64,000 bases of DNA from Pseudobutyrivibrio sp. ACV-2 (GTDB taxonomy: Bacteria; Bacillota; Clostridia; Lachnospirales; Lachnospiraceae), in contig NZ_FNQZ01000004.1 of the NCBI RefSeq assembly GCF_900107545.1, positions 62,001 to 126,000 on the forward strand, in the 5' to 3' direction. Below the pieces are notes generated by a model. The model made no database searches and was not told the DNA's origin. It was given only the letters and a program-made list of their open reading frames with translations. Shown one piece after another: positions 1 to 64,000 of the stretch. The translations under genes were made by a program, and so were the position numbers. Each line of letters opens with the position of its first letter. Position 1 is the first letter of the stretch.

Positions 1-1
1 A

Positions 2-79
2 GAGTATTGCAGAGGCCTCAAGTCAGTGTATTATCTGAAGGATGAAAGTGTCAATGTTCTTACTATTCAGTGGAATTAA
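2..79 (+). CDS. 3' end of an unidentified gene cut by the window start
   Basis: Twenty-five codons read open from base 2 to a TAA at 77-79; the other two forward frames close earlier or look non-coding. The visible tail reads EYCRGLKSVYYLKDESVNVL and then IQWN. It is too short to name. Its codon use is like that of the downstream genes. An imperfect palindrome at 119-143 separates it from the degV promoter. Confidence 0.45.
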   Translation, partial: EYCRGLKSVYYLKDESVNVLTIQWN

Positions 80-118
80 AGGGGATTCTTGGAATGATGG
101 ACATATGAGAATAAATAC

Positions 119-143
119 ACATGTAGTTTTAAAAACCACATGT
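119..143. terminator. Imperfect palindrome after the first gene
   Basis: ACATGTAGTTTT is followed directly by AAAAACCACATGT, giving a stem of about 11 bp. There is no clear U-run, so this is either a weak terminator of the upstream gene or an operator-like palindrome ahead of the degV promoter. Confidence 0.3.
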
Positions 144-160
144 TGAATTAATAAAAACTA

Positions 161-189
161 TTTACGTGGAAATACCCTAGTGCTATAAT
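161..189 (+). promoter_or_regulatory. Sigma-A-type promoter for degV-folC
   Basis: TTTACG (161-166) and a perfect TATAAT (184-189) are 17 bp apart. Transcription would start near 196, giving a leader of about 25 nt before the degV start at 221. Confidence 0.55.
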
Positions 190-220
190 CTCTGTTGAAG
201 AAGATTATCGGAGGATTACC

Positions 221-1057
221 ATGTACAAAATTATTTTAGATAGCTGTGGGGAGCTTACAGAAGAGATGAAGGCAGATGGACGTTTTGTAAACGTTCCACT
301 TACTCTAGAAATTGACGGCGAGCATATTATTGATGACGAGACCTTTGACCAGGCTGACTTTATTAAAAAAGTTAAAGAAAGCCCAAATGCTCCTAAATCA
401 GCATGTCCATCACCTCATGCATATATGGCGGAAATGGAGTGCGACGCAGATAATATCTACGTGGTTACATTATCAGGAGAGCTTTCAGGCTCATATAATA
501 GCGCATGCCTTGGCAAGGATCTTTACGAGGAAGAGGATACCTCAAAAAATATCCATGTTTTCAATTCTAAGTCAGCATCCATCGGTGAAACTCTGATCGC
601 CATGAAAATAGCTGAGTGTGAAGAAGCTGGCATGTCATTTGAGCAGGTTATTGAGGCTGTAGATGCCTATATCGAAAACCAGCATACATTCTTTGTACTT
701 GAGACACTTGAGACCTTCAGAAAATCCGGTCGTCTTTCAGGACTTAAGGCTGCCATTGCAGAAACACTTAATATCAAGGTTGTAATGGGTTCTACAGATA
801 CAGGATATATTCAGCAGCTTGCAAAGGGACGCGGCATGGCCCAGACAGTCGACAAGATGACAAAGTGCGTCATGGATGTTACCACGGGTTGTGAAGATAA
901 AATTTTGGCAATTTCTCATTGCAACTGCCCAGAACGTGCTCTATCATTAAAGAAAAAAATGGAGTCGTTGGCCAATTTTAAGGACATCTTTATTGTGGAC
1001 ATGAGAGGCGTCAGCACTATGTACGCAAATGATGGTGGAGTTATTTTGGTCGTATAA
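221..1057 (+). CDS. DegV family fatty-acid-binding protein
   Basis: This 278-residue protein has the normal full length of the DegV family. SGELSGSYNSA at about residues 85-95 matches the family's SGLSGTYxSA loop, and TLETFRKSGRLSG at about 162-173 matches the second conserved motif. DegV-type proteins (FakB in staphylococci) bind a fatty acid and present it to the kinase FakA for phospholipid synthesis; no FakA is visible here. A good ribosome site (cggagg) lies 7 bp before the ATG. The gene begins an operon with folC six bases downstream. Which lipid it binds cannot be told. Confidence 0.85.
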   Translation: MYKIILDSCGELTEEMKADGRFVNVPLTLEIDGEHIIDDETFDQADFIKKVKESPNAPKSACPSPHAYMAEMECDADNIYVVTLSGELSGSYNSACLGKDLYEEEDTSKNIHVFNSKSASIGETLIAMKIAECEEAGMSFEQVIEAVDAYIENQHTFFVLETLETFRKSGRLSGLKAAIAETLNIKVVMGSTDTGYIQQLAKGRGMAQTVDKMTKCVMDVTTGCEDKILAISHCNCPERALSLKKKMESLANFKDIFIVDMRGVSTMYANDGGVILVV

Positions 1058-1063
1058 TTAACT

Positions 1064-2266
1064 ATGACATATGATCAGGTAGTAAATACAATTGATAATA
1101 AACGCCGTTTTGGTAAGGCTTGTGGGCGAGATGTTACAAAAGAATTTATGGAGGTCCTAGGACATCCTGAGCTTGGAAAACATATTATTCACATAGCTGG
1201 TACCAATGGCAAAGGATCAGTAGCAGCTTTTGTGAGTAGTATCTTGCAGGCTGCTTCTTTTTCGTCTAAAACGTCCTTTAAGGTAGGACTTTTTACATCA
1301 CCACATCTAATCGATTACACTGAGCGCATCCAGGTGGATGGCAAGCAAATCTCAAGAGAAGATGTGAGAAGACTTGGGGAAATGCTTCTTTCAATGAATC
1401 TTGAGCTTGAAGCTACCATGTTTGACTACTGGCTTGCTATGGCACTTTTATATTTCAAGGAGCAGGAAGTAGACTATATAGTTCTTGAGACTGGCCTTGG
1501 TGGTGCAAAGGATTCTACTAATGGATTAAGCCAGGTTCCTAAGGTCTGTGCCATTACATCTATAGGCTTAGAGCACACCCAGTATCTTGGGGATACACTT
1601 GAAGCTATAGCAGGAGAAAAAGCCGGGATTATAAAGGCGAATATTCCTGTTGTAATAGGACAGATGGATAACGAGGCTGCAGCAGTAATTGAGACCCGTG
1701 CTAAGGACTTAGGTTGTGCACTTACCAAAGCGGACGAGGTGGATAAGTCACTTAAACTTGGTCTGTTTGGTGAATATCAACGGAAAAATGCTGCAGTTGC
1801 GGTGGAAATCATCAAGAGTCTGAGCCTTACTGTGGATAATCAGACGATAGAAAAAGGACTTGCAAATGCAGTCTGGCCAGGAAGAATGCAAATCATTAAC
1901 GAGGCGCCTTTTGTTATGGTAGATGGTGCCCACAATCCCGCTGGAGTAAGAGCATTGTATGAAAGTTTGGTGTCCGAATTTCCATCAGAGAGATTTTCAT
2001 TTATAATGGCAGTGATGGCAGATAAAAATTATGCCGAGATGGCTGATATTATAAAGCTTGTAGCAAAGCGCATTTATACAGTGACCGTTGATTCTGATAG
2101 GGCACTTCAGGCCAAGGAACTTGCAGAGGTTTTGCTGGATAAGGGAATCGATGCAACAGCCTGTCAGTCCTATGAAGCTGCCATAAATCAGGCATATAGT
2201 TATGAAGAAAAAATAATAGTATTTGGTTCGTTATATTTCATTGGGGAGATTTTGAAAAATGATTAA
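1064..2266 (+). CDS. folC: Folylpolyglutamate synthase / dihydrofolate synthase
   Basis: The 400-residue Mur-ligase-type enzyme adds glutamate to folates, and often also makes dihydrofolate from dihydropteroate. The ATP-binding loop GTNGKGS is at residues 46-52, followed by SPHL and the family's glycine-rich segment in the form ETGLGGAKDSTN. DGAHNPAG near residue 285 marks the C-terminal ligase domain. The start follows degV by six bases with no strong ribosome site, so coupling to degV is likely. The stop overlaps the next start by eight bases. Whether it has both activities cannot be decided from sequence. Confidence 0.9.
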   Translation: MTYDQVVNTIDNKRRFGKACGRDVTKEFMEVLGHPELGKHIIHIAGTNGKGSVAAFVSSILQAASFSSKTSFKVGLFTSPHLIDYTERIQVDGKQISREDVRRLGEMLLSMNLELEATMFDYWLAMALLYFKEQEVDYIVLETGLGGAKDSTNGLSQVPKVCAITSIGLEHTQYLGDTLEAIAGEKAGIIKANIPVVIGQMDNEAAAVIETRAKDLGCALTKADEVDKSLKLGLFGEYQRKNAAVAVEIIKSLSLTVDNQTIEKGLANAVWPGRMQIINEAPFVMVDGAHNPAGVRALYESLVSEFPSERFSFIMAVMADKNYAEMADIIKLVAKRIYTVTVDSDRALQAKELAEVLLDKGIDATACQSYEAAINQAYSYEEKIIVFGSLYFIGEILKND

Positions 2267-2738
2267 GACCAGACAGGAAGCATGTGCTATCCTTGGACTT
2301 TCTGCTTATGCAGATGAAGCTCAAATAAAAATGGCATATAAGGATTTGGTGAAGAAATGTCACCCCGATGTGACGGGAAGTCACGATTTCACTCAGTATA
2401 ATCACATCACTGAGGCCTATCAGTTTTTGTTAGAGGAGTCTAGGGGAGAGGCACTTGTCCATAGCAAAGTTATGGGTAAATCGACCCAAAGATACGCTTC
2501 CAGTAAGGCAGATTATGCCTCTTTTCAGAAGAAGGTGGACCGACAGAGAGCTAAAAAGAAGGCTGAATTTGAACAGAAACAAAAGGACTTTGCCGCCTAC
2601 TATGAAAAGCAGGAGGCGGATTATAAACGCGCCATGGACGCCATAGAGGCCATCAGAGTGGCGAGAGCCATTGAAAGTATGGTCTGGGCTAATGGCTTAG
2701 AGAAAGAAAATAAGGAAAATGATAGGAAAAAAGACTAA
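2259..2738 (+). CDS. J-domain protein
   Basis: A J-domain fills the first 65 or so residues, with the diagnostic HPD at residues 35-37 inside KKCHPDV. J-domains stimulate the ATPase of Hsp70 (DnaK). The rest, about residues 80-150, is highly charged and probably one long helix or coiled coil, with no zinc-finger or C-terminal substrate domain. It is therefore a short type III J-protein, not DnaJ itself. It overlaps folC by 8 bp and the following MATE gene by 20 bp, so the four genes look translationally coupled. Its client is unknown. Confidence 0.8.
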   Translation: MIKTRQEACAILGLSAYADEAQIKMAYKDLVKKCHPDVTGSHDFTQYNHITEAYQFLLEESRGEALVHSKVMGKSTQRYASSKADYASFQKKVDRQRAKKKAEFEQKQKDFAAYYEKQEADYKRAMDAIEAIRVARAIESMVWANGLEKENKENDRKKD

Positions 2739-4050
2739 GGATAGTGTATTTTGGAGTGTTGTAGTTGTTGCTATTCCTACTATGCTGGAGCAGATTTTGT
2801 CTGTGCTCATGCAATATGTGGATACCGCCATGGTAGGCCACCTGGGAGCAAAAGCTACGGCTGCAGTATCTACATCCACCACCATCACCTGGCTTATTGG
2901 CAGTATGCCATATGCCTTTGGTGTGGCCGCCATGACGCTTATCGCTCAAGCTATAGGTGCTGGTGAAGAGGACAAAATAAAACATATCGCAAAGCAAAGC
3001 TTGTTATTTGCGATTGGAGTAGGTGCTGTTATAGAGGTGATTTGCCTTGTTATTTCACCATTTGTAGCTACCTGGATGGGAGCTGAGGAAGCTATCAGAC
3101 CAGCGGCGACCAGATATTTCTTCTGGATTTCAGTGCCGATTATTTTAAAATCCATTCAGTATATTTTGGCATCGGCTATTAGAGCCACTAAAGACACCAA
3201 GACACCTATGATTATTAGTATTCTGATAAATGGTGTTAACCTGATTTTAGACTATATATTCATCTATATTTTTAAAATGGGTGTGGATGGTGCTGCATTT
3301 GCCACATGTATATCTGCGGCACTTGGTGGAATACTTACACTGTTTGTATTCTTCAAGAATCCATATCTCTCATTTAAGGGCAGCCTATTTGAGGCTGATA
3401 AAGAGGTTACAGCCAGAATGTGGAAGTTGTCTTTGCCTGTGCTTTTGATTAATGTGGCTTCTACATCTGGTTATGTAGTGTTTGCAGGTCTTGTTTCACA
3501 CATGGGAACAATTATTTTCGCAGCACACAGCATTGCTGTTGGAGCGGAAGAACTGTTTTATATTGGTGGCTATGGTTTTAAATCTGCAGCCACTACTATG
3601 GTTGGAATATCCTTTGGTGAAAGAAACTACGACAAATACCGCAAGGTATGCATCAGCAGTATAGCCTGTACACTGGGAGTAATGATACTCAGCGGTGTGC
3701 TGCTATTTATATTTGCTCGACCACTGATGGGATTTTTCACCACAGATGCTGAGGTTATAGAGCTTGGTACCACAGTGTTAAAGATGGTAGCTTTCAATGA
3801 ACCATTCTTTGGACTTTACGTAATATCCGAAGGTATCTACTATGGACTTGGCCGAACCAAATATCCATTCGTAATCGAAAGCGTAGGGATGTGGGCAGTG
3901 CGTATCTTATCCACCTATATTGGAATTCATTTCTTTGGAATGGGACTCATTTACGTTTGGTGCTGTATGATAGCAGATAACGTATTAAAGGCTTTATTCC
4001 TTACTGCGCCGGTGCGTGGCCTCTGGAAAAAATCTATAGAAAAAGCTTAA
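2719..4050 (+). CDS. MATE family efflux transporter
   Basis: The 443-residue polytopic protein has about twelve predicted membrane helices in two related halves, each opening with the MATE pattern (IPTMLEQILSVLMQYVDTAMVGHLG and a similar start near residue 230). MATE proteins export cationic drugs or metabolites using Na+ or H+ gradients. It overlaps the J-domain gene by 20 bp and ends the degV operon at a strong terminator. The substrate is unknown. A second, unlinked MATE gene lies near 52.2 kb. Confidence 0.88.
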   Translation: MIGKKTKDSVFWSVVVVAIPTMLEQILSVLMQYVDTAMVGHLGAKATAAVSTSTTITWLIGSMPYAFGVAAMTLIAQAIGAGEEDKIKHIAKQSLLFAIGVGAVIEVICLVISPFVATWMGAEEAIRPAATRYFFWISVPIILKSIQYILASAIRATKDTKTPMIISILINGVNLILDYIFIYIFKMGVDGAAFATCISAALGGILTLFVFFKNPYLSFKGSLFEADKEVTARMWKLSLPVLLINVASTSGYVVFAGLVSHMGTIIFAAHSIAVGAEELFYIGGYGFKSAATTMVGISFGERNYDKYRKVCISSIACTLGVMILSGVLLFIFARPLMGFFTTDAEVIELGTTVLKMVAFNEPFFGLYVISEGIYYGLGRTKYPFVIESVGMWAVRILSTYIGIHFFGMGLIYVWCCMIADNVLKALFLTAPVRGLWKKSIEKA

Positions 4051-4052
4051 AT

Positions 4053-4146
4053 AAAAACACTTGCAATATCTCTTAGTATTTTCAATGAGCATAGGCGTGA
4101 CCGATATTGAAAATACTTTACTTAGAGATATGCAAGTGTTTTTTTA
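4053..4146. terminator. Very long bidirectional terminator
   Basis: Arms of about 33 and 37 bases (4055-4086 and 4105-4141) pair almost throughout, with a few bulges. They are flanked by A-runs on the left and a T-run on the right, so the hairpin can stop transcription from both convergent genes (MATE on the plus strand, the chemotaxis receptor on the minus strand). The stem is far longer than a usual intrinsic terminator. Confidence 0.8.
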
Positions 4147-4168
4147 TAGAGTGAATTGATTTTTTCCT

Positions 4169-5956
4169 TTATTTACTCCAAAACGCTTGGCCTTCAGGCG
4201 TATCCTTAGGTGGCAGTTCTACGCGGAAGAACCGTACGTTTTTGGTAAGAATTTCTGCGATTTCCTGTAGTTCCTTAGCCTGGTCTACAACAGCTTCCAT
4301 ATTGGAATCGAGCTGTGCTAGACTGGCACTGGTTTCTTCTGTTGATGCGGCGTTTTCCTGTGAGATACTTGATAGAGAATCTACAGAGCTGAGGATGCTG
4401 TTTTTATCTGCGTTAACAGATTTTACCAGCTCAACAATCTGCTTATTTCCTACCTCTGTTTCCTGAAGGAGTCTAAGCATTTCATCAAAGGATTCGCTCA
4501 TATCTTCAAGGGCTGCAGCTTCGCTTGTGGTGGCATCTTTGATATCTTCAGCCAGCTTTTTATTGGTATCTGAATAATGAGTAATTGTAGCAAGCATTCC
4601 TGTGATTTCACCTGCCAATTGATTAGTTTCTTCAGCCAGGTTTTTGATGTTATCGGCAACAACGGCAAAGCCCTTGCCTGCTTCGCCTGCTCTTGCAGCT
4701 TCGATAGATGCGTTGAGGGCCAAAAGGTTGGTCTGGCTTGAAATATTTATAATTCCTTCTGCAGCCTCTGAAATCTGAGCAACAACATTTGCTGTTTCAC
4801 CAACTGAGCTTGCAACTTCACCGGCGATAGTATCTGTTTTTTGATCCTGTATTTTAATCTGTTCCAATTTTTCTTTTAGTTTAGATGATTCGTCGAAGAC
4901 GAGCTGGCCTTTATCCAGGTTTCCATGTGCAGAATCTAATACATTTTCCACAGAATCTCCGATACTTGCAGTAATCATTGATGTAGTAGATACATCCTGA
5001 GCCATCGCTGTAGCTCCTTCTGCTATATCATAAACAGCAGAGCTGATGTCATTTGTGGTGGCCTGAGATGCTGTGATGTTGTCCTTGGTTTCCTCCGCTT
5101 TAGCATTAACTTCATTGGCTTTGTCGATGATATCTGCCAAGGCATTTCTTAAATCATGCCGCATAGATTCAAGGGATTTACCCATATTTGCAAATTCCGT
5201 GATGATGGTTTTCGGTCGTACCTTTGTTACAAAATCTCCACTAGACATCTTTTCTACAGAAGTTGTGATAGATTTCATATTTTTGCTTATATTAATAAGT
5301 ATATAGATGGTGAATGCAAGTAATGCAATGGAAACGACACCAAAAATTAATACTGAATTAAGGATTGATTTTTTAATGCTCTCGTCTGTATAGGCTTTTT
5401 CCTCAGCTGCAAAGGCGATAACCATTTCGTTCATATCTTTTAGCCAGGCTCTTGCACTTGAAAAACTATTAATCCACGCTTCGGTAGCTTCAGCTGTGGT
5501 TGTGTTGGAGTAATCATTTTTCCAAGCGGTAAATTCTGACATAAAATTATTATAAGAAGTAGAAAAGTTATTACCTGATTCGGCGGTGATACTGTTATAT
5601 AAATAGTCGATGGATCGGGCTACTTCAGCAGCAGCATTTAATTCGGACTCAACCTGCGCTGTTTTTGTAGCAAAATCTGTGTCAAAACCGGCTAACACAT
5701 CAGCAGGTACGTATGCACTATAGGTTATTTTTTGTGTACCGATAAGCTGTGCCTCCACAAAATCTCTGTCAGCAGAAATAACGTTGGAACTTATACCATA
5801 AAGTATGGTGTAATAGTTATTTTCTGCTGTTTCTTCAATTTTGATTGACCTGTAGGCATTATAGATGTTACACGCAATTAAAGCGATTATGAGCGGCAGT
5901 GCAATCATCAGAATTAATGCGTTCAAACTAATTTTGCGATTGTTTTTCTCTTTCAT
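4169..5956 (-). CDS. Methyl-accepting chemotaxis protein
   Basis: This 595-residue receptor has a membrane helix at about 12-32, an extracellular four-helix-type sensor of about 165 residues, a second membrane helix at about 202-224, a HAMP segment, and a long coiled-coil signalling domain. The kinase-control tip is clear in [20 protein letters not shown] and [17 protein letters not shown]. It would control CheA and so flagellar rotation. The ligand is unknown. It is a single gene, pointing away from its neighbours, in keeping with FliD- and FliB-like genes a few kilobases away. Confidence 0.92.
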
Positions 5957-6188
5957 ATGAAATCTCCTTAAAATTATGGCGGATGAAAAAAGAAAATTGC
6001 TTTATGTTACATTTTGTTTAAATAGTCTACATTAAAATTTTGATAAAATGCAAAAATACACTAAAAAAACATACAAATATCCAAAAAAATAGTAATTTAC
6101 AGAGATATATAATGGTATGCTAGACAATAGTATACGATGAAACAATATAGAATAAAGTTATATAAATGATGATGATTACATATATGGG
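5957..6188. other. AT-rich divergent spacer
   Basis: This AT-rich spacer lies between the chemotaxis receptor (minus strand) and the 120-residue gene (plus strand). It must hold the receptor promoter, but no convincing -35/-10 pair stands out on the minus strand. I see no gene or repeat in it. Confidence 0.4.
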
Positions 6189-6218
6189 TTGACATATAAT
6201 GGAAGAGCGTGCTAAACT
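6189..6218 (+). promoter_or_regulatory. Promoter of the 120-residue gene
   Basis: A consensus TTGACA (6189-6194) is 18 bp from TAAACT (6213-6218). The leader would be about 45 nt, with GAGAGG ahead of the ATG at 6269. Confidence 0.55.
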
Positions 6219-6268
6219 AACATCGTTTTTGAAAGAAAATTTGTTGTCGATGTTTTGAGAGGTATTTT

Positions 6269-6631
6269 ATGGAACTTACAACACTTAATAAAGAATACAA
6301 ATTATTACGCGAAGAGAGCGAAGAGAAATTCGTAAAGATGAGCTTAATTGAGCCTCATATTAATTTCGTTGAAGAATACTGGATTACTTCAGATCATACT
6401 CTTGGAAACACAAGATCATATTTTGATTCTTATGAGATGGGACTTGAATATGCATTAGATAGAGTAGATTACAGAATGAGTCTTAATGCTGATGGCCAAA
6501 AGCCATTTATTATTTTTGTAAACGGTAAAGCGGTTAACGCCAAGGGCCAGCTTGAAAGCTTCCTCAATGGAGATTTCAAGATTGAAGCTGTAAATATAGA
6601 AGAGAGCAACGTCAAGAAGCTGTATTCTTAA
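6269..6631 (+). CDS. Hypothetical protein, 120 residues
   Basis: I do not recognise this protein. It is soluble, with no signal peptide or membrane helix. A charged N-terminal helix is followed by aromatic segments (FVEEYWITSDHTLG, SYFDSYEMGLEYALDRVDY) and a short beta-like stretch (PFIIFVNGKAV). It has its own consensus promoter, a ribosome site (gagagg) and its own terminator, so it is a real single-gene unit. The compact size would suit a small regulatory or binding protein, but nothing shows a function. Confidence 0.7.
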   Translation: MELTTLNKEYKLLREESEEKFVKMSLIEPHINFVEEYWITSDHTLGNTRSYFDSYEMGLEYALDRVDYRMSLNADGQKPFIIFVNGKAVNAKGQLESFLNGDFKIEAVNIEESNVKKLYS

Positions 6632-6646
6632 TTGCAAATTTGTGCA

Positions 6647-6694
6647 CAGAGCTCCAGTGCTTAGATGAAGTCTAGGTACTGGGGCTTTTTTATT
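6647..6694 (+). terminator. Intrinsic terminator of the 120-residue gene
   Basis: AGCTCCAGTGCTTAGA and TCTAGGTACTGGGGCT pair around a short loop, followed by a run of Ts. Confidence 0.8.
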
Positions 6695-6781
6695 TAATGA
6701 GTATCTATAAATAGAAAAAGACGGTTCATGACCGCCTTACTATTTACTACTATATTAATTATCGAAAATTTTATTTAACAC

Positions 6782-6813
6782 AAAAAAAGAAGCCATCCAA
6801 ATGAATGACTTCT
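6782..6813 (-). terminator. Terminator of the first tRNA-Gly gene
   Basis: Read on the minus strand, GAAGTCAT and ATGGCTTC form an eight-pair stem followed by seven Ts, about 10 nt after the tRNA 3' end. Confidence 0.7.
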
Positions 6814-6823
6814 CAAATTCAAG

Positions 6824-6896
6824 AGCGCGAAACGGGACTCGAACCCGCGGCCTCCACCTTGGCAAGGTGGCGCTCCACCAACTGAGCCATTCGCGC
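6824..6896 (-). tRNA. tRNA-Gly (anticodon GCC), copy 1
   Basis: On the minus strand a 73-nt cloverleaf folds with acceptor arms GCGCGAA and TTCGCGC, an anticodon stem CCACC/GGTGG around TTGCCAA, and GGTTCGAGTCC in the T arm. The GCC anticodon reads glycine GGC/GGU codons. CCA is not encoded. It has its own promoter upstream (6900-6960) and terminator. A second, inverted copy with nearly the same promoter is at 11310-11382. Confidence 0.95.
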
Positions 6897-6899
6897 ATT

Positions 6900-6986
6900 T
6901 CTTATGTGTTCCTCGGAACAATGTATAATATATAGGAATTACAGCCATAAGTCAAGCAAAAATAAAAAGTTGCAAAGCTTTAAGAA
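6900..6986 (-). promoter_or_regulatory. tRNA-Gly promoter, inverted duplicate of the one at 11220-11309
   Basis: On the minus strand TTGACT precedes TATATTATA-type -10 sequences, then a GC-rich GTTCCGAGGAAC palindrome (about 6907-6919) lies just before the tRNA. The same order and nearly the same bases, from AAAGCTTTGCAAC down to the tRNA, recur on the plus strand before the second tRNA-Gly. The two promoters are therefore a recent duplication in opposite orientation. Confidence 0.75.
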
Positions 6987-7102
6987 ATGCGCGAGATTGT
7001 CTGAAAATTCTAATGGCTGGTTGTTACATTAATAAATGATTATAATAGAACATGATAAATGTGCATGGCACGTCAAAACGAACTTGAGTGAGGAGAAAAT
7101 AG

Positions 7103-8038
7103 ATGAAAAAACGAACTGTAACTTTTTTATTATCTATGATGGTGGCAGCTAGTGTGGTTGCTTGTGGAGAAACTGATACAAAGCAGACTTCTACTGGGGA
7201 GTCTCAAGTAGTTACTGAAGAAACAGAAACTAATAATGATGCTCCGATTGAGACTGCAACAGAACAATTAACAGATGAAGAGAAAGGTCAGATTTTAGCT
7301 GATTACCCAACAGGCTTAGAAAAGCTTGCGGACAAGACCTTTGATATGAAGGCAGGATATAAAGCTTCTGAGGGGCTTTATGATAAAATTGATGGTCCAA
7401 GCGGGACGCTATATTGGCAGTATCCATTAAATACAGATAACCTTGTGGTTGCAAAATACGATAGCGATGAAAATGCTTTGACATTCGAGTCTATAGGTGT
7501 AGATGAAGCTGGTAAAGCTGTGGTCACAAGTGATGTGGTTTTAGAAGATTTCCTTGGAATATCTGACGACACTAAAGTTTTATTTTCGGGCCTTAATACT
7601 ACATCAGGACAGAATCTAATAATGGTCGAGTACAGGGATGTTGCATACACTTATGCAGATGGTGTGACCTACAATATCGCATTAATCCAGATAGGAGATG
7701 ATGGTAGCCTTACAAAAGTTTTTGACGATGGACTCTGTGGCTCTGGTGATGAGGACATTACTGCCGATTTGAGAGCAGGTTTTAATAAGGCCATAGCAAG
7801 GGATTACTCAAAGGATACATTTGAAGATGCTTTTTACAATGGTAATTTGTTGATCGAACAGGAAAATATGCCAGTGGCTGCCAGTATAGAATTCAAGTCA
7901 GAATCTGCAAAGCTTGCTGATGATGGTGATTGGGAAGGTGCCAGCGGTATTTCATCAAAGCTTTATGAAAATCCAGATGCCGATGTAGAACCATTTGATT
8001 GGGGTACAGGCAAATTCGTCGCAGATAGTTATAAGTAA
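7103..8038 (+). CDS. Secreted lipoprotein of unknown function
   Basis: The 311-residue precursor begins with a charged n-region, a hydrophobic stretch and the lipobox SVVACG, so cysteine about 21 should be lipidated on the outer face of the membrane. A Thr/Glu-rich linker (about 25-60) leads to a folded domain with mixed aromatic and acidic beta segments. I do not recognise the domain. A good ribosome site (gaggag) precedes the ATG and a TATAAT is at 7041-7046. It is followed 14 bp later by the ProX-like gene, so the pair may be co-transcribed. Confidence 0.8.
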   Translation: MKKRTVTFLLSMMVAASVVACGETDTKQTSTGESQVVTEETETNNDAPIETATEQLTDEEKGQILADYPTGLEKLADKTFDMKAGYKASEGLYDKIDGPSGTLYWQYPLNTDNLVVAKYDSDENALTFESIGVDEAGKAVVTSDVVLEDFLGISDDTKVLFSGLNTTSGQNLIMVEYRDVAYTYADGVTYNIALIQIGDDGSLTKVFDDGLCGSGDEDITADLRAGFNKAIARDYSKDTFEDAFYNGNLLIEQENMPVAASIEFKSESAKLADDGDWEGASGISSKLYENPDADVEPFDWGTGKFVADSYK

Positions 8039-8052
8039 GATGAGGTATAAAA

Positions 8053-8598
8053 ATGACATTATATAGTGGCAGACCTGGAACCGCAGAAGGTAGACTGGAA
8101 AAGGAAATACGTACATACGATTATTTGGATGAGCTAAAAATCCCATATGAGAGAGTAGATCACGAGGCCGCAGAAACAATGGAGGCCTGCAAGGCGGCGG
8201 ATGATTCCCTCGGTGTTGAGATGTGCAAAAATCTCATGCTTTGCAACAGACAGAAAACTGCATTTTACATGCTCTTAATGCCTGGCGATAAAAAGTTTAA
8301 AACAAAGGAATTATCAGCACAGATTAATTCAGCCAGACTGTCATTTGCTGATGGGGAAGATATGGTTAAATATCTGGACATTATACCTGGCTCACTAAGC
8401 ATTATGGGGCTGATAAATGACAAAAATAACGACGTTAAGCTTCTGATTGATGAGGATGTTTTAAAGGCTGAATACATCGGCTGTCATCCATGTGTGAATA
8501 CATCAAGCCTTAAGATTTTAACATCAGATATAGTGGAAAAGTTTATACCATCAACAGGACACGATTTTACAACAGTGCATTTAGTTGGGGAAGATTAG
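8053..8598 (+). CDS. Prolyl-tRNA editing (YbaK/ProX-type) deacylase
   Basis: This 181-residue protein matches the free-standing prolyl-tRNA editing domain: an N-terminal helix, the stretch LGVEMCKNLMLCNRQ, the conserved K in KKFKTKELS, the central PGSLSIMGLIND segment and the late GCHPCVNTSSLKI motif that closes the pocket. Such enzymes hydrolyse alanyl- or cysteinyl-tRNA(Pro). The length is normal for the family. Which mischarged tRNA it edits is not shown. Confidence 0.85.
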   Translation: MTLYSGRPGTAEGRLEKEIRTYDYLDELKIPYERVDHEAAETMEACKAADDSLGVEMCKNLMLCNRQKTAFYMLLMPGDKKFKTKELSAQINSARLSFADGEDMVKYLDIIPGSLSIMGLINDKNNDVKLLIDEDVLKAEYIGCHPCVNTSSLKILTSDIVEKFIPSTGHDFTTVHLVGED

Positions 8599-8663
8599 TG
8601 CTTTTATTTTCTTTTTGGCAGTTTTATATTACACTAATCAGGAGAGGCTAAAGGGCAAAGCGT

Positions 8664-9371
8664 ATGCAGCAAATATCCCTGAATGATAATTTCATAAAAG
8701 TCACAGGCGTAGATGTCAAAGGTTCTTATGGAGGCAATCAGGGGTGGTTTGTAGACAGTGCCTTTGGCAATTTATCCAGGCAGGGCTGTGGTGTTATCGC
8801 TGCTGTGGACACTATGCTGTATCTTATAGGTAAAAATGAAGCTGCTATCGAAAGTTATTCGAAGATAGTGCGTGATTTTTGCCATGAGCGTAGACTTTCC
8901 AGGTTGTTTATGAAAGAAATATCAATCCGCAAACACGGTAATAATTCTTTTGCTATTGGAATCATTCCTATTCAGATGTCAGGTTTTATCAACAATAGGA
9001 TGAAGGCCTATGGGATTAAAAAGCGAGTTAAATGGAATGGCATTCATGGACACAAGTACATGTATCAGAAAATGAAAGCTATGATTTCCATGAATAATCC
9101 TGTGATTTGGTCTTTGTACTCGCCTAAGGGGAAGCTTAAACTATATGTAAAGACTGATAAGACGAAAGGCTTTTCGTACGCTGGTCAATCTGTAAATAAT
9201 CATTATGTGACGGCGACTGCCATACTTGAAGGTTATGTGCCAGAACACCCCAGGATGATAGAGATATCCAGTTGGGGCAAGAGATATTATATTGATTATG
9301 ATGAATATTTAAAATACGTTGGCAAATCTTTGATTAGTGGGTATTGCTCTAATATATTTATTGTAAAGTAA
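8664..9371 (+). CDS. C39-like papain-fold cysteine peptidase
   Basis: No signal peptide is visible in these 235 residues. The sequence SRQGCGVIAAVDTMLYL puts a likely nucleophile at Cys42 at the start of a helix. NNHYVTATAIL gives His180, and ISSWGKRYYIDYDEYL after residue 200 fits the third part of a papain-like site. The layout resembles the C39 and related peptidase families, so peptidase or peptide-ligase activity is inferred from motif order only. It sits 13 bp before a transglutaminase-like gene, another papain-fold protein, suggesting a joint role in the envelope. Confidence 0.55.
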   Translation: MQQISLNDNFIKVTGVDVKGSYGGNQGWFVDSAFGNLSRQGCGVIAAVDTMLYLIGKNEAAIESYSKIVRDFCHERRLSRLFMKEISIRKHGNNSFAIGIIPIQMSGFINNRMKAYGIKKRVKWNGIHGHKYMYQKMKAMISMNNPVIWSLYSPKGKLKLYVKTDKTKGFSYAGQSVNNHYVTATAILEGYVPEHPRMIEISSWGKRYYIDYDEYLKYVGKSLISGYCSNIFIVK

Positions 9372-9384
9372 GGGAAAAAATTAT

Positions 9385-10614
9385 ATGAAAAAAATCATAA
9401 TAGCACTGGGTACTACAGTTTTGGTAGCAGGTGGAGCAGGAGCAGGTCTCTATGCCTACTACAATCAGGAATCTGATTTAGTGTACAAGGATGTTTATGT
9501 GGAGGCAGGCACATCGGATTGCGATGTGAAGGAATTTTTGAAAAAAGAAAATGCTAGTGCTACTTTTACAGCTGATTCTACATTTGATGCAAGCGTCCCA
9601 GGTGACTACGATTTAAAAATCAAAGCTGAACTGCCTATCTTTGGAGAAAAAGAATTTTCAACTACTCTTCATGTTCAGGATACTGTGGCTCCAAAGCTTA
9701 CTTTAGCAGAAGAATCTATAGAGATGTATACCACCGCAGTACCACCAGAAATTACTGATTTGGTTGCAAACGTAGAGGATGTAACCAACTGTACCATTGA
9801 CTTTGAGAAGTCCTATGATTTTACAAAGGAAGGTCAATTTGACATAACGATTCTGGCAAAGGACACCAGCGGAAATGAGACAAAGGGTTCAATCCCATGT
9901 AAGGTGATCGCAGATGTAACACCGCCGGAAATCAAAGGCGTGGAAAATCTGGTGATTGCTCAGGGTGATGCTGTTTCATACAAGAAGAACATTGAAGTGG
10001 TGGATGATCAGGATGAGAATCCTACACTTGAAGTAGATAGCACTGGAGTAAATGTAGATAAACGAGGAGTTTACACTGTGATATACAGGGCCACAGATGC
10101 AGCAGGTAATACTTCTGAGAAAACTGCGTCAGTGAAAATTATATCGGCAAAGATTGCAGCTGCCACTGAAGAAACCGTATATGCGAAGGCAGATGAGATC
10201 TTAGCAGATATCATTACACCAGGGATGACGCAGCTTCAGCAAGCCAGAGCAGTATTTGACTGGGTGGTAAAAAACATTACGTATTCCGAAACTGCTGGTA
10301 TAGATGATGTGCTATCAGCAGCCTACAAGGGTATGTTCAACCGTATCGGTGATTGTACTGTCAAACAAAAGACTGCTGAAGTGATGCTTAATCGCCTTGG
10401 CATAAAAAATATGGAAATTGAAAAGATCCGTGATACCAGAGGCCATTATTGGCTGCTCATTGATGTGGGAGAGGGATGGTATCACTATGATCCTAATCTG
10501 CAGTTAGATGGAACATTGATTTTCTACTGGCATGATGCAGACCTGTGGGAATATTCAAATGCCCATAAGAACACACATAATTACGACCCAGCGAAATATC
10601 CACATATTCAATAG
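9385..10614 (+). CDS. Membrane-anchored Ig-like plus transglutaminase-like protein
   Basis: An N-terminal hydrophobic helix (about 3-25) anchors or exports the 409-residue protein. Two or three Ig-like beta domains follow (about 35-255), with DVTPPEIKG and YRATDAAGNTS typical of HYR/DUF5011-type repeats. The C-terminal domain (about 265-409) is a transglutaminase-like fold with the triad visible as GDC324, GHYW (His354) and YDP (Asp369). Such secreted proteins may crosslink, cleave or bind wall components. It lies between a C39-like gene and a lipoprotein gene. Confidence 0.82.
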   Translation: MKKIIIALGTTVLVAGGAGAGLYAYYNQESDLVYKDVYVEAGTSDCDVKEFLKKENASATFTADSTFDASVPGDYDLKIKAELPIFGEKEFSTTLHVQDTVAPKLTLAEESIEMYTTAVPPEITDLVANVEDVTNCTIDFEKSYDFTKEGQFDITILAKDTSGNETKGSIPCKVIADVTPPEIKGVENLVIAQGDAVSYKKNIEVVDDQDENPTLEVDSTGVNVDKRGVYTVIYRATDAAGNTSEKTASVKIISAKIAAATEETVYAKADEILADIITPGMTQLQQARAVFDWVVKNITYSETAGIDDVLSAAYKGMFNRIGDCTVKQKTAEVMLNRLGIKNMEIEKIRDTRGHYWLLIDVGEGWYHYDPNLQLDGTLIFYWHDADLWEYSNAHKNTHNYDPAKYPHIQ

Positions 10615-10646
10615 AAATAGGCAAAGCCTTAAAATAAAGGAGAAAA

Positions 10647-11192
10647 ATGATGAAGAGAAAATGGTTAGCTTTTGGTATTGTTGCAGCTATGGCACTGTCT
10701 ATGGTTGCCTGCGGCGGTTCAGACGACACTAAGGTTATTGAGGCTAGCTCAAATGGTGCTGGTGATGCTGAGTCTACAGCACAAAATGATGAGGGATATG
10801 TTTTCCATTATGATGGAACAGAATTGAAAATGGATGATGATGCAGCCCCTATAGTAGAAAAGCTTGGTGAGCCAAGTCAGTATTTTGAATCACCTAGCTG
10901 TGCAGCAGAGGGAATCGGAAAGCTATATACTTACAGTGATTTTGAAATTCAGACATATCCAGATGGTGATGTTGACAGAATTTTATATGTTCGCCTCAGA
11001 ACAGATAATGTTGCCACAGATGAGGGGATAGACCTTTCAAGCACAAGAGAAGACATTGTTGCTGCATATGGTGAGCCAGCTGAAGAGGCTACAGGTTCAA
11101 TGACATACGAGCTTGGCGGTACATCACTTATTTTCATATTTGATGGCGACAGCCTTAACTCAATCGAATATGATAGTGCCATGAATAAGTAG
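10647..11192 (+). CDS. Small secreted lipoprotein
   Basis: The signal peptide ends in the lipobox SMVACGG, so the mature protein would be lipid-anchored. After a low-complexity linker, the remaining 130 residues contain a repeated acidic and aromatic pattern, with SSTREDIVAAYGEPAEEA resembling the short helix-plus-glycine unit of SmpA/OmlA-like or DUF4309-like domains. Function is unknown. The ribosome site (aaggag) precedes the ATG at 10647; the ATG at 10650 is equally possible. It ends the segment between the two inverted tRNA-Gly genes. Confidence 0.75.
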   Translation: MMKRKWLAFGIVAAMALSMVACGGSDDTKVIEASSNGAGDAESTAQNDEGYVFHYDGTELKMDDDAAPIVEKLGEPSQYFESPSCAAEGIGKLYTYSDFEIQTYPDGDVDRILYVRLRTDNVATDEGIDLSSTREDIVAAYGEPAEEATGSMTYELGGTSLIFIFDGDSLNSIEYDSAMNK

Positions 11193-11219
11193 TTGTAATT
11201 TTCTGAAAAACGAAGGGAT

Positions 11220-11309
11220 TTTTAAAAGCTTTGCAACTTTTAAAAATCCCTTGACTTATGGCTGTGATTCCTATATATTATACATTGTTCCGAGGAACAC
11301 ATAAGACAT
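11220..11309 (+). promoter_or_regulatory. tRNA-Gly copy 2 promoter
   Basis: TTGACTTATGGCTG leads to TATATATTATA and the GTTCCGAGGAAC palindrome (about 11287-11298). The same string stands, inverted, before the other tRNA-Gly gene, with only a few changes over about 85 bases. Confidence 0.75.
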
Positions 11310-11382
11310 GCGCGAGTGGCTCAGTTGGTGGAGCACCACCTTGCCAAGGTGGGGGTCGCGGGTTCGAGTCCCGTCTCGCGCT
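11310..11382 (+). tRNA. tRNA-Gly (anticodon GCC), copy 2
   Basis: This 73-nt cloverleaf has acceptor arms GCGCGAG and CTCGCGC, anticodon stem CCACC/GGTGG around TTGCCAA and T arm GGGTTCGAGTCCC. It differs from copy 1 at a few stem positions. In the acceptor stem A-T becomes G-C, a compensated change, so both copies should work. Its 3' end borders a stretch with integrase-type direct repeats and gene remnants. Confidence 0.95.
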
Positions 11383-11394
11383 CTTCCGAAATGG

Positions 11395-11436
11395 CTCACA
11401 AATGTTGATTTTATCGCATTTGTGAGTTTTTTATTT
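11395..11436 (+). terminator. Terminator of tRNA-Gly copy 2
   Basis: CTCACAAATG and CATTTGTGAG form a perfect ten-pair stem with a 12-nt loop, followed by TTTTTTATTTT. Confidence 0.85.
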
Positions 11437-11447
11437 TGCAAAAACAG

Positions 11448-11465
11448 GGGTACAATAAGGGTACA
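11448..11465. repeat. Two GGGTACA direct repeats, 11 bp apart
   Basis: GGGTACA occurs at 11448-11454 and again at 11459-11465. Short direct repeats with 11-bp phase beside a tRNA 3' end look like arm-type binding sites of a tyrosine integrase. This is inference from spacing and place. Confidence 0.4.
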
Positions 11466-11511
11466 TTCGTTGTTCTGGGCTTATAGCCCTTATTTTTTTA
11501 CTCATTTTTGC

Positions 11512-11640
11512 TTACCCAAACATCTCATTCCAACTATCAGTATCAATATCACCAAGTTGTGACACTCTCTTATAGTGGCCTGTTGTTTTATTGCCTAGTC
11601 GAACAAAAGATGATATTTTTTTGGGTGAATTAGGAAAAAA
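11512..11640 (-). pseudogene. C-terminal remnant of a lost gene next to tRNA-Gly
   Basis: On the minus strand about 42 codons stay open to a TAA at 11512-11514, with no start codon or ribosome site. The tail contains VRLGNKTTGHYKRVSQLGDI and ends SWNEMFG. It reads like the end of a normal bacterial protein, and its direction, toward the tRNA with GGGTACA repeats in between, is what a tRNA-site integrase would show. I could not match the residues to a known family, so integrase origin is only a guess. Confidence 0.4.
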
Positions 11641-11685
11641 TCAAACAAGAAAATATACAGTGAAATAGTAATTATTTTATTCCAA

Positions 11686-11825
11686 TTGAATTCGGCAATA
11701 AATGATGTTATATTATAGATAAAGAAAGCACCCACTTCAAAGTGGATGCTCCCGAAATAGACTTATTTAGCTCTCAGTGAGAGCCGCCTCTTTCGTTTCG
11801 CAGACGAGAGAGGCATTATTTTTTT
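11686..11825 (+). ncRNA. Likely antisense antitoxin RNA with promoter and terminator
   Basis: TTGAAT (11686-11691) and TATATT (11709-11714), 17 bp apart, would start a plus-strand RNA near 11721. No open frame follows. The RNA would end at a strong terminator: GCCTCTTTCG (11786-11795) pairs with CGAGAGAGGC (11805-11814), then seven Ts. The roughly 100-nt RNA would be complementary to the 3' part of the toxin mRNA from the other strand, the layout known for txpA/ratA-type systems. Confidence 0.55.
11727..11750 (-). terminator. Terminator of the small toxin mRNA
   Basis: Read on the minus strand, AGCATCCACTT and AAGTGGGTGCT pair with one wobble around a two-base loop, followed by TTCTTTAT. It lies about 65 nt beyond the toxin stop codon, so the mRNA has a 3' tail overlapping the antisense RNA. 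Confidence 0.5.
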
Positions 11826-11938
11826 CGCTTGTTGTTTCTCTTATCGAGAAAGCTAAGCAACGCCAGTAAGAAACCACAAGCTGTAAAAAGCAACGCTAAC
11901 ATAGTTAGCATTATCATCAAGATTTCGTAGTCCGTCAT
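11816..11938 (-). CDS. Small membrane toxin of the holin-like (Hol-Tox/TxpA-type) class
   Basis: The 40-residue peptide begins MTDYEILMIMLTML, is one membrane helix through about residue 31, and ends in a basic tail, SFLDKRNNKRKK. This is the usual layout of type I toxins and putative holin-like toxins in Firmicutes. I chose the ATG at 11938 because GGGAGG stands eight bases upstream; a longer 67-residue reading from 12019 has an N-terminus unlike the family. A promoter (TTGTAA, 17 bp, TAGATT) lies at about 12046-12085 on the minus strand. The opposite strand carries a probable antisense RNA. Confidence 0.65.
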   Translation of the reverse strand: MTDYEILMIMLTMLALLFTACGFLLALLSFLDKRNNKRKK

Positions 11939-12045
11939 GTGCGCCACCTCCCTTCCATAGTGACATCCAAATATATGGAGCACCTTATAGAATGGCTCGG
12001 GAGATTTCCACCTCGTCATGGGTACTTTCAGTGCGGATGAACCGC

Positions 12046-12085
12046 ATAGATAAATCTAGCACAAATGTTCTACTTTTACAATCGA
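12046..12085 (-). promoter_or_regulatory. Toxin mRNA promoter
   Basis: On the minus strand TTGTAA and TAGATT are separated by 17 bp. This would give a leader of about 100 nt before the toxin start at 11938, typical of type I toxin mRNAs whose leader folds to hide the ribosome site. Confidence 0.45.
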
Positions 12086-12151
12086 ATACTCCAAGTTTCT
12101 TAGTACTAAAAAATAAACTGGTTTATTGGACTAAAAAACTTGGAGAAGTAC

Positions 12152-12232
12152 ATGATTGAAGCAAAGTATGTAGAAACAAAGAATAAAGATTTCTGGTATA
12201 GCTCAGATAAGCATTTGCCAGAAAAAGATTAG
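12152..12232 (+). pseudogene. N-terminal fragment of a GNAT-like acetyltransferase
   Basis: After a good ribosome site (ggag, seven bases before the ATG) 26 codons read MIEAKYVETKNKDFWYSSDK and then HLPEKD before a TAG. The FWYSxDKHLPE pattern is common at the start of small GNAT acetyltransferases in Firmicutes. The frame does not continue after the stop and no C-terminal part is seen before the next gene. I read it as a truncated remnant. It could instead be a real micro-peptide. Confidence 0.4.
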
Positions 12233-12381
12233 AGAGCCGCACAAAATTATACTGAATTATTAGCATAATCAGCCGATATACAAATAGAGAGAGTATTTAC
12301 ATTGTAGTAAAGGATTTGAAGGTGTCAATGGATTGAGCATATCTGTTGATGCCTTTTTATTATGAAAGGGGCTGGAAACTT

Positions 12382-12996
12382 ATGGATAATATATTGATAC
12401 AGGCAAAAATGAAAATGAATAGCATAAAACTTGATGTATCTGCAGCTGATGAAAAAAGTACAGAAAAGCTTGGAACTGAGATTGCAGCTTCAATTAGAGA
12501 GAAAATTGAAGAATCAAAGAATAGTTCTGAACAAAATGACGAAAAGATGATGACTAAAATAATGGCAAAACTTAAAAGTGGTAAGAAACTTAGTCAAAAA
12601 GAAGAATCCTATCTAAAGCAGCATGATCCAGAGCTGTATATTCAGTATTTACGAATCCGTAGAATGGCAGAAACTATGGCTAGTCGTTTGAAGCATGCCA
12701 ATTCAAAAGAGGAAGTTAATGACATAATTATGCAGTCCATATCTGGAATATCTGATAAAGATCAGTATAAGGAATATATTGTAGCAGCACTTGACGAGGT
12801 GGCAAAAGAATTTAAAAAATCAGATAATTATAGAAAACTACCTTCTACGTCAGAGGAGGCTGAGGAAAAGAAAAAATCTTTATCAAATAATGATTCATTT
12901 TCTGAAGACAATTTTGATGACGATTTTGACCCTATGAGTTGGTCGCCTTTACAGGAGCTTGTTGATACTATGCCAACATTTGAAGCTCCTGCATGA
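12382..12996 (+). CDS. Hypothetical protein, helix-rich, next to a FliD-like gene
   Basis: The 204-residue protein is nearly all charged helix (KKLSQKEESYLKQHDPELY, IRRMAETMASRLKHANSKEE) with an acidic tail, NDSFSEDNFDDDFDPMSW. There is no signal peptide or membrane helix. I chose the ATG at 12382 because AAAGGGG precedes it and the longer reading begins with residues unlike a protein start. It is not recognised. Its place before a short FliD-like protein suggests a flagellar role, perhaps chaperone- or regulator-like, but that is inference from context. Confidence 0.6.
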   Translation: MDNILIQAKMKMNSIKLDVSAADEKSTEKLGTEIAASIREKIEESKNSSEQNDEKMMTKIMAKLKSGKKLSQKEESYLKQHDPELYIQYLRIRRMAETMASRLKHANSKEEVNDIIMQSISGISDKDQYKEYIVAALDEVAKEFKKSDNYRKLPSTSEEAEEKKKSLSNNDSFSEDNFDDDFDPMSWSPLQELVDTMPTFEAPA

Positions 12997-13217
12997 AATG
13001 CATATTGATTTGATAACTCCATTTTATATACATTTGTTATTAAAAATATTTACACAAAAAATATGCCACGATTATATTTATATTGACTATTATTTTGAGC
13101 CGTTATATGTCGATATAGAAGTGTAATTGTTTGTAAGGCAAAGGAAACGCTTATATCAACGGAATGATGTTGGAATAGGTGATTTACGATTTGTGGGCGA
13201 AAATGATGGAGGTTGTT
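12997..13217. other. Spacer before the FliD-like gene
   Basis: This AT-rich stretch must carry the FliD-like gene's promoter. TTGACT at about 13084-13089 lies 17 bp from TATGTC, and a GTCGATAT string (13109-13116) recalls GCCGATAT at 12272-12279 ahead of the preceding gene. The shared string resembles the -10 of sigma-28 (flagellar) promoters, but neither copy has a good TAAA element 15 bp upstream, so this is weak. Confidence 0.3.
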
Positions 13218-13856
13218 ATGAGTTCAATTAAAAATTCGTATGAATACTATCAGGCTAGCCAGGGGCTTTTATCAATGTTAAATAAAAACAAAAAAGGTAA
13301 TCCGCTGATTAATCATTTGGTCGAAAAGAATGAATTAGCATATCAGCGAAAAATGGAATCCTTTGGATTTGGTACGACAAAAGGTAATAACAAATATAAG
13401 CAAGTTGAAACATCTGCAAATAATTTGGAAGATGCCTTAGTCAAACTTGGAAACGAAGAGCTTTACAAAGCAGAAACTGGAAAAGAATACGATAATAGCT
13501 TGCTGATTAAAAATATCAATAATTACATAACTGCTTACAATAGTACAGTTACTTCTTTGGATAATTGCGGTGGTTCACTTAAGAATAGTTTTGCAATAGA
13601 GCTTAGTGAAGCTTTCAAAGAAAAGGCAGAAGCTTTTAATAAAGTTGGGATAACAATGTCTGCCGATGGAAAACTTGCCGTGGATCAAGAAAAGCTTAAA
13701 GCTGCCAATCCAGATGATATAAAGAGTATTTTTAATACAGGTTCAGCGTATTACAAAGCCATAATTAATGGTACAAACTCAATGGAGACCATTATTAATA
13801 AGGCATTGGCTATGAAATCGGGAACATATAATGCCAGTGGAATCATGTTGCAGTAA
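13218..13856 (+). CDS. Short FliD-like flagellar cap protein
   Basis: The 212-residue protein resembles the C-terminal part of FliD, the filament cap. INNYITAYNSTVTSLDNCGG and GITMSADGKLAVDQEKLKAANPDDIKSIF (two adjoining stretches, about residues 100-175) match the FliD pattern of a helix followed by 'GI..s.DG.L.vD..kL'. FliD is usually over 400 residues, so this is a reduced paralogue, or a fragment kept as a gene. GGAGG five bases before the ATG at 13218 supports that start. A perfect hairpin terminator follows. Confidence 0.6.
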   Translation: MSSIKNSYEYYQASQGLLSMLNKNKKGNPLINHLVEKNELAYQRKMESFGFGTTKGNNKYKQVETSANNLEDALVKLGNEELYKAETGKEYDNSLLIKNINNYITAYNSTVTSLDNCGGSLKNSFAIELSEAFKEKAEAFNKVGITMSADGKLAVDQEKLKAANPDDIKSIFNTGSAYYKAIINGTNSMETIINKALAMKSGTYNASGIMLQ

Positions 13857-13910
13857 AAGTGCGCTATGAAGCTATATAGGCGATTAATATTTGAATATTA
13901 CAAAAAGAAG

Positions 13911-13964
13911 AATCCTATGCAAAGCAGCATACTGCCAAGATGCTTTGCATAGGATTTCATTTTA
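13911..13964 (+). terminator. Terminator after the FliD-like gene
   Basis: AATCCTATGCAAAGCA and TGCTTTGCATAGGATT form a perfect 16-pair stem, followed by TCATTTTATC. It can also serve the convergent gene at 13980-14450. Confidence 0.8.
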
Positions 13965-13979
13965 TCACTAAACTTTGGA

Positions 13980-14450
13980 CTATTTTGCCTTTTTAATTGA
14001 GACCTTGCGTTCTCCAGGCCTTGTTCCAATTATATTTTTTATCTGCCCTGCAGTTGCAATGGGATACATGTCCATTATGTGGTTTTCGATTTTCTTTGCA
14101 GAATCTATAGGATTTTCTTTATATTCAGACCTCACATAATCGGAGCCCCACAGATGTTCCGGGGTAGAATAGATAGCTATAGGCCATCCGTATTCTTCGC
14201 CTTGCTTGTTTTTGCGTTGCCTAAAATCTCTTACACAAAGATACATCTGCATTTGCAGGCCAGTGATTACACCATCAAATCCCTTCTCACCACCTTTTCC
14301 GAACCCTGCTTTTTTCTTAAGTTCATTGGAATAGTATTCCGCGTCTATTTGATCGTCACAATATAAATCCATAATTTTCTTTTGCTTGGCCGAGGCTTTA
14401 CCATCTTCCCAAAGAGCGTCAAAATCATAACCATCTCTGCGATAGTTCAC
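13980..14450 (-). CDS. AlkZ-related hypothetical protein
   Basis: The 156-residue protein starts at a GTG with AAGGTGA six bases upstream, so it appears complete. The middle (GLQMQMYLCVRDFRQRKNKQG, then EYGWPIAIYSTPEHLWG) resembles the C-terminal portion of AlkZ-related proteins, a family linked to DNA glycosylases. Those proteins are generally longer, so this one lacks the N-terminal half. The similarity is from memory of the motif, not a search. It lies between convergent and divergent neighbours and has no operon partner. Confidence 0.5.
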   Translation of the reverse strand: MNYRRDGYDFDALWEDGKASAKQKKIMDLYCDDQIDAEYYSNELKKKAGFGKGGEKGFDGVITGLQMQMYLCVRDFRQRKNKQGEEYGWPIAIYSTPEHLWGSDYVRSEYKENPIDSAKKIENHIMDMYPIATAGQIKNIIGTRPGERKVSIKKAK

Positions 14451-14648
14451 AAATTATCACCTTCATTAACAGGTTTGTAAACAGTCACTAGGGAAACTAT
14501 GGAATCAAGGCAAATTGCTTGGGGTGCAATAATTTCCACCTTCAATAAAACATTTGTTCTTGTTGAAATATTGAGATATAATACTGAAAATAGCGATATT
14601 TACGTCCGGGAATATGAGCTAAACTACGGTAAAAATAGGAGTAACACT

Positions 14649-15590
14649 ATGATTATTAATACAGGGCAGAGGACGGACATACCTGCATTTTTCCCTGAAT
14701 GGTTGGCAAATAGGCTAAGAGAAGGTGTGGTGTGCGTGCGCAATCCATACAATCCAGTTCAGGTGAGCAGATACAAGCTGGATCCTAAGGTGGTGGATAT
14801 TATAGGCTTTTGCAGCAAAAATCCGGCGCCGTTCTTTAAGTATCTTGACTTGTTGGATGGCTATGGACAGTTCTGGTATGTGACTATTACTGGCTATGAT
14901 AGGGACATAGAGCCCCATGTGCCGGACAAGCTAAAGGTGATGGAGGATTTCAAATATCTTTCTAAAAAGGTGGGACTTGATTCCATAGGCTGGAGATATG
15001 ATCCGATTTTTATAGACGATAAATATACGGTGGATTTTCATCTGAAAAAAATTGCGGAAATGGCGGAAAACCTTGAGGGCTACACTAGGATAGTGGTGAT
15101 TAGCTTTATAGATATTTATGACAAGGTGAAGAGAAACTTTCCAGAGGCCAGAGGTGTGTCAGCTGAGGATAAGGTTTATCTGGGACAAAAAATCATAGAA
15201 ATTGCAAAGAAACACGGGATGCTCGTTAAGCCCTGCGCTGAGGGAGATTTTCTGGAAAAATATGGGGCAGATTGCAGAGGGTGCATGACACTAGCTGACT
15301 ACGAAAACGCCATAGGTAAGAAGCTAATTCCACCTAAATCAAAAATACAAACTGCGCGTGAAGATTGCGCCTGCTATTTAGGGTCGGATATTGGCGCTTA
15401 CGATACCTGTGGCCATTTGTGTAGGTATTGTTATGCTAATAATGATATCGCCCAGGTGCCCGTTAATAGAAAACTGCACAATCCGAACTCTCAGTTTTTG
15501 ATAGGCGACTATAGGCCAGGTGACATCATCCATGATGTAGAGCAAAAATCATGGATAGATGGACAGATGGATATTTTTCAATTCATTTAA
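14649..15590 (+). CDS. DUF1848 family iron-sulfur protein
   Basis: This 313-residue protein begins MIINTGQRTDIPAFFPEW, the typical DUF1848 opening, continues VCVRNPYNPVQVSRY and PAPFFKYLD, and ends in a cysteine-rich part: CRGCM, then CACYLGSDIGAYDTCGHLC and CRYCYAN, where the last three cysteines probably bind an iron-sulfur cluster. The family is uncharacterised; a radical-SAM-like role has been supposed. I start it at 14649, where AGGAG is seven bases upstream, rather than at 14499, since the extra 50 residues look unlike the family. Confidence 0.82.
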   Translation: MIINTGQRTDIPAFFPEWLANRLREGVVCVRNPYNPVQVSRYKLDPKVVDIIGFCSKNPAPFFKYLDLLDGYGQFWYVTITGYDRDIEPHVPDKLKVMEDFKYLSKKVGLDSIGWRYDPIFIDDKYTVDFHLKKIAEMAENLEGYTRIVVISFIDIYDKVKRNFPEARGVSAEDKVYLGQKIIEIAKKHGMLVKPCAEGDFLEKYGADCRGCMTLADYENAIGKKLIPPKSKIQTAREDCACYLGSDIGAYDTCGHLCRYCYANNDIAQVPVNRKLHNPNSQFLIGDYRPGDIIHDVEQKSWIDGQMDIFQFI

Positions 15591-15596
15591 TAAAAT

Positions 15597-15622
15597 GGGC
15601 ACCCACTATACAAGTGGGTGCT
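15597..15622 (-). terminator. Hairpin at the end of the fliB-like gene
   Basis: GGGCACCCACT and AGTGGGTGCTC pair around a five-base loop. Read on the minus strand a CATTTTATT tail follows. The stem overlaps the last codons and stop of the fliB-like gene, and the DUF1848 stop is 6 bp away, so it may act on both. Confidence 0.6.
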
Positions 15623-16697
15623 CGTCCATATATGCTTCTGTGGCTAAAATATTTGGAATTGAATGTTCCAGCTCTCGTGCATAAAGATATGTAAATCTTA
15701 TAATATCCGCCAAATCAATTGAACCAGTATTAATATAATGCGCCAGCATTAAGTCCTGAATGTGAACGCATGTGGCGACTGAAAGCTGCGCCTGCCCGAA
15801 ATAGTATTCATCATAGGCGGAACCGCAGAAATACGCATAAATAAAGTAAACCAGAATTTGCTCCATGATAATATCAAGATTGATATTTTTACTAGAAAGA
15901 TGTGAGCTCATGGAAGTGGTCATATCGCATATATCTACTGACTTTCTTGACGTAGTATTATAGATAGTTTCTTCGGAAAAATTGATGATGTCAACAAACT
16001 CATCGCCAGTGTATTCCCAGTCTTTCATAGCATCAAATAAGGTGTGTCTTACCTCTGGAGTCAAATCTAAAGGTTTGTAAGCGACGTGTAAAACAGCCTC
16101 TAAATCAATATCTTCAATCTCCCCGTCCCCAAGCAAAACAAAATCGATTTCATCTTGAAATGCCTTTGCAATAGCTAAAATTTGCCCCATTCTGTCATCA
16201 AGTGTGCGTGTTCTGTCTTGAGCGATGTCGATGAAATTATCTCTCAATACACTAAGAAGTCTATATATGGACTGTTCTTCAGGATTATAGTCCTCTTCAT
16301 CTAAAGTGGCATCCTCCGAGCGGTTAAAAGAAATCGGTTCCACGGTTGAAAGAATCATTCTTGCAACCTCAGGGCAGGAAATGCTGAGGGAATATTCTCT
16401 GACATTTTCAAATTCTTCTATGTGCCTTGGAAATGTGGCGCAGGTGTGGCATAAAATATCCGGGCCATGGGCAGTAATCAATTTACATAAACCATTTTCA
16501 TCAAGGTTCAGGCATCGTTTTTTATTATCATGAAAAAATGCTTGCTCATGGTAATCGACAGTATCAATTTTCATGGATGAATATTTATTCAAAGAATTAT
16601 CATCTATTTCTATCTGCCAGCCGGCACAGCAGGTCTTAGGACAGGCGTCTGCGATGCATTTGAAATTGTCATAGTAATCTGGATGAATGTATTTCAT
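15606..16697 (-). CDS. fliB: FliB-type lysine N-methylase
   Basis: This 363-residue protein starts with the cysteine signature of flagellin lysine methylases: FKCIADACPKTCCAGWQIEID, then KRCLNLDENGLCKL and CHTCATFPRH, which probably hold an iron-sulfur cluster. FliB uses SAM to methylate lysines on flagellin. The length and motif order match. GGAG eight bases before the ATG sets the start. No flagellin is in the window, but a FliD-like protein and a chemotaxis receptor are nearby. Confidence 0.85.
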   Translation of the reverse strand: MKYIHPDYYDNFKCIADACPKTCCAGWQIEIDDNSLNKYSSMKIDTVDYHEQAFFHDNKKRCLNLDENGLCKLITAHGPDILCHTCATFPRHIEEFENVREYSLSISCPEVARMILSTVEPISFNRSEDATLDEEDYNPEEQSIYRLLSVLRDNFIDIAQDRTRTLDDRMGQILAIAKAFQDEIDFVLLGDGEIEDIDLEAVLHVAYKPLDLTPEVRHTLFDAMKDWEYTGDEFVDIINFSEETIYNTTSRKSVDICDMTTSMSSHLSSKNINLDIIMEQILVYFIYAYFCGSAYDEYYFGQAQLSVATCVHIQDLMLAHYINTGSIDLADIIRFTYLYARELEHSIPNILATEAYMDEHPLV

Positions 16698-16719
16698 ATC
16701 GTAATCTCCAAAATTTTAA

Positions 16720-16751
16720 AATAAAAACGACCCGCACATAGCGAGCCGCTG
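16720..16751 (-). terminator. Terminator of the 83-residue gene
   Basis: On the minus strand AGCGGCTCGC and GCGGGTCGTT pair with wobbles around a short loop, followed by TTTTATTTT. It lies between the small gene and fliB. Confidence 0.6.
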
Positions 16752-16769
16752 GTATTATGTTTAATCTGA

Positions 16770-17021
16770 TTATTCAGCTGATAAATCTGAAAGATAATCC
16801 TGAATGGCTGAAGTGTCAACCTCGTTGTATTCGTAGGTGGCATTTGCCTTGGCTGAATCCTGTACCTTTGTGTAGATAGAAAATCCCACCCAGCCAACGA
16901 TAGCAAGGCCAATTACTGAAGCAACTACGATGCTGGCGATTTCTTCGGCTTTTTTCTTTCTGAGGATTGATCTGCGATTTTTCTTGTCTAACTTCTTCTG
17001 ATCTACTTTCTGCTGACTCAT
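16770..17021 (-). CDS. Small single-span membrane protein
   Basis: The 83 residues have a very basic N-terminus (KVDQKKLDKKNRRSILRKKK), one membrane helix at about 29-52 and an acidic external tail (YEYNEVDTSAIQDYLSDLS). A good ribosome site (aggag) is five bases before the ATG. The positive-inside rule puts the N-terminus in the cytoplasm. I do not recognise it; similar short proteins with basic N-termini are common and often unannotated. It has its own terminator and faces away from thyA. Confidence 0.7.
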   Translation of the reverse strand: MSQQKVDQKKLDKKNRRSILRKKKAEEIASIVVASVIGLAIVGWVGFSIYTKVQDSAKANATYEYNEVDTSAIQDYLSDLSAE

Positions 17022-17119
17022 TTCTTCTCCTATTTGCTAGACCTTGATTTCCGTAGGAAGTCTAACATAACTAGTAAATATAGTAGCGCATTGATTAGTC
17101 CTTTTCAAGGGTATTCAAA

Positions 17120-17148
17120 TTGCAGGCAATTGTGGTAAAATTTATAAT
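17120..17148 (+). promoter_or_regulatory. thyA promoter
   Basis: TTGCAG (17120-17125) and TATAAT (17143-17148) are 17 bp apart. The start site would fall near 17155, giving a leader of about 50 nt before thyA. Confidence 0.65.
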
Positions 17149-17205
17149 GATTATATAATCTAGGTGAATTCTAGGTTTTGAGATTTTGAAAGGGATAATT
17201 ATTGC

Positions 17206-18057
17206 ATGAGCAAAGCTGATATTATATTTAAAGATATGTGCCGAGATATTTTGGAAAATGGCACGGATACAAAGGATGAAATAGTGCGCCCAACTTGGCA
17301 GGATACAGGTGAAAAAGCCTACACTATCAAGCAGTTTGGCGTGGTTAATAAATACGATTTACGTGAGGAATTCCCAGCTCTTACACTTCGTAAGACAGCA
17401 CTTAAGTCCTGCATGGATGAGGTGCTTTGGATTTATCAGCGCAAGTCAAATAATATTCACGATTTGAAGCCACATGTATGGGATGAATGGGCAGATGAGA
17501 ATGGTTCCATCGGTACAGCCTATGGATACGTAGTTGGAGAAAAATTCGAGTTTAAGGGCGAGCAGATTGACCAGATGGATTATGTACTAAAGCAGCTCAA
17601 GGAAACACCTTATTCCCGTCGAATCATGACAAATCTATATCAGTTCCACGACCTTGCCACAGGACATTTGGATCCATGCTGCTATTCAGCTACCTATAAT
17701 GTCACCAAGGACAAGGCTACAGGCAAGTTGGTACTTAACATGGTGCTGAATCAGCGTTCACAGGATGTGCTTGCTGCAAACAATTGGAACGTGTGCCAGT
17801 ATGCCATCCTTCTTATGATGGTGGCCCAGGTCAATGACATGATACCGGGACAGCTCATCCATGTCATCGCAGATGCACACATCTACGACCGCCACGTGGA
17901 TGCAATCAAAGAGCTTCTAAGCCGCCCAGAGCTTCCAGCTCCAAAGGTTTCGCTTAATCCTGAGGTGAAGAATTTCTATGATTTCACTACCGATGACCTT
18001 ATTGTGGAAGGATATGAGGCTGGCGAGCAGATTCGTAACATACCGATAGCGGTATAA
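17206..18057 (+). CDS. thyA: Thymidylate synthase
   Basis: This 283-residue enzyme converts dUMP to dTMP with methylenetetrahydrofolate. Family hallmarks are WxIYQRKSNNIHDL, LNQRSQDVLAANNWNVCQYAIL and HVIADAHIYDRH. The catalytic cysteine sits in DPCCYSATYN (Cys158), where the usual motif is P-C-H; a second cysteine replaces the histidine and the following QF is lost. It starts an operon with folA, which recycles the dihydrofolate it makes; an R1 structured element lies between them. Confidence 0.92.
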   Translation: MSKADIIFKDMCRDILENGTDTKDEIVRPTWQDTGEKAYTIKQFGVVNKYDLREEFPALTLRKTALKSCMDEVLWIYQRKSNNIHDLKPHVWDEWADENGSIGTAYGYVVGEKFEFKGEQIDQMDYVLKQLKETPYSRRIMTNLYQFHDLATGHLDPCCYSATYNVTKDKATGKLVLNMVLNQRSQDVLAANNWNVCQYAILLMMVAQVNDMIPGQLIHVIADAHIYDRHVDAIKELLSRPELPAPKVSLNPEVKNFYDFTTDDLIVEGYEAGEQIRNIPIAV

Positions 18058-18068
18058 TGTTGTTGAAT

Positions 18069-18190
18069 AATCAGCTGCTTAACCTTGGCGAGCGCGAGAA
18101 GGAAGGCTCCATGCCGAGTGAGGAGCTACTGCACCGGAGCGAGAGTATGGAAGGTGGCCTGCGGGAGCACGGAACACTTGGAGGCTGATT
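18069..18190 (+). ncRNA. R1 structured element, copy A (thyA-folA spacer)
   Basis: A 90-nt core (18080-18169) matches the one at 48809-48898 at about 82 positions, including a 40-base identical block around ATGCCGAGTGAGGAGCTACT. The core is enclosed by AATCAGC (18069-18075) and GCTGATT (18184-18190), which can pair. An inner pair TCCAT/ATGGA becomes CCCAT/ATGGG in the other copy, a compensatory change. It ends 18 bases before the folA start. It has no open frame of note. Confidence 0.6.
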
Positions 18191-18208
18191 TATGGAGAGG
18201 ATTATGAT

Positions 18209-18694
18209 ATGAATTTAATTGTAGCAGTAGATAAAAATTGGGCCATAGGCAAGGACAACAAGCTCTTGGTAAGCATTCCAGATGACATGAAGTTCTTCCG
18301 AGAAACCACCACAGGCAAGGTGGTAGTCATGGGGCGCAAGACTCTAGAGAGCTTCCCAGGTGGCAAGCCACTCAAAAATAGAGTGAATATCGTTTTGACT
18401 CGCGACTCAAACTATCAGGTAAAGGATGCAGTTGTAGTTCATTCAAAGGATGAGCTTGATAAAGAACTTAAAAAATATAATCCAGATGATATTTTTGTCA
18501 TCGGTGGCGAAAGTATCTATAAGATGCTTCTTGATGAATGTAGTCGTGCATTTGTTACATATGTGGATTATAGCTACGATGCAGACACATATTTCCCAAA
18601 TCTGGATGAAAAACCAGAGTGGAAGCTTGCTCAGGAATCAGAAGAGCAGACATATTATGATATAGAATTTTATTTCAGAACTTATACAAAATAG
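18209..18694 (+). CDS. folA: Dihydrofolate reductase
   Basis: The 161-residue enzyme reduces dihydrofolate to tetrahydrofolate with NADPH. It opens MNLIVAVDKNWAIGKDNKLL, contains the NADPH-binding GKVVVMGRKTLESFPG and ends with the expected IGGESIYKMLL and YFRTY segments. A purine-rich ribosome site (gagagg) lies before the ATG, just after the R1 element. Its place behind thyA fits the folate cycle. Confidence 0.93.
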   Translation: MNLIVAVDKNWAIGKDNKLLVSIPDDMKFFRETTTGKVVVMGRKTLESFPGGKPLKNRVNIVLTRDSNYQVKDAVVVHSKDELDKELKKYNPDDIFVIGGESIYKMLLDECSRAFVTYVDYSYDADTYFPNLDEKPEWKLAQESEEQTYYDIEFYFRTYTK

Positions 18695-18730
18695 CAACAA
18701 TAAACCGGCACTTACAATGAGGACACTAAA

Positions 18731-20422
18731 ATGGCATTGAACATCACAGGACGAAAGTTATTTGTTAAGGCGTTGAAAGAAGAGGGCGTAGATACAATAT
18801 TTGCATACCCAGGTGGTATGATTACAGATATTATAGATGAGCTATACAAGACTGAGGGCATAAGAGTTATTCTTGGCCGTCATGAGCAAGCCCTTGTGCA
18901 CGAGGCAGAAGGCTATGCCCGTGCCACAGGAAAGACGGCTGTAGTCCTGGTGACCTCAGGTCCAGGTGCAACTAATACAATTACTGGTATTGCAGATGCC
19001 TATTATGACAGCATTCCAGTAGTTATCTTTACAGGTCAGGTACCTCTTCACCTAATAGGAAACGATGCTTTCCAAGAGGTAGATATTGTGGGCATGACCC
19101 GTTCTATTACCAAACTTGGCGTGACAGTCCGCAACCGCGAGGAGATGGGACGCGTCATTAAAATGGGATTTCAGGTTGCCTCAACTGGCAAGCCTGGCCC
19201 GGTTCTTATTGATATTCCAAAGGATATTCAGGTGACACCAGGCTCTCCTGATTACCCTGATCATGTGGATATTCGTGGTTATCATCCAAACGAGACAGTT
19301 CATATTGGCCAGCTTAAAAAGGCCTATCGTCTGCTTAAAAATGCAAAGAGACCTCTGATTTTAGCAGGTGGCGGTGTCAGAATATCTGGTGCTCAGGCCG
19401 AGCTTTTAGAGTTTGCTACCAAAATGAACATCCCTGTCACAACTACAGTGATGGGAAAAGGTGTTATGCCAGAGGATAGCCCGCTTTACATTGGTAATTG
19501 CGGAATGCATGGTAGATTCGCTGCTAATAAAGCGGTTACCGAATGCGACGTTTTATTTTCTATAGGTACACGTTTTAACGATAGAATAACAGGTGATTTG
19601 GAGAAATTTGCTCCAAAGGCACAGATAGTTCATGTGGATATTGCCTCTGCTTCTATCTCACGTAATGTAGTGGTAGATGTTCCGGTTACAGCTGATGCTA
19701 AAATCGCTCTTGAGCGTTTGGTGGAATATGCTGAAAAAATGAATACCGAAAAATGGGTGGCAAAGATTGCAGAGTGGGAGAGCGAACATCCACTTACTAT
19801 GCCACATAGCAAAATAGGTGTGTGTCCTCAGGTTATTTGCGATGGAATCAATCAGGTATTCCCGGATGCTAATATCATCACAGATGTAGGACAGCATCAG
19901 ATGTGGGCCAGCCAGTTTATTAAGCTGAATAAGGGGCAGGAATTTATTACATCGGGTGGTCTTGGAACTATGGGATTTGGATTCCCGGCAGCAGTGGGTG
20001 CAGCAGTAGGTGCCCCAGACAAGCCTGCAGTTTTAATCACAGGCGATGGTGGCTTCCAGATGAACATGCAGGAAATGGCCACAGTCATGACAGAAAAAAT
20101 CCCAGTTGTTATATGCTTATTTAACAATTCTAATCTGGGTATGGTTCGCCAGATGCAGCAGCTTTTCTATGGAAAACGTTATGAGATTACCGATTTATCT
20201 GCAGGGGAAAGAGGCTATTTCCCAGACTTCCTCAAGTGGGCTGAGGCCTACAATGTTAAGGGTATAAGAGTAACAAATGAATCTGAGGTTGTAGCTGCGT
20301 TAAAGGAAGCTAGAGCAAATGAGGATGGCCCTACTATCATAGATTTTGCAGTATCTCCAGACGATTTGGTTCTTCCTATGGTAAAAAGCGGAACACCACT
20401 TAGTGACATGATTTTAAAATAG
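18731..20422 (+). CDS. ilvB: Acetolactate synthase, large (catalytic) subunit
   Basis: This 563-residue thiamine-diphosphate enzyme condenses two pyruvates (or pyruvate and 2-oxobutyrate) in branched-chain amino acid synthesis. The activating glutamate is in GRHEQALVHEAEGYARATG, the FAD-binding region is central and the ThDP motif GDGGFQMNMQEM with NNSNLGMV is near residue 440. The regulatory subunit follows 17 bp later. No attenuator-like leader is seen before it, and the spacing after folA is only 36 bp, so read-through from thyA-folA is possible. Confidence 0.95.
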   Translation: MALNITGRKLFVKALKEEGVDTIFAYPGGMITDIIDELYKTEGIRVILGRHEQALVHEAEGYARATGKTAVVLVTSGPGATNTITGIADAYYDSIPVVIFTGQVPLHLIGNDAFQEVDIVGMTRSITKLGVTVRNREEMGRVIKMGFQVASTGKPGPVLIDIPKDIQVTPGSPDYPDHVDIRGYHPNETVHIGQLKKAYRLLKNAKRPLILAGGGVRISGAQAELLEFATKMNIPVTTTVMGKGVMPEDSPLYIGNCGMHGRFAANKAVTECDVLFSIGTRFNDRITGDLEKFAPKAQIVHVDIASASISRNVVVDVPVTADAKIALERLVEYAEKMNTEKWVAKIAEWESEHPLTMPHSKIGVCPQVICDGINQVFPDANIITDVGQHQMWASQFIKLNKGQEFITSGGLGTMGFGFPAAVGAAVGAPDKPAVLITGDGGFQMNMQEMATVMTEKIPVVICLFNNSNLGMVRQMQQLFYGKRYEITDLSAGERGYFPDFLKWAEAYNVKGIRVTNESEVVAALKEARANEDGPTIIDFAVSPDDLVLPMVKSGTPLSDMILK

Positions 20423-20439
20423 AAGCAGGGGTAAATGAC

Positions 20440-20958
20440 ATGGATAAAATGAAAAATAGATGGATTGCTTTATATGTAGAAAATCAGGTAGGTGTTCTGG
20501 CAAAGGTCTCTGGACTTTTTTCAGCTAAGTCATATAATCTTCAGACTCTTACAGTAGGTATTACAGAGCGTGAGGATGTATCACGTATGACCATTTCTGT
20601 TATGGCTGATGATGTGACCTTTGAGCAGATTAAAAAACAGCTCAACGCTATGGTAGAGGTTATCAAGGTTATAGATTTGACCACTATTCCTATCCACATG
20701 AAAGAAATCCTTTATGCTACAGTGCATGGACTTGATACCGAGGGCAAGACAGAAGCCTTTCAGATAGCAGAAGTATTTGACAGAGGGGGCAGTGTAAAAA
20801 TCTGTGATATTGGTTCGGATACAGTGCTTTTTGAATGCACACTTACTGAAAATAAAAATAATGAAATAATATCTTTACTTAAAACAAGATTTAAAAACGT
20901 ACAGATTGTGCGCGGCGGTGCGGTTGCTGTGGAAGCTATTAGCAGATCTAACCGTTAG
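20440..20958 (+). CDS. ilvN: Acetolactate synthase, small (regulatory) subunit
   Basis: This 172-residue subunit has an N-terminal ACT domain (WIALYVENQVGVLAKVSGLF, YNLQTLTVG) that senses valine, and the C-terminal IlvH-type domain. It activates the large subunit and confers feedback inhibition. The length is typical of IlvN/IlvH of Firmicutes. It lies directly after ilvB. Confidence 0.93.
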   Translation: MDKMKNRWIALYVENQVGVLAKVSGLFSAKSYNLQTLTVGITEREDVSRMTISVMADDVTFEQIKKQLNAMVEVIKVIDLTTIPIHMKEILYATVHGLDTEGKTEAFQIAEVFDRGGSVKICDIGSDTVLFECTLTENKNNEIISLLKTRFKNVQIVRGGAVAVEAISRSNR

Positions 20959-20981
20959 TAATAAATCAGGTAGGATATTAC

Positions 20982-22217
20982 ATGGGGGAATTAATGAAAC
21001 ATCGACTCAGAGCCTGCTTGGTGATTATCATTCTTTCGCTGAGTTGTTTATGCTCAAGTGTTGAAGCTTCTAAAGCGGAAGTAGACAGGCTCAAGGAAGA
21101 GACGGAAAATGCTACCCAAAAGGTAGAGGATTTAAAAAATCAGCAGCAACAGGTTCAAGATGCAAAAAATCAATTGGAGTCTCAGGCGGATAGCTTGTCA
21201 GGACAGATTACAGATTTGAACAATCAAATATCCACTGTTACTGGTGAGATTTCAAATACAGAACAGGATATAGCTGCGGTTGAAGCAGATATAAATAAGC
21301 TTTCTGATGAGATTACAACTATCCAGAATTCATTGGATGCTCAAAAGCGTTCCATGAAAGCCAGAATACAGTATATGTACGAAAATAAATCTACAAACAC
21401 TCTGGTAAACTTTCTGGAAAGTGGCACCATGTCAGATTTTTTGCAGAGACTAGAATATATGTCCCAGATTGTGGACTATGATCAAAGAGCCATAAAAAAG
21501 TTTGAGGAAACTCAAGCATCGCTAGAAGAAAAAAAGGCGGAGGTAGAAGAAAAAAATAAGCAGCTGAGTGCCTATAAGAGCTCTTTAAGTTCAAAAAAAT
21601 CACAGCTTGGAAATTTAGTTGGAAATGCAGCTACAGCGCTTAACGTTACAGCTGGTCAGATAGCCGATAGCCAGGCTGCTATTGAAGAGTTAGAACGTCA
21701 GCTTCAAGAAGCGAAAGAAAACGAAAAGAGAATCAGAAAACAATACGAAGAGGCTCAGCTGGCATTGGCACAAAGGCTGGCTGGTGAGCATGGAGCCTAT
21801 AAAGGCGGTTACGCCGGAGACGCTGATGAAACCACACTTTTAGCTGCTCTTATTCAGGCGGAGGCTGACAACCAGGGCTCTGATGGACGTTTGGCGGTAG
21901 GCTCAGTAGTTATGAATCGAGTGGCTAGCTCCAAATTTCCAAATACTATTGCGGGAGTAATTTATGCTCCAGGTCAGTTTGCTCCGGTGGCATCAGGCAG
22001 ATTTGCAATCATTCTTGCGAATGGTCCAAACAAAGGCTGCATGAAAGCGGCAGAGCAGGCTATAGCTGGAAATACTAATACAGATGCGCTGTTTTTCTTC
22101 ACCACATCCTATGCCCAAAACCTACATGACACACAGGTGGCAAATGGACAGGAAGGCTTTTTCGACAGGACAGAAGGAATTACAATCAGGGCTCACTATT
22201 ACTACAATTACAAGTAA
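20982..22217 (+). CDS. Secreted coiled-coil protein with SleB-type wall hydrolase domain
   Basis: A signal peptide (about 5-30) leads to a long coiled coil (about 30-260; QQVQDAKNQLESQADSLSGQ, then heptads) like PcsB/CwlO N-domains. The C-terminal 140 residues (LLAALIQAEADNQGSDGRLA, AVGSVVMNRVASSKFP, YAPGQFAP) are a Hydrolase_2/SleB domain with its catalytic glutamate in QAEA. It probably cuts peptidoglycan, with the coiled coil as an inhibitory or FtsX-linked arm. The ATG at 20994, after GGGGG, is an alternative start. No FtsEX genes are nearby. Confidence 0.85.
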   Translation: MGELMKHRLRACLVIIILSLSCLCSSVEASKAEVDRLKEETENATQKVEDLKNQQQQVQDAKNQLESQADSLSGQITDLNNQISTVTGEISNTEQDIAAVEADINKLSDEITTIQNSLDAQKRSMKARIQYMYENKSTNTLVNFLESGTMSDFLQRLEYMSQIVDYDQRAIKKFEETQASLEEKKAEVEEKNKQLSAYKSSLSSKKSQLGNLVGNAATALNVTAGQIADSQAAIEELERQLQEAKENEKRIRKQYEEAQLALAQRLAGEHGAYKGGYAGDADETTLLAALIQAEADNQGSDGRLAVGSVVMNRVASSKFPNTIAGVIYAPGQFAPVASGRFAIILANGPNKGCMKAAEQAIAGNTNTDALFFFTTSYAQNLHDTQVANGQEGFFDRTEGITIRAHYYYNYK

Positions 22218-22224
22218 AACATAG

Positions 22225-22253
22225 TTGAAATACTAGAGAACTTTAGCTAGAAT
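22225..22253 (+). promoter_or_regulatory. deoD promoter with overlapping palindrome
   Basis: TTGAAA (22225-22230) and TAGAAT (22248-22253) are 17 bp apart. The palindrome AGCTAGAA...TTCTAGCT (about 22245-22265) covers the -10 and start region, as an operator or 5' hairpin would. Confidence 0.5.
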
Positions 22254-22302
22254 AATCTTCTAGCTGTGAAATTAAAATATAATTTAATAAGGAGGAAAAG
22301 AT

Positions 22303-23019
22303 ATGGCAACACCACATAACGAGGCGAATAAAGGTGATTTTGCTAAAACAGTACTTATGCCAGGAGACCCACTCCGCGCAAAGTTTGTAGCAGAAAATTT
22401 CTTAGAGGACGTAAAGTGCGTAAATACTGTTAGAAACTGTCTTGGCTTTACTGGAACATATAAGGGAGTTCCTGTATCAGTCATGGCCAGTGGAATGGGA
22501 ATGCCTTCTATCGGTATTTATTCATATGAGTTATACGAATTCTATGATGTAGAAAATATCATCAGAATCGGTTCAGCAGGAAGCTACACAGACAAGCTCA
22601 ACGTACTTGATGTAGTTATCTCAGAAAGCGCTTTTTCAGAGAGTACATTTGCAAAATTTACAAATGGTGTAGAAGAGAAGACTTTATATCCTAGCAAGAA
22701 GATTAACGACATTGCTATCGCAAAGGCCAAGGAGCTTGGCATCGATGCAAAGCTTGCAAAGGTACATTCAAGTGATCAGTTCTATACAGCACCTGAGATG
22801 GGTGGCTGGAAGGCAGTTAAGGAGCGTTGCGGTTGTGACTGCGTAGAGATGGAAAGCTTTGCTCTTTTCAACAACGCAAACATGCTTGGAAAAAACGCAA
22901 CTTGCATGCTTACAATCTCTGATTCATTTGTTACATCAGAGGAAATCCCAGCTGAAGAGCGTCAGAAGTCATTTACAGAAATGATGAAGCTTGCTCTTGA
23001 GACTGCAATTGCATTATAA
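22303..23019 (+). CDS. deoD: Purine nucleoside phosphorylase, DeoD type
   Basis: This 238-residue protein splits purine nucleosides with phosphate to free base and (deoxy)ribose-1-phosphate. It opens with the phosphate-binding PGDPLRAKFVAENFL, continues with CLGFTGTYKGVPVSVMASGMG and EMESFALF, and has a final SDSFV segment with the base-binding aspartate. The length is that of hexameric DeoD enzymes. It has its own promoter and terminator, so it is a single-gene unit for nucleoside salvage. Confidence 0.95.
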   Translation: MATPHNEANKGDFAKTVLMPGDPLRAKFVAENFLEDVKCVNTVRNCLGFTGTYKGVPVSVMASGMGMPSIGIYSYELYEFYDVENIIRIGSAGSYTDKLNVLDVVISESAFSESTFAKFTNGVEEKTLYPSKKINDIAIAKAKELGIDAKLAKVHSSDQFYTAPEMGGWKAVKERCGCDCVEMESFALFNNANMLGKNATCMLTISDSFVTSEEIPAEERQKSFTEMMKLALETAIAL

Positions 23020-23034
23020 AATTTAAAACATATA

Positions 23035-23060
23035 AAAAGCACCCGATTCGGGTGCTTTTG
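23035..23060. terminator. Terminator after deoD
   Basis: AAAAGCACCCGA and TCGGGTGCTTTT make a near-perfect stem with flanking A- and T-runs, so it can also stop the convergent gene at 23077. Confidence 0.85.
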
Positions 23061-23076
23061 CTTTACATAGCGGATT

Positions 23077-24051
23077 TTATTTTTTAGAAGCCTGATAGTT
23101 GGCCAATTCAGAAGAAAGAAAATGCGCCAGCAGCTCCATTGTCTCTTTTACCCTGGATGTTTCTGAAATGTCAAAGTTGGCAATGTAAAGATAGCCAATA
23201 GTTTCATTGTGGTGAGTTAGTGGAACCAGGCATAAGCTACTTACATTATCGCGTTTGAGCGTAGAAACCCAAGCTGGGGCTTTCTTTTCGTATATTTCCA
23301 TATCCTGAGCATCTTTGATAATGAGAGAGTTGGTCTCTGTAAAAAGTTGAGACCAGGCATCCATTATTTCAAATGGAAAATCTTTAAATATTTCTTTTAC
23401 GCTAAACATATTGTTTAAAACGCTCTCACTTAAGATAGAAAAGTCTTTTGACTGCCTGTCAATGGAAATCATGCTGCAGGTGAAGGAATTAGTATATTCC
23501 CTGATTTCTTTAGTGACATGATTTAAGCTTTCAATGAAGTCACGGTCTTCATTGAGTTCCAGACAAGACTGAATTACAAATTGAGAAATGTCAGGTGACA
23601 TCAATGAATATTTGCTGGGATTCATTTGTTTGTCCATTATATAAAAGAACTGACAATAGGAAATATTGTCATCATGTTCGCAATTGATAGGCATTAATAT
23701 AAACTCGGACCAGCAGGAAAGTGTTTTTGTAGTATCGACATAAACACGGGTAGGTTCGTTGTTCCATGCGCACTCATAGGCAATCTTGTCAAATTTTGGT
23801 TCCCTGGGTATGAAGCAGGTATATGATTTTCCTCTAAGATATTCATCGAAGGTTGAATAATCTATAGAATGCGCATCGATATTTATATTTTGAAGCTGAC
23901 AGTAAAAACTTAGTTTAAATGGTTCATTCACACACAGATAGCTAATCTCGCCGATTTTTTGTTCATCTGTTTTTTCAACAGACAGAATAGCGCATGGAAG
24001 CGGTGATGCTGATGCTAAATTTTTCATTTTGTTATATAGTTCGTTTTGCAT
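23077..24051 (-). CDS. GAF domain sensor-like protein
   Basis: In this 324-residue cytosolic protein the C-terminal half (about 165-315) has the GAF pattern (SSLCLVPLTHHNETIGYLYIAN near residue 285). The N-terminal half is PAS-like. There is no GGDEF, kinase or HTH output domain, although similar PAS-GAF pairs usually precede one. It may regulate in trans, or be the truncated front of a GAF-GGDEF protein. No neighbours help. The start ATG is at 24051. Confidence 0.6.
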   Translation of the reverse strand: MQNELYNKMKNLASASPLPCAILSVEKTDEQKIGEISYLCVNEPFKLSFYCQLQNINIDAHSIDYSTFDEYLRGKSYTCFIPREPKFDKIAYECAWNNEPTRVYVDTTKTLSCWSEFILMPINCEHDDNISYCQFFYIMDKQMNPSKYSLMSPDISQFVIQSCLELNEDRDFIESLNHVTKEIREYTNSFTCSMISIDRQSKDFSILSESVLNNMFSVKEIFKDFPFEIMDAWSQLFTETNSLIIKDAQDMEIYEKKAPAWVSTLKRDNVSSLCLVPLTHHNETIGYLYIANFDISETSRVKETMELLAHFLSSELANYQASKK

Positions 24052-24364
24052 AATTATTTAACTCCTTACATAATTATCCTCATAGCATTATATCATGTTG
24101 GATATTTTAATGTGCGAAATAAATGGGATTTTTTTGTGTATAAAACCACACATTCTGGAAACGGAAAGTATAAGATTAAGGTTTTTAATCCATAATTGCC
24201 CACAATTTTAGAATAAATGCATATATTAAAAAAATGTGAAGTATGTTACAATTTGTAATGTTTAAAAAGGGAGAAAATTTTAAATTCTAACTAGTTTTAT
24301 CATTTCATAAATAGCGGATTTTCATTCCAAAATAACAAAATTTAATAGATTTAGGTTCTAAATA
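24052..24364. other. AT-rich divergent spacer before the polysaccharide locus
   Basis: This AT-rich region must hold the promoters of the GAF gene (minus) and of the LCP gene that begins the polysaccharide locus (plus). No clear -35/-10 pair or repeat could be fixed. It carries no gene. Its AT bias is higher than that of the genes around it. Confidence 0.4.
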
Positions 24365-25786
24365 ATGAAAAGCAGAACAGTAACAAAAGGCGTGTATGCA
24401 GGGATTTTAGGGGCATGCACCATTGCTATATGTGTATTGCTGATAATATTGGTCAGACAAATGCGGAGTGTGGCCATACTTCCTATCCCATATGCAGTAG
24501 CTATAGTTATATTTATACTTATTCTTTTTGGTGCAGGCGGATTTTTCTTTACACGCAAAAAAACAGTTGTTAAAGTGATTGGAATTATCCTCATTGTTGC
24601 ATCAATTGCAACAAATGTTGAAGGAATATATTTGTACGCAAACAGTATTAAAGCCTTGGATACCATCGCCAATCAAACAACCGAAACGACTACCTATGGT
24701 ATTTACGTTTTGAATGAATCAAAGGTAGAAACAGTAGATGACTTATCAAAGAAATCTGTAGGTCTTGCTTCTGATACTGTAGACGAAACTTTATCTGAAA
24801 AAATTGGATCTTACGGATTTGCCATCAGTCAGTTTGATAATCAGGCTTCGTTGGTTGAAGGGCTTATAAATGGGCAGTGTGAAGGCGCAGTGTTAAACAC
24901 TTCATATATAGATTTACTTGAGGATAGTGAATTCGGTGAGGAGTTTAGCGGCAGATTGCGATTGCTGGATAAAGTGGATGTTTCAAAAATCGTGGAAGCT
25001 CCAACTATCATCACACCCGAAGAGCCATTTATCGTATACATAAGTGGTAAGGATACCTGGGGCCATATTTCTGTCACAAGCCGTTCTGACGTAAATATCA
25101 TTGCCGTGGTAAATCCTGAAACTAAGCATATTTTATTAGTTTCGACACCTAGGGATTACTATGTACCTTTGTCTATCTCCGGTGGTGTCAAGGATAAGCT
25201 TACCCATTCAGGTATATACGGCATAGATGTGTCAAAGGACACCATGGAAATGCTTTACGGCATAGAAATGGATCACTATTTCAAGGTGAACTATAGTGGC
25301 TTTGAAGGATTGATTGATGCCATGGGCGGTATCACTGTATGGTCGGATTATGCCTTTGATGTGGAAAATATTGGACACTTTAGCAAAGGAGAAAACCAGC
25401 TTACCGGTCTACAGGCGTTGGCTTTTGTTAGAGAAAGACATTCATTTGCCAGAGGAGATGTCCAGCGTGGCGAAAATCAAATGAATGTTATTCAGTCTGT
25501 AATTCAAAAAATGACTTCAAAGAGCACATTGATGAATTACGCTGATATTTTAAAAGAATGTGATGGCACGTTTGCCACAGATATAACAACTGATGAGATA
25601 GCCGATTTGGTTTCTTATGAGTTGGCAAATCCGGGGAAATGGAATATTGAAAAATTAAGTGTTGGTGGTACGGGAGAGTACAACCATGTTTATTCTCTTA
25701 CGAAAAGGGTGTATGTAATGGAGCCAAATCAGGATGACATTGAAAATGCCAGAGAGCGAATAAACGAAGTTTTAGAAGAAAATTAA
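24365..25786 (+). CDS. LytR-CpsA-Psr (LCP) wall-polymer ligase
   Basis: This 473-residue protein has three N-terminal membrane helices (about 8-105), then a 95-residue segment with a periplasmic-binding-like look (YGIYVLNESKVETVDDLSKK), then the LCP domain: LLVSTPRDYYVPL, KLTHSGIYG, MGGITVWSDYAFD, and LTGLQALAFVRERH. LCP enzymes join lipid-linked glycopolymers to peptidoglycan. As first gene of the locus it fits the attachment step for the polymer made downstream. The extra sensor-like segment resembles the accessory domain of CpsA-type LCPs. Confidence 0.92.
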   Translation: MKSRTVTKGVYAGILGACTIAICVLLIILVRQMRSVAILPIPYAVAIVIFILILFGAGGFFFTRKKTVVKVIGIILIVASIATNVEGIYLYANSIKALDTIANQTTETTTYGIYVLNESKVETVDDLSKKSVGLASDTVDETLSEKIGSYGFAISQFDNQASLVEGLINGQCEGAVLNTSYIDLLEDSEFGEEFSGRLRLLDKVDVSKIVEAPTIITPEEPFIVYISGKDTWGHISVTSRSDVNIIAVVNPETKHILLVSTPRDYYVPLSISGGVKDKLTHSGIYGIDVSKDTMEMLYGIEMDHYFKVNYSGFEGLIDAMGGITVWSDYAFDVENIGHFSKGENQLTGLQALAFVRERHSFARGDVQRGENQMNVIQSVIQKMTSKSTLMNYADILKECDGTFATDITTDEIADLVSYELANPGKWNIEKLSVGGTGEYNHVYSLTKRVYVMEPNQDDIENARERINEVLEEN

Positions 25787-25800
25787 TGGGAGAGTAATTT

Positions 25801-26964
25801 GTGAAAGCATTAATTGTTTCTTCTGTGTATGGTTTTTTGTCTAAATTTGAAAGACAAAACGTTGAGCTTTTGGAAGCCATGAACGTCGAGGTGCACTACG
25901 CATCTAATTCTCATAATATTGTCTATGAAGACGACGAGGATATTTTGAAAGAATTAGGTGTTAAGTATCAGGACATTCCAATTACTCAGTCACTAGTAGA
26001 CGTCGGGGCTAATATTAAAGCTATCGTTGCCTTACGCAGACTCATCAAGACTGAAAAATTTAATATCATCCATTGTCACACACCTACTGGAGGTATGGTT
26101 ACAAGACTTGCCTGTATAGGTCTAAAAGGGGTGTATGTGATTTACACTGCGCACGGGTTCCATTTTTATCATGGCGCATCCAAAATATGGAATGCTATAT
26201 ACTATTTGGCAGAGCTTTTCATGAGCAGAAATACCAACGCAATCGTCACTATCAATCACGAGGACGAATGTGCTGCCAAAACTATGTATGCAGATAATGT
26301 TTATCGGATTCCAGGTGAGGGCGTGGATTCGGAATATTATTGTCTGACCAACGATGACGACAAAACAAAAGAGCGAGAGCTGTTAGATATAAAAAAGGAT
26401 GATTTTTTCATCATAAGTGTTGGAGAGATTAGAAAAAACAAGAATCAGAAAAAGATTATAGAAACCATCCGCTATTTCAAACAAAATAATGATGGATTCA
26501 ATGTAATCTATGGAATTATCGGAAGTGGAAGTCAGGAACGTTCCTTAAAAAAATACGTTAAGAAGTATCATTTAGAAGATAATGTGAAATTCTTTGGCTA
26601 CGAGGTAGATATACGTCGATTCCTAAGAGCTGCAGATGTAATGGTATTTCCATCAATCAGGGAAGGCCTTGGTATGGCTCCACTTGAAGCAATGTTTACA
26701 GGGCTTCCAGTTATCGCATCAAGCAATAGAGGGTCAAAAGAATACATCAAAGATAAGAAAAACGGCCTTCTGGTAACAGAAGATACTGTGGAGGCTTATG
26801 CCAATGCTATTATGCGAATGTATTCATATAAGCTAGAGCATAAAAAATATAATAGAGAAAACATTAGAGAATCAGTTACAGCTTTTGAAAAATCAGAATC
26901 AGAAAAAGTGATGAGAAAGGTCTACGAGGATGCCTTCAATAAGTGTAATGTTTCCGGTTTATAA
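25801..26964 (+). CDS. Glycosyltransferase family 4
   Basis: This 387-residue GT-B enzyme starts at a GTG (a gggagag ribosome site lies upstream) and opens VKALIVSSVYGFLSKFER. The C-terminal half has the donor site SIREGLGMAPLEAMFTGLPV. Such enzymes move sugars from nucleotide donors to lipid-linked oligosaccharides in the cytoplasm. The sugar is unknown. It follows the LCP gene by 14 bp and overlaps the next gene by 35 bp. Confidence 0.88.
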   Translation: MKALIVSSVYGFLSKFERQNVELLEAMNVEVHYASNSHNIVYEDDEDILKELGVKYQDIPITQSLVDVGANIKAIVALRRLIKTEKFNIIHCHTPTGGMVTRLACIGLKGVYVIYTAHGFHFYHGASKIWNAIYYLAELFMSRNTNAIVTINHEDECAAKTMYADNVYRIPGEGVDSEYYCLTNDDDKTKERELLDIKKDDFFIISVGEIRKNKNQKKIIETIRYFKQNNDGFNVIYGIIGSGSQERSLKKYVKKYHLEDNVKFFGYEVDIRRFLRAADVMVFPSIREGLGMAPLEAMFTGLPVIASSNRGSKEYIKDKKNGLLVTEDTVEAYANAIMRMYSYKLEHKKYNRENIRESVTAFEKSESEKVMRKVYEDAFNKCNVSGL

Positions 26965-27727
26965 CTGTAAAAAAACATATTTGAAAAAGGCGATTGAGTC
27001 AATACTTGCTCAGTCTTTCAGGGATTTTGAACTGATTATATTTGACGATGGTTCTGTTAATAATGTTAAAGGCATTATTGATGAATATGCTAAAAGAGAT
27101 ACAAGAATTGTATTTATCCGAGAGGAAGTGCATCATGGGCTGGCATATGGCTTAAACCATATGGTGAAAATAGCCAATGGCAAGTATCTGGCAAGAATGG
27201 ATGCGGATGATATAAGCTCTCCTTCAAGATTTGAAAAGGAATATACATTTTTGGAAAATCACTTGGAGTATGGTTTTGTTGGAGGCAATTTGCTTTTGAT
27301 GGATGATACCGACAAGGTATATGGCAAGCGTAAATATCCAAAGAAACCTGTAAATAAAGATTTTTTGAAGTATCAACCTTATGCCCATCCAACTATTATG
27401 TTTCGTAAATGCGTATTAAGCATGGACAATCCATACGGCTCAAATAACAAATCGCGCCGTGGTGAGGATTATCAGCTGTTTATGAATTTGACAGCAGCTG
27501 GAATAAAAGGGTTCAACCTGCAGGAGGATTTGCTTTATTACAGGGAGACCAAAGATAGCTACAACCGCAGGAAACTGAGTGATCAGCTGGCCGAGGTTGT
27601 CATTAGATGGAATGGATTCAAAAAGTTAGGTTTGAATCCATGGCTTGAAATCTACTATGTTATTAAACCGCTTATTGTTTGGATGGTTCCAAACAGAATT
27701 GCTTTTAGAATCAGAAATGGATTTTAA
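26930..27727 (+). CDS. Glycosyltransferase family 2
   Basis: This 265-residue GT-A enzyme opens SISVMFPVYNCKKTYLKKAI, has FDDGS at about residue 40 and the donor-metal DxD as MDADD near residue 92. RRGEDYQLFM marks the acceptor side (the usual E-D motif). Its start lies inside the end of the preceding gene (35-bp overlap in another frame), so the two are coupled. Sugar unknown. Confidence 0.88.
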   Translation: MPSISVMFPVYNCKKTYLKKAIESILAQSFRDFELIIFDDGSVNNVKGIIDEYAKRDTRIVFIREEVHHGLAYGLNHMVKIANGKYLARMDADDISSPSRFEKEYTFLENHLEYGFVGGNLLLMDDTDKVYGKRKYPKKPVNKDFLKYQPYAHPTIMFRKCVLSMDNPYGSNNKSRRGEDYQLFMNLTAAGIKGFNLQEDLLYYRETKDSYNRRKLSDQLAEVVIRWNGFKKLGLNPWLEIYYVIKPLIVWMVPNRIAFRIRNGF

Positions 27728-27744
27728 GTCTTAGGAGTTATGTT

Positions 27745-29175
27745 TTGAAAGAAAAAAAGATAATAGAGTATGAGAAAATCTACAAAGCAGTTCCAAAGCT
27801 AGGTGATTTATCAGCAAGACCTGGTGAGCACAGAGTCTTCTCCAATAGAGAAGACGAAGTGATTTATAATACTGGGAATTACGTTTTGGTACCGGTTTTA
27901 AACAGCTTTGTGTTACATGTTCTTGAGGAAGCTATGAATAAGGGAATCAAGACCTTATTTTTTCTCGCAAGAGATGCCTATTTCTATTACCGAATAGCAG
28001 AAAAATACGTAAAAGAGTTTGATTTAAATATAAATTGTAAATATCTATATGTTTCGAGGTTATCTTTAAGAGTTCCCCTTTACCATTTAGATGTTGATCA
28101 AGCTTTATCTTATATTACTTTGAGCGGAGTAGATGTTACTCCTACTACAGTGTTGAATCGCTCAGGACTTTCAGAGGGCGATAAAACACAGTTTATACAA
28201 AAAATAGCAGACTTCCTTGGAATTGGCGTTGATGAACAGATTCCAAGGCACAGACTTAAAGAAGTCAAAGCTATTTTAAAAAATGACATAGACTTTCTTG
28301 GCCTGTTAATAGAAAATTCAAAAAAGGAATTTTTAAGTGCTTCTAAATACTTAGAGGAGGCAGGCTTTGGAAATAAAGAAAAAATAGCTATTGTGGATAG
28401 TGGCTGGGTTGGTTCAATACAACAAAGCCTAAACAAATTTCACATTGCTATGGGTGGGCAGGAACCTATAGAAGGTTATTATTACGGGTTATATGAAATA
28501 CCACCAAAGGCAGAAGAAAAGTATTATCACTCATTTTTGTTTGGGCCTAGGTCGAGACTAAAGGAAAAAGTGGCTTTTAATAATTGCTTGTTTGAGTGTG
28601 TTTTTTCAGCACCACACGGTATGACCCTAAGATATAAATATAATCCAAAAGGGACTGTCCCGGTTTTATCTGATATAACAGTAAAACAGATTGCTTTTCT
28701 AAATCAGATAGATGGTATTATCGACGATTATCAGGAAAACCTGCTTCGTGAATACGATAATTTTCAAGATATATGTACATTGTTTAACAATCCTATATCA
28801 AAAAAAACAATTGAAAAAGCATTATTTAACTTTATGTCCAAACCATCTCTTGAAGAAGCGAAAGTATTTGGACAATTACATTTTTCAGATGATGTTATCG
28901 ACTATGATAACGCTGTGTTGGCCACAAGGCTTACAGAAAAAGACTTGCATGACAATCATTTCTTAAAGAGGGTTTATCTTGAACTTCGTGAAATGATTTT
29001 TGGTAAAAGGTATGTGGTCAATATATCAGGTTGGTATGAGGCATCAGTGATGCTTTATGCAAAACCAGCCACTGTAAGATACCATTTGACTGCGTATAAT
29101 CACTACAAATATTACATGCAATATAGTAAAAGAAAACGATGGATAAGAGAGCGTGAGAGATATGAAACGACATGA
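27745..29175 (+). CDS. COG5610-like C-terminal domain protein, HAD part absent
   Basis: The 476-residue protein starts at a TTG with taggag upstream. FFLARDAYFYYRIAEKYV and IAIVDSGWVGSIQQSL match the C-terminal portion of the larger protein at 39378-41525 (FLSRDGDTLKQVYE, LLVDIGWAGSGAIAI). The N-terminal HAD phosphatase domain of that protein is missing here. The family turns up in polysaccharide loci and its role is unknown. This copy stands between a GT2 gene and the exporter ATPase. Confidence 0.72.
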   Translation: MKEKKIIEYEKIYKAVPKLGDLSARPGEHRVFSNREDEVIYNTGNYVLVPVLNSFVLHVLEEAMNKGIKTLFFLARDAYFYYRIAEKYVKEFDLNINCKYLYVSRLSLRVPLYHLDVDQALSYITLSGVDVTPTTVLNRSGLSEGDKTQFIQKIADFLGIGVDEQIPRHRLKEVKAILKNDIDFLGLLIENSKKEFLSASKYLEEAGFGNKEKIAIVDSGWVGSIQQSLNKFHIAMGGQEPIEGYYYGLYEIPPKAEEKYYHSFLFGPRSRLKEKVAFNNCLFECVFSAPHGMTLRYKYNPKGTVPVLSDITVKQIAFLNQIDGIIDDYQENLLREYDNFQDICTLFNNPISKKTIEKALFNFMSKPSLEEAKVFGQLHFSDDVIDYDNAVLATRLTEKDLHDNHFLKRVYLELREMIFGKRYVVNISGWYEASVMLYAKPATVRYHLTAYNHYKYYMQYSKRKRWIRERERYETT

Positions 29176-30757
29176 GATTAGAGGCTTGACGGTTGCGCTG
29201 GCAATCTTGTCTTGCGCATTTATAAATCCTCATTATGCCTATGCTGCAGGTGAGATTACATTTGGTTCAACAGAGTATTACGAAGAAGATAATTCAAAAT
29301 TCCCAATAGGTGTTTATGTCAATACAACTGATAGAAATCAAAACTATCACATAGAACTAAAGTATGACAAAAACAGAATGCAATATATTAAGGGTGGTGA
29401 TTCTGAGGAAGACGGAATAATCACTCTTGAAGGTAGCGGATTGTCAGCAACCAGGAAGTATATGCTTTCATTTGAAACGCTTTCAGGTGGCAATGGCTAT
29501 ATATCTGTTGTAGATGGTTACACTAGTGATGCTGATGGCTCAAATCGTCAACCAATAGAAGACTTAACCAACGTAGATGTCTTTATCGAAGGTGAAGATA
29601 TAGTTGGTGAAGTAGAGGAAGAAGAAGTTCAACCTGAGGTTGAAGTGGTCATGCCTGAAGCTGATGTAGTGTCTGAAACTGAGGTCGTTACTGCTCAAAG
29701 TAACATTGATGAAAAAGAAAGTGAAAATTCAGAGGAGATTACATTGAAAGCTAATTTTATAAGCAATGGAGTGAATACATTACCACTCATCATAGGTATT
29801 GTAAGTATGTCCATAGGTGTTTTGATTCTTGGGATTGTGGGTGTTGTACTTTTTATGAAGAAGAATCCAAAGACAGAAAAACAGAAAAAGAAAACGTATA
29901 TACGTAGTAATTTTTTCGACGATGAAATAGATATTCAAGATTTAGGTGATCTTGAGGATTTAGATGATCATAATGACTCTAATACAGTAATTTCTGTTCA
30001 GAATGTAACAATGAAATTTAAGGTTGCTACACAGAATGTAAATGGCATAAAGGATTATTTCATACAATTACTTAAAAGAAATATTTCTTATAGAGAGTTT
30101 TTTGCTCTTGATGACGTAAGTTTTGATGTAACTAAAGGAGAAGTAGTAGGTATTATCGGAACAAATGGTTCCGGAAAATCTACAATCCTTAAAATCGTAT
30201 CAGGAGCTCTTCGTCCTACATCAGGTACAGTAAAGGTTGATAGAAAAAAGGTTCAGCTTCTTACACTTGGTACAGGTTTTGACATGGAGCTTACAGGTCG
30301 CGAGAATGTTTACCTCAACGGTGCTATCATCGGTTACTCAAAAGCTTTTTTGGATGAGCACTATGATGAAATCGTAAAGTTTGCAGAGCTTGAAGATTTC
30401 ATGGATGAAAAGGTTAAAAACTACTCAAGTGGTATGGTAAGTCGTCTGGGATTTGCAATCGCCACAGCCGGTGATGCAGCTGAAATCCTTATCTTGGATG
30501 AAGTCCTTTCTGTAGGTGATGAGTTCTTTAGAAAAAAGAGCTTAAAGCGTGTTAAAGAAATGATTCATGGTGGAAGTACTGTACTTCTCGTTAGCCATAG
30601 CATGCCTACTATCAAGGAAAACTGTTCAAAGGTTGTATGGATTGAAAAGGGAAAGCTTCGAATGGTAGGTAAACCTGAGGTTGTATGTAAAGCTTACCAG
30701 CAAATGCAGGAAAAAGGTGTGCCAGAACCTATAAAAAAGGTTAGTGAGGTATCTTAG
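29162..30757 (+). CDS. Fusion of secreted cohesin-like domain to polysaccharide ABC-exporter ATPase
   Basis: About 531 residues. A signal peptide (to about 30) leads to a domain (about 31-145) with cohesin-like traits (YHIELKYDKNRMQYIKGG; YMLSFETLSGGNGYISV). An acidic linker, one membrane helix (about 208-233) and a basic stop follow, then a TagH/Wzt-type ATPase with GTNGSGKST (about 333-341), YSSGM signature, LILDE Walker B and SHSM switch. The arrangement puts the first domain outside and the ATPase inside. The GTG at 29153 is an alternative start. Next genes are the two permeases. Confidence 0.8.
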   Translation: MKRHEIRGLTVALAILSCAFINPHYAYAAGEITFGSTEYYEEDNSKFPIGVYVNTTDRNQNYHIELKYDKNRMQYIKGGDSEEDGIITLEGSGLSATRKYMLSFETLSGGNGYISVVDGYTSDADGSNRQPIEDLTNVDVFIEGEDIVGEVEEEEVQPEVEVVMPEADVVSETEVVTAQSNIDEKESENSEEITLKANFISNGVNTLPLIIGIVSMSIGVLILGIVGVVLFMKKNPKTEKQKKKTYIRSNFFDDEIDIQDLGDLEDLDDHNDSNTVISVQNVTMKFKVATQNVNGIKDYFIQLLKRNISYREFFALDDVSFDVTKGEVVGIIGTNGSGKSTILKIVSGALRPTSGTVKVDRKKVQLLTLGTGFDMELTGRENVYLNGAIIGYSKAFLDEHYDEIVKFAELEDFMDEKVKNYSSGMVSRLGFAIATAGDAAEILILDEVLSVGDEFFRKKSLKRVKEMIHGGSTVLLVSHSMPTIKENCSKVVWIEKGKLRMVGKPEVVCKAYQQMQEKGVPEPIKKVSEVS

Positions 30758-30759
30758 TT

Positions 30760-31521
30760 ATGGAATATGGATTAAAGCAATATATTTTCGTAATTAGAGA
30801 GCTCACTACAAGGGAGATTAAGCGAAAGTATTCAAGGTCAGTATTAGGTATTTTTTGGAGTGTATTACAGCCACTGTTATTTATGTTTGTTATGACCGCA
30901 GTTTTTAGTGGGTTTACGCTGAACAATATTTCTTATCCAGTTTATTATTTGACAGGATATACAACTTGGTCAATGTTTAATATAGCTACTACCACATCTA
31001 TGACTGCATTTGAAGATAATAAATTGCTATTTCAGAAAACAAAATTACCAAGAGGGATTTTTGTGCTTTCACGTGATTATACATCGCTAGTAAATTTAGG
31101 ATTTTCTTCTATTGCATTACTTGTAGTTCTGATATTTTTTAGAGTGCAAATAAAATGGACTGTTATTTTATTTTTTGTGGATATATTTTTTGAATTACTT
31201 TTTACTGTAGGTATTTCTTTTTTGCTAGCAACTATATATGTTTTTTATAAGGATATTAAATTTTTATGGCACAATATTCTTGTTTTACTGATTCACATGA
31301 TTGCGATATTTTATCCTATTGAGCGTTATCCAGAAGCTGTACAAGAGTACACATTGATTAATCCTTTGTTTATTTATCCTGATATTGCAAGAAAAAGTAT
31401 TATAAATGGTACATATGAATTAAAACAATTAATTGCAATGATTGTTTGGGCTATTGGTTCACTACTTCTTGGATTTATAGTCTTTAAGCTGGCAGAAAAT
31501 AGTATTATAAAGAAAATTTAG
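30760..31521 (+). CDS. Polysaccharide ABC transporter permease (ABC-2 type), first
   Basis: This 253-residue protein has about six membrane helices and the TagG/Wzm pattern: ELTTREIKRKYSRSVLGIFWSVLQPLLFM near the start and a conserved IFYPIERYPE segment. With the preceding ATPase it would carry a lipid-linked polysaccharide across the membrane. It starts two bases after that gene stops. A second, different permease follows. Confidence 0.88.
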   Translation: MEYGLKQYIFVIRELTTREIKRKYSRSVLGIFWSVLQPLLFMFVMTAVFSGFTLNNISYPVYYLTGYTTWSMFNIATTTSMTAFEDNKLLFQKTKLPRGIFVLSRDYTSLVNLGFSSIALLVVLIFFRVQIKWTVILFFVDIFFELLFTVGISFLLATIYVFYKDIKFLWHNILVLLIHMIAIFYPIERYPEAVQEYTLINPLFIYPDIARKSIINGTYELKQLIAMIVWAIGSLLLGFIVFKLAENSIIKKI

Positions 31522-31531
31522 TGGGTGAAGT

Positions 31532-32296
31532 ATGGAAAAACTTAGACAATATTATTTTGTTATGCAGCAAATTGGATATAAGGAACAACGAAAAAAAAGT
31601 AATGAGACGAGCTTGGGATTTGTTTGGAATCTGTTAAATCCATTGTTGTATATGGTGATTTTATCTACATATTACACCAATATAATAATCCATGATATTG
31701 ATAGATTTCCTGTCTTTGTGTTTACAGGAATTACAATCTTTAATTTTTATAATTCATCAACAAAAACTGCGATGAAATCACTTGTTAATAATAAAAATCT
31801 TTTGATAAAGACTAAATTGCCGGTTGAGGTTTTTGTAATTAATAGCATTTATTCGGGCTTTAGGGAATTCTTGTTTTCGTCCATAGCATTGATTCCAATA
31901 TGTATATATTACAAAGTGCATATTACTTGGAGGATTATTTTAGTTATTCCAATATTGTTAATCACAGCTAGTATAATTACTAGTATTGGAAGAATTCTAG
32001 CTATTTGTTATACATTTTTTGGCGATGTTGAGTATCTATATTCAGTTTTAATGTCAATGCTGGTTTTTGTGTCAGGTACTTTTCTACCACTAGGAAATTA
32101 TCCTGAGAATATTAGATATCTTTTAACCTATAATCCTATTTTCCTTTCTATTATTTTATATAGAAACAGCCTAATGTATGGGATTCAATCCCATTGGTCT
32201 GCATGGGCAAAATTTTTAATGTGGTTTTTAGCATTGCTGATTTTTTCAAGATATATATTTGATAAAAAGAAAGATGATTGCATAAACATGTTATGA
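31532..32296 (+). CDS. Polysaccharide ABC transporter permease (ABC-2 type), second
   Basis: This 254-residue protein has the same fold and landmarks as the first permease (YKEQRKKSNETSLGFVWNLLNPLLYM, SGTFLPLGNYPENIRYLL) but is clearly diverged. TagG/Wzm exporters usually have one permease acting as a homodimer, so two linked genes suggest a heterodimer or two transport routes. It ends with ATGA, overlapping the next start. Confidence 0.86.
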   Translation: MEKLRQYYFVMQQIGYKEQRKKSNETSLGFVWNLLNPLLYMVILSTYYTNIIIHDIDRFPVFVFTGITIFNFYNSSTKTAMKSLVNNKNLLIKTKLPVEVFVINSIYSGFREFLFSSIALIPICIYYKVHITWRIILVIPILLITASIITSIGRILAICYTFFGDVEYLYSVLMSMLVFVSGTFLPLGNYPENIRYLLTYNPIFLSIILYRNSLMYGIQSHWSAWAKFLMWFLALLIFSRYIFDKKKDDCINML

Positions 32297-33366
32297 TTTC
32301 AAAAAAAATATTATTGGTAAGCTTTGAAATGACATATTCTGGCGCACCTGTTGCAGTGTTAAAGATGGCTCGTGTTTTTAGAAGTATAGGGTATCAAGTT
32401 GATATTTGGACATTGCATGATGGTCCATTTACTACAGAGTTCAGCAATGATGGATTTGATATAGTTAGTATTAATTACCCATCAGATGCCGGTTATGAAT
32501 TAGATAATAAATTAAAAGATTATAGGTTATGTATATGTCATACAATTTTTTGTTCAGAAATAGCTCGGTATATACAACGAGTTTTAAAAACAGTTTTATA
32601 TATTCACGAAGCTGATAATATTGAAGAATTAATTAAAAACTGTGATATTATGCCAGATGACTTTTTAAATATAAATAGATATTGGTGTGTTAGTGAATAT
32701 GCAAAGCAGAAGATATTAGATAAATATCAACTTGAGAATCTCGACATTTTACCTAATTATGTTGAAGAATATATATTAAAAGAAAATAACGTAGATTTTG
32801 AAAAAAAACTTAAATTATGTTTGGCGGGAACAATAGAATTTCGAAAAGGATTGGATGTTGTAGTTAGTGCTATAGACAATCTACCTGTCGAAGTGAAAAA
32901 ATCTATTGAATTACACATAATTGGAAGGATACCTGAGTGGTCACAGGATTACGCCTCAAAATATATAAATCACGAATGTGTAGTATATCATGGTGAAATT
33001 CGAGATATTACCAAGTTATACAGATTATACAGTTCAATGGATTTATTTATTATAGCTTCTAGAGATGAATCATGTTCGCTGGTGGCATTAGAGGCGGCTA
33101 TGTTAAAAAAAGCTTTGTTAGTAACTGAAAATACAGGTGCAAAATATATAGTTGATAATCCTAAATGTATTCTAAAAACAGGTGATACACATGAATTAGC
33201 CAATCAGATTACAGAATTCATAAAAAATCGTTCATTACTCAACTATGAGGGAAAGAAGAATTATAGAAATTATAAAAAGAAGGCGTCTATATCGAATTAT
33301 AAAAAAAAATTAATACATAACATATTTAAAATAAAGTTTTCATTAAAGGGAGGAAATATAAAATGA
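32293..33366 (+). CDS. Glycosyltransferase family 4
   Basis: The sequence opens MISKKILLVSFEMTYSGAPV, the GT4 N-terminal nucleotide-like loop, and has ASRDESCSLVALEAAMLKKAL, with the donor-binding E-x7-E as usual in the C-terminal half. I start it at the ATG overlapping the previous stop (ATGA), giving 357 residues; a TTG at 32278 is possible. Bases become strongly A/T-rich here (many AAA and TTA codons), unlike the flanking metabolic genes. Confidence 0.85.
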   Translation: MISKKILLVSFEMTYSGAPVAVLKMARVFRSIGYQVDIWTLHDGPFTTEFSNDGFDIVSINYPSDAGYELDNKLKDYRLCICHTIFCSEIARYIQRVLKTVLYIHEADNIEELIKNCDIMPDDFLNINRYWCVSEYAKQKILDKYQLENLDILPNYVEEYILKENNVDFEKKLKLCLAGTIEFRKGLDVVVSAIDNLPVEVKKSIELHIIGRIPEWSQDYASKYINHECVVYHGEIRDITKLYRLYSSMDLFIIASRDESCSLVALEAAMLKKALLVTENTGAKYIVDNPKCILKTGDTHELANQITEFIKNRSLLNYEGKKNYRNYKKKASISNYKKKLIHNIFKIKFSLKGGNIK

Positions 33367-34451
33367 ATGAAAATGTAGAAATTTCTATTGTTGTGCCAGT
33401 GTGTAATGTAGGGGCGTATTTGGAAGAGTGTTTGGATAGTATATTAAATCAAACATTTAAAAGTTTTGAAGCTATATGTGTAAATGATGGCTCTACAGAT
33501 AATTCTTTAGATATTTTGCGTGAATATGAGAAGAAAGATAAACGTATTAAGGTAATTACTAAGGCAAATTCTGGCTATGGAAATACTATGAATGTAGGCA
33601 TGGATGCAGCTCAAGGTAGATATATTTGTATTATTGAATCAGATGATTATGTAGATAAGCATATGTTGGAACGATTATTTGATTCTATTGAGAAATATGA
33701 TGCAGATGTAGTTAAGTCAGATCATTATATTTTCTCTACCAAAAATGGGAAAAATAGAAGTCAATTCCAAGCGGTATGTCCTGATGAATACTATAACAGA
33801 GTTCTTAACGTTACAGTATGTCCTGAGATTTTTACATTTACAATGATGAATTGGACTGGCATATATAAGACTGAATATTTACGTGAGAATAATATAAGAC
33901 ACAATGAGACCCCAGGCGCTAGTTTTCAGGATAATGGATTCTGGTTTCAGGCTATATCTATGGCTAACAAAATTGTATTTATCAATGAAGCATTTTACTA
34001 TTACAGACAAGATAATCCTAATTCATCAATTAATAACAAGAAAAAAGTATTTTGCATTTGTGATGAATATAAATTCATGCGAGAAATATTAGATAGTCAC
34101 AAGGAGTTTGGCGAGGAAATACACAAGCGTTTCTTTGAAAAGAAGCTCTTCAATTATTTAAATTCATACAACAGAGTGGCTATTGATTATAAGTTGGAGT
34201 TTTTAGAGCATATAAGTAAAGAATTCGAAGAAGATTTAAAAGATCCATTATTGAGAGTTGAATCTCTTGATCCATGGATTTTCATGCAGGTGAATCGAAT
34301 TATTGATTCTCCAAAGTTGTTTATGCTCGAGGATTGTTCAGTTAGATATCGCGATCAATATAATGAGAGCCATGAAAAGCTTGTGAAGATTAGAAATTCA
34401 GAAGAGTTTAAACGAGGAATTAAAGTTAAAGAATTATTACATGTAAAATAA
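33363..34451 (+). CDS. Glycosyltransferase family 2
   Basis: This 362-residue GT-A enzyme opens ISIVVPVCNVGAYLEECL, has VNDGSTDNSL near residue 40 and IESDDYVD as donor-metal motif near residue 95. The C-terminal 130 residues are helical and of the type seen in capsular and teichoic polymer GT2s. It overlaps the previous gene by 4 bp. Sugar unknown. Confidence 0.88.
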   Translation: MNENVEISIVVPVCNVGAYLEECLDSILNQTFKSFEAICVNDGSTDNSLDILREYEKKDKRIKVITKANSGYGNTMNVGMDAAQGRYICIIESDDYVDKHMLERLFDSIEKYDADVVKSDHYIFSTKNGKNRSQFQAVCPDEYYNRVLNVTVCPEIFTFTMMNWTGIYKTEYLRENNIRHNETPGASFQDNGFWFQAISMANKIVFINEAFYYYRQDNPNSSINNKKKVFCICDEYKFMREILDSHKEFGEEIHKRFFEKKLFNYLNSYNRVAIDYKLEFLEHISKEFEEDLKDPLLRVESLDPWIFMQVNRIIDSPKLFMLEDCSVRYRDQYNESHEKLVKIRNSEEFKRGIKVKELLHVK

Positions 34452-34485
34452 TATAAAAAAATTAGAACGGAGAAAATCAAAGGTT

Positions 34486-35634
34486 ATGGGTAATGAAGTG
34501 ATGGAAAATGAATTAAACAAAGTTGAGAATGAATATAATCCAGTTATATCGGTAATAATTCCAGTTTATAATGCAGAAAAGTATATCATGAAGTGTTTGG
34601 AGACAATTAGCAATCAGTCATACTGGCATCTTGAAATCATTTGTGTTGATGATGGCTCTACAGATCATTCATTAGAGTTATTGGAATTGTTTTCAAAGAA
34701 AGATGACAGAATAAAGATTATCCGACAGAAAAATTCAGGTCCAGCTGCTGCTAGAAATGTTGCTTTAAGACACGCTACTGGTGATTTTATTAGTTTTGTT
34801 GATGCAGATGATTACCTCGAATATAATGCATATGAGATTCTAATAAATAAGATTAAAGAAAATAATATTTGGGATTTGGTTATCTTTGGAGGAAATGTTG
34901 TTGGTGAACCTAATGATTATATTTCAGGCGTGCTAACTACTCAGTACAGTGAACATATCAATTGCAAACCAAGTGAAATAATATTTAGAGAAAAAGCTGC
35001 GAAACCATTTCTTTGGTTACATTTAATTAGAAGAGAATTATTATCAAGCCCTACTGAGCTTTTCTTTGATGAGACTATGAATTTGGGAGAAGACCAGATA
35101 TTCCAGTTCGGATATGTTCCAAGAGCAAAAAATGTTTTAGTTCTTGAAGATAAATTATACAACTATAGAATAACTAAGAATGCTTCATTGATGCAATTGT
35201 ATAGTCATAGACGTATCAAGAAGACTGAAATGCATTTTGAGATTATTAGAAAAGTTGTCAATGAATGGAAGGAAATGGGCTACTATGATTCCAATAAAGA
35301 TGAACTTTGGACATGGGCTGTTAGTTTTGTTTATTGGACTATTATAGATTTCCCTGTGGAATATAGAAAAAAATATTCTCAAGATTTTGTGGATCTTCTT
35401 GAAAAGGAAAATCATGAGGGGGCATATATTATCCTTGAATATGAGAGTGCTCATTATGATGAAATGCGTGAATGGACTTTAAATGATTATTCAGAAGAAA
35501 AAGAGTTGGCTCGTTTAGTAAAAAAGATAGAGCATGAAAATTATGAAGTTCAGGAAACTCTTAAATCAAGAGCGTTTAAAATTGGTAGAATTTTAACACC
35601 TGAAAGCAAACGATTAGACTTGTCTGCTTTTTAA
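34486..35634 (+). CDS. Glycosyltransferase family 2
   Basis: This 382-residue enzyme has ISVIIPVYNAEKYIMKCL, VDDGSTDHSL and FVDADDYLEYN as its nucleotide and metal motifs. The C-terminal half differs from its neighbour, so it probably uses another acceptor or sugar. A ribosome site (aacggag) lies upstream of an ATG at 34486; an ATG at 34501 is possible. Confidence 0.88.
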   Translation: MGNEVMENELNKVENEYNPVISVIIPVYNAEKYIMKCLETISNQSYWHLEIICVDDGSTDHSLELLELFSKKDDRIKIIRQKNSGPAAARNVALRHATGDFISFVDADDYLEYNAYEILINKIKENNIWDLVIFGGNVVGEPNDYISGVLTTQYSEHINCKPSEIIFREKAAKPFLWLHLIRRELLSSPTELFFDETMNLGEDQIFQFGYVPRAKNVLVLEDKLYNYRITKNASLMQLYSHRRIKKTEMHFEIIRKVVNEWKEMGYYDSNKDELWTWAVSFVYWTIIDFPVEYRKKYSQDFVDLLEKENHEGAYIILEYESAHYDEMREWTLNDYSEEKELARLVKKIEHENYEVQETLKSRAFKIGRILTPESKRLDLSAF

Positions 35635-35671
35635 AAACATAAAAGATATAAAAAAAGAATGGAATAAATAA

Positions 35672-37924
35672 ATGGATAAATCAATAATTAATGTTAATAG
35701 AGTGGACTGTACTGGATGTGGAGCATGTAAAGTTGCATGTCCTGTAGATGCTATCAAGCTCGAATATGATGCTGATGGATTTTTATATCCACTAGTGACA
35801 GATGCCTGTATCAACTGTGGACAGTGTTCAAAGTCATGCCAGGTAGTTCACCCTATTGAAAAATATCCTACTCCTAAGGCGTATGCATTTATGGCATCGC
35901 AGCAAATTAGAGAAGTAAGTTCTTCAGGCGGTTTATTTTCTTTATTGGCTACATATGTTATTGGCCAGGGGGGAGTAGTATTTGGAGCTGTATATGCTGA
36001 TGATTACAGAAGTGTCTATATGACAAAAGCTGAGTCTATCGAGGATATTGCACCAATGAGAGGTTCTAAATATGTATTCTGCGAGACAAAGGATACATAC
36101 AAGGAAGCAAAGGAGTTATTAGATGCTGGTCGTCAGGTTCTTTATACTGGTACTCCATGCCAGTTAGCAGGCTTTAGAGCTTATTTAGGTAAAGACTATG
36201 ATAATCTCCTATTGGTTGATTGTGTTTGCCATGGGGCTAATTCTGTAAAAGCATATGAATCTTGGCTAGATGAATTCACAGAGGGAAAAGAACTCAAAAA
36301 ATTTGATTTTAGAGATAAGAATTATTACAAGTGGTCATCATCGGCTGTGGCATATTTTAAGGATGGAACTGTAAAGAAGCAGGCACATCGTGAATGTTTT
36401 TGGTATAACGGATTCCTTGAGGGTGTTATCAATCGTGATAACTGTGATCACTGTGCTTATGCTTGTGCAGAACGAATTGCTGATATCACTATGGGTGATG
36501 CTTGGCAGGTTTCACGTATAAATAAAGATTACAATGATGGCATTGGTACATCGTTAGTACTTGTAAACACTGAAAAAGGAGAAACTGTTTTCAACCGTAT
36601 TCAGAAAGAGTTGAAGAATCTTGTAACACTATGTGAAGAGATTCCATTGGAAGAAATCAGAAAGTACAATGGAAATATTAATTATTCACAGAAGCAGAGC
36701 CCAGCAAGAAAATTCTTCTTTTCACATTTAGATGAGATGGGTTACCACAATGCATTATGGTATGGTCGTGGAAGAAGATGGGATTTTGGTATTGTTGGAT
36801 GGTGGTTTGCATCTAACTACGGAAGTGCTTTGACTTACTATGCATTAGCAAAGCAGTTAGAAAACATGGGTAAGGCATCTATTTTCATTCCAATTCCAAA
36901 GCTGGATGGAACACCTTGGGATGATGATACAAAATATGTAGAGGCCTTTATTGGAAAACATTTCCATATTGCGAAAAAGAGAGATAAAAATCATATGCAT
37001 GAAATGAATCATTTTTGTGATGCATTTATGTTAGGTTCTGACCAAATGTGGAGAGAATCTACAACAAAGCTTGTAGGACATACATTCTTCCTTGATTTTG
37101 TAGCTCAGGGAAAGAAGAAGATTGCATGTGCACCTTCATTTGGAGTTGGAAGATATTCCAAGGATCCAAATATGATAATGGAAGCATCAGTATTACTTGA
37201 TAGTTTTGATGCTGTAAGTGTCAGAGAGACAAGTGGTGTTGATATTTGCCGTGAAGTGTTTGGAGTAGAAGCTCAGCAGATAATAGATCCTATTTTTTGG
37301 ATAGATACAAGTGTATATGATGAAATTGCAGAACAATCATCTTTAAAGGATCTTCCAGAAAAATATCTGTTTTGTTACGTACTTGATCCGAATGATGAAA
37401 AGATTAAGATTGCAGAAAGAATTGCAGCCGAGCGAAATCTTGAGGTAATTACAATTCTTGGAATGCGAGAGGCGAAATATACGCGTGACAAGTGGACAGT
37501 AGGAAGAATTATTGATAATGCATCAGTCGAAGATTTTGTGAATGCAATTCGTAAATGCGAATATATGTTTACAGATTCTCATCATGGTGTTTGTCTTGCG
37601 ATAAAATATAATAGAAATTATGTGGCAGTTGGAAATGTTGCAAGAGGTTTAGATAGATTTACAACTGTCGGTAATTTACTTGGAGTAAACAACAGAATCA
37701 TTACTCTTCCACACGAGGGAGTTAATGATTATGCAGAAATGCCTGATATCGATTATACAGTTGTAAATGAAAAGCTATCTTATGAGATTAATCGGGGTAA
37801 GACATGGCTTATCGATGCAATCGAGAGACCGGTTAAGCCAGAAAAACCGATTACAACCTTATTTAAGCGTGTGCAGCTATTGGAAAAAGAAGTTGCTAAA
37901 TTGAAACAGAAAATAAATAATTAG
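35672..37924 (+). CDS. FrhB-type flavo-iron-sulfur protein fused to polysaccharide pyruvyl transferase
   Basis: A 750-residue fusion. The N-terminus has two 4Fe-4S motifs (CTGCGACKVACPVDA and CINCGQCSKSCQ) followed by the F420-hydrogenase beta domain (SSSGGLFSLLATYV, GTPCQLAGFRAYL), about 1-360. From residue 370, WDFGIVGWWFASNYGSALTYY and MFTDSHHGVCLAIKYNRNY mark a CsaB-like pyruvyl transferase, which puts pyruvate ketals from PEP on sugars. In many loci the two domains are separate genes. The redox part's substrate is unknown. Confidence 0.87.
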   Translation: MDKSIINVNRVDCTGCGACKVACPVDAIKLEYDADGFLYPLVTDACINCGQCSKSCQVVHPIEKYPTPKAYAFMASQQIREVSSSGGLFSLLATYVIGQGGVVFGAVYADDYRSVYMTKAESIEDIAPMRGSKYVFCETKDTYKEAKELLDAGRQVLYTGTPCQLAGFRAYLGKDYDNLLLVDCVCHGANSVKAYESWLDEFTEGKELKKFDFRDKNYYKWSSSAVAYFKDGTVKKQAHRECFWYNGFLEGVINRDNCDHCAYACAERIADITMGDAWQVSRINKDYNDGIGTSLVLVNTEKGETVFNRIQKELKNLVTLCEEIPLEEIRKYNGNINYSQKQSPARKFFFSHLDEMGYHNALWYGRGRRWDFGIVGWWFASNYGSALTYYALAKQLENMGKASIFIPIPKLDGTPWDDDTKYVEAFIGKHFHIAKKRDKNHMHEMNHFCDAFMLGSDQMWRESTTKLVGHTFFLDFVAQGKKKIACAPSFGVGRYSKDPNMIMEASVLLDSFDAVSVRETSGVDICREVFGVEAQQIIDPIFWIDTSVYDEIAEQSSLKDLPEKYLFCYVLDPNDEKIKIAERIAAERNLEVITILGMREAKYTRDKWTVGRIIDNASVEDFVNAIRKCEYMFTDSHHGVCLAIKYNRNYVAVGNVARGLDRFTTVGNLLGVNNRIITLPHEGVNDYAEMPDIDYTVVNEKLSYEINRGKTWLIDAIERPVKPEKPITTLFKRVQLLEKEVAKLKQKINN

Positions 37925-37942
37925 AAAATGGGAGATGAGACT

Positions 37943-39055
37943 ATGTATGATTATCTAATTGTCGGTTCAGGTCTTTTTGGAGCCGTATTTGCAAGACAGG
38001 CAACAGATGCAGGAAAGAAGGTACTTGTTATTGATAAAAGACCTAATATAGCCGGCAACGTTTATACAGAAAAAATCGAAGGGATTCATGTCCACAAATA
38101 TGGTGCTCATATTTTCCATACCAACATGGAGCACGTATGGAACTATGTCAATAAATTCGCCACATTCAATCGCTTCACTAATTCACCTGTAGCAAATTAC
38201 AAGGGCGAGCTTTATTCTCTTCCATTTAACATGTATACCTTTAATAAGATGTGGGGAGTTGTAACTCCTGAGGAAGCTGTCAAAAAGATTGAGGAGCAGA
38301 AAAAAGAAGCAGGTATTACAGAACCAAAGAATCTTGAGGAGCAGGCTATCTCACTTGTCGGTACAGATATTTATGAGAAGCTGATTAAGGGATACACTCA
38401 GAAGCAGTGGGGGCGTCCATGTACGGAGCTTCCTGCGTTTATTATTAAGAGACTTCCTGTAAGACTTACATTTGATAACAACTATTTCAATGCGCTTTAC
38501 CAGGGGATTCCAGTAGGTGGATATACAAAAATGGTGGAGAACATGCTAGATGGTATTGAGGTTCGCCTTAATACAGACTACTTAGAGAATAAGGCTGAGC
38601 TTGATGCTCTTGCTGATAAAGTTGTTTACACAGGTCCAATCGATGCATACTATGACTTTAAGCTTGGAACTTTGGAGTATCGTTCAGTAAGATTTGAAAA
38701 TGAAACACTTGATAAGCCAAACTTCCAGGGCAACGCAGCTGTAAATTACACAGATGCAGAGACACCATGGACTCGTATTATTGAGCACAAGTGGTTTGAG
38801 TTTGGCAAGGATGATGAGGGTAATGACATTCCTAAGACCATCATCAGCCGTGAGTACAGTTCTGAGTGGAAGCCTGGTGATGAGCCGTACTACCCAGTAA
38901 ACGATGAGAAGAATGGAAAGCTTTACGAGCAGTATAAAGAGCTCGCTGATAAGGAAGAGAAAGTTCTCTTCGGTGGTAGACTTGGTGAGTATAAGTACTA
39001 CGATATGGATGCAGTAATTGATTCAGCATTAAAATTTGCTGAGAAAGAATTGTAA
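37943..39055 (+). CDS. glf: UDP-galactopyranose mutase, copy 1
   Basis: This 370-residue flavoenzyme turns UDP-galactopyranose into UDP-galactofuranose. It opens YDYLIVGSGLFGAVFARQA, the FAD dinucleotide fold, and has QKQWGRPCTELPAF. I start it at 37943, where GGGAGATGAGACT precedes and the second copy (43584) starts; the in-frame ATG at 37928 would add five residues. The two copies differ at about six residues only, so they form a 1.1-kb direct repeat. Confidence 0.95.
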   Translation: MYDYLIVGSGLFGAVFARQATDAGKKVLVIDKRPNIAGNVYTEKIEGIHVHKYGAHIFHTNMEHVWNYVNKFATFNRFTNSPVANYKGELYSLPFNMYTFNKMWGVVTPEEAVKKIEEQKKEAGITEPKNLEEQAISLVGTDIYEKLIKGYTQKQWGRPCTELPAFIIKRLPVRLTFDNNYFNALYQGIPVGGYTKMVENMLDGIEVRLNTDYLENKAELDALADKVVYTGPIDAYYDFKLGTLEYRSVRFENETLDKPNFQGNAAVNYTDAETPWTRIIEHKWFEFGKDDEGNDIPKTIISREYSSEWKPGDEPYYPVNDEKNGKLYEQYKELADKEEKVLFGGRLGEYKYYDMDAVIDSALKFAEKEL

Positions 39056-39227
39056 GAAGAGTACCAGTAAAGTTCCGCTTATTAGTTGAATCTATATACA
39101 AGAAAAGAATAAAATATGATAGCCCAACCTTTTTTGGAAATGCTGGCTTTAAATTAAAGAACTGTATCAGGAGACATTGCTTTTACTCAGATTGACAGAG
39201 AAATGGCAGAGTTAATGAGTGATTAGT

Positions 39228-39335
39228 TTGCCTAGGAAAGATAAGGATGGTCCTATTAGTACGGAGGAAGCAGTTAAACGTGCTAATATGAATATGGAAG
39301 AATTTGAGAAACTATTAAATTCTGATAACAAATAA
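39228..39335 (+). pseudogene. Short remnant or small ORF between glf copy 1 and the HAD gene
   Basis: From a TTG, 35 codons read LPRKDKDGPISTEEAVKRAN and then MNMEEFEKLLNSDNK to a TAA. The segment looks protein-like, but there is no good ribosome site. Just upstream, in another frame, GDIAFTQIDREMAELMSD also ends in a stop, so it may be a frameshifted remnant of one gene. It is too short to name. Confidence 0.3.
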
Positions 39336-39342
39336 TTAATAT

Positions 39343-39368
39343 CTCCCATCGAATGATGGGAGTTTTTT
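39343..39368 (+). terminator. Terminator before the HAD gene
   Basis: CTCCCATC and GATGGGAG pair around GAAT, followed by six Ts. The next gene begins 10 bp later (39378), which makes the polysaccharide operon likely to pause or restart here. Confidence 0.8.
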
Positions 39369-39377
39369 AAAGAGAAA

Positions 39378-41525
39378 ATGAGATTAAAAATTTATAACTT
39401 TTTAGTAAATAAACATATTGGAATAAGAAAGCGCTATCATGCTTTTCATGACAATTCTACGGGAATAATCAGGATGCTATCGTGGGTTTATCTCTTGTGG
39501 CTTAACTGTGCATACTATTGTTTATTTATGCATTCGCTTGGCAAGGATGATAAAACCGATGTGTATGAGTACAAAAATATTGAGTCTAGAATATCAGAGA
39601 TGGCGCATTTTAAAAAAGAATATCCGGATGTTTGTGTAGACAGATTTGTTGAAAAACTTCTAGGTTTTGATGTTGTTTCTTTTGATATTTTTGATACTTT
39701 GATTTTTAGACCTTTTTCTGAACCTGCGGATTTATTTTACCTAATTGGTTGTAAACTAGATTTCTTAAATTTTAAGGATTTAAGAGCACGTGCCGAGTTT
39801 GAAGCTAGATTAATCAGAGCAGAGAGTCAAAAAATCAAAAACAAAAAAAAGAAGCAAAGTGTAAAAAAACAACAAATTGACTACGAGGTAGACATTAACG
39901 ACATCTGGAGTCGTATGTCAGATATCACTGGAATTGATGCGGTAAAAGGCAAGGCTATTGAAGAAGAATTGGAGTATGAGCTTTGCTATGCTAATCCATT
40001 TATGTTACAAGTTTTCAAAGAACTTCAGGCTAGAGGTAAGCGTATAGTTATCACATCTGATATGTATCTGACAAAGGATTTTCTTGTAAAGATGCTCAAA
40101 AAAAATGGATATGATGGATATGAGTACATTTTTGTTTCAAATGAATATCATAAGAGCAAGAGTGATGGTCGACTTTATGATGTAGTAAAAAACAAAATGG
40201 GGAATGAGCTTAGCTATATTCACGTTGGAGATAATGTACATAGCGATATTAAGATGGCTGAAAAACATGGCTTTAATACATTGTATTATCCTAACGTAAA
40301 TAGAGCTGCTCTTCTGTACAGAACCTACGACATGTCTCCAATTATTGGAGGAGCATATAGAGGTGTAGTTAATAATCGCATATATTCTGGAGTAGATAAA
40401 AAAACGACTTCAATGGAATACGAGTATGGTTATATTTACGGTGGTCTGTTTTCCATAGGATATTGTGCGTATATTCATGAATATGCAAGACTTCATAATA
40501 TAGATAAGATTTTGTTTCTCTCTAGGGATGGAGATACATTAAAGCAAGTGTATGAAATTATGTATCCTGAGGAAACCCTTTCCGATAAAATCCAGTATGT
40601 ATATTGGTCTAGAAAGGCGGCAACTATTCTTACGTATGATTTGGATAAAAATGACTATTTTAGACGTTTCCTATATCACAAGATCAATCAAAAATATACA
40701 ATTTTGCAGATTTTATCATCAATGGAATTAGAGAAATTAGCTGATAAAATTGAAGGTTATTCAATTGTAGACAAAGATGTTCCGCTGATAGGTAATGAAG
40801 GACGTAAAATAAAACTTCATTTGAGTGATGAACTTACAGATAAAAATGTTGAAATTCTTCGAGTATATATTGAGGAAAACTTTGGTAGAATTAATGAGCA
40901 ATATCTGCAAAGAGAAAAGGCAGCAAAGCTCTACTATAAAAATGTACTTGATGGTGTTACAAAAGCGTTGCTTGTTGATATTGGTTGGGCTGGAAGTGGT
41001 GCTATTGCAATTCGTAGATTGTGTCATGAAAAGTGGGATATTCCATGTGAAATCATTGGTATGATTGCTGGAACAAACACAGTTCACAATGTAGAGCCAT
41101 ATCAAACAGAAACGTTCCTACAGTCAGGTGTGATGAATGCCTATCTCTATTCACAGAGTTTCAACCGCGATTTGCTAAAAAAACATGACCCTGCAAAAGA
41201 CTATAATGTTTTTTGGGAGTTGATTCTAGGTTCTCCTACAAGGCAATTCAAAGGTTTTAAGTCCTTAGATAATGGTGCTGTAGGTTATGATTTTGGTGAT
41301 TACGATGATAATTTAGAGGGAATTAAAGAAACACAGCAAGGAATTTTGGATTTTTGTAAGGATTATATTACTGCTTTCGGTTCGCCTGAGAATGGTCAGC
41401 ACAAGCTGCTATATAGAATTAGCGGAAGAGATGCTTATGCTCCAATATTAGCTGCTTCTGGTAATAAAGAAAAATATCTTAAGGCTATCAGAGATAAATT
41501 TAAATTAGAGCCAAATGTAGTATAA
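39378..41525 (+). CDS. HAD-domain polysaccharide-locus protein (COG5610-like)
   Basis: The 715-residue protein has an N-terminal helix-rich or partly membrane-touching lead (about 25-55), then a HAD phosphatase domain with SFDIFDTLIFRPF (nucleophile and DxDxT type motif) near residue 105 and VITSDMYL as the second motif. GDNVHSDIKMAEKHG is the third. The C-terminal 350 residues match the single-domain paralogue at 27745 (FLSRDGDTLKQVYE and VDIGWAGSG). The substrate is unknown; a sugar-phosphate or polymer role fits the place. Confidence 0.78.
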   Translation: MRLKIYNFLVNKHIGIRKRYHAFHDNSTGIIRMLSWVYLLWLNCAYYCLFMHSLGKDDKTDVYEYKNIESRISEMAHFKKEYPDVCVDRFVEKLLGFDVVSFDIFDTLIFRPFSEPADLFYLIGCKLDFLNFKDLRARAEFEARLIRAESQKIKNKKKKQSVKKQQIDYEVDINDIWSRMSDITGIDAVKGKAIEEELEYELCYANPFMLQVFKELQARGKRIVITSDMYLTKDFLVKMLKKNGYDGYEYIFVSNEYHKSKSDGRLYDVVKNKMGNELSYIHVGDNVHSDIKMAEKHGFNTLYYPNVNRAALLYRTYDMSPIIGGAYRGVVNNRIYSGVDKKTTSMEYEYGYIYGGLFSIGYCAYIHEYARLHNIDKILFLSRDGDTLKQVYEIMYPEETLSDKIQYVYWSRKAATILTYDLDKNDYFRRFLYHKINQKYTILQILSSMELEKLADKIEGYSIVDKDVPLIGNEGRKIKLHLSDELTDKNVEILRVYIEENFGRINEQYLQREKAAKLYYKNVLDGVTKALLVDIGWAGSGAIAIRRLCHEKWDIPCEIIGMIAGTNTVHNVEPYQTETFLQSGVMNAYLYSQSFNRDLLKKHDPAKDYNVFWELILGSPTRQFKGFKSLDNGAVGYDFGDYDDNLEGIKETQQGILDFCKDYITAFGSPENGQHKLLYRISGRDAYAPILAASGNKEKYLKAIRDKFKLEPNVV

Positions 41526-41608
41526 GGTATAAATAAGACACAGATTGAAATAAATATTTAGATCGATTTTTTAGTTTAAAAATACTAAAAAAATGATATA
41601 TTTTTTGA

Positions 41609-41657
41609 GTTCAACAGTTTTAAACGTAAAACACGTTTAAAACTGTTGAACTTTTTT
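41609..41657 (+). terminator. Strong hairpin before the ATPase-TOPRIM pair
   Basis: GTTCAACAGTTTTAAACGT and ACGTTTAAAACTGTTGAAC form a perfect 19-pair stem around AAAAC, followed by six Ts. The ATPase gene must be transcribed from a promoter after or around this point, so the pair is its own unit. Confidence 0.8.
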
Positions 41658-41696
41658 CTTGAAAATTGTATTATTTCCATATGGAGGTAATTAAAA

Positions 41697-42848
41697 ATGG
41701 TAAAACTATTGAAAATATCTGCAGAAGGTTTGATGCTTTTTAAGGATAAAGTAGATATAGATTTCTATACTGAGCAAAGAGTATTAGCGGATAATAATGA
41801 AATGGTGTTTAATCCATTTGGAAAGATATATACAAATAATGTATTGTCTATAGTAGGTATTAATGCCTCTGGAAAAACGTCGTTATTAAAGCTAATTTCA
41901 TTTATCACTAGGCTTGTAAATGGAGCGCCTATAAATAATATAGATAGCAGGGATATACTCGTAGGAAGTGATAATGTTTTTATAGAGTCTATATTTTATA
42001 ACGATCAGGTAGGAGTTTGTAAGCTTGTTACCAATATAAGAAAAGAAGTTATAAATGAGCTTGAGTCAAGATATATTATTGCAGAAGAAAAATTATTCAT
42101 TAAGAATACTAAAAAAATAAAAACAAGAAGAGATATTCTTGAATTCACAAAGAATGATTTATATAAAGAGCGTGACAATTCAGCAGAATTTCTTCAAGAT
42201 GATGCAAGTATTGCTATATCATTAAGTAAACTTTCTAAAATATATGTGGATGATTTGATTAGTACAACCAACCGAAATTATTTGCAGTTGATTGGCGATT
42301 TTCCACACGAATTAATAGCTTTTTTGGATCCTAGTATTGAAAAAATAGAATTTAATAAGAAAAACGGAGAGGCAGCTTTAAAGTTTTACGGAAAAGAAAC
42401 TATTAAAGTTTCAAATCCTATGTTGTTTGAAAACTACTTGTCATCAGGCACGATAAAAGGAATTAATGTCTTTATTAGTGCGATGGTTGTATTTTCTGAG
42501 GGTGGATATTTATTAGTAGATGAGTTGGAAAATCATTTTAATCGTGAAATAGTAGCAACATTAATAAGATTTTTTATGAATAAAAGGGTTAATCCTAATG
42601 GTGGAACGTTAATATTTTCTACTCACTATTCTGAATTACTTGATGAGTTTGATCGAAATGATAGTATCTTTATTGTTAGAAATAGAGGTGGTATTAGTAT
42701 TCAAAAATTAAGTAATATTCTTAAGAGAAATGATATTAAAAAGAGTGAGGCATTTAAGAGTGATTTCTTGGATGGGACAGTTCCTTCTTATGAGTCATAT
42801 ATAAATTTAAAACGTGCAATTATCAACAACCCTATTTCGGAGGGATAA
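41697..42848 (+). CDS. AAA/ABC-type ATPase, RloA/AbiL-like
   Basis: This 383-residue protein has VGINASGKTS as Walker A (about 53-62), YLSSGT as ABC signature (about 247-252), LLVDELENHFN as Walker B (272-282) and FSTHY as the H-switch. The pattern matches AAA_15/AAA_21 ATPases of OLD/RloA/AbiL-type systems, in which an ATPase partners a nuclease. The central insertion (about 100-190) is charged and helical. The stop is 3 bp before the partner. Codon use is very A/T-rich, in keeping with transfer. Confidence 0.8.
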   Translation: MVKLLKISAEGLMLFKDKVDIDFYTEQRVLADNNEMVFNPFGKIYTNNVLSIVGINASGKTSLLKLISFITRLVNGAPINNIDSRDILVGSDNVFIESIFYNDQVGVCKLVTNIRKEVINELESRYIIAEEKLFIKNTKKIKTRRDILEFTKNDLYKERDNSAEFLQDDASIAISLSKLSKIYVDDLISTTNRNYLQLIGDFPHELIAFLDPSIEKIEFNKKNGEAALKFYGKETIKVSNPMLFENYLSSGTIKGINVFISAMVVFSEGGYLLVDELENHFNREIVATLIRFFMNKRVNPNGGTLIFSTHYSELLDEFDRNDSIFIVRNRGGISIQKLSNILKRNDIKKSEAFKSDFLDGTVPSYESYINLKRAIINNPISEG

Positions 42849-42851
42849 GAT

Positions 42852-43379
42852 ATGGATGGTAGTAAATTGATTGCATGTATTTGCGAAGGGACAGCAGAAA
42901 GAGTAATTATCAATAAACTTCTAGATGAAGATAGGCTGATTTTTTCTAGAGAAGAATTATTGGATGAAGAAGTTTTGAAATGTCGAAACGCTAAGATATT
43001 TCAGGATAGGTATTTGGGAAAAGGTTTTAAGCAAGAAATAACAGTTTATCGTATTCTTGATTCCAGAAGGGAGAACTTTAAATTAAGTAACGCCTATAAA
43101 AATAAAGTAGATGTAATAAACGTCATCACTGCACCAGAAATTGAAATGCTGGTAATTATTAACGAAGGTAAATATAAAGATTATCAAAAGTATAAAAGTA
43201 TAATAAAGCCTAGTGATTATTGTATAAATAATTTAAAGATGCCAGATGTTAAAAATTTTGAATTTATAAACATGTATTTTCAAGGTATTAACATGTTAGT
43301 TAATGCTATTAAGCAGTATAAAGAATTAGCGAAAATTCACAAAGATGAATTGTGTTTGGCGGATATTCTTAAAGCATAA
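42852..43379 (+). CDS. TOPRIM/RloB-like partner of the ATPase
   Basis: This 175-residue protein opens LIACICEGTAERVIINKLL; the E of CEG at about residue 12 and the aspartate of RILDSRRE (about 70) fit the E and D positions of a TOPRIM/RloB fold. TAPEIEMLVIINEG matches the PxxExW/L-type strand of RloB-like proteins. It has no signal peptide. It would be the nuclease or effector part of a two-gene defence-like unit. Such a partner is inferred from motif spacing; no search was possible. Confidence 0.6.
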   Translation: MDGSKLIACICEGTAERVIINKLLDEDRLIFSREELLDEEVLKCRNAKIFQDRYLGKGFKQEITVYRILDSRRENFKLSNAYKNKVDVINVITAPEIEMLVIINEGKYKDYQKYKSIIKPSDYCINNLKMPDVKNFEFINMYFQGINMLVNAIKQYKELAKIHKDELCLADILKA

Positions 43380-43386
43380 CTTTTAT

Positions 43387-43430
43387 ACATATAGGTTTAT
43401 GATTGTAGATTTTTAATTAATAGCTTGAAA
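43387..43430 (+). pseudogene. Last codons of a lost paralogue of the beta-propeller gene
   Basis: TYRFMIVDF and stop in frame, plus about 14 bases beyond, match the end of the gene at 44935-45918 (TYRFMTVDF and stop). Nothing upstream of this fragment matches. It is 7 bp after the TOPRIM-like stop, so the ATPase pair probably replaced the rest of a former copy. Confidence 0.65.
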
Positions 43431-43583
43431 GGCTTAGATATTTTTTGAAGCCTATTTAAAAAATTATAATTATGATAAAATCATTAATATTTTTTAAATA
43501 ATATCAATTATATAATCTATCAAAAGAAATATTAGGCAATTATTAAATACAGATTATATACATTTGGATAAGGGAGAAAAACT

Positions 43584-44696
43584 ATGTATGATTATCTAAT
43601 AGTAGGTTCAGGCTTGTTTGGTGCAGTATTTGCCAGACAGGCTACAGATGCAGGCAAAAAGGTACTTGTTATTGATAAAAGACCTAACATAGCCGGCAAC
43701 GTTTATACAGAAAAAATCGAAGGGATTCATGTTCATAAATATGGTGCTCATATTTTCCATACTAACATGGAGCATGTATGGAACTATGTGAATAAATTCG
43801 CTACATTCAATCGCTTCACTAACTCACCCGTAGCAAACTACAAGGGGGAACTCTATTCGCTTCCATTCAATATGTACACCTTCAATAAGATGTGGGGAGT
43901 AGTGACTCCTGAGGAAGCTGCAGCAAAGATTGAAGAGCAGAAGAAAGAAGCTGGTATTACAGAGCCAAAGAATCTTGAGGAGCAGGCTATCTCGCTGGTT
44001 GGTACAGACATCTATGAGAAGCTTATTAAAGGATACACTCAAAAGCAGTGGGGACGCCCATGTACAGAACTTCCTGCATTTATCATTAAAAGACTTCCTG
44101 TAAGACTTACATTTGATAACAACTATTTCAACGCCCTTTACCAGGGGATTCCAGTCGGTGGATATACAAAGATGGTTGAGAACATGCTTGATGGTATCGA
44201 GGTTCGTCTTAATACAGACTACTTAGAGAATAAGGCTGAGCTTGATGCTCTTGCTGATAAGGTTATTTACACAGGCCCAATCGATGCATACTATGATTTC
44301 AAGCTTGGAACTTTAGAGTATCGTTCAGTAAGATTTGAAAATGAGATACTTGATAAGCCTAACTTCCAGGGTAATGCAGCCGTAAATTACACAGATGCAG
44401 AGACTCCATGGACTCGTATTATAGAGCACAAGTGGTTTGAGTTTGGCAAGGATGATGAGGGCAATGATATCCCTAAGACTATCATCAGCCGTGAGTACAG
44501 CTCAGAGTGGAAGCCAGGTGATGAGCCTTATTATCCAGTAAACGATGAAAAGAATGGAAAGCTTTACGAGCAGTATAAAGAGCTCGCTGACAAGGAAGAG
44601 AAAGTTCGCTTCGGTGGTAGACTTGGTGAGTACAAGTACTATGATATGGATGCTGTAATCGATTCAGCATTAAAATTTGCTGAGAAAGAATTATAA
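43584..44696 (+). CDS. glf: UDP-galactopyranose mutase, copy 2
   Basis: The 370 residues match copy 1 except at a few positions (EEAAAKIEEQ for EEAVKKIEEQ, VIYTGP for VVYTGP, ENEILDK for ENETLDK, KVRFGG for KVLFGG). It makes UDP-galactofuranose. Silent differences are spread along the gene, so the duplication is not brand new, or gene conversion has homogenised only the protein-level parts. AAGGGAGA stands upstream of the ATG. Confidence 0.95.
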   Translation: MYDYLIVGSGLFGAVFARQATDAGKKVLVIDKRPNIAGNVYTEKIEGIHVHKYGAHIFHTNMEHVWNYVNKFATFNRFTNSPVANYKGELYSLPFNMYTFNKMWGVVTPEEAAAKIEEQKKEAGITEPKNLEEQAISLVGTDIYEKLIKGYTQKQWGRPCTELPAFIIKRLPVRLTFDNNYFNALYQGIPVGGYTKMVENMLDGIEVRLNTDYLENKAELDALADKVIYTGPIDAYYDFKLGTLEYRSVRFENEILDKPNFQGNAAVNYTDAETPWTRIIEHKWFEFGKDDEGNDIPKTIISREYSSEWKPGDEPYYPVNDEKNGKLYEQYKELADKEEKVRFGGRLGEYKYYDMDAVIDSALKFAEKEL

Positions 44697-44710
44697 GATA
44701 TAAAAAATGT

Positions 44711-44746
44711 AGTCATGTGTCAAATGCGACACATGACTTTTTTTTT
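44711..44746 (+). terminator. Terminator after glf copy 2
   Basis: AGTCATGTGTC and GACACATGACT pair around a six-base loop, followed by nine Ts. Confidence 0.85.
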
Positions 44747-44800
44747 ACTATATAAAGTGTTTGTGTACAAACTTGGTCACAAGATTTAGTTTCTGAAAGT

Positions 44801-44843
44801 TCTGTTAAAAATCTTTTAACAGATGGTTAAACTTTAATATAAC
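44801..44843 (+). promoter_or_regulatory. Promoter with overlapping palindrome for the beta-propeller gene
   Basis: TTAACA (44816-44821) and TATAAC (44838-44843) are 16 bp apart. TCTGTTAAAA and TTTTAACAGA (44801-44823) form a perfect ten-base inverted repeat covering the -35, as a repressor operator would. Confidence 0.5.
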
Positions 44844-44934
44844 TACTGTGAAATTCCGTTATAAAACCCTTTCACATGATAATCTTTTCTTAAGAACTAA
44901 TATTTCCCCTCCATGCATTAAGGAGGTATATGCT

Positions 44935-45918
44935 ATGTGGAATAAGCTATTTACAAAAAAAAGATTATCATCTTATTTACAGGCCGGTGCGGTATTAGGC
45001 CTTGTTTTATTTTGCGGAATAACAGGCTATGAACATAATCGAAGGATTCTCGATGAAGAAGTACCTTTGGCTAAAATAGGTGTGTATAAATACTGTCCTA
45101 CGGCGATAGCGGGGAACGTTCTGTACTGCTCTAACGAGGCAACCCCAGGCGAGGTAAAAGACGGTATTTGTTACAATGGAGTAAGGGTCCTCACTACAAC
45201 AAAGGGGGCTTGGGATTCAGTTCAGGTATGTGACCCAACGGTGATTGAGGGCAATTTTACTTATGGGGGCGACTCATATAGATATTTAATGGCATACTTG
45301 GGTTGTGCAACCTATGATTGTACAGCAAATGAAGTGGGATTTGCTGTGTCTAATGATCTGGTGGACTGGAAAAAGACTGGACGCGTAGTGGCGGCAGTCA
45401 GGGATGGACACTGGGGCGTCGGACAGCCTTCGCTCATCAATTATAATGGCAACATTTTTTTATTCTACACAAGCGGCACAGCTTCCAAAACTACAACCTA
45501 TGTGGAGCAGCTTGATTGCTCGGATTTAGGTAATATACAAAGCCTTGGCAAAGCACATATATCCTGCAGCTACGATTTTATCAGCAATGCAGATTTTGCT
45601 TTTTCTGATGGAATGATTTATATGACCTGTGATACCCATCCATTTCCTGCTGGAAAGCTTGATTTTATTTCATCTAAACAATCTGTTTATAGTTCACCAT
45701 GGGACGGAACTCTTGAAGCCCTTGGAAGTGCACATTGGGAAAGAATAGCTCAGATAGGTTACGAGAATACAGGTCATGAAAGAAATCATAATGGTTGCTT
45801 TTCAAGAGATGCGTATGGTGGCTTGAATTCCAGAACGCTTTTTGTATCTATAGCTGATGCAATAGGTAGCTGGAGTGATAATCTTTACACGTATAGGTTT
45901 ATGACTGTAGATTTTTAA
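44935..45918 (+). CDS. Membrane-anchored GH43-like five-bladed beta-propeller protein
   Basis: The 327-residue protein has a membrane anchor or signal (about 12-30), then a domain with VCDPTVIEGNFTYGGDSYRYLMAYLG, FAVSNDLVDWKKTGRVV, QPSLINYNGNIFLFYTSG and YMTCDTHPFPAG, the pattern of the GH43/GH32/GH117 propeller superfamily. It may trim or bind an arabinose-, galactose- or fructose-like polymer outside the cell. AAGGAGG eight bases before the ATG at 44935 sets the start. Its own promoter is at about 44816-44843. Confidence 0.75.
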   Translation: MWNKLFTKKRLSSYLQAGAVLGLVLFCGITGYEHNRRILDEEVPLAKIGVYKYCPTAIAGNVLYCSNEATPGEVKDGICYNGVRVLTTTKGAWDSVQVCDPTVIEGNFTYGGDSYRYLMAYLGCATYDCTANEVGFAVSNDLVDWKKTGRVVAAVRDGHWGVGQPSLINYNGNIFLFYTSGTASKTTTYVEQLDCSDLGNIQSLGKAHISCSYDFISNADFAFSDGMIYMTCDTHPFPAGKLDFISSKQSVYSSPWDGTLEALGSAHWERIAQIGYENTGHERNHNGCFSRDAYGGLNSRTLFVSIADAIGSWSDNLYTYRFMTVDF

Positions 45919-45976
45919 ATTAGTAGCTCGAAAATATATTGGATTTAAGCTGATATTGCTAATAATATGACTACTT

Positions 45977-46007
45977 AAAACCTCTGGTTTTCCAGAGGTT
46001 TTTTTGT
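45977..46007 (+). terminator. Terminator at the end of the polysaccharide locus
   Basis: AACCTCTGG and CCAGAGGTT pair around TTTT, followed by a T-run. It closes the locus. Confidence 0.85.
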
Positions 46008-46013
46008 GGCAAA

Positions 46014-46240
46014 AAAGCAGTAATGGGAGATATTTTAAAAGTTCATGTGCGAATTTACATTTAATTTTCTGTGGAAAATATACAATTCGGAAACTGCGTT
46101 GCATACTGATAGTTTCCGGCATAACGTAAAATCAATGTTTTTTGATAATTATTTAACAAGCGGATTATGAGAATTGATGAAATAGAGGTTAAGGTGTCTG
46201 AAAACTTATAATTACAAGGAATATATGACAAAAAAATTAT
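46014..46240. other. Gene-free stretch before the butyrate cluster
   Basis: This 230-base stretch holds nothing recognisable: no open frame with a ribosome site, no repeat of the R1 or R2 type, and no RNA gene. It is rich in A and T. Confidence 0.4.
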
Positions 46241-46269
46241 TTGAATTTGTGTTGAAACTATGTTAATAT
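46241..46269 (+). promoter_or_regulatory. Butyrate cluster promoter
   Basis: TTGAAT (46241-46246) and TAATAT (46264-46269) are 17 bp apart. This predicts a leader of about 175 nt before thl. The leader (46276-46453) shows no clear fold that I could assign. Confidence 0.6.
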
Positions 46270-46453
46270 TTTCCCATCGGGCGCGGTTTGAGGACTATTT
46301 TTTTTAGCTTGGTTCGTTAAAAAATTAACAGTTTCGGCTTAATGAAATTGTGCAGTATGTACACTGCGATATTTTTAATGAGCTTGTTATGAAAATATCC
46401 CTTGGCACGCCAAAACAAAAAAAGTATTTCTTATTTCAAAAGGAGAAAGAAAC

Positions 46454-47656
46454 ATGGGAAAAAAAGTAGTTATTGCTAGTGCATGTAGAACAGCAATCGG
46501 CACAATGGGTGGATCACTTAGTGCAATTCCAGCAGTTGACTTAGGTGCTACTGTAATCAAGGAAGCAGTTAAGAGAGCTGGTATCAAGCCAGAGGACGTA
46601 GAGCATGTATACATGGGTTGTGTAATCCAGGCAGGTTTAGGACAGAACGTTGCTCGTCAGGCAGCTATTAAGGCTGGTCTTCCAAATGAGACAACAGCTG
46701 TTACTACAAACGTTGTATGTGGTTCAGGTCTTAACTGTGTAAACCAGGCAGCTCAGATGATCCTTGCTGGTGATGCTGATGTTGTTGTTGCAGGTGGTAT
46801 GGAAAACATGTCTTTAGCACCATTTGCACTTCCAAATGGACGTTTCGGTTACAGAATGACATGGCCTTCAAACAGCCAGGGGGCTTTAGTTGATACAATG
46901 GTTAAGGATGCTCTTTGGGATGCATACAATGACTACCACATGATCAAGACAGCTGATAACGTAGCTGAGCAGTGGAAGCTTACAAGAGAAGAGCTTGATG
47001 AGTTCGCAGTAAATTCTCAGAACAAGGCTTGTGCAGCTATCGAAGCTGGTGCATTCAAGGACGAAATCGTTCCTGTAGAAGTTAAGAAGAAGAAGGAGAC
47101 AATCCTTTTCGATACAGATGAAGGCCCAAGAGCTGGTACAACAATGGAAGGTCTTGCAAAGCTTAAGGCTTTATATCCAAACGGTGTTGTTACAGCTGGT
47201 AATGCTTCTGGTATCAACGATGGTGCTGCAGCACTCGTTGTTATGTCAGAGGAGAAGGCTAAGGAGCTTGGTGTTAAGCCACTCGTTACATTCGTAGCTG
47301 GTGCACTTGGCGGATGTGCTCCTGAAATCATGGGTGTTGGTCCAGTTCCTGCAACAAAGAAGGCTCTTGCTAAGGCTGGTCTTACAATCGATGATCTTGA
47401 TGTTTACGAAGCAAACGAAGCATTCGCTGCTCAGTCAGTAGCAGTTGGTAAGGAGCTTGGCTTCGACCTTAACAAGCTCAATCCAAACGGTGGTGCTATC
47501 GCACTTGGTCACCCAGTAGGAGCTTCTGGTGCTCGTATCCTTGTAACACTTATCTACGATATGCTTCACAACCCAGAGTACAAGAAGGGTCTTGCTACTC
47601 TTTGCATCGGTGGTGGTATGGGATGTGCTACTATCGTTGAGAAGTACGAAGGCTAA
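46454..47656 (+). CDS. thl: Acetyl-CoA acetyltransferase (thiolase)
   Basis: This 400-residue enzyme joins two acetyl-CoA to acetoacetyl-CoA, the first step to butyrate. The active-site cysteine is in [13 protein letters not shown] (about residue 88), and [10 protein letters not shown] and CIGGGMGCA give the second histidine and cysteine. Codons are strongly biased (CTT, AAG, GGT), as in highly expressed genes. AGGAGA precedes the ATG. Confidence 0.96.
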
Positions 47657-47713
47657 TCGTTAAGACGATAAGCATACTTAAATTAGGATATAAGTATTCT
47701 GAAAATATAGAAT

Positions 47714-47862
47714 TTAAGTGAGCGTCAGCTCAATATATTCAAATAGCTTGTAGCTATCAAGGCTAGTATTTCTTAAGCGAAGCTTTCCATTGCTGAGCGT
47801 AGAAATATTAGACTTGTTAGCGTAACAAGCGAGAGATATATTTTTGTCTGACGCGGACTAAA
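47714..47862 (+). ncRNA. R2 structured element, copy C (thl-hbd spacer)
   Basis: It has ends TTAAGTGAGC and GCGGACTAAA shared with copy D (57839-57938), and an apical block TCTTAAGCGAAGC..TTCCA..GCTGAGCGTAGA shared too. The stem between differs in sequence but pairs in both: here GCTTGT/ACAAGC, in D GCCTGT/ACAGGC. This copy is longer by an extra pairing segment (GCGTCAG with CTGACGC). It stands where crt is in many butyrate clusters and ends 20 bases before the hbd start. Confidence 0.6.
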
Positions 47863-47881
47863 AATTTAGGAGGAAATTAAA

Positions 47882-48754
47882 ATGAAGGTAGGCGTAATTG
47901 GCGCAGGTACAATGGGCCAGGGCATTGCTAAGGCATTTGCTATGGTTGATGGTTATGAAGTAGCTCTTTGCGATATTAAGCAGGAATGGGCTGAAGGCGG
48001 AAAGGACAAGATTGCTAAGGGATATGCAAGACTTGTTGAAAAAGGAAAAATGGAGCAGGCAGCAGTTGATGCTATCCTCGCTAAGATCACTCCAGGTCTT
48101 AAGGAAGACCTTTGCAAGGATTGTGACCTTATCGTAGAGGCTGCTTTCGAAAATATGGAAGTTAAGAAGACAACATTCAAGGAGCTTGACGAAATCGCTA
48201 AGCCTGAGTGCATCTTCGCTTCAAACACATCTTCACTTTCAATCACAGAGATTGGTAACGGTCTTAACCGTCCAATGATTGGTATGCACTTCTTCAACCC
48301 AGCTGATAGAATGAAGCTTGTTGAAGTTATCGCAGGTGTTAACACACCACAGGAAACAGTTGATAGAATCGTTGAAATCTCTAAGGAAATCAACAAGACT
48401 CCTGTACAGGTTAACGAGGCTGCTGGTTTCGTAGTAAACCGTATCCTTATCCCAATGATCAATGAAGCTGCTTTCATCAAGATGGAAGGTGTTTCTGATA
48501 TCGCTGGTATCGATGCTGCTATGAAGCTTGGTGCTAACCACCCAATGGGACCACTTGAGCTCGGTGACTTCATCGGTCTTGATATCTGCCTTGCTATCAT
48601 GGACGTTCTTTACAACGAGACAGGTGACAGCAAGTATCGTGCTTGCCCACTCCTTCGTAAGATGGTTCGTGGCGGTAACCTTGGTGTTAAGTCTGGTAAG
48701 GGATTCTACGTATACAACGCAGACCGCACAAAGACAGCAGTAGATGCTCAGTAA
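47882..48754 (+). CDS. hbd: 3-hydroxybutyryl-CoA dehydrogenase
   Basis: This 290-residue enzyme reduces acetoacetyl-CoA to 3-hydroxybutyryl-CoA with NAD(P)H. It opens with the dinucleotide loop VGVIGAGTMGQGIA, has SNTSSLSITEIG and the catalytic histidine-glutamate region GMHFFNPADRMKLVEV. FVVNRILIPMINEAAF follows. AGGAGG precedes the ATG. Codon bias is strong, as in thl. Confidence 0.96.
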   Translation: MKVGVIGAGTMGQGIAKAFAMVDGYEVALCDIKQEWAEGGKDKIAKGYARLVEKGKMEQAAVDAILAKITPGLKEDLCKDCDLIVEAAFENMEVKKTTFKELDEIAKPECIFASNTSSLSITEIGNGLNRPMIGMHFFNPADRMKLVEVIAGVNTPQETVDRIVEISKEINKTPVQVNEAAGFVVNRILIPMINEAAFIKMEGVSDIAGIDAAMKLGANHPMGPLELGDFIGLDICLAIMDVLYNETGDSKYRACPLLRKMVRGGNLGVKSGKGFYVYNADRTKTAVDAQ

Positions 48755-48794
48755 TTCGTAAATAAAGCCATATAGGCTTTTATGTGAACTAAAT

Positions 48795-48922
48795 GAATCC
48801 ATTGTTCATAACCTTGGCAAGCGCGAGCAAGAGGGCCCCATGCCGAGTGAGGAGCTACTGCACCGGAGCGAGAGTATGGGAGATGGCTTGCGGGAGCATG
48901 ATGAATTTCGGACAATGGATTC
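48795..48922 (+). ncRNA. R1 structured element, copy B (hbd-bcd spacer)
   Basis: Outer arms GAATCCATTGTTC (48795-48807) and GGACAATGGATTC (48910-48922) pair over 13 bp. The 90-nt core between (48809-48898) is about 82/90 identical to copy A. The outer arms share no sequence with copy A but pair in both. It ends 26 bases before the bcd start, with AAGGAG after it. Confidence 0.65.
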
Positions 48923-48948
48923 TATAACAATATAAGGAGATTCAGATC

Positions 48949-50118
48949 ATGGATTTTACATTAGATAAGAAGCATGAGATGGCTAGACAGTTATTCAGAG
49001 AGTTTGCTTTGAATGAAGTTAAGCCAATGGCTCAGGAAATTGATGAGACAGAAGTTTTCCCACGTGAGAACGTTGAGAAAATGATGAAATATGGTTTCAT
49101 GGGTATTCCAATTCCAAAGGAGTACGGCGGACAGGGATGCGATGTTCTTACATACATCATGTGCGTAGAGGAACTTTCAAAGGTTTGCGGTACAACAGGT
49201 GTTATCGTTTCAGCACATACATCACTTTGCTGCGATCCTATTCTTACATATGGTACAGAAGAGCAGAAGCAGAAGTTCTTAGTTCCACTTGCAAGTGGTA
49301 AGAAGCTTGGTGCTTTCGCACTTACAGAGCCAGGCGCTGGTACAGATGCACAGGGTGCTCAGTGTAAGGCTACAGAAGATGGAGATTCTTGGGTACTTAA
49401 CGGTTCTAAGTGCTTCATCACAAACGGTAAGGAAGCTGATATCTATATCATCTTTGCTGTTACAGACATCGTTGAGGATGCTAAGGGACGTAAGTCTAAG
49501 AAGTTCTCAGCATTCATCGTAGAGAAGGGAACACCTGGATTTACATTTGGTACAAAGGAAAAGAAGATGGGTATCCGTGCTTCTTCTACATATGAGCTTA
49601 TCTTCCAGGATTGCCGTATTCCAAAGGAGAACATCCTTGGACCTAGAGGAAAGGGCTTTGGTATCGCTATGCACACACTTGATGGTGGACGTATTGGTAT
49701 TGCTGCTCAGGCACTTGGTATTGGTGAAGGCTCAATCGATGCAACAATCGAGTTCGTAAAGGAAAGAAAGCAGTTTGGTCGTCCAATCGCTGCATTCCAG
49801 AACACTGCATTCCAGCTTGCTGATATGAAGGCTCGTATGGATGCTGCTAAGTATCTTGTATACAAGGCTGCATGCACAAAGGATCAGTATATGGTTGATC
49901 ACAAGACAAGCTACTCTATCGAGGCAGCTGAGGCTAAGCTTTTCGCAGCTGAGGCAGCTATGGCTGTAACTACAAAGGCTGTACAGCTTCACGGTGGTTA
50001 TGGTTACACAAGAGAGTATGATGTTGAGCGTATGATGCGTGATGCTAAGATTACAGAAATCTACGAAGGAACATCTGAGGTTCAGAGACTTGTTATCTCT
50101 GGCGCAATGCTCAAATAA
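48949..50118 (+). CDS. bcd: Butyryl-CoA dehydrogenase
   Basis: This 389-residue acyl-CoA dehydrogenase reduces crotonyl-CoA to butyryl-CoA. The FAD motif FALTEPGAGTDAQGAQ is near residue 125, and KITEIYEGTSEVQRLVISG carries the base glutamate near the C-terminus. With EtfAB directly downstream it can run electron bifurcation: NADH reduces crotonyl-CoA and ferredoxin together, as established in Clostridium and related organisms. AAGGAG lies upstream. Confidence 0.96.
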   Translation: MDFTLDKKHEMARQLFREFALNEVKPMAQEIDETEVFPRENVEKMMKYGFMGIPIPKEYGGQGCDVLTYIMCVEELSKVCGTTGVIVSAHTSLCCDPILTYGTEEQKQKFLVPLASGKKLGAFALTEPGAGTDAQGAQCKATEDGDSWVLNGSKCFITNGKEADIYIIFAVTDIVEDAKGRKSKKFSAFIVEKGTPGFTFGTKEKKMGIRASSTYELIFQDCRIPKENILGPRGKGFGIAMHTLDGGRIGIAAQALGIGEGSIDATIEFVKERKQFGRPIAAFQNTAFQLADMKARMDAAKYLVYKAACTKDQYMVDHKTSYSIEAAEAKLFAAEAAMAVTTKAVQLHGGYGYTREYDVERMMRDAKITEIYEGTSEVQRLVISGAMLK

Positions 50119-50157
50119 GATTGTTTATTATCGTGTGAATAAAAGGAGATTAAATAC

Positions 50158-50940
50158 ATGAATATCGTAGTATGTATTAAACAGGTTCCTGACACAAAGG
50201 GCGGCGTAAAGTTTAACCCAGATGGAACTCTTGATAGAGCAAGCATGCTTGCTATTATGAACCCAGATGATAAGGCAGGCCTTGAGGCTGCACTTAGAAT
50301 CAAGGAGCAGAATGGTGCAAAGGTTACAGTTGTAACAATGGGTCTTCCAAAGGCTGATGATATGCTTCGCGAAGCACTTGCTATGGGTGCTGATGAGGCT
50401 GTTCTTGTTACAGATAGACGTCTTGGTGGTGCTGATACTTGGGCTACATCTTCAACAGTTGCAGCTGCAGTAAAGAAGCTCGACTATGACCTTATCATCA
50501 CAGGCCGTCAGGCTATCGATGGTGATACAGCTCAGGTTGGTCCACAGATCGCTGAGCATCTTGCACTTCCTGTTATCTCTTATGCAGAGGATATCAAGGT
50601 TGAGGGCAACAGCGTAATCGTTAAGCGTCAGTATGAAGATAGATATCATGAAGTTAAGGCTCAGATGCCTTGTCTTATCACAGCTCTTTCAGAGCTTAAC
50701 GAGCCACGTTACATGACTCCAGGCGGAATCTTTGATGCTTATGACAAAGAAGTAACTGTATGGGGCCGTGATGATCTTACAGATCTTGATGATGCAAACA
50801 TCGGTCTTGCTGGTTCTCCAACAAAGATTGCTAAGGCATCTGATAAGGTTCGTAAGGGCGCAGGTGAGAAGGTTACTCTTGATCCTAAGGAATCAGTTGA
50901 GTATATCGTAAACAAGCTTAAAGAAAAGCATGTAATATAA
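50158..50940 (+). CDS. etfB: Electron transfer flavoprotein, beta subunit
   Basis: This 260-residue subunit opens NIVVCIKQVPDTKGGVKF and has LTGRQAIDGDTAQVGPQIAE (the AMP/FAD site) in the form IITGRQAIDGDTAQVGPQ. It binds the bifurcating FAD in the EtfAB-Bcd complex. It lies 39 bp after bcd, with AAGGAG before the ATG. Confidence 0.95.
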   Translation: MNIVVCIKQVPDTKGGVKFNPDGTLDRASMLAIMNPDDKAGLEAALRIKEQNGAKVTVVTMGLPKADDMLREALAMGADEAVLVTDRRLGGADTWATSSTVAAAVKKLDYDLIITGRQAIDGDTAQVGPQIAEHLALPVISYAEDIKVEGNSVIVKRQYEDRYHEVKAQMPCLITALSELNEPRYMTPGGIFDAYDKEVTVWGRDDLTDLDDANIGLAGSPTKIAKASDKVRKGAGEKVTLDPKESVEYIVNKLKEKHVI

Positions 50941-50958
50941 TAAGAGGAGGCAAACATA

Positions 50959-52005
50959 ATGTCATTAGAAGAATACAAGGGCGTAGCTATATTCGCTCAG
51001 CAGGTTGATAATAAACTTAGCTCAATTGCCTTCGAACTTATTGGCAAGGCACATGAGCTTGCAGCAGATTTAGGAACAGACGTTACAGCAGTAGTACTTG
51101 GTCATGATATTGCAGGTCTTGCAGATAAGCTCGGCGAGTACGGTGCTGATAAGGTAGTTCTTATCGACAACAAGGAACTTGAAACATATCGTACAGAGCC
51201 ATATGCTCAGGCTCTTACAGCTTATATTAATGAGTACAAGCCAGAAATCATGCTCGTTGGTGCAACAGCTATCGGTCGTGATCTTGGTCCTACAGTTTCA
51301 GCTCGTGTTAAGACAGGTCTTACAGCTGACTGTACATCACTTGAGATTGGTGATTTCCCACTTCAGGCTAGAGAAGGTCAGGAGCAGAAGCATAATCAGC
51401 TTCTTATGACTCGTCCAGCATTCGGTGGAAATACAATCGCTACAATCGCATGCCCAGACAACCGTCCACAGATGGCTACAGTTCGTCCAGGTGTTATGCA
51501 GAAGCTTCCTAAGGAGGCTGGTAGAAAGGCTGAGGTTATCAACTTCAACCCTGAGCTTACAGTAAACAACCGTTTCGTTGAGATTCTTAACATCGTTAAG
51601 AACGTAACATCTACAGTAGATATCATGGCTGCAAAGATTCTTGTATCTGGTGGTCGTGGAGTAGGTTCCGCTGAGAACTTCAAGCTTCTTGAGGATCTTG
51701 CAGAGGTACTTGGTGGTACAGTTTCTTGTTCACGTGCAGTTGTAGATTCAGGCTGGAAGCCAAAGGATCTTCAGGTAGGTCAGACAGGTAAGACAGTTCG
51801 TCCTAACGTTTACTTCGCAATCGGTATCTCTGGTGCTATTCAGCATACAGCAGGTATGGAAGAGTCAGATATCATCATCGCTATCAACAAAGATGAGTCA
51901 GCTCCTATCTTTGATGTTGCTGATTACGGTATCGTTGGCGACCTTAACAAGATCGTTCCAGCTCTTACAGAGGCTCTTAAGGCAGAGCTTGCTGCTAAGA
52001 ACTAA
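50959..52005 (+). CDS. etfA: Electron transfer flavoprotein, alpha subunit
   Basis: This 348-residue subunit carries the C-terminal FAD domain: VSGGRGVGSAENFKLLEDLA, then SRAVVDSGWKPKDLQVGQTGKTV and YFAIGISGAIQHTAGM. It forms EtfAB with the preceding gene. It starts 18 bp after etfB with AGGAGG and ends the cluster at a strong terminator. Confidence 0.95.
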   Translation: MSLEEYKGVAIFAQQVDNKLSSIAFELIGKAHELAADLGTDVTAVVLGHDIAGLADKLGEYGADKVVLIDNKELETYRTEPYAQALTAYINEYKPEIMLVGATAIGRDLGPTVSARVKTGLTADCTSLEIGDFPLQAREGQEQKHNQLLMTRPAFGGNTIATIACPDNRPQMATVRPGVMQKLPKEAGRKAEVINFNPELTVNNRFVEILNIVKNVTSTVDIMAAKILVSGGRGVGSAENFKLLEDLAEVLGGTVSCSRAVVDSGWKPKDLQVGQTGKTVRPNVYFAIGISGAIQHTAGMEESDIIIAINKDESAPIFDVADYGIVGDLNKIVPALTEALKAELAAKN

Positions 52006-52085
52006 TCACATTTTATTTCTTAAGGGGCAATATCTATTCTTCCCAAAGATTAGATTTTTCCTATAATTTCTTTCTTTAATTTTAT

Positions 52086-52120
52086 GAAGGCGAGTCTGTA
52101 TGGACTCGCCTTCTGTGTTT
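52086..52120 (+). terminator. Terminator of the butyrate cluster
   Basis: GAAGGCGAGTC and GACTCGCCTTC pair perfectly around TGTATG, followed by TGTGTTTTG. Confidence 0.85.
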
Positions 52121-52166
52121 TGTATATAAGGTGACTAATATTAGTCAAAGTGTTAGAATTAATAAT

Positions 52167-53528
52167 ATGAAAACAAAGAAACTCGATATGACACATGGCC
52201 CGCTTCTGGGCAAATTAATAATTTTCACTATACCTATCATTTTATCAGGTGTCTTACAACTTCTATTTAATGCAGCTGATGTAATTGTTGTGGGCCGTTT
52301 TGCTGGTGAGGCAAGCCTGGCTGCTGTAGGTTCTACAGGTTCTCTCATAAATCTCATGACTAATCTTTTCATAGGTATGTCTGTAGGTGCCAATGTTTGT
52401 GCAGCCCAGTTTTATGGCGCTGGCAATGAGGAAGATGTCAAGAAAACAGTTCATACCAGCACAGCATTTTCAATGATATGTGGCGTTGTTCTGATATTTA
52501 TAGGTTTATTTGGTGCCAGACCAATGCTTGAACTTATGGGTTCTCCTGATCAGGTGCTAGGTCTTGCCGCTTTATATGTCAGATTATATTTTCTGGCAAT
52601 GCCAGCCATTATGCTTTATAACTTCCTTGCTGCAATACTTAGAGCATCAGGTGATACATCGCACCCACTTATATTTTTGACAATTGCAGGTATAGTAAAT
52701 GTTTTGTTTAATCTTGTTCTAGTAATAGTGTTCAAGTTAGGGGTGGCAGGTGTAGCTATAGCCACTGTAACATCAAATTATATTTCCTGCGGAATGCTGG
52801 TTTCATTTCTTATGAAACAGCGTAATAGTCTTAGGCTTGAATTATCAAAGATTGCAATAGATAAAAGGATATTGAAGAAGATAGTAAAAATAGGACTACC
52901 GGCAGGTATACAAGGTACTGTATTTTCGTTATCAAATGTAGTTATTCAATCTGCAATTAATTCTTTCGGTACAGCTGTAATCGCAGGCTCCTCAGCTGCA
53001 GCCAGCATCGAGGGATTTGTATATATCTCAATGAACTCGGTATCTCAGACAACAGTAACTTTCGTTGGACAAAATTATGGAGCAGGCAATGAGAAGAGAG
53101 TACGCAAGGTAATATTTGAAACCCTTGGAATTGTAACAATAGTAGGTGTTGTTATGGGAAATCTGGCATATGCTTTTGCTCCACAGCTTTTAGGTATATA
53201 TACAGATAGTGCAGATGCTATAGTAGCAGGTACTTTACGTCTATTTTGGGTATGCTGTTTCTACTTTTTATGTGGAATCATGGATACACTGACAGGTGGT
53301 CTTAGAGGATTAGGAAATTCAACACTACCTATGGTAGTTTCATTAATTGGAGCATGTGCTTCCAGATTGATTTGGATAGCTACATATTTTCATACACATC
53401 ATACTCAGGATGTTTTATTCTTTTCATATCCGGGAAGCTGGTTGTTGACATTGTCTGTGCATAGCATATGCCTAATAATTATTTACCGTAAATGGGTTAA
53501 AAAGAAGGAAAGTGAAATAAGGATTTAA
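52167..53528 (+). CDS. MATE family efflux transporter
   Basis: About 453 residues with twelve predicted helices, opening LLGKLIIFTIPIILSGVLQLLFNAADVIVVGRFAG, the typical MATE first helix of the drug-export type. I place the start at the ATG 52167; a GTG at 52131 would add 12 residues, and neither has a strong ribosome site. It is not closely related to the MATE at 2.7 kb. Substrate unknown. Confidence 0.85.
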   Translation: MKTKKLDMTHGPLLGKLIIFTIPIILSGVLQLLFNAADVIVVGRFAGEASLAAVGSTGSLINLMTNLFIGMSVGANVCAAQFYGAGNEEDVKKTVHTSTAFSMICGVVLIFIGLFGARPMLELMGSPDQVLGLAALYVRLYFLAMPAIMLYNFLAAILRASGDTSHPLIFLTIAGIVNVLFNLVLVIVFKLGVAGVAIATVTSNYISCGMLVSFLMKQRNSLRLELSKIAIDKRILKKIVKIGLPAGIQGTVFSLSNVVIQSAINSFGTAVIAGSSAAASIEGFVYISMNSVSQTTVTFVGQNYGAGNEKRVRKVIFETLGIVTIVGVVMGNLAYAFAPQLLGIYTDSADAIVAGTLRLFWVCCFYFLCGIMDTLTGGLRGLGNSTLPMVVSLIGACASRLIWIATYFHTHHTQDVLFFSYPGSWLLTLSVHSICLIIIYRKWVKKKESEIRI

Positions 53529-53613
53529 TATAATTGGGGTTATTATGTAAGATTATTCGTGGACGACAGGCGACAAGAATGTCTGACTTATATATAGGCG
53601 GGGAGGTTTTTAC

Positions 53614-55371
53614 ATGTATTGGAAGGAAATGTTATCTGCTATTTCTAAACCAGATAAAAATGCAGCAAGGTACGAACTGTCTACAGATTTCAAGTATACA
53701 GGTCTGCTGGAATATCCTAGACCACAGTTGCAACGTGAATCTTATATAAATCTTAATGGTAAGTGGGATTATCGTATCATCAGCGGAAAAGGTCAGGTGG
53801 TATCTTCTGGACCTATTGAAGTTCCATTTTCTCCAGAGACTGCTCTTTCAGGAACAGACAGACATGTGCTGCTGTCTGATGAAACCTTGGAATATACAAA
53901 GCATTTTTCTATTGATAGCATCAAAAAATCGAAGCGCTTAATTATTCATTTTGGTGCTGTAGATCAGGTTGCTCATGTGTTTTTAAATGGAATTAATATT
54001 GGTATGCATGAAGGTGGCTATACCTCCTTTAGTTTTGACATTTCAGATTTCGTTGTTGAAGGTGACAATGAGCTTAAGGTAAAGGTTAGAGATTACACAG
54101 ATAAAATTGGCTATGCCAGAGGCAAGCAATCAATAGAGCCTAGTGGAATGTGGTATAGTGCTCAAAGTGGAATTTGGCAGACTGTCTGGATGGAATGGGT
54201 TCCAAATGCCTATGTTATGAGCTTTCGAATGACACCAGACATTGATAAGAATTGTCTTAATATTATTTTTAAGGTTTCAGAGGTACGAGGACAGCTGAAA
54301 ATTACTTCATCTAATCAGGATTTAATAAAAACTGTTAAAGTCGAACAAATCAAGGATGACAAGCTTTATGTCAATGTAAAGTTAAAAAAATATAAACTTT
54401 GGACTCCTGAAGAGCCTAATATATATTTTATCAATGTTGAATACGGCAAGGATACATTCTCGTCTTATTTTGCAATGAGGAAATTCGATGTAGAAATGGA
54501 TGAAAATGGTATTCCAAGGCTTACCTTGAACCATGTGCCTACATTTATGCATGGAGTGCTAGATCAGGGATATTATCCAGAGAGCCTGATGACACCTCCT
54601 AGTGACGATGCAATGATTTTTGACATCGAAACCATAAAAAGCCTTGGTTTTAATACCATCAGAAAACACTGCAAGATAGAGCCGCTACGATGGTATTTCC
54701 ACTGCGACAGACTTGGAATGATTGTATGGCAGGACATAGTAAATGGCGGTACAAAATATGACATGAACATGATATGTCATATACCAACGGTGGTTAGGCC
54801 ATTTGGAAATGCTCACGATAAAAATAAGCTTTTCCTTAGATTTACAGGGCGCAATACTGATAAATCAAAAGAAATCTGGTACAAGGAATGCAAGGAGACC
54901 ATAGAACAGCTTCAAAGTATTCCTTGCATAGGGCAATGGTGCCTTTTTAATGAAGGATGGGGGCAGTTTGATGCTAATACATGTCTGGAATATGCGAAAA
55001 AGATAGACAGTAGCAGACCTTATGATGCAGCGTCTGGTTGGTTTCACGAGGATTGTGGTGATGTATTCTCAGAGCACATTTATTTTGAGGATTTAAGGGT
55101 GAAAAAACATTTTTCTAGACCTTATGTTATTTCGGAATACGCAGGATTTTCGCTTAAAGTGGGAAATCATGTAAAAAGAGATGTGCTTTATGGATACAAG
55201 AAATATGAGCATGGCAAGGATTTGCAGGATGCTTTTGATGATGTAGTAGAAAAAATAAAGTCCCTGGAAGCTGAGGGGCTTTCAGGGGCTATATTTACTC
55301 AGGCTACTGATATTGAGGATGAGGTGAATGGCCTGATTACTTATGATCGTAAGGTGCAAAAGCTCTATTAA
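53614..55371 (+). CDS. Glycoside hydrolase family 2
   Basis: This 585-residue enzyme has the GH2 order: sugar-binding domain (RPQLQRESYINLNGKWDYRI; VFLNGINIGMHEGGYTSFSFDI), Ig-like middle, TIM-barrel. The acid/base glutamate is Glu447 in CLFNEGWGQFD, and the nucleophile Glu508 in VISEYAGF. There is no signal peptide, so it acts on imported sugars. GGGGAGG seven bases before the ATG sets the start. The specificity (beta-galactoside, -glucuronide, -mannoside) cannot be told. Its end overlaps the convergent exporter gene by 35 bp. Confidence 0.9.
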   Translation: MYWKEMLSAISKPDKNAARYELSTDFKYTGLLEYPRPQLQRESYINLNGKWDYRIISGKGQVVSSGPIEVPFSPETALSGTDRHVLLSDETLEYTKHFSIDSIKKSKRLIIHFGAVDQVAHVFLNGINIGMHEGGYTSFSFDISDFVVEGDNELKVKVRDYTDKIGYARGKQSIEPSGMWYSAQSGIWQTVWMEWVPNAYVMSFRMTPDIDKNCLNIIFKVSEVRGQLKITSSNQDLIKTVKVEQIKDDKLYVNVKLKKYKLWTPEEPNIYFINVEYGKDTFSSYFAMRKFDVEMDENGIPRLTLNHVPTFMHGVLDQGYYPESLMTPPSDDAMIFDIETIKSLGFNTIRKHCKIEPLRWYFHCDRLGMIVWQDIVNGGTKYDMNMICHIPTVVRPFGNAHDKNKLFLRFTGRNTDKSKEIWYKECKETIEQLQSIPCIGQWCLFNEGWGQFDANTCLEYAKKIDSSRPYDAASGWFHEDCGDVFSEHIYFEDLRVKKHFSRPYVISEYAGFSLKVGNHVKRDVLYGYKKYEHGKDLQDAFDDVVEKIKSLEAEGLSGAIFTQATDIEDEVNGLITYDRKVQKLY

Positions 55372-55792
55372 ACCAGCTTTGTGGGAAGGCCATTCCAAGG
55401 ATGATTCCCATTACAATTGCGCCAGCTGTTTTTATAGTTTCAAGACCATATTGGCTGAAGTGAGCCATATCATTCATAATTAAATAATATGATGTGTAGT
55501 AGATTCCCGCGCCGGGTACCAAAGGAAAGATTCCAGAAATCAGGTAAACGGTGACGGGATTCTTTCTTTTGGCAGCAAGCGTTCTGGAAAATACAGTCAA
55601 AACAAATGAGCCAACAACATTTCCAAGAGTAGGAGCTCCAAGGAGTGTACTTATTATTGAATAAAAAATCCAACCTAGAGCACCAGAAATACCGCAGTAG
55701 AACAGTTCTTTTCTAGGTGCTGAAAATACTATAGCGAAAGCCACCGTGGCAAGCATACTTACAATAAATTCTATAATAAAATTGATATACAT
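55337..55792 (-). CDS. Threonine/serine exporter subunit, YjjB/ThrE C-terminal type
   Basis: This 151-residue protein of four or five helices (YINFIIEFIVSMLATVAFAIVF; PLVPGAGIYY) is the short half of the split ThrE-type exporter (DUF3815). I start it at 55792, whose ATG shares a base with the stop of the partner, as is usual for this pair. Its 3' end overlaps the GH2 gene. Confidence 0.85.
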   Translation of the reverse strand: MYINFIIEFIVSMLATVAFAIVFSAPRKELFYCGISGALGWIFYSIISTLLGAPTLGNVVGSFVLTVFSRTLAAKRKNPVTVYLISGIFPLVPGAGIYYTSYYLIMNDMAHFSQYGLETIKTAGAIVMGIILGMAFPQSWFNRAFAPYDHK

Positions 55793-56568
55793 TAGACTAA
55801 CGCACCTCCACCTATGATTTGGACGATGGTAATGACAATACCAACACCAACAGCAATACAAAAAGCGGTAAGAAGTGCATCAATCAGGCGGATTGATCCA
55901 GAAAGATAATCACCGTTGATGAAATCTCTGATACTATTAGTGAGAGGAATACCAGGAACCAGTGGCATTATGCTTCCTATTATTATCTTGTCAGAATGAA
56001 TAGGAATACCTATGCCGGCCATTGAAAAAGCTAAAATTGCAATAAAGATACTAGCCAAAACATTTGTAACTGTCTTAGAGTTGGCCATTTTAGCTTCAAA
56101 ATATAAAAATACTCGAAGCAAGCATCCCACTACTGTGGCCATAATTCCATCTAAAGGAGTGCCTCCAAACAGATAAGCGAAGCCTCCACATCCGATTCCT
56201 GTTGCAAGAATCATAACTGGAAGATTGTAGCCTGGCAGTTTTTTGCATTTTTCTAGTTGTTTAGTCGCATCATCAATGGAGATATTTTTTGCACAAACCT
56301 CACGGCAGAGGCTGTTCAGTGCTGCTATGCGGCCTAGATGCATCGGATACATAGGTACATGTCTAATCATTGAACTGGCGTTGACTGTAGTTTCATCTGC
56401 ACTGGCAAATATACCATTGCTTAACACATATACATCGCAATCGGTGATATCATATGCATTAAGAATTGCCAGGACAGAGTCCTCAACTCTATAGACTTCG
56501 GCACCGTTTCTTAAAAGAATATCTCCCAATTCAACGGCGAAAGATAAGATTTTTTTTGTGTCTGTCAT
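55792..56568 (-). CDS. Threonine/serine exporter subunit, YjjP/ThrE N-terminal type
   Basis: About 258 residues. A cytosolic DUF1212 part (SFAVELGDILLRNGAEVYRVEDS, the family's opening) precedes about five helices (PVMILATGIGCGGFAYLFGG; IIIGSIMPLVPGIPLTNSIRDF). With YjjB it would export threonine, serine or related small acids. I start at 56568 because the family begins so; 56634 gives 22 extra residues. The pair is coupled. Promoter not identified; DnaA-box-like repeats begin just upstream. Confidence 0.85.
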   Translation of the reverse strand: MTDTKKILSFAVELGDILLRNGAEVYRVEDSVLAILNAYDITDCDVYVLSNGIFASADETTVNASSMIRHVPMYPMHLGRIAALNSLCREVCAKNISIDDATKQLEKCKKLPGYNLPVMILATGIGCGGFAYLFGGTPLDGIMATVVGCLLRVFLYFEAKMANSKTVTNVLASIFIAILAFSMAGIGIPIHSDKIIIGSIMPLVPGIPLTNSIRDFINGDYLSGSIRLIDALLTAFCIAVGVGIVITIVQIIGGGALV

Positions 56569-56634
56569 AAATAATTCCTTACTTAATTTTTCTACAGAAT
56601 GATTATGTAATAAATGAAAAGATTTTTCAACCAT

Positions 56635-56830
56635 GGTGGATAAAGTGGATAAATGTGGATAACTTTGTGGGTATTTTTTTAAGTAGTCTGAATAATGTGG
56701 TAGTTATGTGAAAAAAGATGAAGTTATCCTCAACCTTATTAACATGCATGTTGATAATGTGGATAACTTGGTGGACAAGTTGATACTTCTAACAACTTGT
56801 TAATAATTTTCTTGATAACTTTTTCACAAT
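56635..56830. other. Cluster of DnaA-box-like 9-mers
   Basis: TGTGGATAA, the complement of TTATCCACA, is at 56654-56662 and 56758-56766. One-mismatch forms are at 56635-56643 (GGTGGATAA), 56644-56652 (AGTGGATAA) and 56724-56732 (TTATCCTCA), and a TTTTTCACA near 56820. Five or six sites in 200 AT-rich bases is far above chance. It lies between yjjP and mrp. No dnaA, dnaN or rpmH is near, so a chromosomal origin is not shown; a DnaA-titrating or control site is as likely. Confidence 0.5.
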
Positions 56831-56925
56831 AAAGCAAAATGCTTTGTTTTCGTAAATGTACCTAGGTATTTTTGAAAAGTGTGATATACTATTTAACTAG
56901 ATGTAAAGTAATAGGAGGTCTAATA

Positions 56926-57801
56926 ATGGCAGAAAATAGTTCTTGTGCTTCAGCAAGCAGCTGCTCAAGAGGCTCTTGTGAAGGATGTCCTTCTCATGAG
57001 GCTACTAAAGCAGGTGTAAGAAATACTTCATTTCTTGAAGCACCTAATCCTAATTCAAATATAAAGCACGTAATCGGCGTAGTTTCCGGAAAGGGTGGTG
57101 TTGGTAAATCAATGGTTACCTCATCTCTCGCTGGTGTTATGGCTAGAGCTGGTTATAAGGTGGGTATCCTTGATGCAGATATTACTGGCCCATCTATTCC
57201 AAAGATGTTTGGTGTACATGGACCTGCTGCAGCCAGTGCAGAGGGCATGATGCTCCCTGAGGTTGCAGAGGATGGCACAAAAATCATGTCAATCAACCTT
57301 ATTCTTGATGATGAGGAATCTCCAGTTGTATGGAGAGGCCCAGTTATCGCAGGTGTTGTAAAGCAGTTCTGGACAGATGTAGTTTGGGGCGATATCGATT
57401 ATCTTTTTGTTGATATGCCACCAGGAACTGGCGATGTTCCACTTACATGCTTCCAGTCTCTTCCTGTAGATGGTATTGTCATTGTTACAAGTCCACAGGA
57501 ATTGGTTCAGATGATTGTAAAAAAAGCATACAACATGGCGGATATGATGCATATTCCAGTTGTTGGTCTTGTTGAAAACTATTCATATATTAAATGTCCT
57601 GATTGTGGTAAGAAAATCGAAATCTTCGGTGAGAGCCATATTGATGAAGTGGCTGCAGAGCTTAGCCTTCCAGTCTTAGGCAAAATGCCAATGGATAAAG
57701 CATTAGCATCGGCAGCTGACGCAGGACGTATCTTCGACCTTGAAAACGAATACTTGGCCGACGCCAAATCAATCTTAGAAAACGTAGAAAAGACAGTTTA
57801 A
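56926..57801 (+). CDS. mrp: Mrp/Nbp35-type iron-sulfur cluster carrier ATPase
   Basis: This 291-residue protein has an N-terminal cysteine set (CASASSCSRGSCEGCPS), a deviant Walker A GKGGVGKS (about 55-62), the DADITGPSIP segment and a late CPDCGKK. Such ATPases hand 4Fe-4S clusters to target proteins. The N-terminal cysteines resemble Nbp35 rather than the usual bacterial form. AGGAGG seven bases before the ATG at 56926 sets the start. An R2 element lies between it and the cyclophilin gene. Confidence 0.92.
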   Translation: MAENSSCASASSCSRGSCEGCPSHEATKAGVRNTSFLEAPNPNSNIKHVIGVVSGKGGVGKSMVTSSLAGVMARAGYKVGILDADITGPSIPKMFGVHGPAAASAEGMMLPEVAEDGTKIMSINLILDDEESPVVWRGPVIAGVVKQFWTDVVWGDIDYLFVDMPPGTGDVPLTCFQSLPVDGIVIVTSPQELVQMIVKKAYNMADMMHIPVVGLVENYSYIKCPDCGKKIEIFGESHIDEVAAELSLPVLGKMPMDKALASAADAGRIFDLENEYLADAKSILENVEKTV

Positions 57802-57838
57802 ATCTTTGTAACGTGAATTATTGAACAGTTTAGAGCCC

Positions 57839-57938
57839 TTAAGTGAGCCTGTAGTTCACAATCTGTGTATCTCTTAAGCGAAGCATTCCAAGCTGAGCGT
57901 AGAGATACACAGATTGTGAACGTAACAGGCGGACTAAA
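57839..57938 (+). ncRNA. R2 structured element, copy D (mrp-ppi spacer)
   Basis: This 100-nt hairpin has GTTCACAATCTGTGTATCTC pairing perfectly with GAGATACACAGATTGTGAAC, an outer GCCTGT/ACAGGC pair, and the conserved apical block TCTTAAGCGAAGC..TTCCA..GCTGAGCGTAGA. The ends TTAAGTGAGC and GCGGACTAAA match copy C. No U-run follows, so it is not a standard terminator. Confidence 0.65.
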
Positions 57939-57973
57939 TTACTCACAAAAAACTAAAAAAAGGAGATTTAATT

Positions 57974-58495
57974 ATGGCACAGAATCCTGTAGTTACAATT
58001 GAAATGGAAAATGGCGATATCATGAAAGCAGAGCTTTACCCTGAAATCGCTCCAAACACAGTTAACAACTTTATCAGCCTTATCAACCACAATTTCTATG
58101 ATGGAGTAATCTTCCACAGAGTTATCAATGGATTTATGCTCCAGGGTGGAGATCCAGATGGGACAGGCATGGGTGGCCCAGGCTACTCTATCAAGGGTGA
58201 GTTCACAAGCAATGGCTTCAAGAACGACCTTAAGCATGAGCCAGGTGTACTTTCAATGGCACGTACAATGATGCCAAACTCAGCTGGTAGCCAGTTCTTC
58301 ATCATGCACAAGACTAGCCCACACCTTGATGGTGATTATGCAGCTTTCGGTAAGGTTATCGAGGGAATGGATGTTGTTAACAAAATTGCTGAGGTTGACA
58401 CAGACTGGTCTGACCGTCCAACAACTGAGCAGAAGATGAAGAAGGTAACTGTTGAGACTTTCGGAGTAGATTATCCAGAACCAGAGACAGTTTAA
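57974..58495 (+). CDS. Peptidyl-prolyl cis-trans isomerase, cyclophilin type
   Basis: This 173-residue single-domain cyclophilin has FHRVINGFMLQGGDPDGTGMGG, SIKGEF, LSMARTMMPNSAGSQFFIMH and the late LDGDYAAFGKVIEGMDVV, all as in the family. It has no signal peptide, so it works in the cytoplasm. AAAGGAG lies before the ATG. A terminator follows at 58529. Confidence 0.95.
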   Translation: MAQNPVVTIEMENGDIMKAELYPEIAPNTVNNFISLINHNFYDGVIFHRVINGFMLQGGDPDGTGMGGPGYSIKGEFTSNGFKNDLKHEPGVLSMARTMMPNSAGSQFFIMHKTSPHLDGDYAAFGKVIEGMDVVNKIAEVDTDWSDRPTTEQKMKKVTVETFGVDYPEPETV

Positions 58496-58528
58496 TAATT
58501 GCATTTAAACAGGTTTTATGTTATTATA

Positions 58529-58556
58529 GCGGCACGCTTAGGCGTGTCGTTTTTTG
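58529..58556 (+). terminator. Terminator after the cyclophilin gene
   Basis: GCGGCACGC and GCGTGTCGT pair around TTAG, followed by a T-run. Confidence 0.8.
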
Positions 58557-58600
58557 TTTATTTATCATTTGTCACTTCGACTATTTCTCCCAGGAGAATT

Positions 58601-59389
58601 ATGAAATTTAATACTATTATTTTATGCATTATATTATGGTGCTCTGTAGAGTTTATTGCTATAGTTGTGTCTATTTTACACAGAATCACTCTAAAGCAGG
58701 AACACATTGCTAAAAAGAAATATATGCAGCGTTTGCTAGAGCTGGCCTCACAGGAGCAGGAATCTGGGGATATTATCCGAGAACTATACTATAGTTTTAT
58801 AAAAGACAGGAAGCTAAGGATTGTTTTATTGCAATCCATGAGATATTCTACAGAGAAATCATTCATGTATATCTATTCAAAAATTGGATGTGAGCCGATG
58901 AAAAAGATACATACACATCTTATGAAAAGAATGGAGTCTAATGAACCTGGTGGCGGTAAAACATTTATTGCTCCAATCATTTCTATAAGTACAAGAGACT
59001 ACCTGTTAAATGATGTGGAAATCTGGGATCAAAACTGGAAGGATCAGCTTAAAAAGCTAAAAAAGAGAAGGAACCAGGCTTTTATCGAAATGCTTCTGTC
59101 GTTCATGATTAATCTATATATCTATTTTAGAATACAATCAGTATTGTGTCTTATGATATGCGTAGTTGTAAATACGATAGGGGTAATAATGTATATTATT
59201 ATTGATTATGAATGCAGCGTGGAAGATAGTAGAACTGGACTCGGGAATGATATTTTTGAGAAATACGAGAAAAAAATATCCCAGACCTTTGCCAGAGGGA
59301 TAGAAAATATCTATCAACTGGCTGCCAGTCTGGGACTTATAATCAATATTACGACTGTTGTGATGCAATGGCTTGGGCCGGTAGCTTAA
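58601..59389 (+). CDS. Membrane protein, possibly TadB/GspF-like
   Basis: This 262-residue protein has a membrane helix near the N-terminus (about 3-22), a charged cytosolic region (about 30-165) and two or three helices in the C-terminal 100 residues. The helical layout recalls type II secretion F/TadB proteins, but no signature is clear. AGGAG four bases before the ATG at 58601 favours it over 58499. It is alone, without pilus genes. It overlaps the convergent CorC/HlyC-type gene by 41 bp. Confidence 0.55.
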   Translation: MKFNTIILCIILWCSVEFIAIVVSILHRITLKQEHIAKKKYMQRLLELASQEQESGDIIRELYYSFIKDRKLRIVLLQSMRYSTEKSFMYIYSKIGCEPMKKIHTHLMKRMESNEPGGGKTFIAPIISISTRDYLLNDVEIWDQNWKDQLKKLKKRRNQAFIEMLLSFMINLYIYFRIQSVLCLMICVVVNTIGVIMYIIIDYECSVEDSRTGLGNDIFEKYEKKISQTFARGIENIYQLAASLGLIINITTVVMQWLGPVA

Positions 59390-60626
59390 TGCGGAGCTTT
59401 TTAATACGTTTTTTTTCAACGGCCATTACTCTGATGATGGTGCCATCTTCTGAAACATAGGTTTCGCCAACACCAGGGAAGTGGTCGAAAGCTCCGACTA
59501 TATATCCACCTATAGTATCATAGTCATCACTTTCAAAACCTAAAGGAATGAGTTCGCATAAATCTTCCAGATTCATAGAGCCAAGCACTTGATATTCACG
59601 CTCGCTAAGTCGAACAACAGGGTCTTCCTCATCATCGTCATATTCATCGCGGATTTCACCGACTATTTCTTCGAGCAAATCCTCAAGGGTAATCATACCC
59701 GAGAGTTCTCCATATTCATCCAAAACGATAGAAAGTGTTGCAGCTTCGCTCCTCATTTCATCGAAAAGGTCGGATACATTTTTCATTTCATAAGTGTAGT
59801 AGGCTTCTCTGAGAAAATTAATGACCGAAAAATCCTCTGACGGATTTATGCCAAGGAAGTCTTTCATATTGACTATACCTATTACTTTTTGAGTATCAGG
59901 TTCACAAACAGGAAGTCGCGTATACATGTTTTCCTTGAACACTGAAATCAGTTCATCATAGGAAATGTCTGAATCCACCATGGTCATATCGATTCGGGGG
60001 ATCATGACTTCCTTTGCGCAGGCATCTGAAAAATCAAACACCTTGTGAATCATGGTGCGTTCATCACCTTCTATGGCACCGGACTCATGGCTTACATCAA
60101 CCATGGTACGTATTTCTTCTTCGGTGATTGTTTCATCTTTGAAATCAGGATCTATGCCAAAAAGCCTGATACATATACCGGCAAGAAAATTAACAATTTC
60201 TATAGCAGGGGTCAAAATCCACATTAAACCACCAATGATAGGCGCATACCGCAAACTCAGTTTAGTGGAATCAATTGCCGCCAGCGATTTAGGGGTGATT
60301 TCACCAAATATCAATATTAGCAAGGTGAGAATACCTGTAGCTATACCTGCACCGACGCTACCAAAAATATCTATAGCAAGGGTAGTTGCAAGGGATGAAG
60401 CAGACAAGTTGACTATATTGTTTCCTATCAATATAGCAGAAAGCATTTTTTTAGGCCGGTCCACTACATTTAGAACTTTAGAAGCTTTTTTATCCCCGTC
60501 CTCAACCATGGTTTTTAGTTTTATTTTATTTACAGTGGTGAGAGCGGTTTCTGCCGATGAAAAAAATGCAGATAAGCATAAAAGAGTGATTAAAATGATT
60601 AGTTTAATTAGCAAGTGAACGTCCAA
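59349..60626 (-). CDS. CNNM-type hemolysin/CorC family membrane protein with CBS domains
   Basis: This 425-residue protein has three to four helices in a DUF21/CNNM domain (LLCLSAFFSSAETALTTVN, GNNIVNLSASSLATTLAIDIF), then two CBS domains (CEPDTQKVIGIVNMKDFLG; IVLDEYGELSGMITLEDLLEEIVGEI) and a CorC_HlyC end (GGYIVGAFDHFPGVGE). Family members move or sense Mg2+ or other divalent ions. It faces away from the TPR gene. Confidence 0.93.
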   Translation of the reverse strand: MDVHLLIKLIILITLLCLSAFFSSAETALTTVNKIKLKTMVEDGDKKASKVLNVVDRPKKMLSAILIGNNIVNLSASSLATTLAIDIFGSVGAGIATGILTLLILIFGEITPKSLAAIDSTKLSLRYAPIIGGLMWILTPAIEIVNFLAGICIRLFGIDPDFKDETITEEEIRTMVDVSHESGAIEGDERTMIHKVFDFSDACAKEVMIPRIDMTMVDSDISYDELISVFKENMYTRLPVCEPDTQKVIGIVNMKDFLGINPSEDFSVINFLREAYYTYEMKNVSDLFDEMRSEAATLSIVLDEYGELSGMITLEDLLEEIVGEIRDEYDDDEEDPVVRLSEREYQVLGSMNLEDLCELIPLGFESDDYDTIGGYIVGAFDHFPGVGETYVSEDGTIIRVMAVEKKRIKKLRIKLPAQAIASQQS

Positions 60627-60734
60627 ACTTAAAAAACCCCCTTTTGTTGCGTACTTTGAATATTAAACATTATAAATATACTGAAATCTTGTTGCAAGTA
60701 ACCCTATTAAATTAGACATCAGTTTGCTAAAATA

Positions 60735-61694
60735 ATGCCTATGAGAAAAAGGATTATAAAAATAATGTTAATGATGAGCGTAGCTTCATGCTTAATGGGA
60801 TGCTCTAAATACAATGAAAAAGAAATTGCCCTCAGGGATCAGGGTATAGCTGCAATGGATGAAGGCAACTATGAGGAAGCCATAAAGCTATTTAATGATG
60901 CCTTGGGCAAATCTGTAGGAAAAGTTACAGATTTAGAGTTGGATATAGATTATTACAAGGGTGCTGCGCAGTATGTATCTGGTCAATTTGATGATGCGGT
61001 AAAGACCTATACTTACCTAATCGAATATGACGAAAAAAACTTTAAACCATATTTCCTCAGAGGCAGTATTTATGCCAAGGAAGGTAATATCGGTCAGGCT
61101 ATAAAAGATTACAATGCTGCCGTTGCAATAGACAAAAAGAATTACCTACTATATATAGAAATCTATGAAAACCTTATGTCGTTAGGCTATTCCGAACAGG
61201 CAATGACTTATTTGAATGATGGATTGGCTGTAGCAGATAAATCTACTGACGCCGGGTACTATAAGGGCAGAATATATTATTTGCTGGGACAAAACGCAGA
61301 GGCTGAGAAGCTTCTAAAAGAAGCAGTAAAAAACGACGTTTTGGAAGCGAAACTGTATCTTGCAAAAATATATCAGGATGCAGGGAACTATGAAAAAGCA
61401 CAGCCTCTGCTGGAAGAATACGCTGCTTCAGATGAGGTTACCAGTGAGGCCCTTGGTACATTAGGCGATATTGCTCTTTCTAGTGGTGATTATGAGAGTG
61501 CGCTGAATTATTACGAGGCCGGGTTGAAGCTTGATTCAATAGATAATCTTCCACAACTTATGAAAGGCAAGGCAGCTGCTCTTGAAAAGCTATATAGATT
61601 TAGCGAGGCGAGGGATATCTTGACACAATATATAGATAAGTATCCTAATGACGAAGATGTGGCAAAAGAGTTAATATTCTTACAAAGTAGATAG
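60735..61694 (+). CDS. TPR-repeat lipoprotein
   Basis: A signal peptide ends in the lipobox LMGCS, so the protein is lipid-anchored outside. The 319-residue chain is nearly all TPR units (GIAAMDEGNYEEAIKLFNDAL; YFLRGSIYAKEGNIGQAIKDY; LGDIALSSGDYESALNYYEAG), about seven or eight. TPR proteins bind partners; here the partner is not visible. The ATG at 60741 is an equally good start. Confidence 0.88.
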   Translation: MPMRKRIIKIMLMMSVASCLMGCSKYNEKEIALRDQGIAAMDEGNYEEAIKLFNDALGKSVGKVTDLELDIDYYKGAAQYVSGQFDDAVKTYTYLIEYDEKNFKPYFLRGSIYAKEGNIGQAIKDYNAAVAIDKKNYLLYIEIYENLMSLGYSEQAMTYLNDGLAVADKSTDAGYYKGRIYYLLGQNAEAEKLLKEAVKNDVLEAKLYLAKIYQDAGNYEKAQPLLEEYAASDEVTSEALGTLGDIALSSGDYESALNYYEAGLKLDSIDNLPQLMKGKAAALEKLYRFSEARDILTQYIDKYPNDEDVAKELIFLQSR

Positions 61695-61704
61695 TTTTCA
61701 GAAA

Positions 61705-61737
61705 AGGCACACTACAATATATAGTGTGTTCTTTTTA
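61705..61737 (+). terminator. Possible terminator sharing the first NrdR box
   Basis: GCACACTA and TAGTGTGT pair and are followed by TCTTTTT. The same bases form an NrdR-like box, so the hairpin reading is not the only one. Confidence 0.45.
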
Positions 61738-61760
61738 CATCCAAATACTAAATATTGTGT
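61712..61760 (+). promoter_or_regulatory. Two NrdR-like boxes before nrdD
   Basis: CTACAATATATAGTGT (61712-61727) and ATACTAAATATTGTGT (61745-61760) each match the NrdR consensus ACACWATATWTWGTGT at about 14 of 16 positions. They are 33 bp apart, about three helical turns, as NrdR pairs usually are. NrdR represses ribonucleotide reductase genes when dATP is high, so this fits nrdD regulation. Confidence 0.65.
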
Positions 61761-61852
61761 GCGTTGAAACGTAATTCTACCTAGAAATTATTCAAAGAAT
61801 AAAAATAAATTTCAGTAATAATGACGAAAAGCACTACATCTAGTGATTAGCC

Positions 61853-61986
61853 GTTGACCCTCTACTACATATTTTGATAACATATAAACAAGTCAGAAGG
61901 GTTGAAATGACCGGTTGAAAATACATTTCAATCCACTAACGGACCTTAGAAGAACGCACTTTAGTTACTACAACAAAGAGGTCAAC
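61853..61986 (+). ncRNA. Foldable nrdD leader
   Basis: GTTGACCCTC (61853-61862) can pair with GAGGTCAAC (61978-61986), closing 130 nt. Inside, GGGTTGAAAT (61899-61908) pairs with ATTTCAATCC (61925-61934). CCGTT near 61851 could pair instead with AACGG near 61938, so two folds compete. I cannot match it to a known riboswitch. Confidence 0.4.
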
Positions 61987-62039
61987 AGGGGAGTCCTTTT
62001 GGGGAGATTTTGTTGGAAAGGAAAAATAGGTGAGAAGAA

Positions 62040-64000
62040 TTGTTTGATGTTGTAAAAAGGGATGGAGAAGTTGCTGAATTTAATTTAGGTAAAATTAACG
62101 ATGCTATTGCTAAAGCATTCGAAGCTACTGGCAAAGAATACAATGATGATATTATCGGTTTATTATCATTAAGAGTTTCTGCAGATTTTCAGGCAAAGAT
62201 CAAGGAGAGTAAGATTTCTGTTGAGGATATCCAGGACTCTGTAGAAAATGTTTTAGAGCAGACTGGTTATACAGATGTAGCAAAAGCATATATTTTATAT
62301 AGAAAACAGCGTGAAAAGATGCGCAACATGAAGTCTACAGTCCTTGATTACAAGAATGTAGTAGACAGCTATGTAAAGGTAGAGGACTGGCGTGTAAAAG
62401 AAAATTCTACAGTTACATATTCTGTTGGCGGTCTTATTCTTTCAAACTCTGGAGCAATCACAGCAAATTATTGGTTATCAGAGATTTATGATGAGGAAAT
62501 CGCACAGGCACACCGCAATGCGGATATCCACATTCATGATCTTTCTATGCTTACAGGATATTGTGCAGGATGGTCACTTAAGCAGCTTATTCAGGAGGGC
62601 TTAGGTGGTATCACAGGAAAAATCACATCTGCACCAGCAAAGCATTTATCTGTTCTTTGCAATCAGATGGTCAATTTCCTTGGAATTATGCAAAATGAAT
62701 GGGCAGGTGCTCAGGCATTTTCATCATTTGATACTTATCTTGCACCATTTGTTAAAGCTGACAATTTATCGTACGAAGAGGTTAAAAAGTGCCTCGAAGC
62801 TTTCATATACGGGGTAAATACTCCTTCTCGTTGGGGTACACAAGCACCATTTTCAAACATCACATTAGACTGGACAGTACCAAACGATTTGGCTGAGCTT
62901 CCAGCTATTGTTGGTGGAAAAGAGCAGGATTTCAAATATAAGGACTGCAAAAAGGAAATGGATATGGTAAATAAGGCATTCCTTGAGATTATGATTGAGG
63001 GTGATGCTAATGGTCGTGGATTCCAGTATCCGATTCCTACATATTCTATTACTCGTGATTTTGATTGGTCTGATACAGAAAACAACAGATTATTATTCGA
63101 AATGACAGCTAAATATGGTACTCCATATTTCAGCAACTATATTAATTCAGATATGGAGCCAAGTGATGTACGTTCTATGTGCTGCCGCCTTCGTCTCGAT
63201 CTTCGTGAGCTTCGCAAGAAGTCAGGTGGTTTCTTCGGTTCGGGCGAGAGCACAGGATCAGTAGGTGTTGTTACAATAAATCTTCCACGTATCGCTTATC
63301 AGGCAAAGGACGAGGCAGATTTCTATGCTCGTCTCGACAGATTAATGGATATCAGTGCTCGCTCACTCAAGATAAAACGTGGCGTTATCACAAAGCTATT
63401 AGACGAAGGCTTATATCCATACACCAAGAGATATCTTGGCACCTTTGATAACCACTTCTCTACCATCGGTCTTATCGGTATGAACGAAGTAGGTCTTAAC
63501 GCTAACTGGCTTCGTGCAGATATGACCAGCAAGAAGACACAGGAATTTGCCAAGGATGTTCTTAATCACATGCGTGAGCGTCTTTCTGATTATCAGGAGA
63601 TGTACGGTGACTTATACAACCTTGAGGCTACTCCAGCAGAGTCTACAACATACCGTTTTGCAAAGCATGATAGAGAGCAGTTCCCACATATCATCACAGC
63701 AGGTAAGGAGGGTGACACACCATTCTACACCAATAGCTCACATATGCCAGTAGAATACACATCAGATATTTTTGATGCTCTCGATGTACAGGATGAGCTT
63801 CAGACTCTTTATACATCAGGTACTGTATTCCATGCATTCATCGGTGAGAAGCTTCCTACATGGGAGTCAGCTGCAAATCTTGTTCGTAAGATAGCTGAAA
63901 ACTATAGATTGCCATACTATACACTTTCTCCTACATACTCAGTATGTAAGGACCACGGCTATATCGCTGGTGAGCACTATACATGCCCACACTGCGGAAA
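62040..64000 (+). CDS. nrdD: Anaerobic (class III) ribonucleoside-triphosphate reductase, cut at the window end
   Basis: The open frame starts at a TTG with AGGTGA six bases upstream and runs to the end of the window, 653 codons. An N-terminal ATP-cone (VVKRDGEVAEFNLGKINDAI) is followed by NrdD core motifs (TYSVGGLILSNSG; NADIHIHDLSMLTGYCAGWSL). The last bases give CKDHGYIAGEHYTCPHCGK, part of the zinc site; the glycyl-radical site lies beyond. The enzyme makes deoxynucleotides without oxygen and needs the activase NrdG. Two NrdR boxes stand upstream. Confidence 0.95.
   Translation, partial: MFDVVKRDGEVAEFNLGKINDAIAKAFEATGKEYNDDIIGLLSLRVSADFQAKIKESKISVEDIQDSVENVLEQTGYTDVAKAYILYRKQREKMRNMKSTVLDYKNVVDSYVKVEDWRVKENSTVTYSVGGLILSNSGAITANYWLSEIYDEEIAQAHRNADIHIHDLSMLTGYCAGWSLKQLIQEGLGGITGKITSAPAKHLSVLCNQMVNFLGIMQNEWAGAQAFSSFDTYLAPFVKADNLSYEEVKKCLEAFIYGVNTPSRWGTQAPFSNITLDWTVPNDLAELPAIVGGKEQDFKYKDCKKEMDMVNKAFLEIMIEGDANGRGFQYPIPTYSITRDFDWSDTENNRLLFEMTAKYGTPYFSNYINSDMEPSDVRSMCCRLRLDLRELRKKSGGFFGSGESTGSVGVVTINLPRIAYQAKDEADFYARLDRLMDISARSLKIKRGVITKLLDEGLYPYTKRYLGTFDNHFSTIGLIGMNEVGLNANWLRADMTSKKTQEFAKDVLNHMRERLSDYQEMYGDLYNLEATPAESTTYRFAKHDREQFPHIITAGKEGDTPFYTNSSHMPVEYTSDIFDALDVQDELQTLYTSGTVFHAFIGEKLPTWESAANLVRKIAENYRLPYYTLSPTYSVCKDHGYIAGEHYTCPHCG

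Follow-up and report, generated by a model that had tools for sequence, protein, structure and literature searches.

R2, a MITE-like hairpin repeat of Pseudobutyrivibrio with a strand-specific RNA signature

We found that R2, represented by two copies (C and D) in a 64,000-nt stretch of the genome of the rumen bacterium Pseudobutyrivibrio sp. ACV-2 (the window), forms a hairpin whose length hardly varies and whose pairs covary strongly; its loop regions are conserved and its tips exchangeable. Both its orientation and its wobble pairs are biased towards the sense strand, the same gap is filled or empty among related species, and elements occur nested. The explanation we favour, with confidence somewhat better than evenly balanced, is that R2 is a mobile element of about 100 nt, MITE-like and restricted to Pseudobutyrivibrio, that works as an RNA read together with the neighbouring genes.

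A hairpin family with a nearly fixed core

The original prediction had proposed, from copies C and D, a family of hairpins with conserved tip and ends and compensated stems. Inspection of the sequence bore this out: coordinates, ends and tip blocks of both copies are as claimed (Table 1), as is the compensated exchange of GCUUGU/ACAAGC in C for GCCUGU/ACAGGC in D. The folds of D (-55 kcal/mol, z -11.25) and C (-55.9 kcal/mol, z -5.99) were not matched by any of 200 shuffles. Within the window, the R2 tip pattern occurs twice against 0.00 expected, and a covariance model matched C, D and an echo of D, nothing else. Searching the window against Rfam at the gathering threshold returned only two tRNAs and no match for R2, and a permissive scan of D gave 22 sub-threshold matches, mostly to miRNA, and no family.

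Table 1. Features of copies C and D and of two R1-type hairpins in the window
Feature	Position	Strand	Remarks
R2 copy D, whole element	57839..57938	+	113.3 bits, model match 57837-57938; foot loop type TGAGC/GCGGA, tip class I
Copy D neighbours			In gap between Mrp/NUBPL-type ATPase gene and cyclophilin gene (Pfam)
D foot helix 5' side, GCCUGU	57847..57852	+	Fold, 33-copy alignment
D conserved GUAG	57851..57854	+	A57853 unpaired, facing GUA (57922-57924)
D main helix 5' arm, 21 nt	57854..57874	+	Fold
D tip	57875..57900	+	UAA/GU internal loop, GC pairs, facing GA/GA, 3-bp helix, AUUCCAA loop
D main helix 3' arm	57901..57921	+	Fold
D foot helix 3' side, ACAGGC	57925..57930	+	Fold
R2 copy C, composite	47714..47862	+	Inner R2 element within outer frame (AAGTGAGC/GCGGACTAA)
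Copy C neighbours			In gap between thiolase (thl) gene and 3-hydroxyacyl-CoA dehydrogenase (hbd) gene (Pfam)
C inner R2 element	47736..47838	+	94.9 bits; foot type ATAGC/GCGAG, tip class I
C outer frame helix 5' arm, two blocks	47722..47739	+	Fold
C outer frame helix 3' arm, two blocks and one single pair	47835..47854	+	Fold
R1-type hairpin, thymidylate synthase/dihydrofolate reductase gap	18085..18175 (approximate limits)	+	Genes by Pfam
R1-type hairpin, hbd/acyl-CoA dehydrogenase gap	48810..48910 (approximate limits)	+	

A genome-wide covariance-model search, which had been proposed as a check, carried the family far beyond these two copies. The model, built from 33 class I copies and giving rough E-values, returned at least 65 matches in the 3.66-Mb genome, among them some class II copies and one or more opposite-strand echoes. 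Since 150 of about 1,650 candidates were scored in the single-genome searches (this genome and that of G177), copy numbers are lower bounds. The tip pattern matched 10 places genome-wide versus 0 for a reversed control, and a looser foot pattern (GTAG, four letters, CAA ... TTG, four letters, CG) matched 62 versus 11; nine of the 62 lacked a stem and were dropped by eye before fetching. All 53 retained copies fold to -20 kcal/mol or lower; 33 are class I (alignment A3), 15 are class II (alignment A4) and five carry other tips and belong to neither alignment. The constancy of GUAG, CAA/UUG and CG in A3 and A4 is built in, because these letters are part of the foot search pattern; all 10 copies found via the tip alone, however, carry GUAG, CAA, UUG and CG at fixed places, making the foot letters independent of that later pattern.

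The constant part of R2 consists of a foot helix (typically GCNNGU/ACNNGC), an unpaired A opposite GUA, a helix and a tip, and conserved letters occur in its unpaired loops. From the GUAG/CGUAAC foot to the tip, the helix arm measures 21 or 22 nt in 32 of the 33 class I copies; in G177, the aligned stretch is 22 or 23 nt long on the 5' side (91 of 94 copies) and 21 or 22 nt on the 3' side (93 of 94). Class I tips comprise a UAA/GU loop, GC pairs, facing GA/GA, three pairs and a short loop, whereas class II tips sit on a longer arm of 29-31 nt and read GAGUAUAGC-GNNA-GCGAU in most of the 15 copies. R2 is, in other words, at least two tip classes on a common foot. Foot loops fall into the types TGAGC/GCGGA, ATAGC/GCGAG and others, and each main type carries both class I and class II tips in this genome, as if foot types and tip classes were combined modules.

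Long copies are nested elements

Copy C is longer than D because its inner R2 element is enclosed by a second arm pair, with a TGAGC/GCGGAC foot; its extra length is that of one element sitting inside another. The roughly 50 extra bases noted in C at the outset are indeed present and paired, but they form this enclosing arm pair and not a longer stem. Nor does variable length, originally given as a property of the hairpin, describe it well: core length is nearly fixed within a tip class, and long copies such as C are nested.

Reading by eye showed a second foot around the first in other copies too, for example L014 and L038. Flanks of ATAGC-type copies form a more stable duplex with their own partner than with the flanks of other copies (mean -14.8 versus -11.4 kcal/mol), and 20% of 30 copies lie beyond the 5th percentile of mismatched pairs. 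TGAGC-type copies show a smaller mean excess (-11.5 versus -9.9 kcal/mol, 18% of 56 copies beyond the 5th percentile) and the medians (-9.55 versus -9.7) show no difference in that direction. From these figures, nesting is a minority state.

Pairing is conserved and strand-specific

Across the 33-copy alignment, 96.2% of cells are paired, so copies without the pairing, which had been named as evidence against a family, are not what the search found. Both sides changed in 24 of 32 pairs, and the covariation score was 0.624, compared with 0.181 after shuffling and at most 0.088 with slid partners. A 94-copy alignment from G177 scored 0.619 versus 0.184 shuffled, although it was fitted to the model and leans towards it. 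(Of the 126 matches in G177, 90 were positioned relative to genes; the 94 rows come from a search of 83 of these 90 loci, which the remaining ones overlap.)

If the palindrome were maintained as DNA, G-U and A-C mispairs would be expected in roughly equal numbers. We counted 42 G-U, 4 A-C and 36 other mispairs in the window's genome, and 84 G-U, 10 A-C and 158 other in G177, where most of the 'other' class stems from two misaligned pairs and the count leans towards G-U because the model scores pairing. Mutation bias on the transcribed strand might add to the G-U excess but would hardly explain a tenfold one. Antisense copies, too few to interpret, show no reversal in G177 (13 copies, 6 G-U versus 2 A-C), and the three antisense class I copies of the window's genome hold 4 G-U and 0 A-C.

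Orientation likewise follows the genes. Among the 53 copies of the window's genome, 42 sense and 4 antisense copies lie in gaps between codirectional genes (p = 5e-9), 4 are in convergent and 2 in divergent gaps, and 1 is unplaced; the 90 copies placed in G177 comprise 59 sense and 13 antisense (p = 4e-8), 17 convergent, 0 divergent and 1 unplaced. In the window's genome, GUAG lies a median of 71 nt beyond the stop codon and the next sense start a median of 59 nt beyond the foot, gene starts being approximate as open reading frames were called mechanically. Among the 17 convergent copies in G177, only 6 are on the strand whose local GC skew is positive; replication is therefore not what sets the direction of R2, and a replication-directed orientation is unsupported. 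The excess of G-U over A-C, combined with the mostly sense orientation after a stop codon, indicates that the sense RNA is what selection sees.

Pairing was also compared among orthologous copies. For the C site, 24 of 30 loci were searched, the others being fragments or weak paralogues. Nine orthologous copies there have changed compensatorily on both sides in 10 of 32 pairs, and 7 of 288 cells are broken or gapped. Among seven D-site copies that have an outer frame in common, the corresponding figure is 3 of 31 pairs, with broken intermediates in one genome that may be chimeric; the D-site copy of G175 looks like a mix of two allele types, which may be an assembly effect. The comparison suggests that pairing matters where a copy sits, although replacement of whole hairpins (by conversion or reinsertion) could explain part of the compensation.

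R2 was found in a single genus

R2 was detected at E <= 1e-4 in 28 of 29 Pseudobutyrivibrio genomes, with 1 to 124 matches each in that search, and a search of G177 by itself gave at least 126; the sole genome without a match is an 83% complete draft. An exact-pattern scan of named genomes returned ten matching stretches, all from Pseudobutyrivibrio. Two model searches across the Lachnospiraceae, scoring the best 26 or 10 candidates per genome and thus liable to miss weak relatives elsewhere, found matches in 1 of 150 and 2 of 397 genomes, all of this genus, and none in the 149 and 395 genomes of other genera. The exact tip pattern was absent from viral contigs, and copy D as a query matched no plasmid or phage record. 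At the search sensitivities used, R2 is restricted to Pseudobutyrivibrio. Titles and abstract openings of the literature on repeats, hairpins and noncoding RNA in Pseudobutyrivibrio, Butyrivibrio and Lachnospiraceae did not mention the family, and a literature search on repeats and mRNA stability likewise returned nothing on it.

Occupancy and ends suggest mobility

We assigned site states at the C and D gaps by eye. The D gap, compared across 29 genomes, holds a sense R2 copy in 17 (7 of them within a further outer frame) and none in 9, while the remaining three genomes hold a sense plus an antisense copy, an antisense copy only and a bare foot only. The C gap, readable in 23 genomes, holds R2 in 10 and an R1-type hairpin in 8 (one cut by a contig end) and is empty in 5. 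On a quick genus tree from three proteins, with 13 of 26 inner branches open, this amounts to at least seven occupancy changes at D and at least nine at C, some between close species. The bare foot is in the mrp-ppi gap of G151 (L139) and reads GATGAGCTAGTA-TGTG-TAACTAGCGGA, at a place that holds the complete element in other genomes; its inner hairpin was lost or the foot was never filled.

Two copies about 10 kb apart in the window's genome are 97% alike over 109 nt, and the likeness stops at the foot. R2 type 1 ends read TA-RATGAGC ... GCGGAC-TA, with a short and imperfect inverted repeat. Among the 41 of 147 copies that carry both type 1 motifs (TGAGC/CGGA-type), 35 have TA at the left end, 31 at the right end and 29 at both, and conservation drops outside. 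Comparing filled and empty sites at two gaps, we observed a 3-nt overlap (TTA) that fits a target duplication in two of five cases (G169 versus G154 at D; G150 versus G169 at thyA-folA) and no overlap in three (G169 versus G176 and G170 versus G176 at D; G150 versus G154 at thyA-folA). Because of the near-identical pair at two loci, the filled and empty gaps and the TA ends, R2 units seem to move around the genome. R2 is, moreover, short (about 100 nt), multi-copy (at least 65 matches in this genome and at least 126 in G177), non-coding and dispersed, as is a MITE.

TA ends are reminiscent of IS630-type elements. The corresponding transposase (DDE_3) was found in none of the 29 genus genomes, while 3 of 14 control genomes were positive, and IS630 is disfavoured as the mobiliser on this count. 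The RAYT/Y1 family is also disfavoured as mobiliser: Y1_Tnp was found in only 10 of 29 genomes and not in 19, among them G172 (54 matches), G152 (69), G160 (77) and G171 (86). The window's genome contains a Y1 transposase stretch with three stops (G000:C37:88330-88590, L190).

R1-type and R2 hairpins occupy the same gaps

A kinship between R2 and R1, a second hairpin type of the window, had been suggested from a resemblance of tip motifs. Both types do replace each other at the same gaps between species, the thl-hbd gap of copy C among them, but shared motif letters are no proof of common descent. The thyA-folA gap holds R2 in G150, an R1-type hairpin in G170 and 12-15 nt only in G169, G154 and G176. 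In the hbd-acyl-CoA dehydrogenase gap, R2 is present in G157, G171, G159, G156 and G177; G150 has a different hairpin there, and G170, G169 and G154 have none. These exchanges support the view that the two types prefer the same insertion sites or serve a common use; they need not share an ancestor. Our R1 search pattern was too strict, finding one copy and missing both of those in the window.

The hairpin of G150 in the hbd-acyl-CoA dehydrogenase gap is of a third type, with TTTGCGAAGCAAA-like palindromes (L297:18570-18671; G150:C1 about 98570-98671). In G160 and G168 (L167 and L172), a repeat of about 125 nt with long paired arms lies 3' of the thiolase gene, and the last thiolase codons differ in the alignment of G160.

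A candidate role in mRNA processing or decay

The likeliest role of R2, judged from its fold and placement, would be control of mRNA processing or decay between cistrons, because a rigid helix lies between conserved loops, mostly codirectionally and behind stop codons, and because R2 seldom lies in divergent gaps (0 of 90 and 2 of 53 copies), has no terminator tail at C or D and shows no gene theme. Pfam scans of 40 of 44 downstream proteins (4 of the 40 without a match), together with the six genes around C and D, revealed no common theme. An enzyme acting in trans would insert the unit at TA or TTA, and insertion past a stop codon would make it part of a polycistronic mRNA. There, a rigid helix of two turns, lying between the foot and tip loops, may present a substrate or a barrier for RNases, uncoupling the decay of upstream and downstream cistrons by protecting a 3' end, by RNase III-type cutting or by both; copies that keep their pairing would be retained. 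Cutting or stabilising of mRNA, both raised in the original prediction, fits R2 as a candidate role. Several observations count against this explanation: 13 of 72 codirectional copies in G177 are antisense, these too with more G-U than A-C (6 to 2), three of five filled/empty comparisons lack an overlap, and no partner transposase emerged from the two families tested.

The main rival to an mRNA role is a purely selfish mobile element whose fold serves its own movement only, via an RNA intermediate or recognition of the folded strand, with the sense bias reflecting merely insertion or survival downstream of genes. We regard this as possible, if clearly the less probable of the two. High turnover among related species, nesting, the diversity of the neighbours and the near-identical dispersed pair all speak for it, as does the wobble bias that antisense copies, in small numbers, hold on the element strand. 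The double compensated changes at orthologous C-site copies and the few A-C mispairs among the 94 copies of G177, in turn, suggest that pairing is kept after insertion.

A broader reading, which we consider rather unlikely, would make R2 part of a bacterial SINE-like suite of R1, R2 and at least one more family that share post-stop slots, spread strand-specifically without an IS630-type transposase (possibly RNA-guided or RNA-copied), nest into composites and are kept as insulators of cistron decay. If true, operons would possess exchangeable plug-in controls of mRNA decay.

A cis-regulatory RNA (attenuator, riboswitch or protein-binding leader) controlling a regulon would account for the conserved unpaired loop letters and for the position of C and D close upstream of ribosome sites. 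The downstream genes, however, lack any theme in Pfam, which strongly disfavours a regulon; 17 of 90 copies in G177 lie in convergent gaps and have no downstream sense gene, and presence varies between related species, making this reading very improbable.

We judge it hardly probable at all that R2 is a DNA-level palindrome (a cruciform, a protein site or a REP/RAYT-like single-strand DNA substrate) without an RNA role. TA at the termini would suit such an element. REP/BIME elements with RAYT carry GTAG near a hairpin and occur in many intergenic copies, as R2 does, and its GUAG near the foot resembles the GTAG of REP; in R2, however, GTAG lies within a helix and not before it, and the Y1 family was not found in the 19 genomes noted above. 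G-U far above A-C, and an orientation that follows genes, are unexpected for a strand-neutral palindrome.

Least probable of all are ordinary intrinsic terminators or chance hairpins: R2 does follow stop codons, but, as originally predicted, C and D are not ordinary terminators (a G+C stem followed by a U-run is absent and no + strand terminator was called around either), which also disfavours the termination listed among the suggested mRNA roles, and 42 of 53 copies have a codirectional gene on both sides, the next sense start following the foot at the median distance given above.

Relation to known repeats

R2 as a kind is already known, namely a small interspersed MITE-like repeat; new are its strand-specific RNA signature, the nearly fixed-length helix with exchangeable tips, the nesting and the slots shared with R1. 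In PMC3446304 and PMC6542083, the bcr1-bcr18 repeats are described as 100-400 bp long and restricted to the Bacillus cereus group, with up to 130 copies of bcr1; they lie in UTRs and operon gaps, bcr1-3 are termed MITE-like, bcr10 and bcr18 are predicted RNA elements and mobility is tied to TTTAT repeats. A correlation of bcr3 with longer mRNA half-life is reported in PMC3446304. R2 resembles these repeats in being group-restricted, multi-copy, MITE-like and present in operon gaps. It differs from them, as far as those descriptions go, in its TA ends in place of TTTAT, its nearly fixed-length hairpin, its exchangeable tips and its nesting.

The BOX, RUP and SPRITE repeats of Streptococcus, according to PMC3049150, are short interspersed repeats, sometimes inserted into one another, that are transcribed within operons and have a predicted RNA fold, BOX being modular. 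BOX grows by extra internal modules, as described there, whereas R2 has alternative tips on a common foot and helix and, set against BOX, shows strong covariation and a strand-specific wobble bias. Correia/NEMIS, ERIC and YPAL elements, as described in PMC2229807 and PMC10969869, are short, have TA termini in several cases and give long hairpin RNAs co-transcribed with their neighbours, with RNase III (NEMIS) and RNase E (ERIC) reported to act on the mRNA. R2 shares with them the short length, the TA ends and a hairpin predicted to be read with its neighbours; as differences, no IS630-type transposase was found in its genus (0 of 29 genomes) and its target overlap appears in only two of five comparisons.

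Small interspersed repeats of bacteria are commonly regarded as genomic parasites with an incidental fold. In R2, the strand of the selected fold is legible from the sequence, with G-U over A-C eight- to tenfold in two genomes and an orientation set gene-wise. Whether such a repeat serves its host via mRNA decay is therefore testable within one genus, by comparing related species with the same operon gap filled or empty; among these gaps is the thl-hbd gap of the butyrate pathway.

Two other arrangements were seen. Positions 41545-41652 of the window hold two adjacent inverted repeats (31 nt at 74% and 20 nt at 100%), where the R2 model has no match; the open frame before them ends at 41525, and the next one starts at 41697. 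At two loci of G177 (L192 and L200; G177:C1 331332-331526 and 654644-654847), pairs of opposite-strand elements meet 5' to 5' and overlap by about 5-10 nt.
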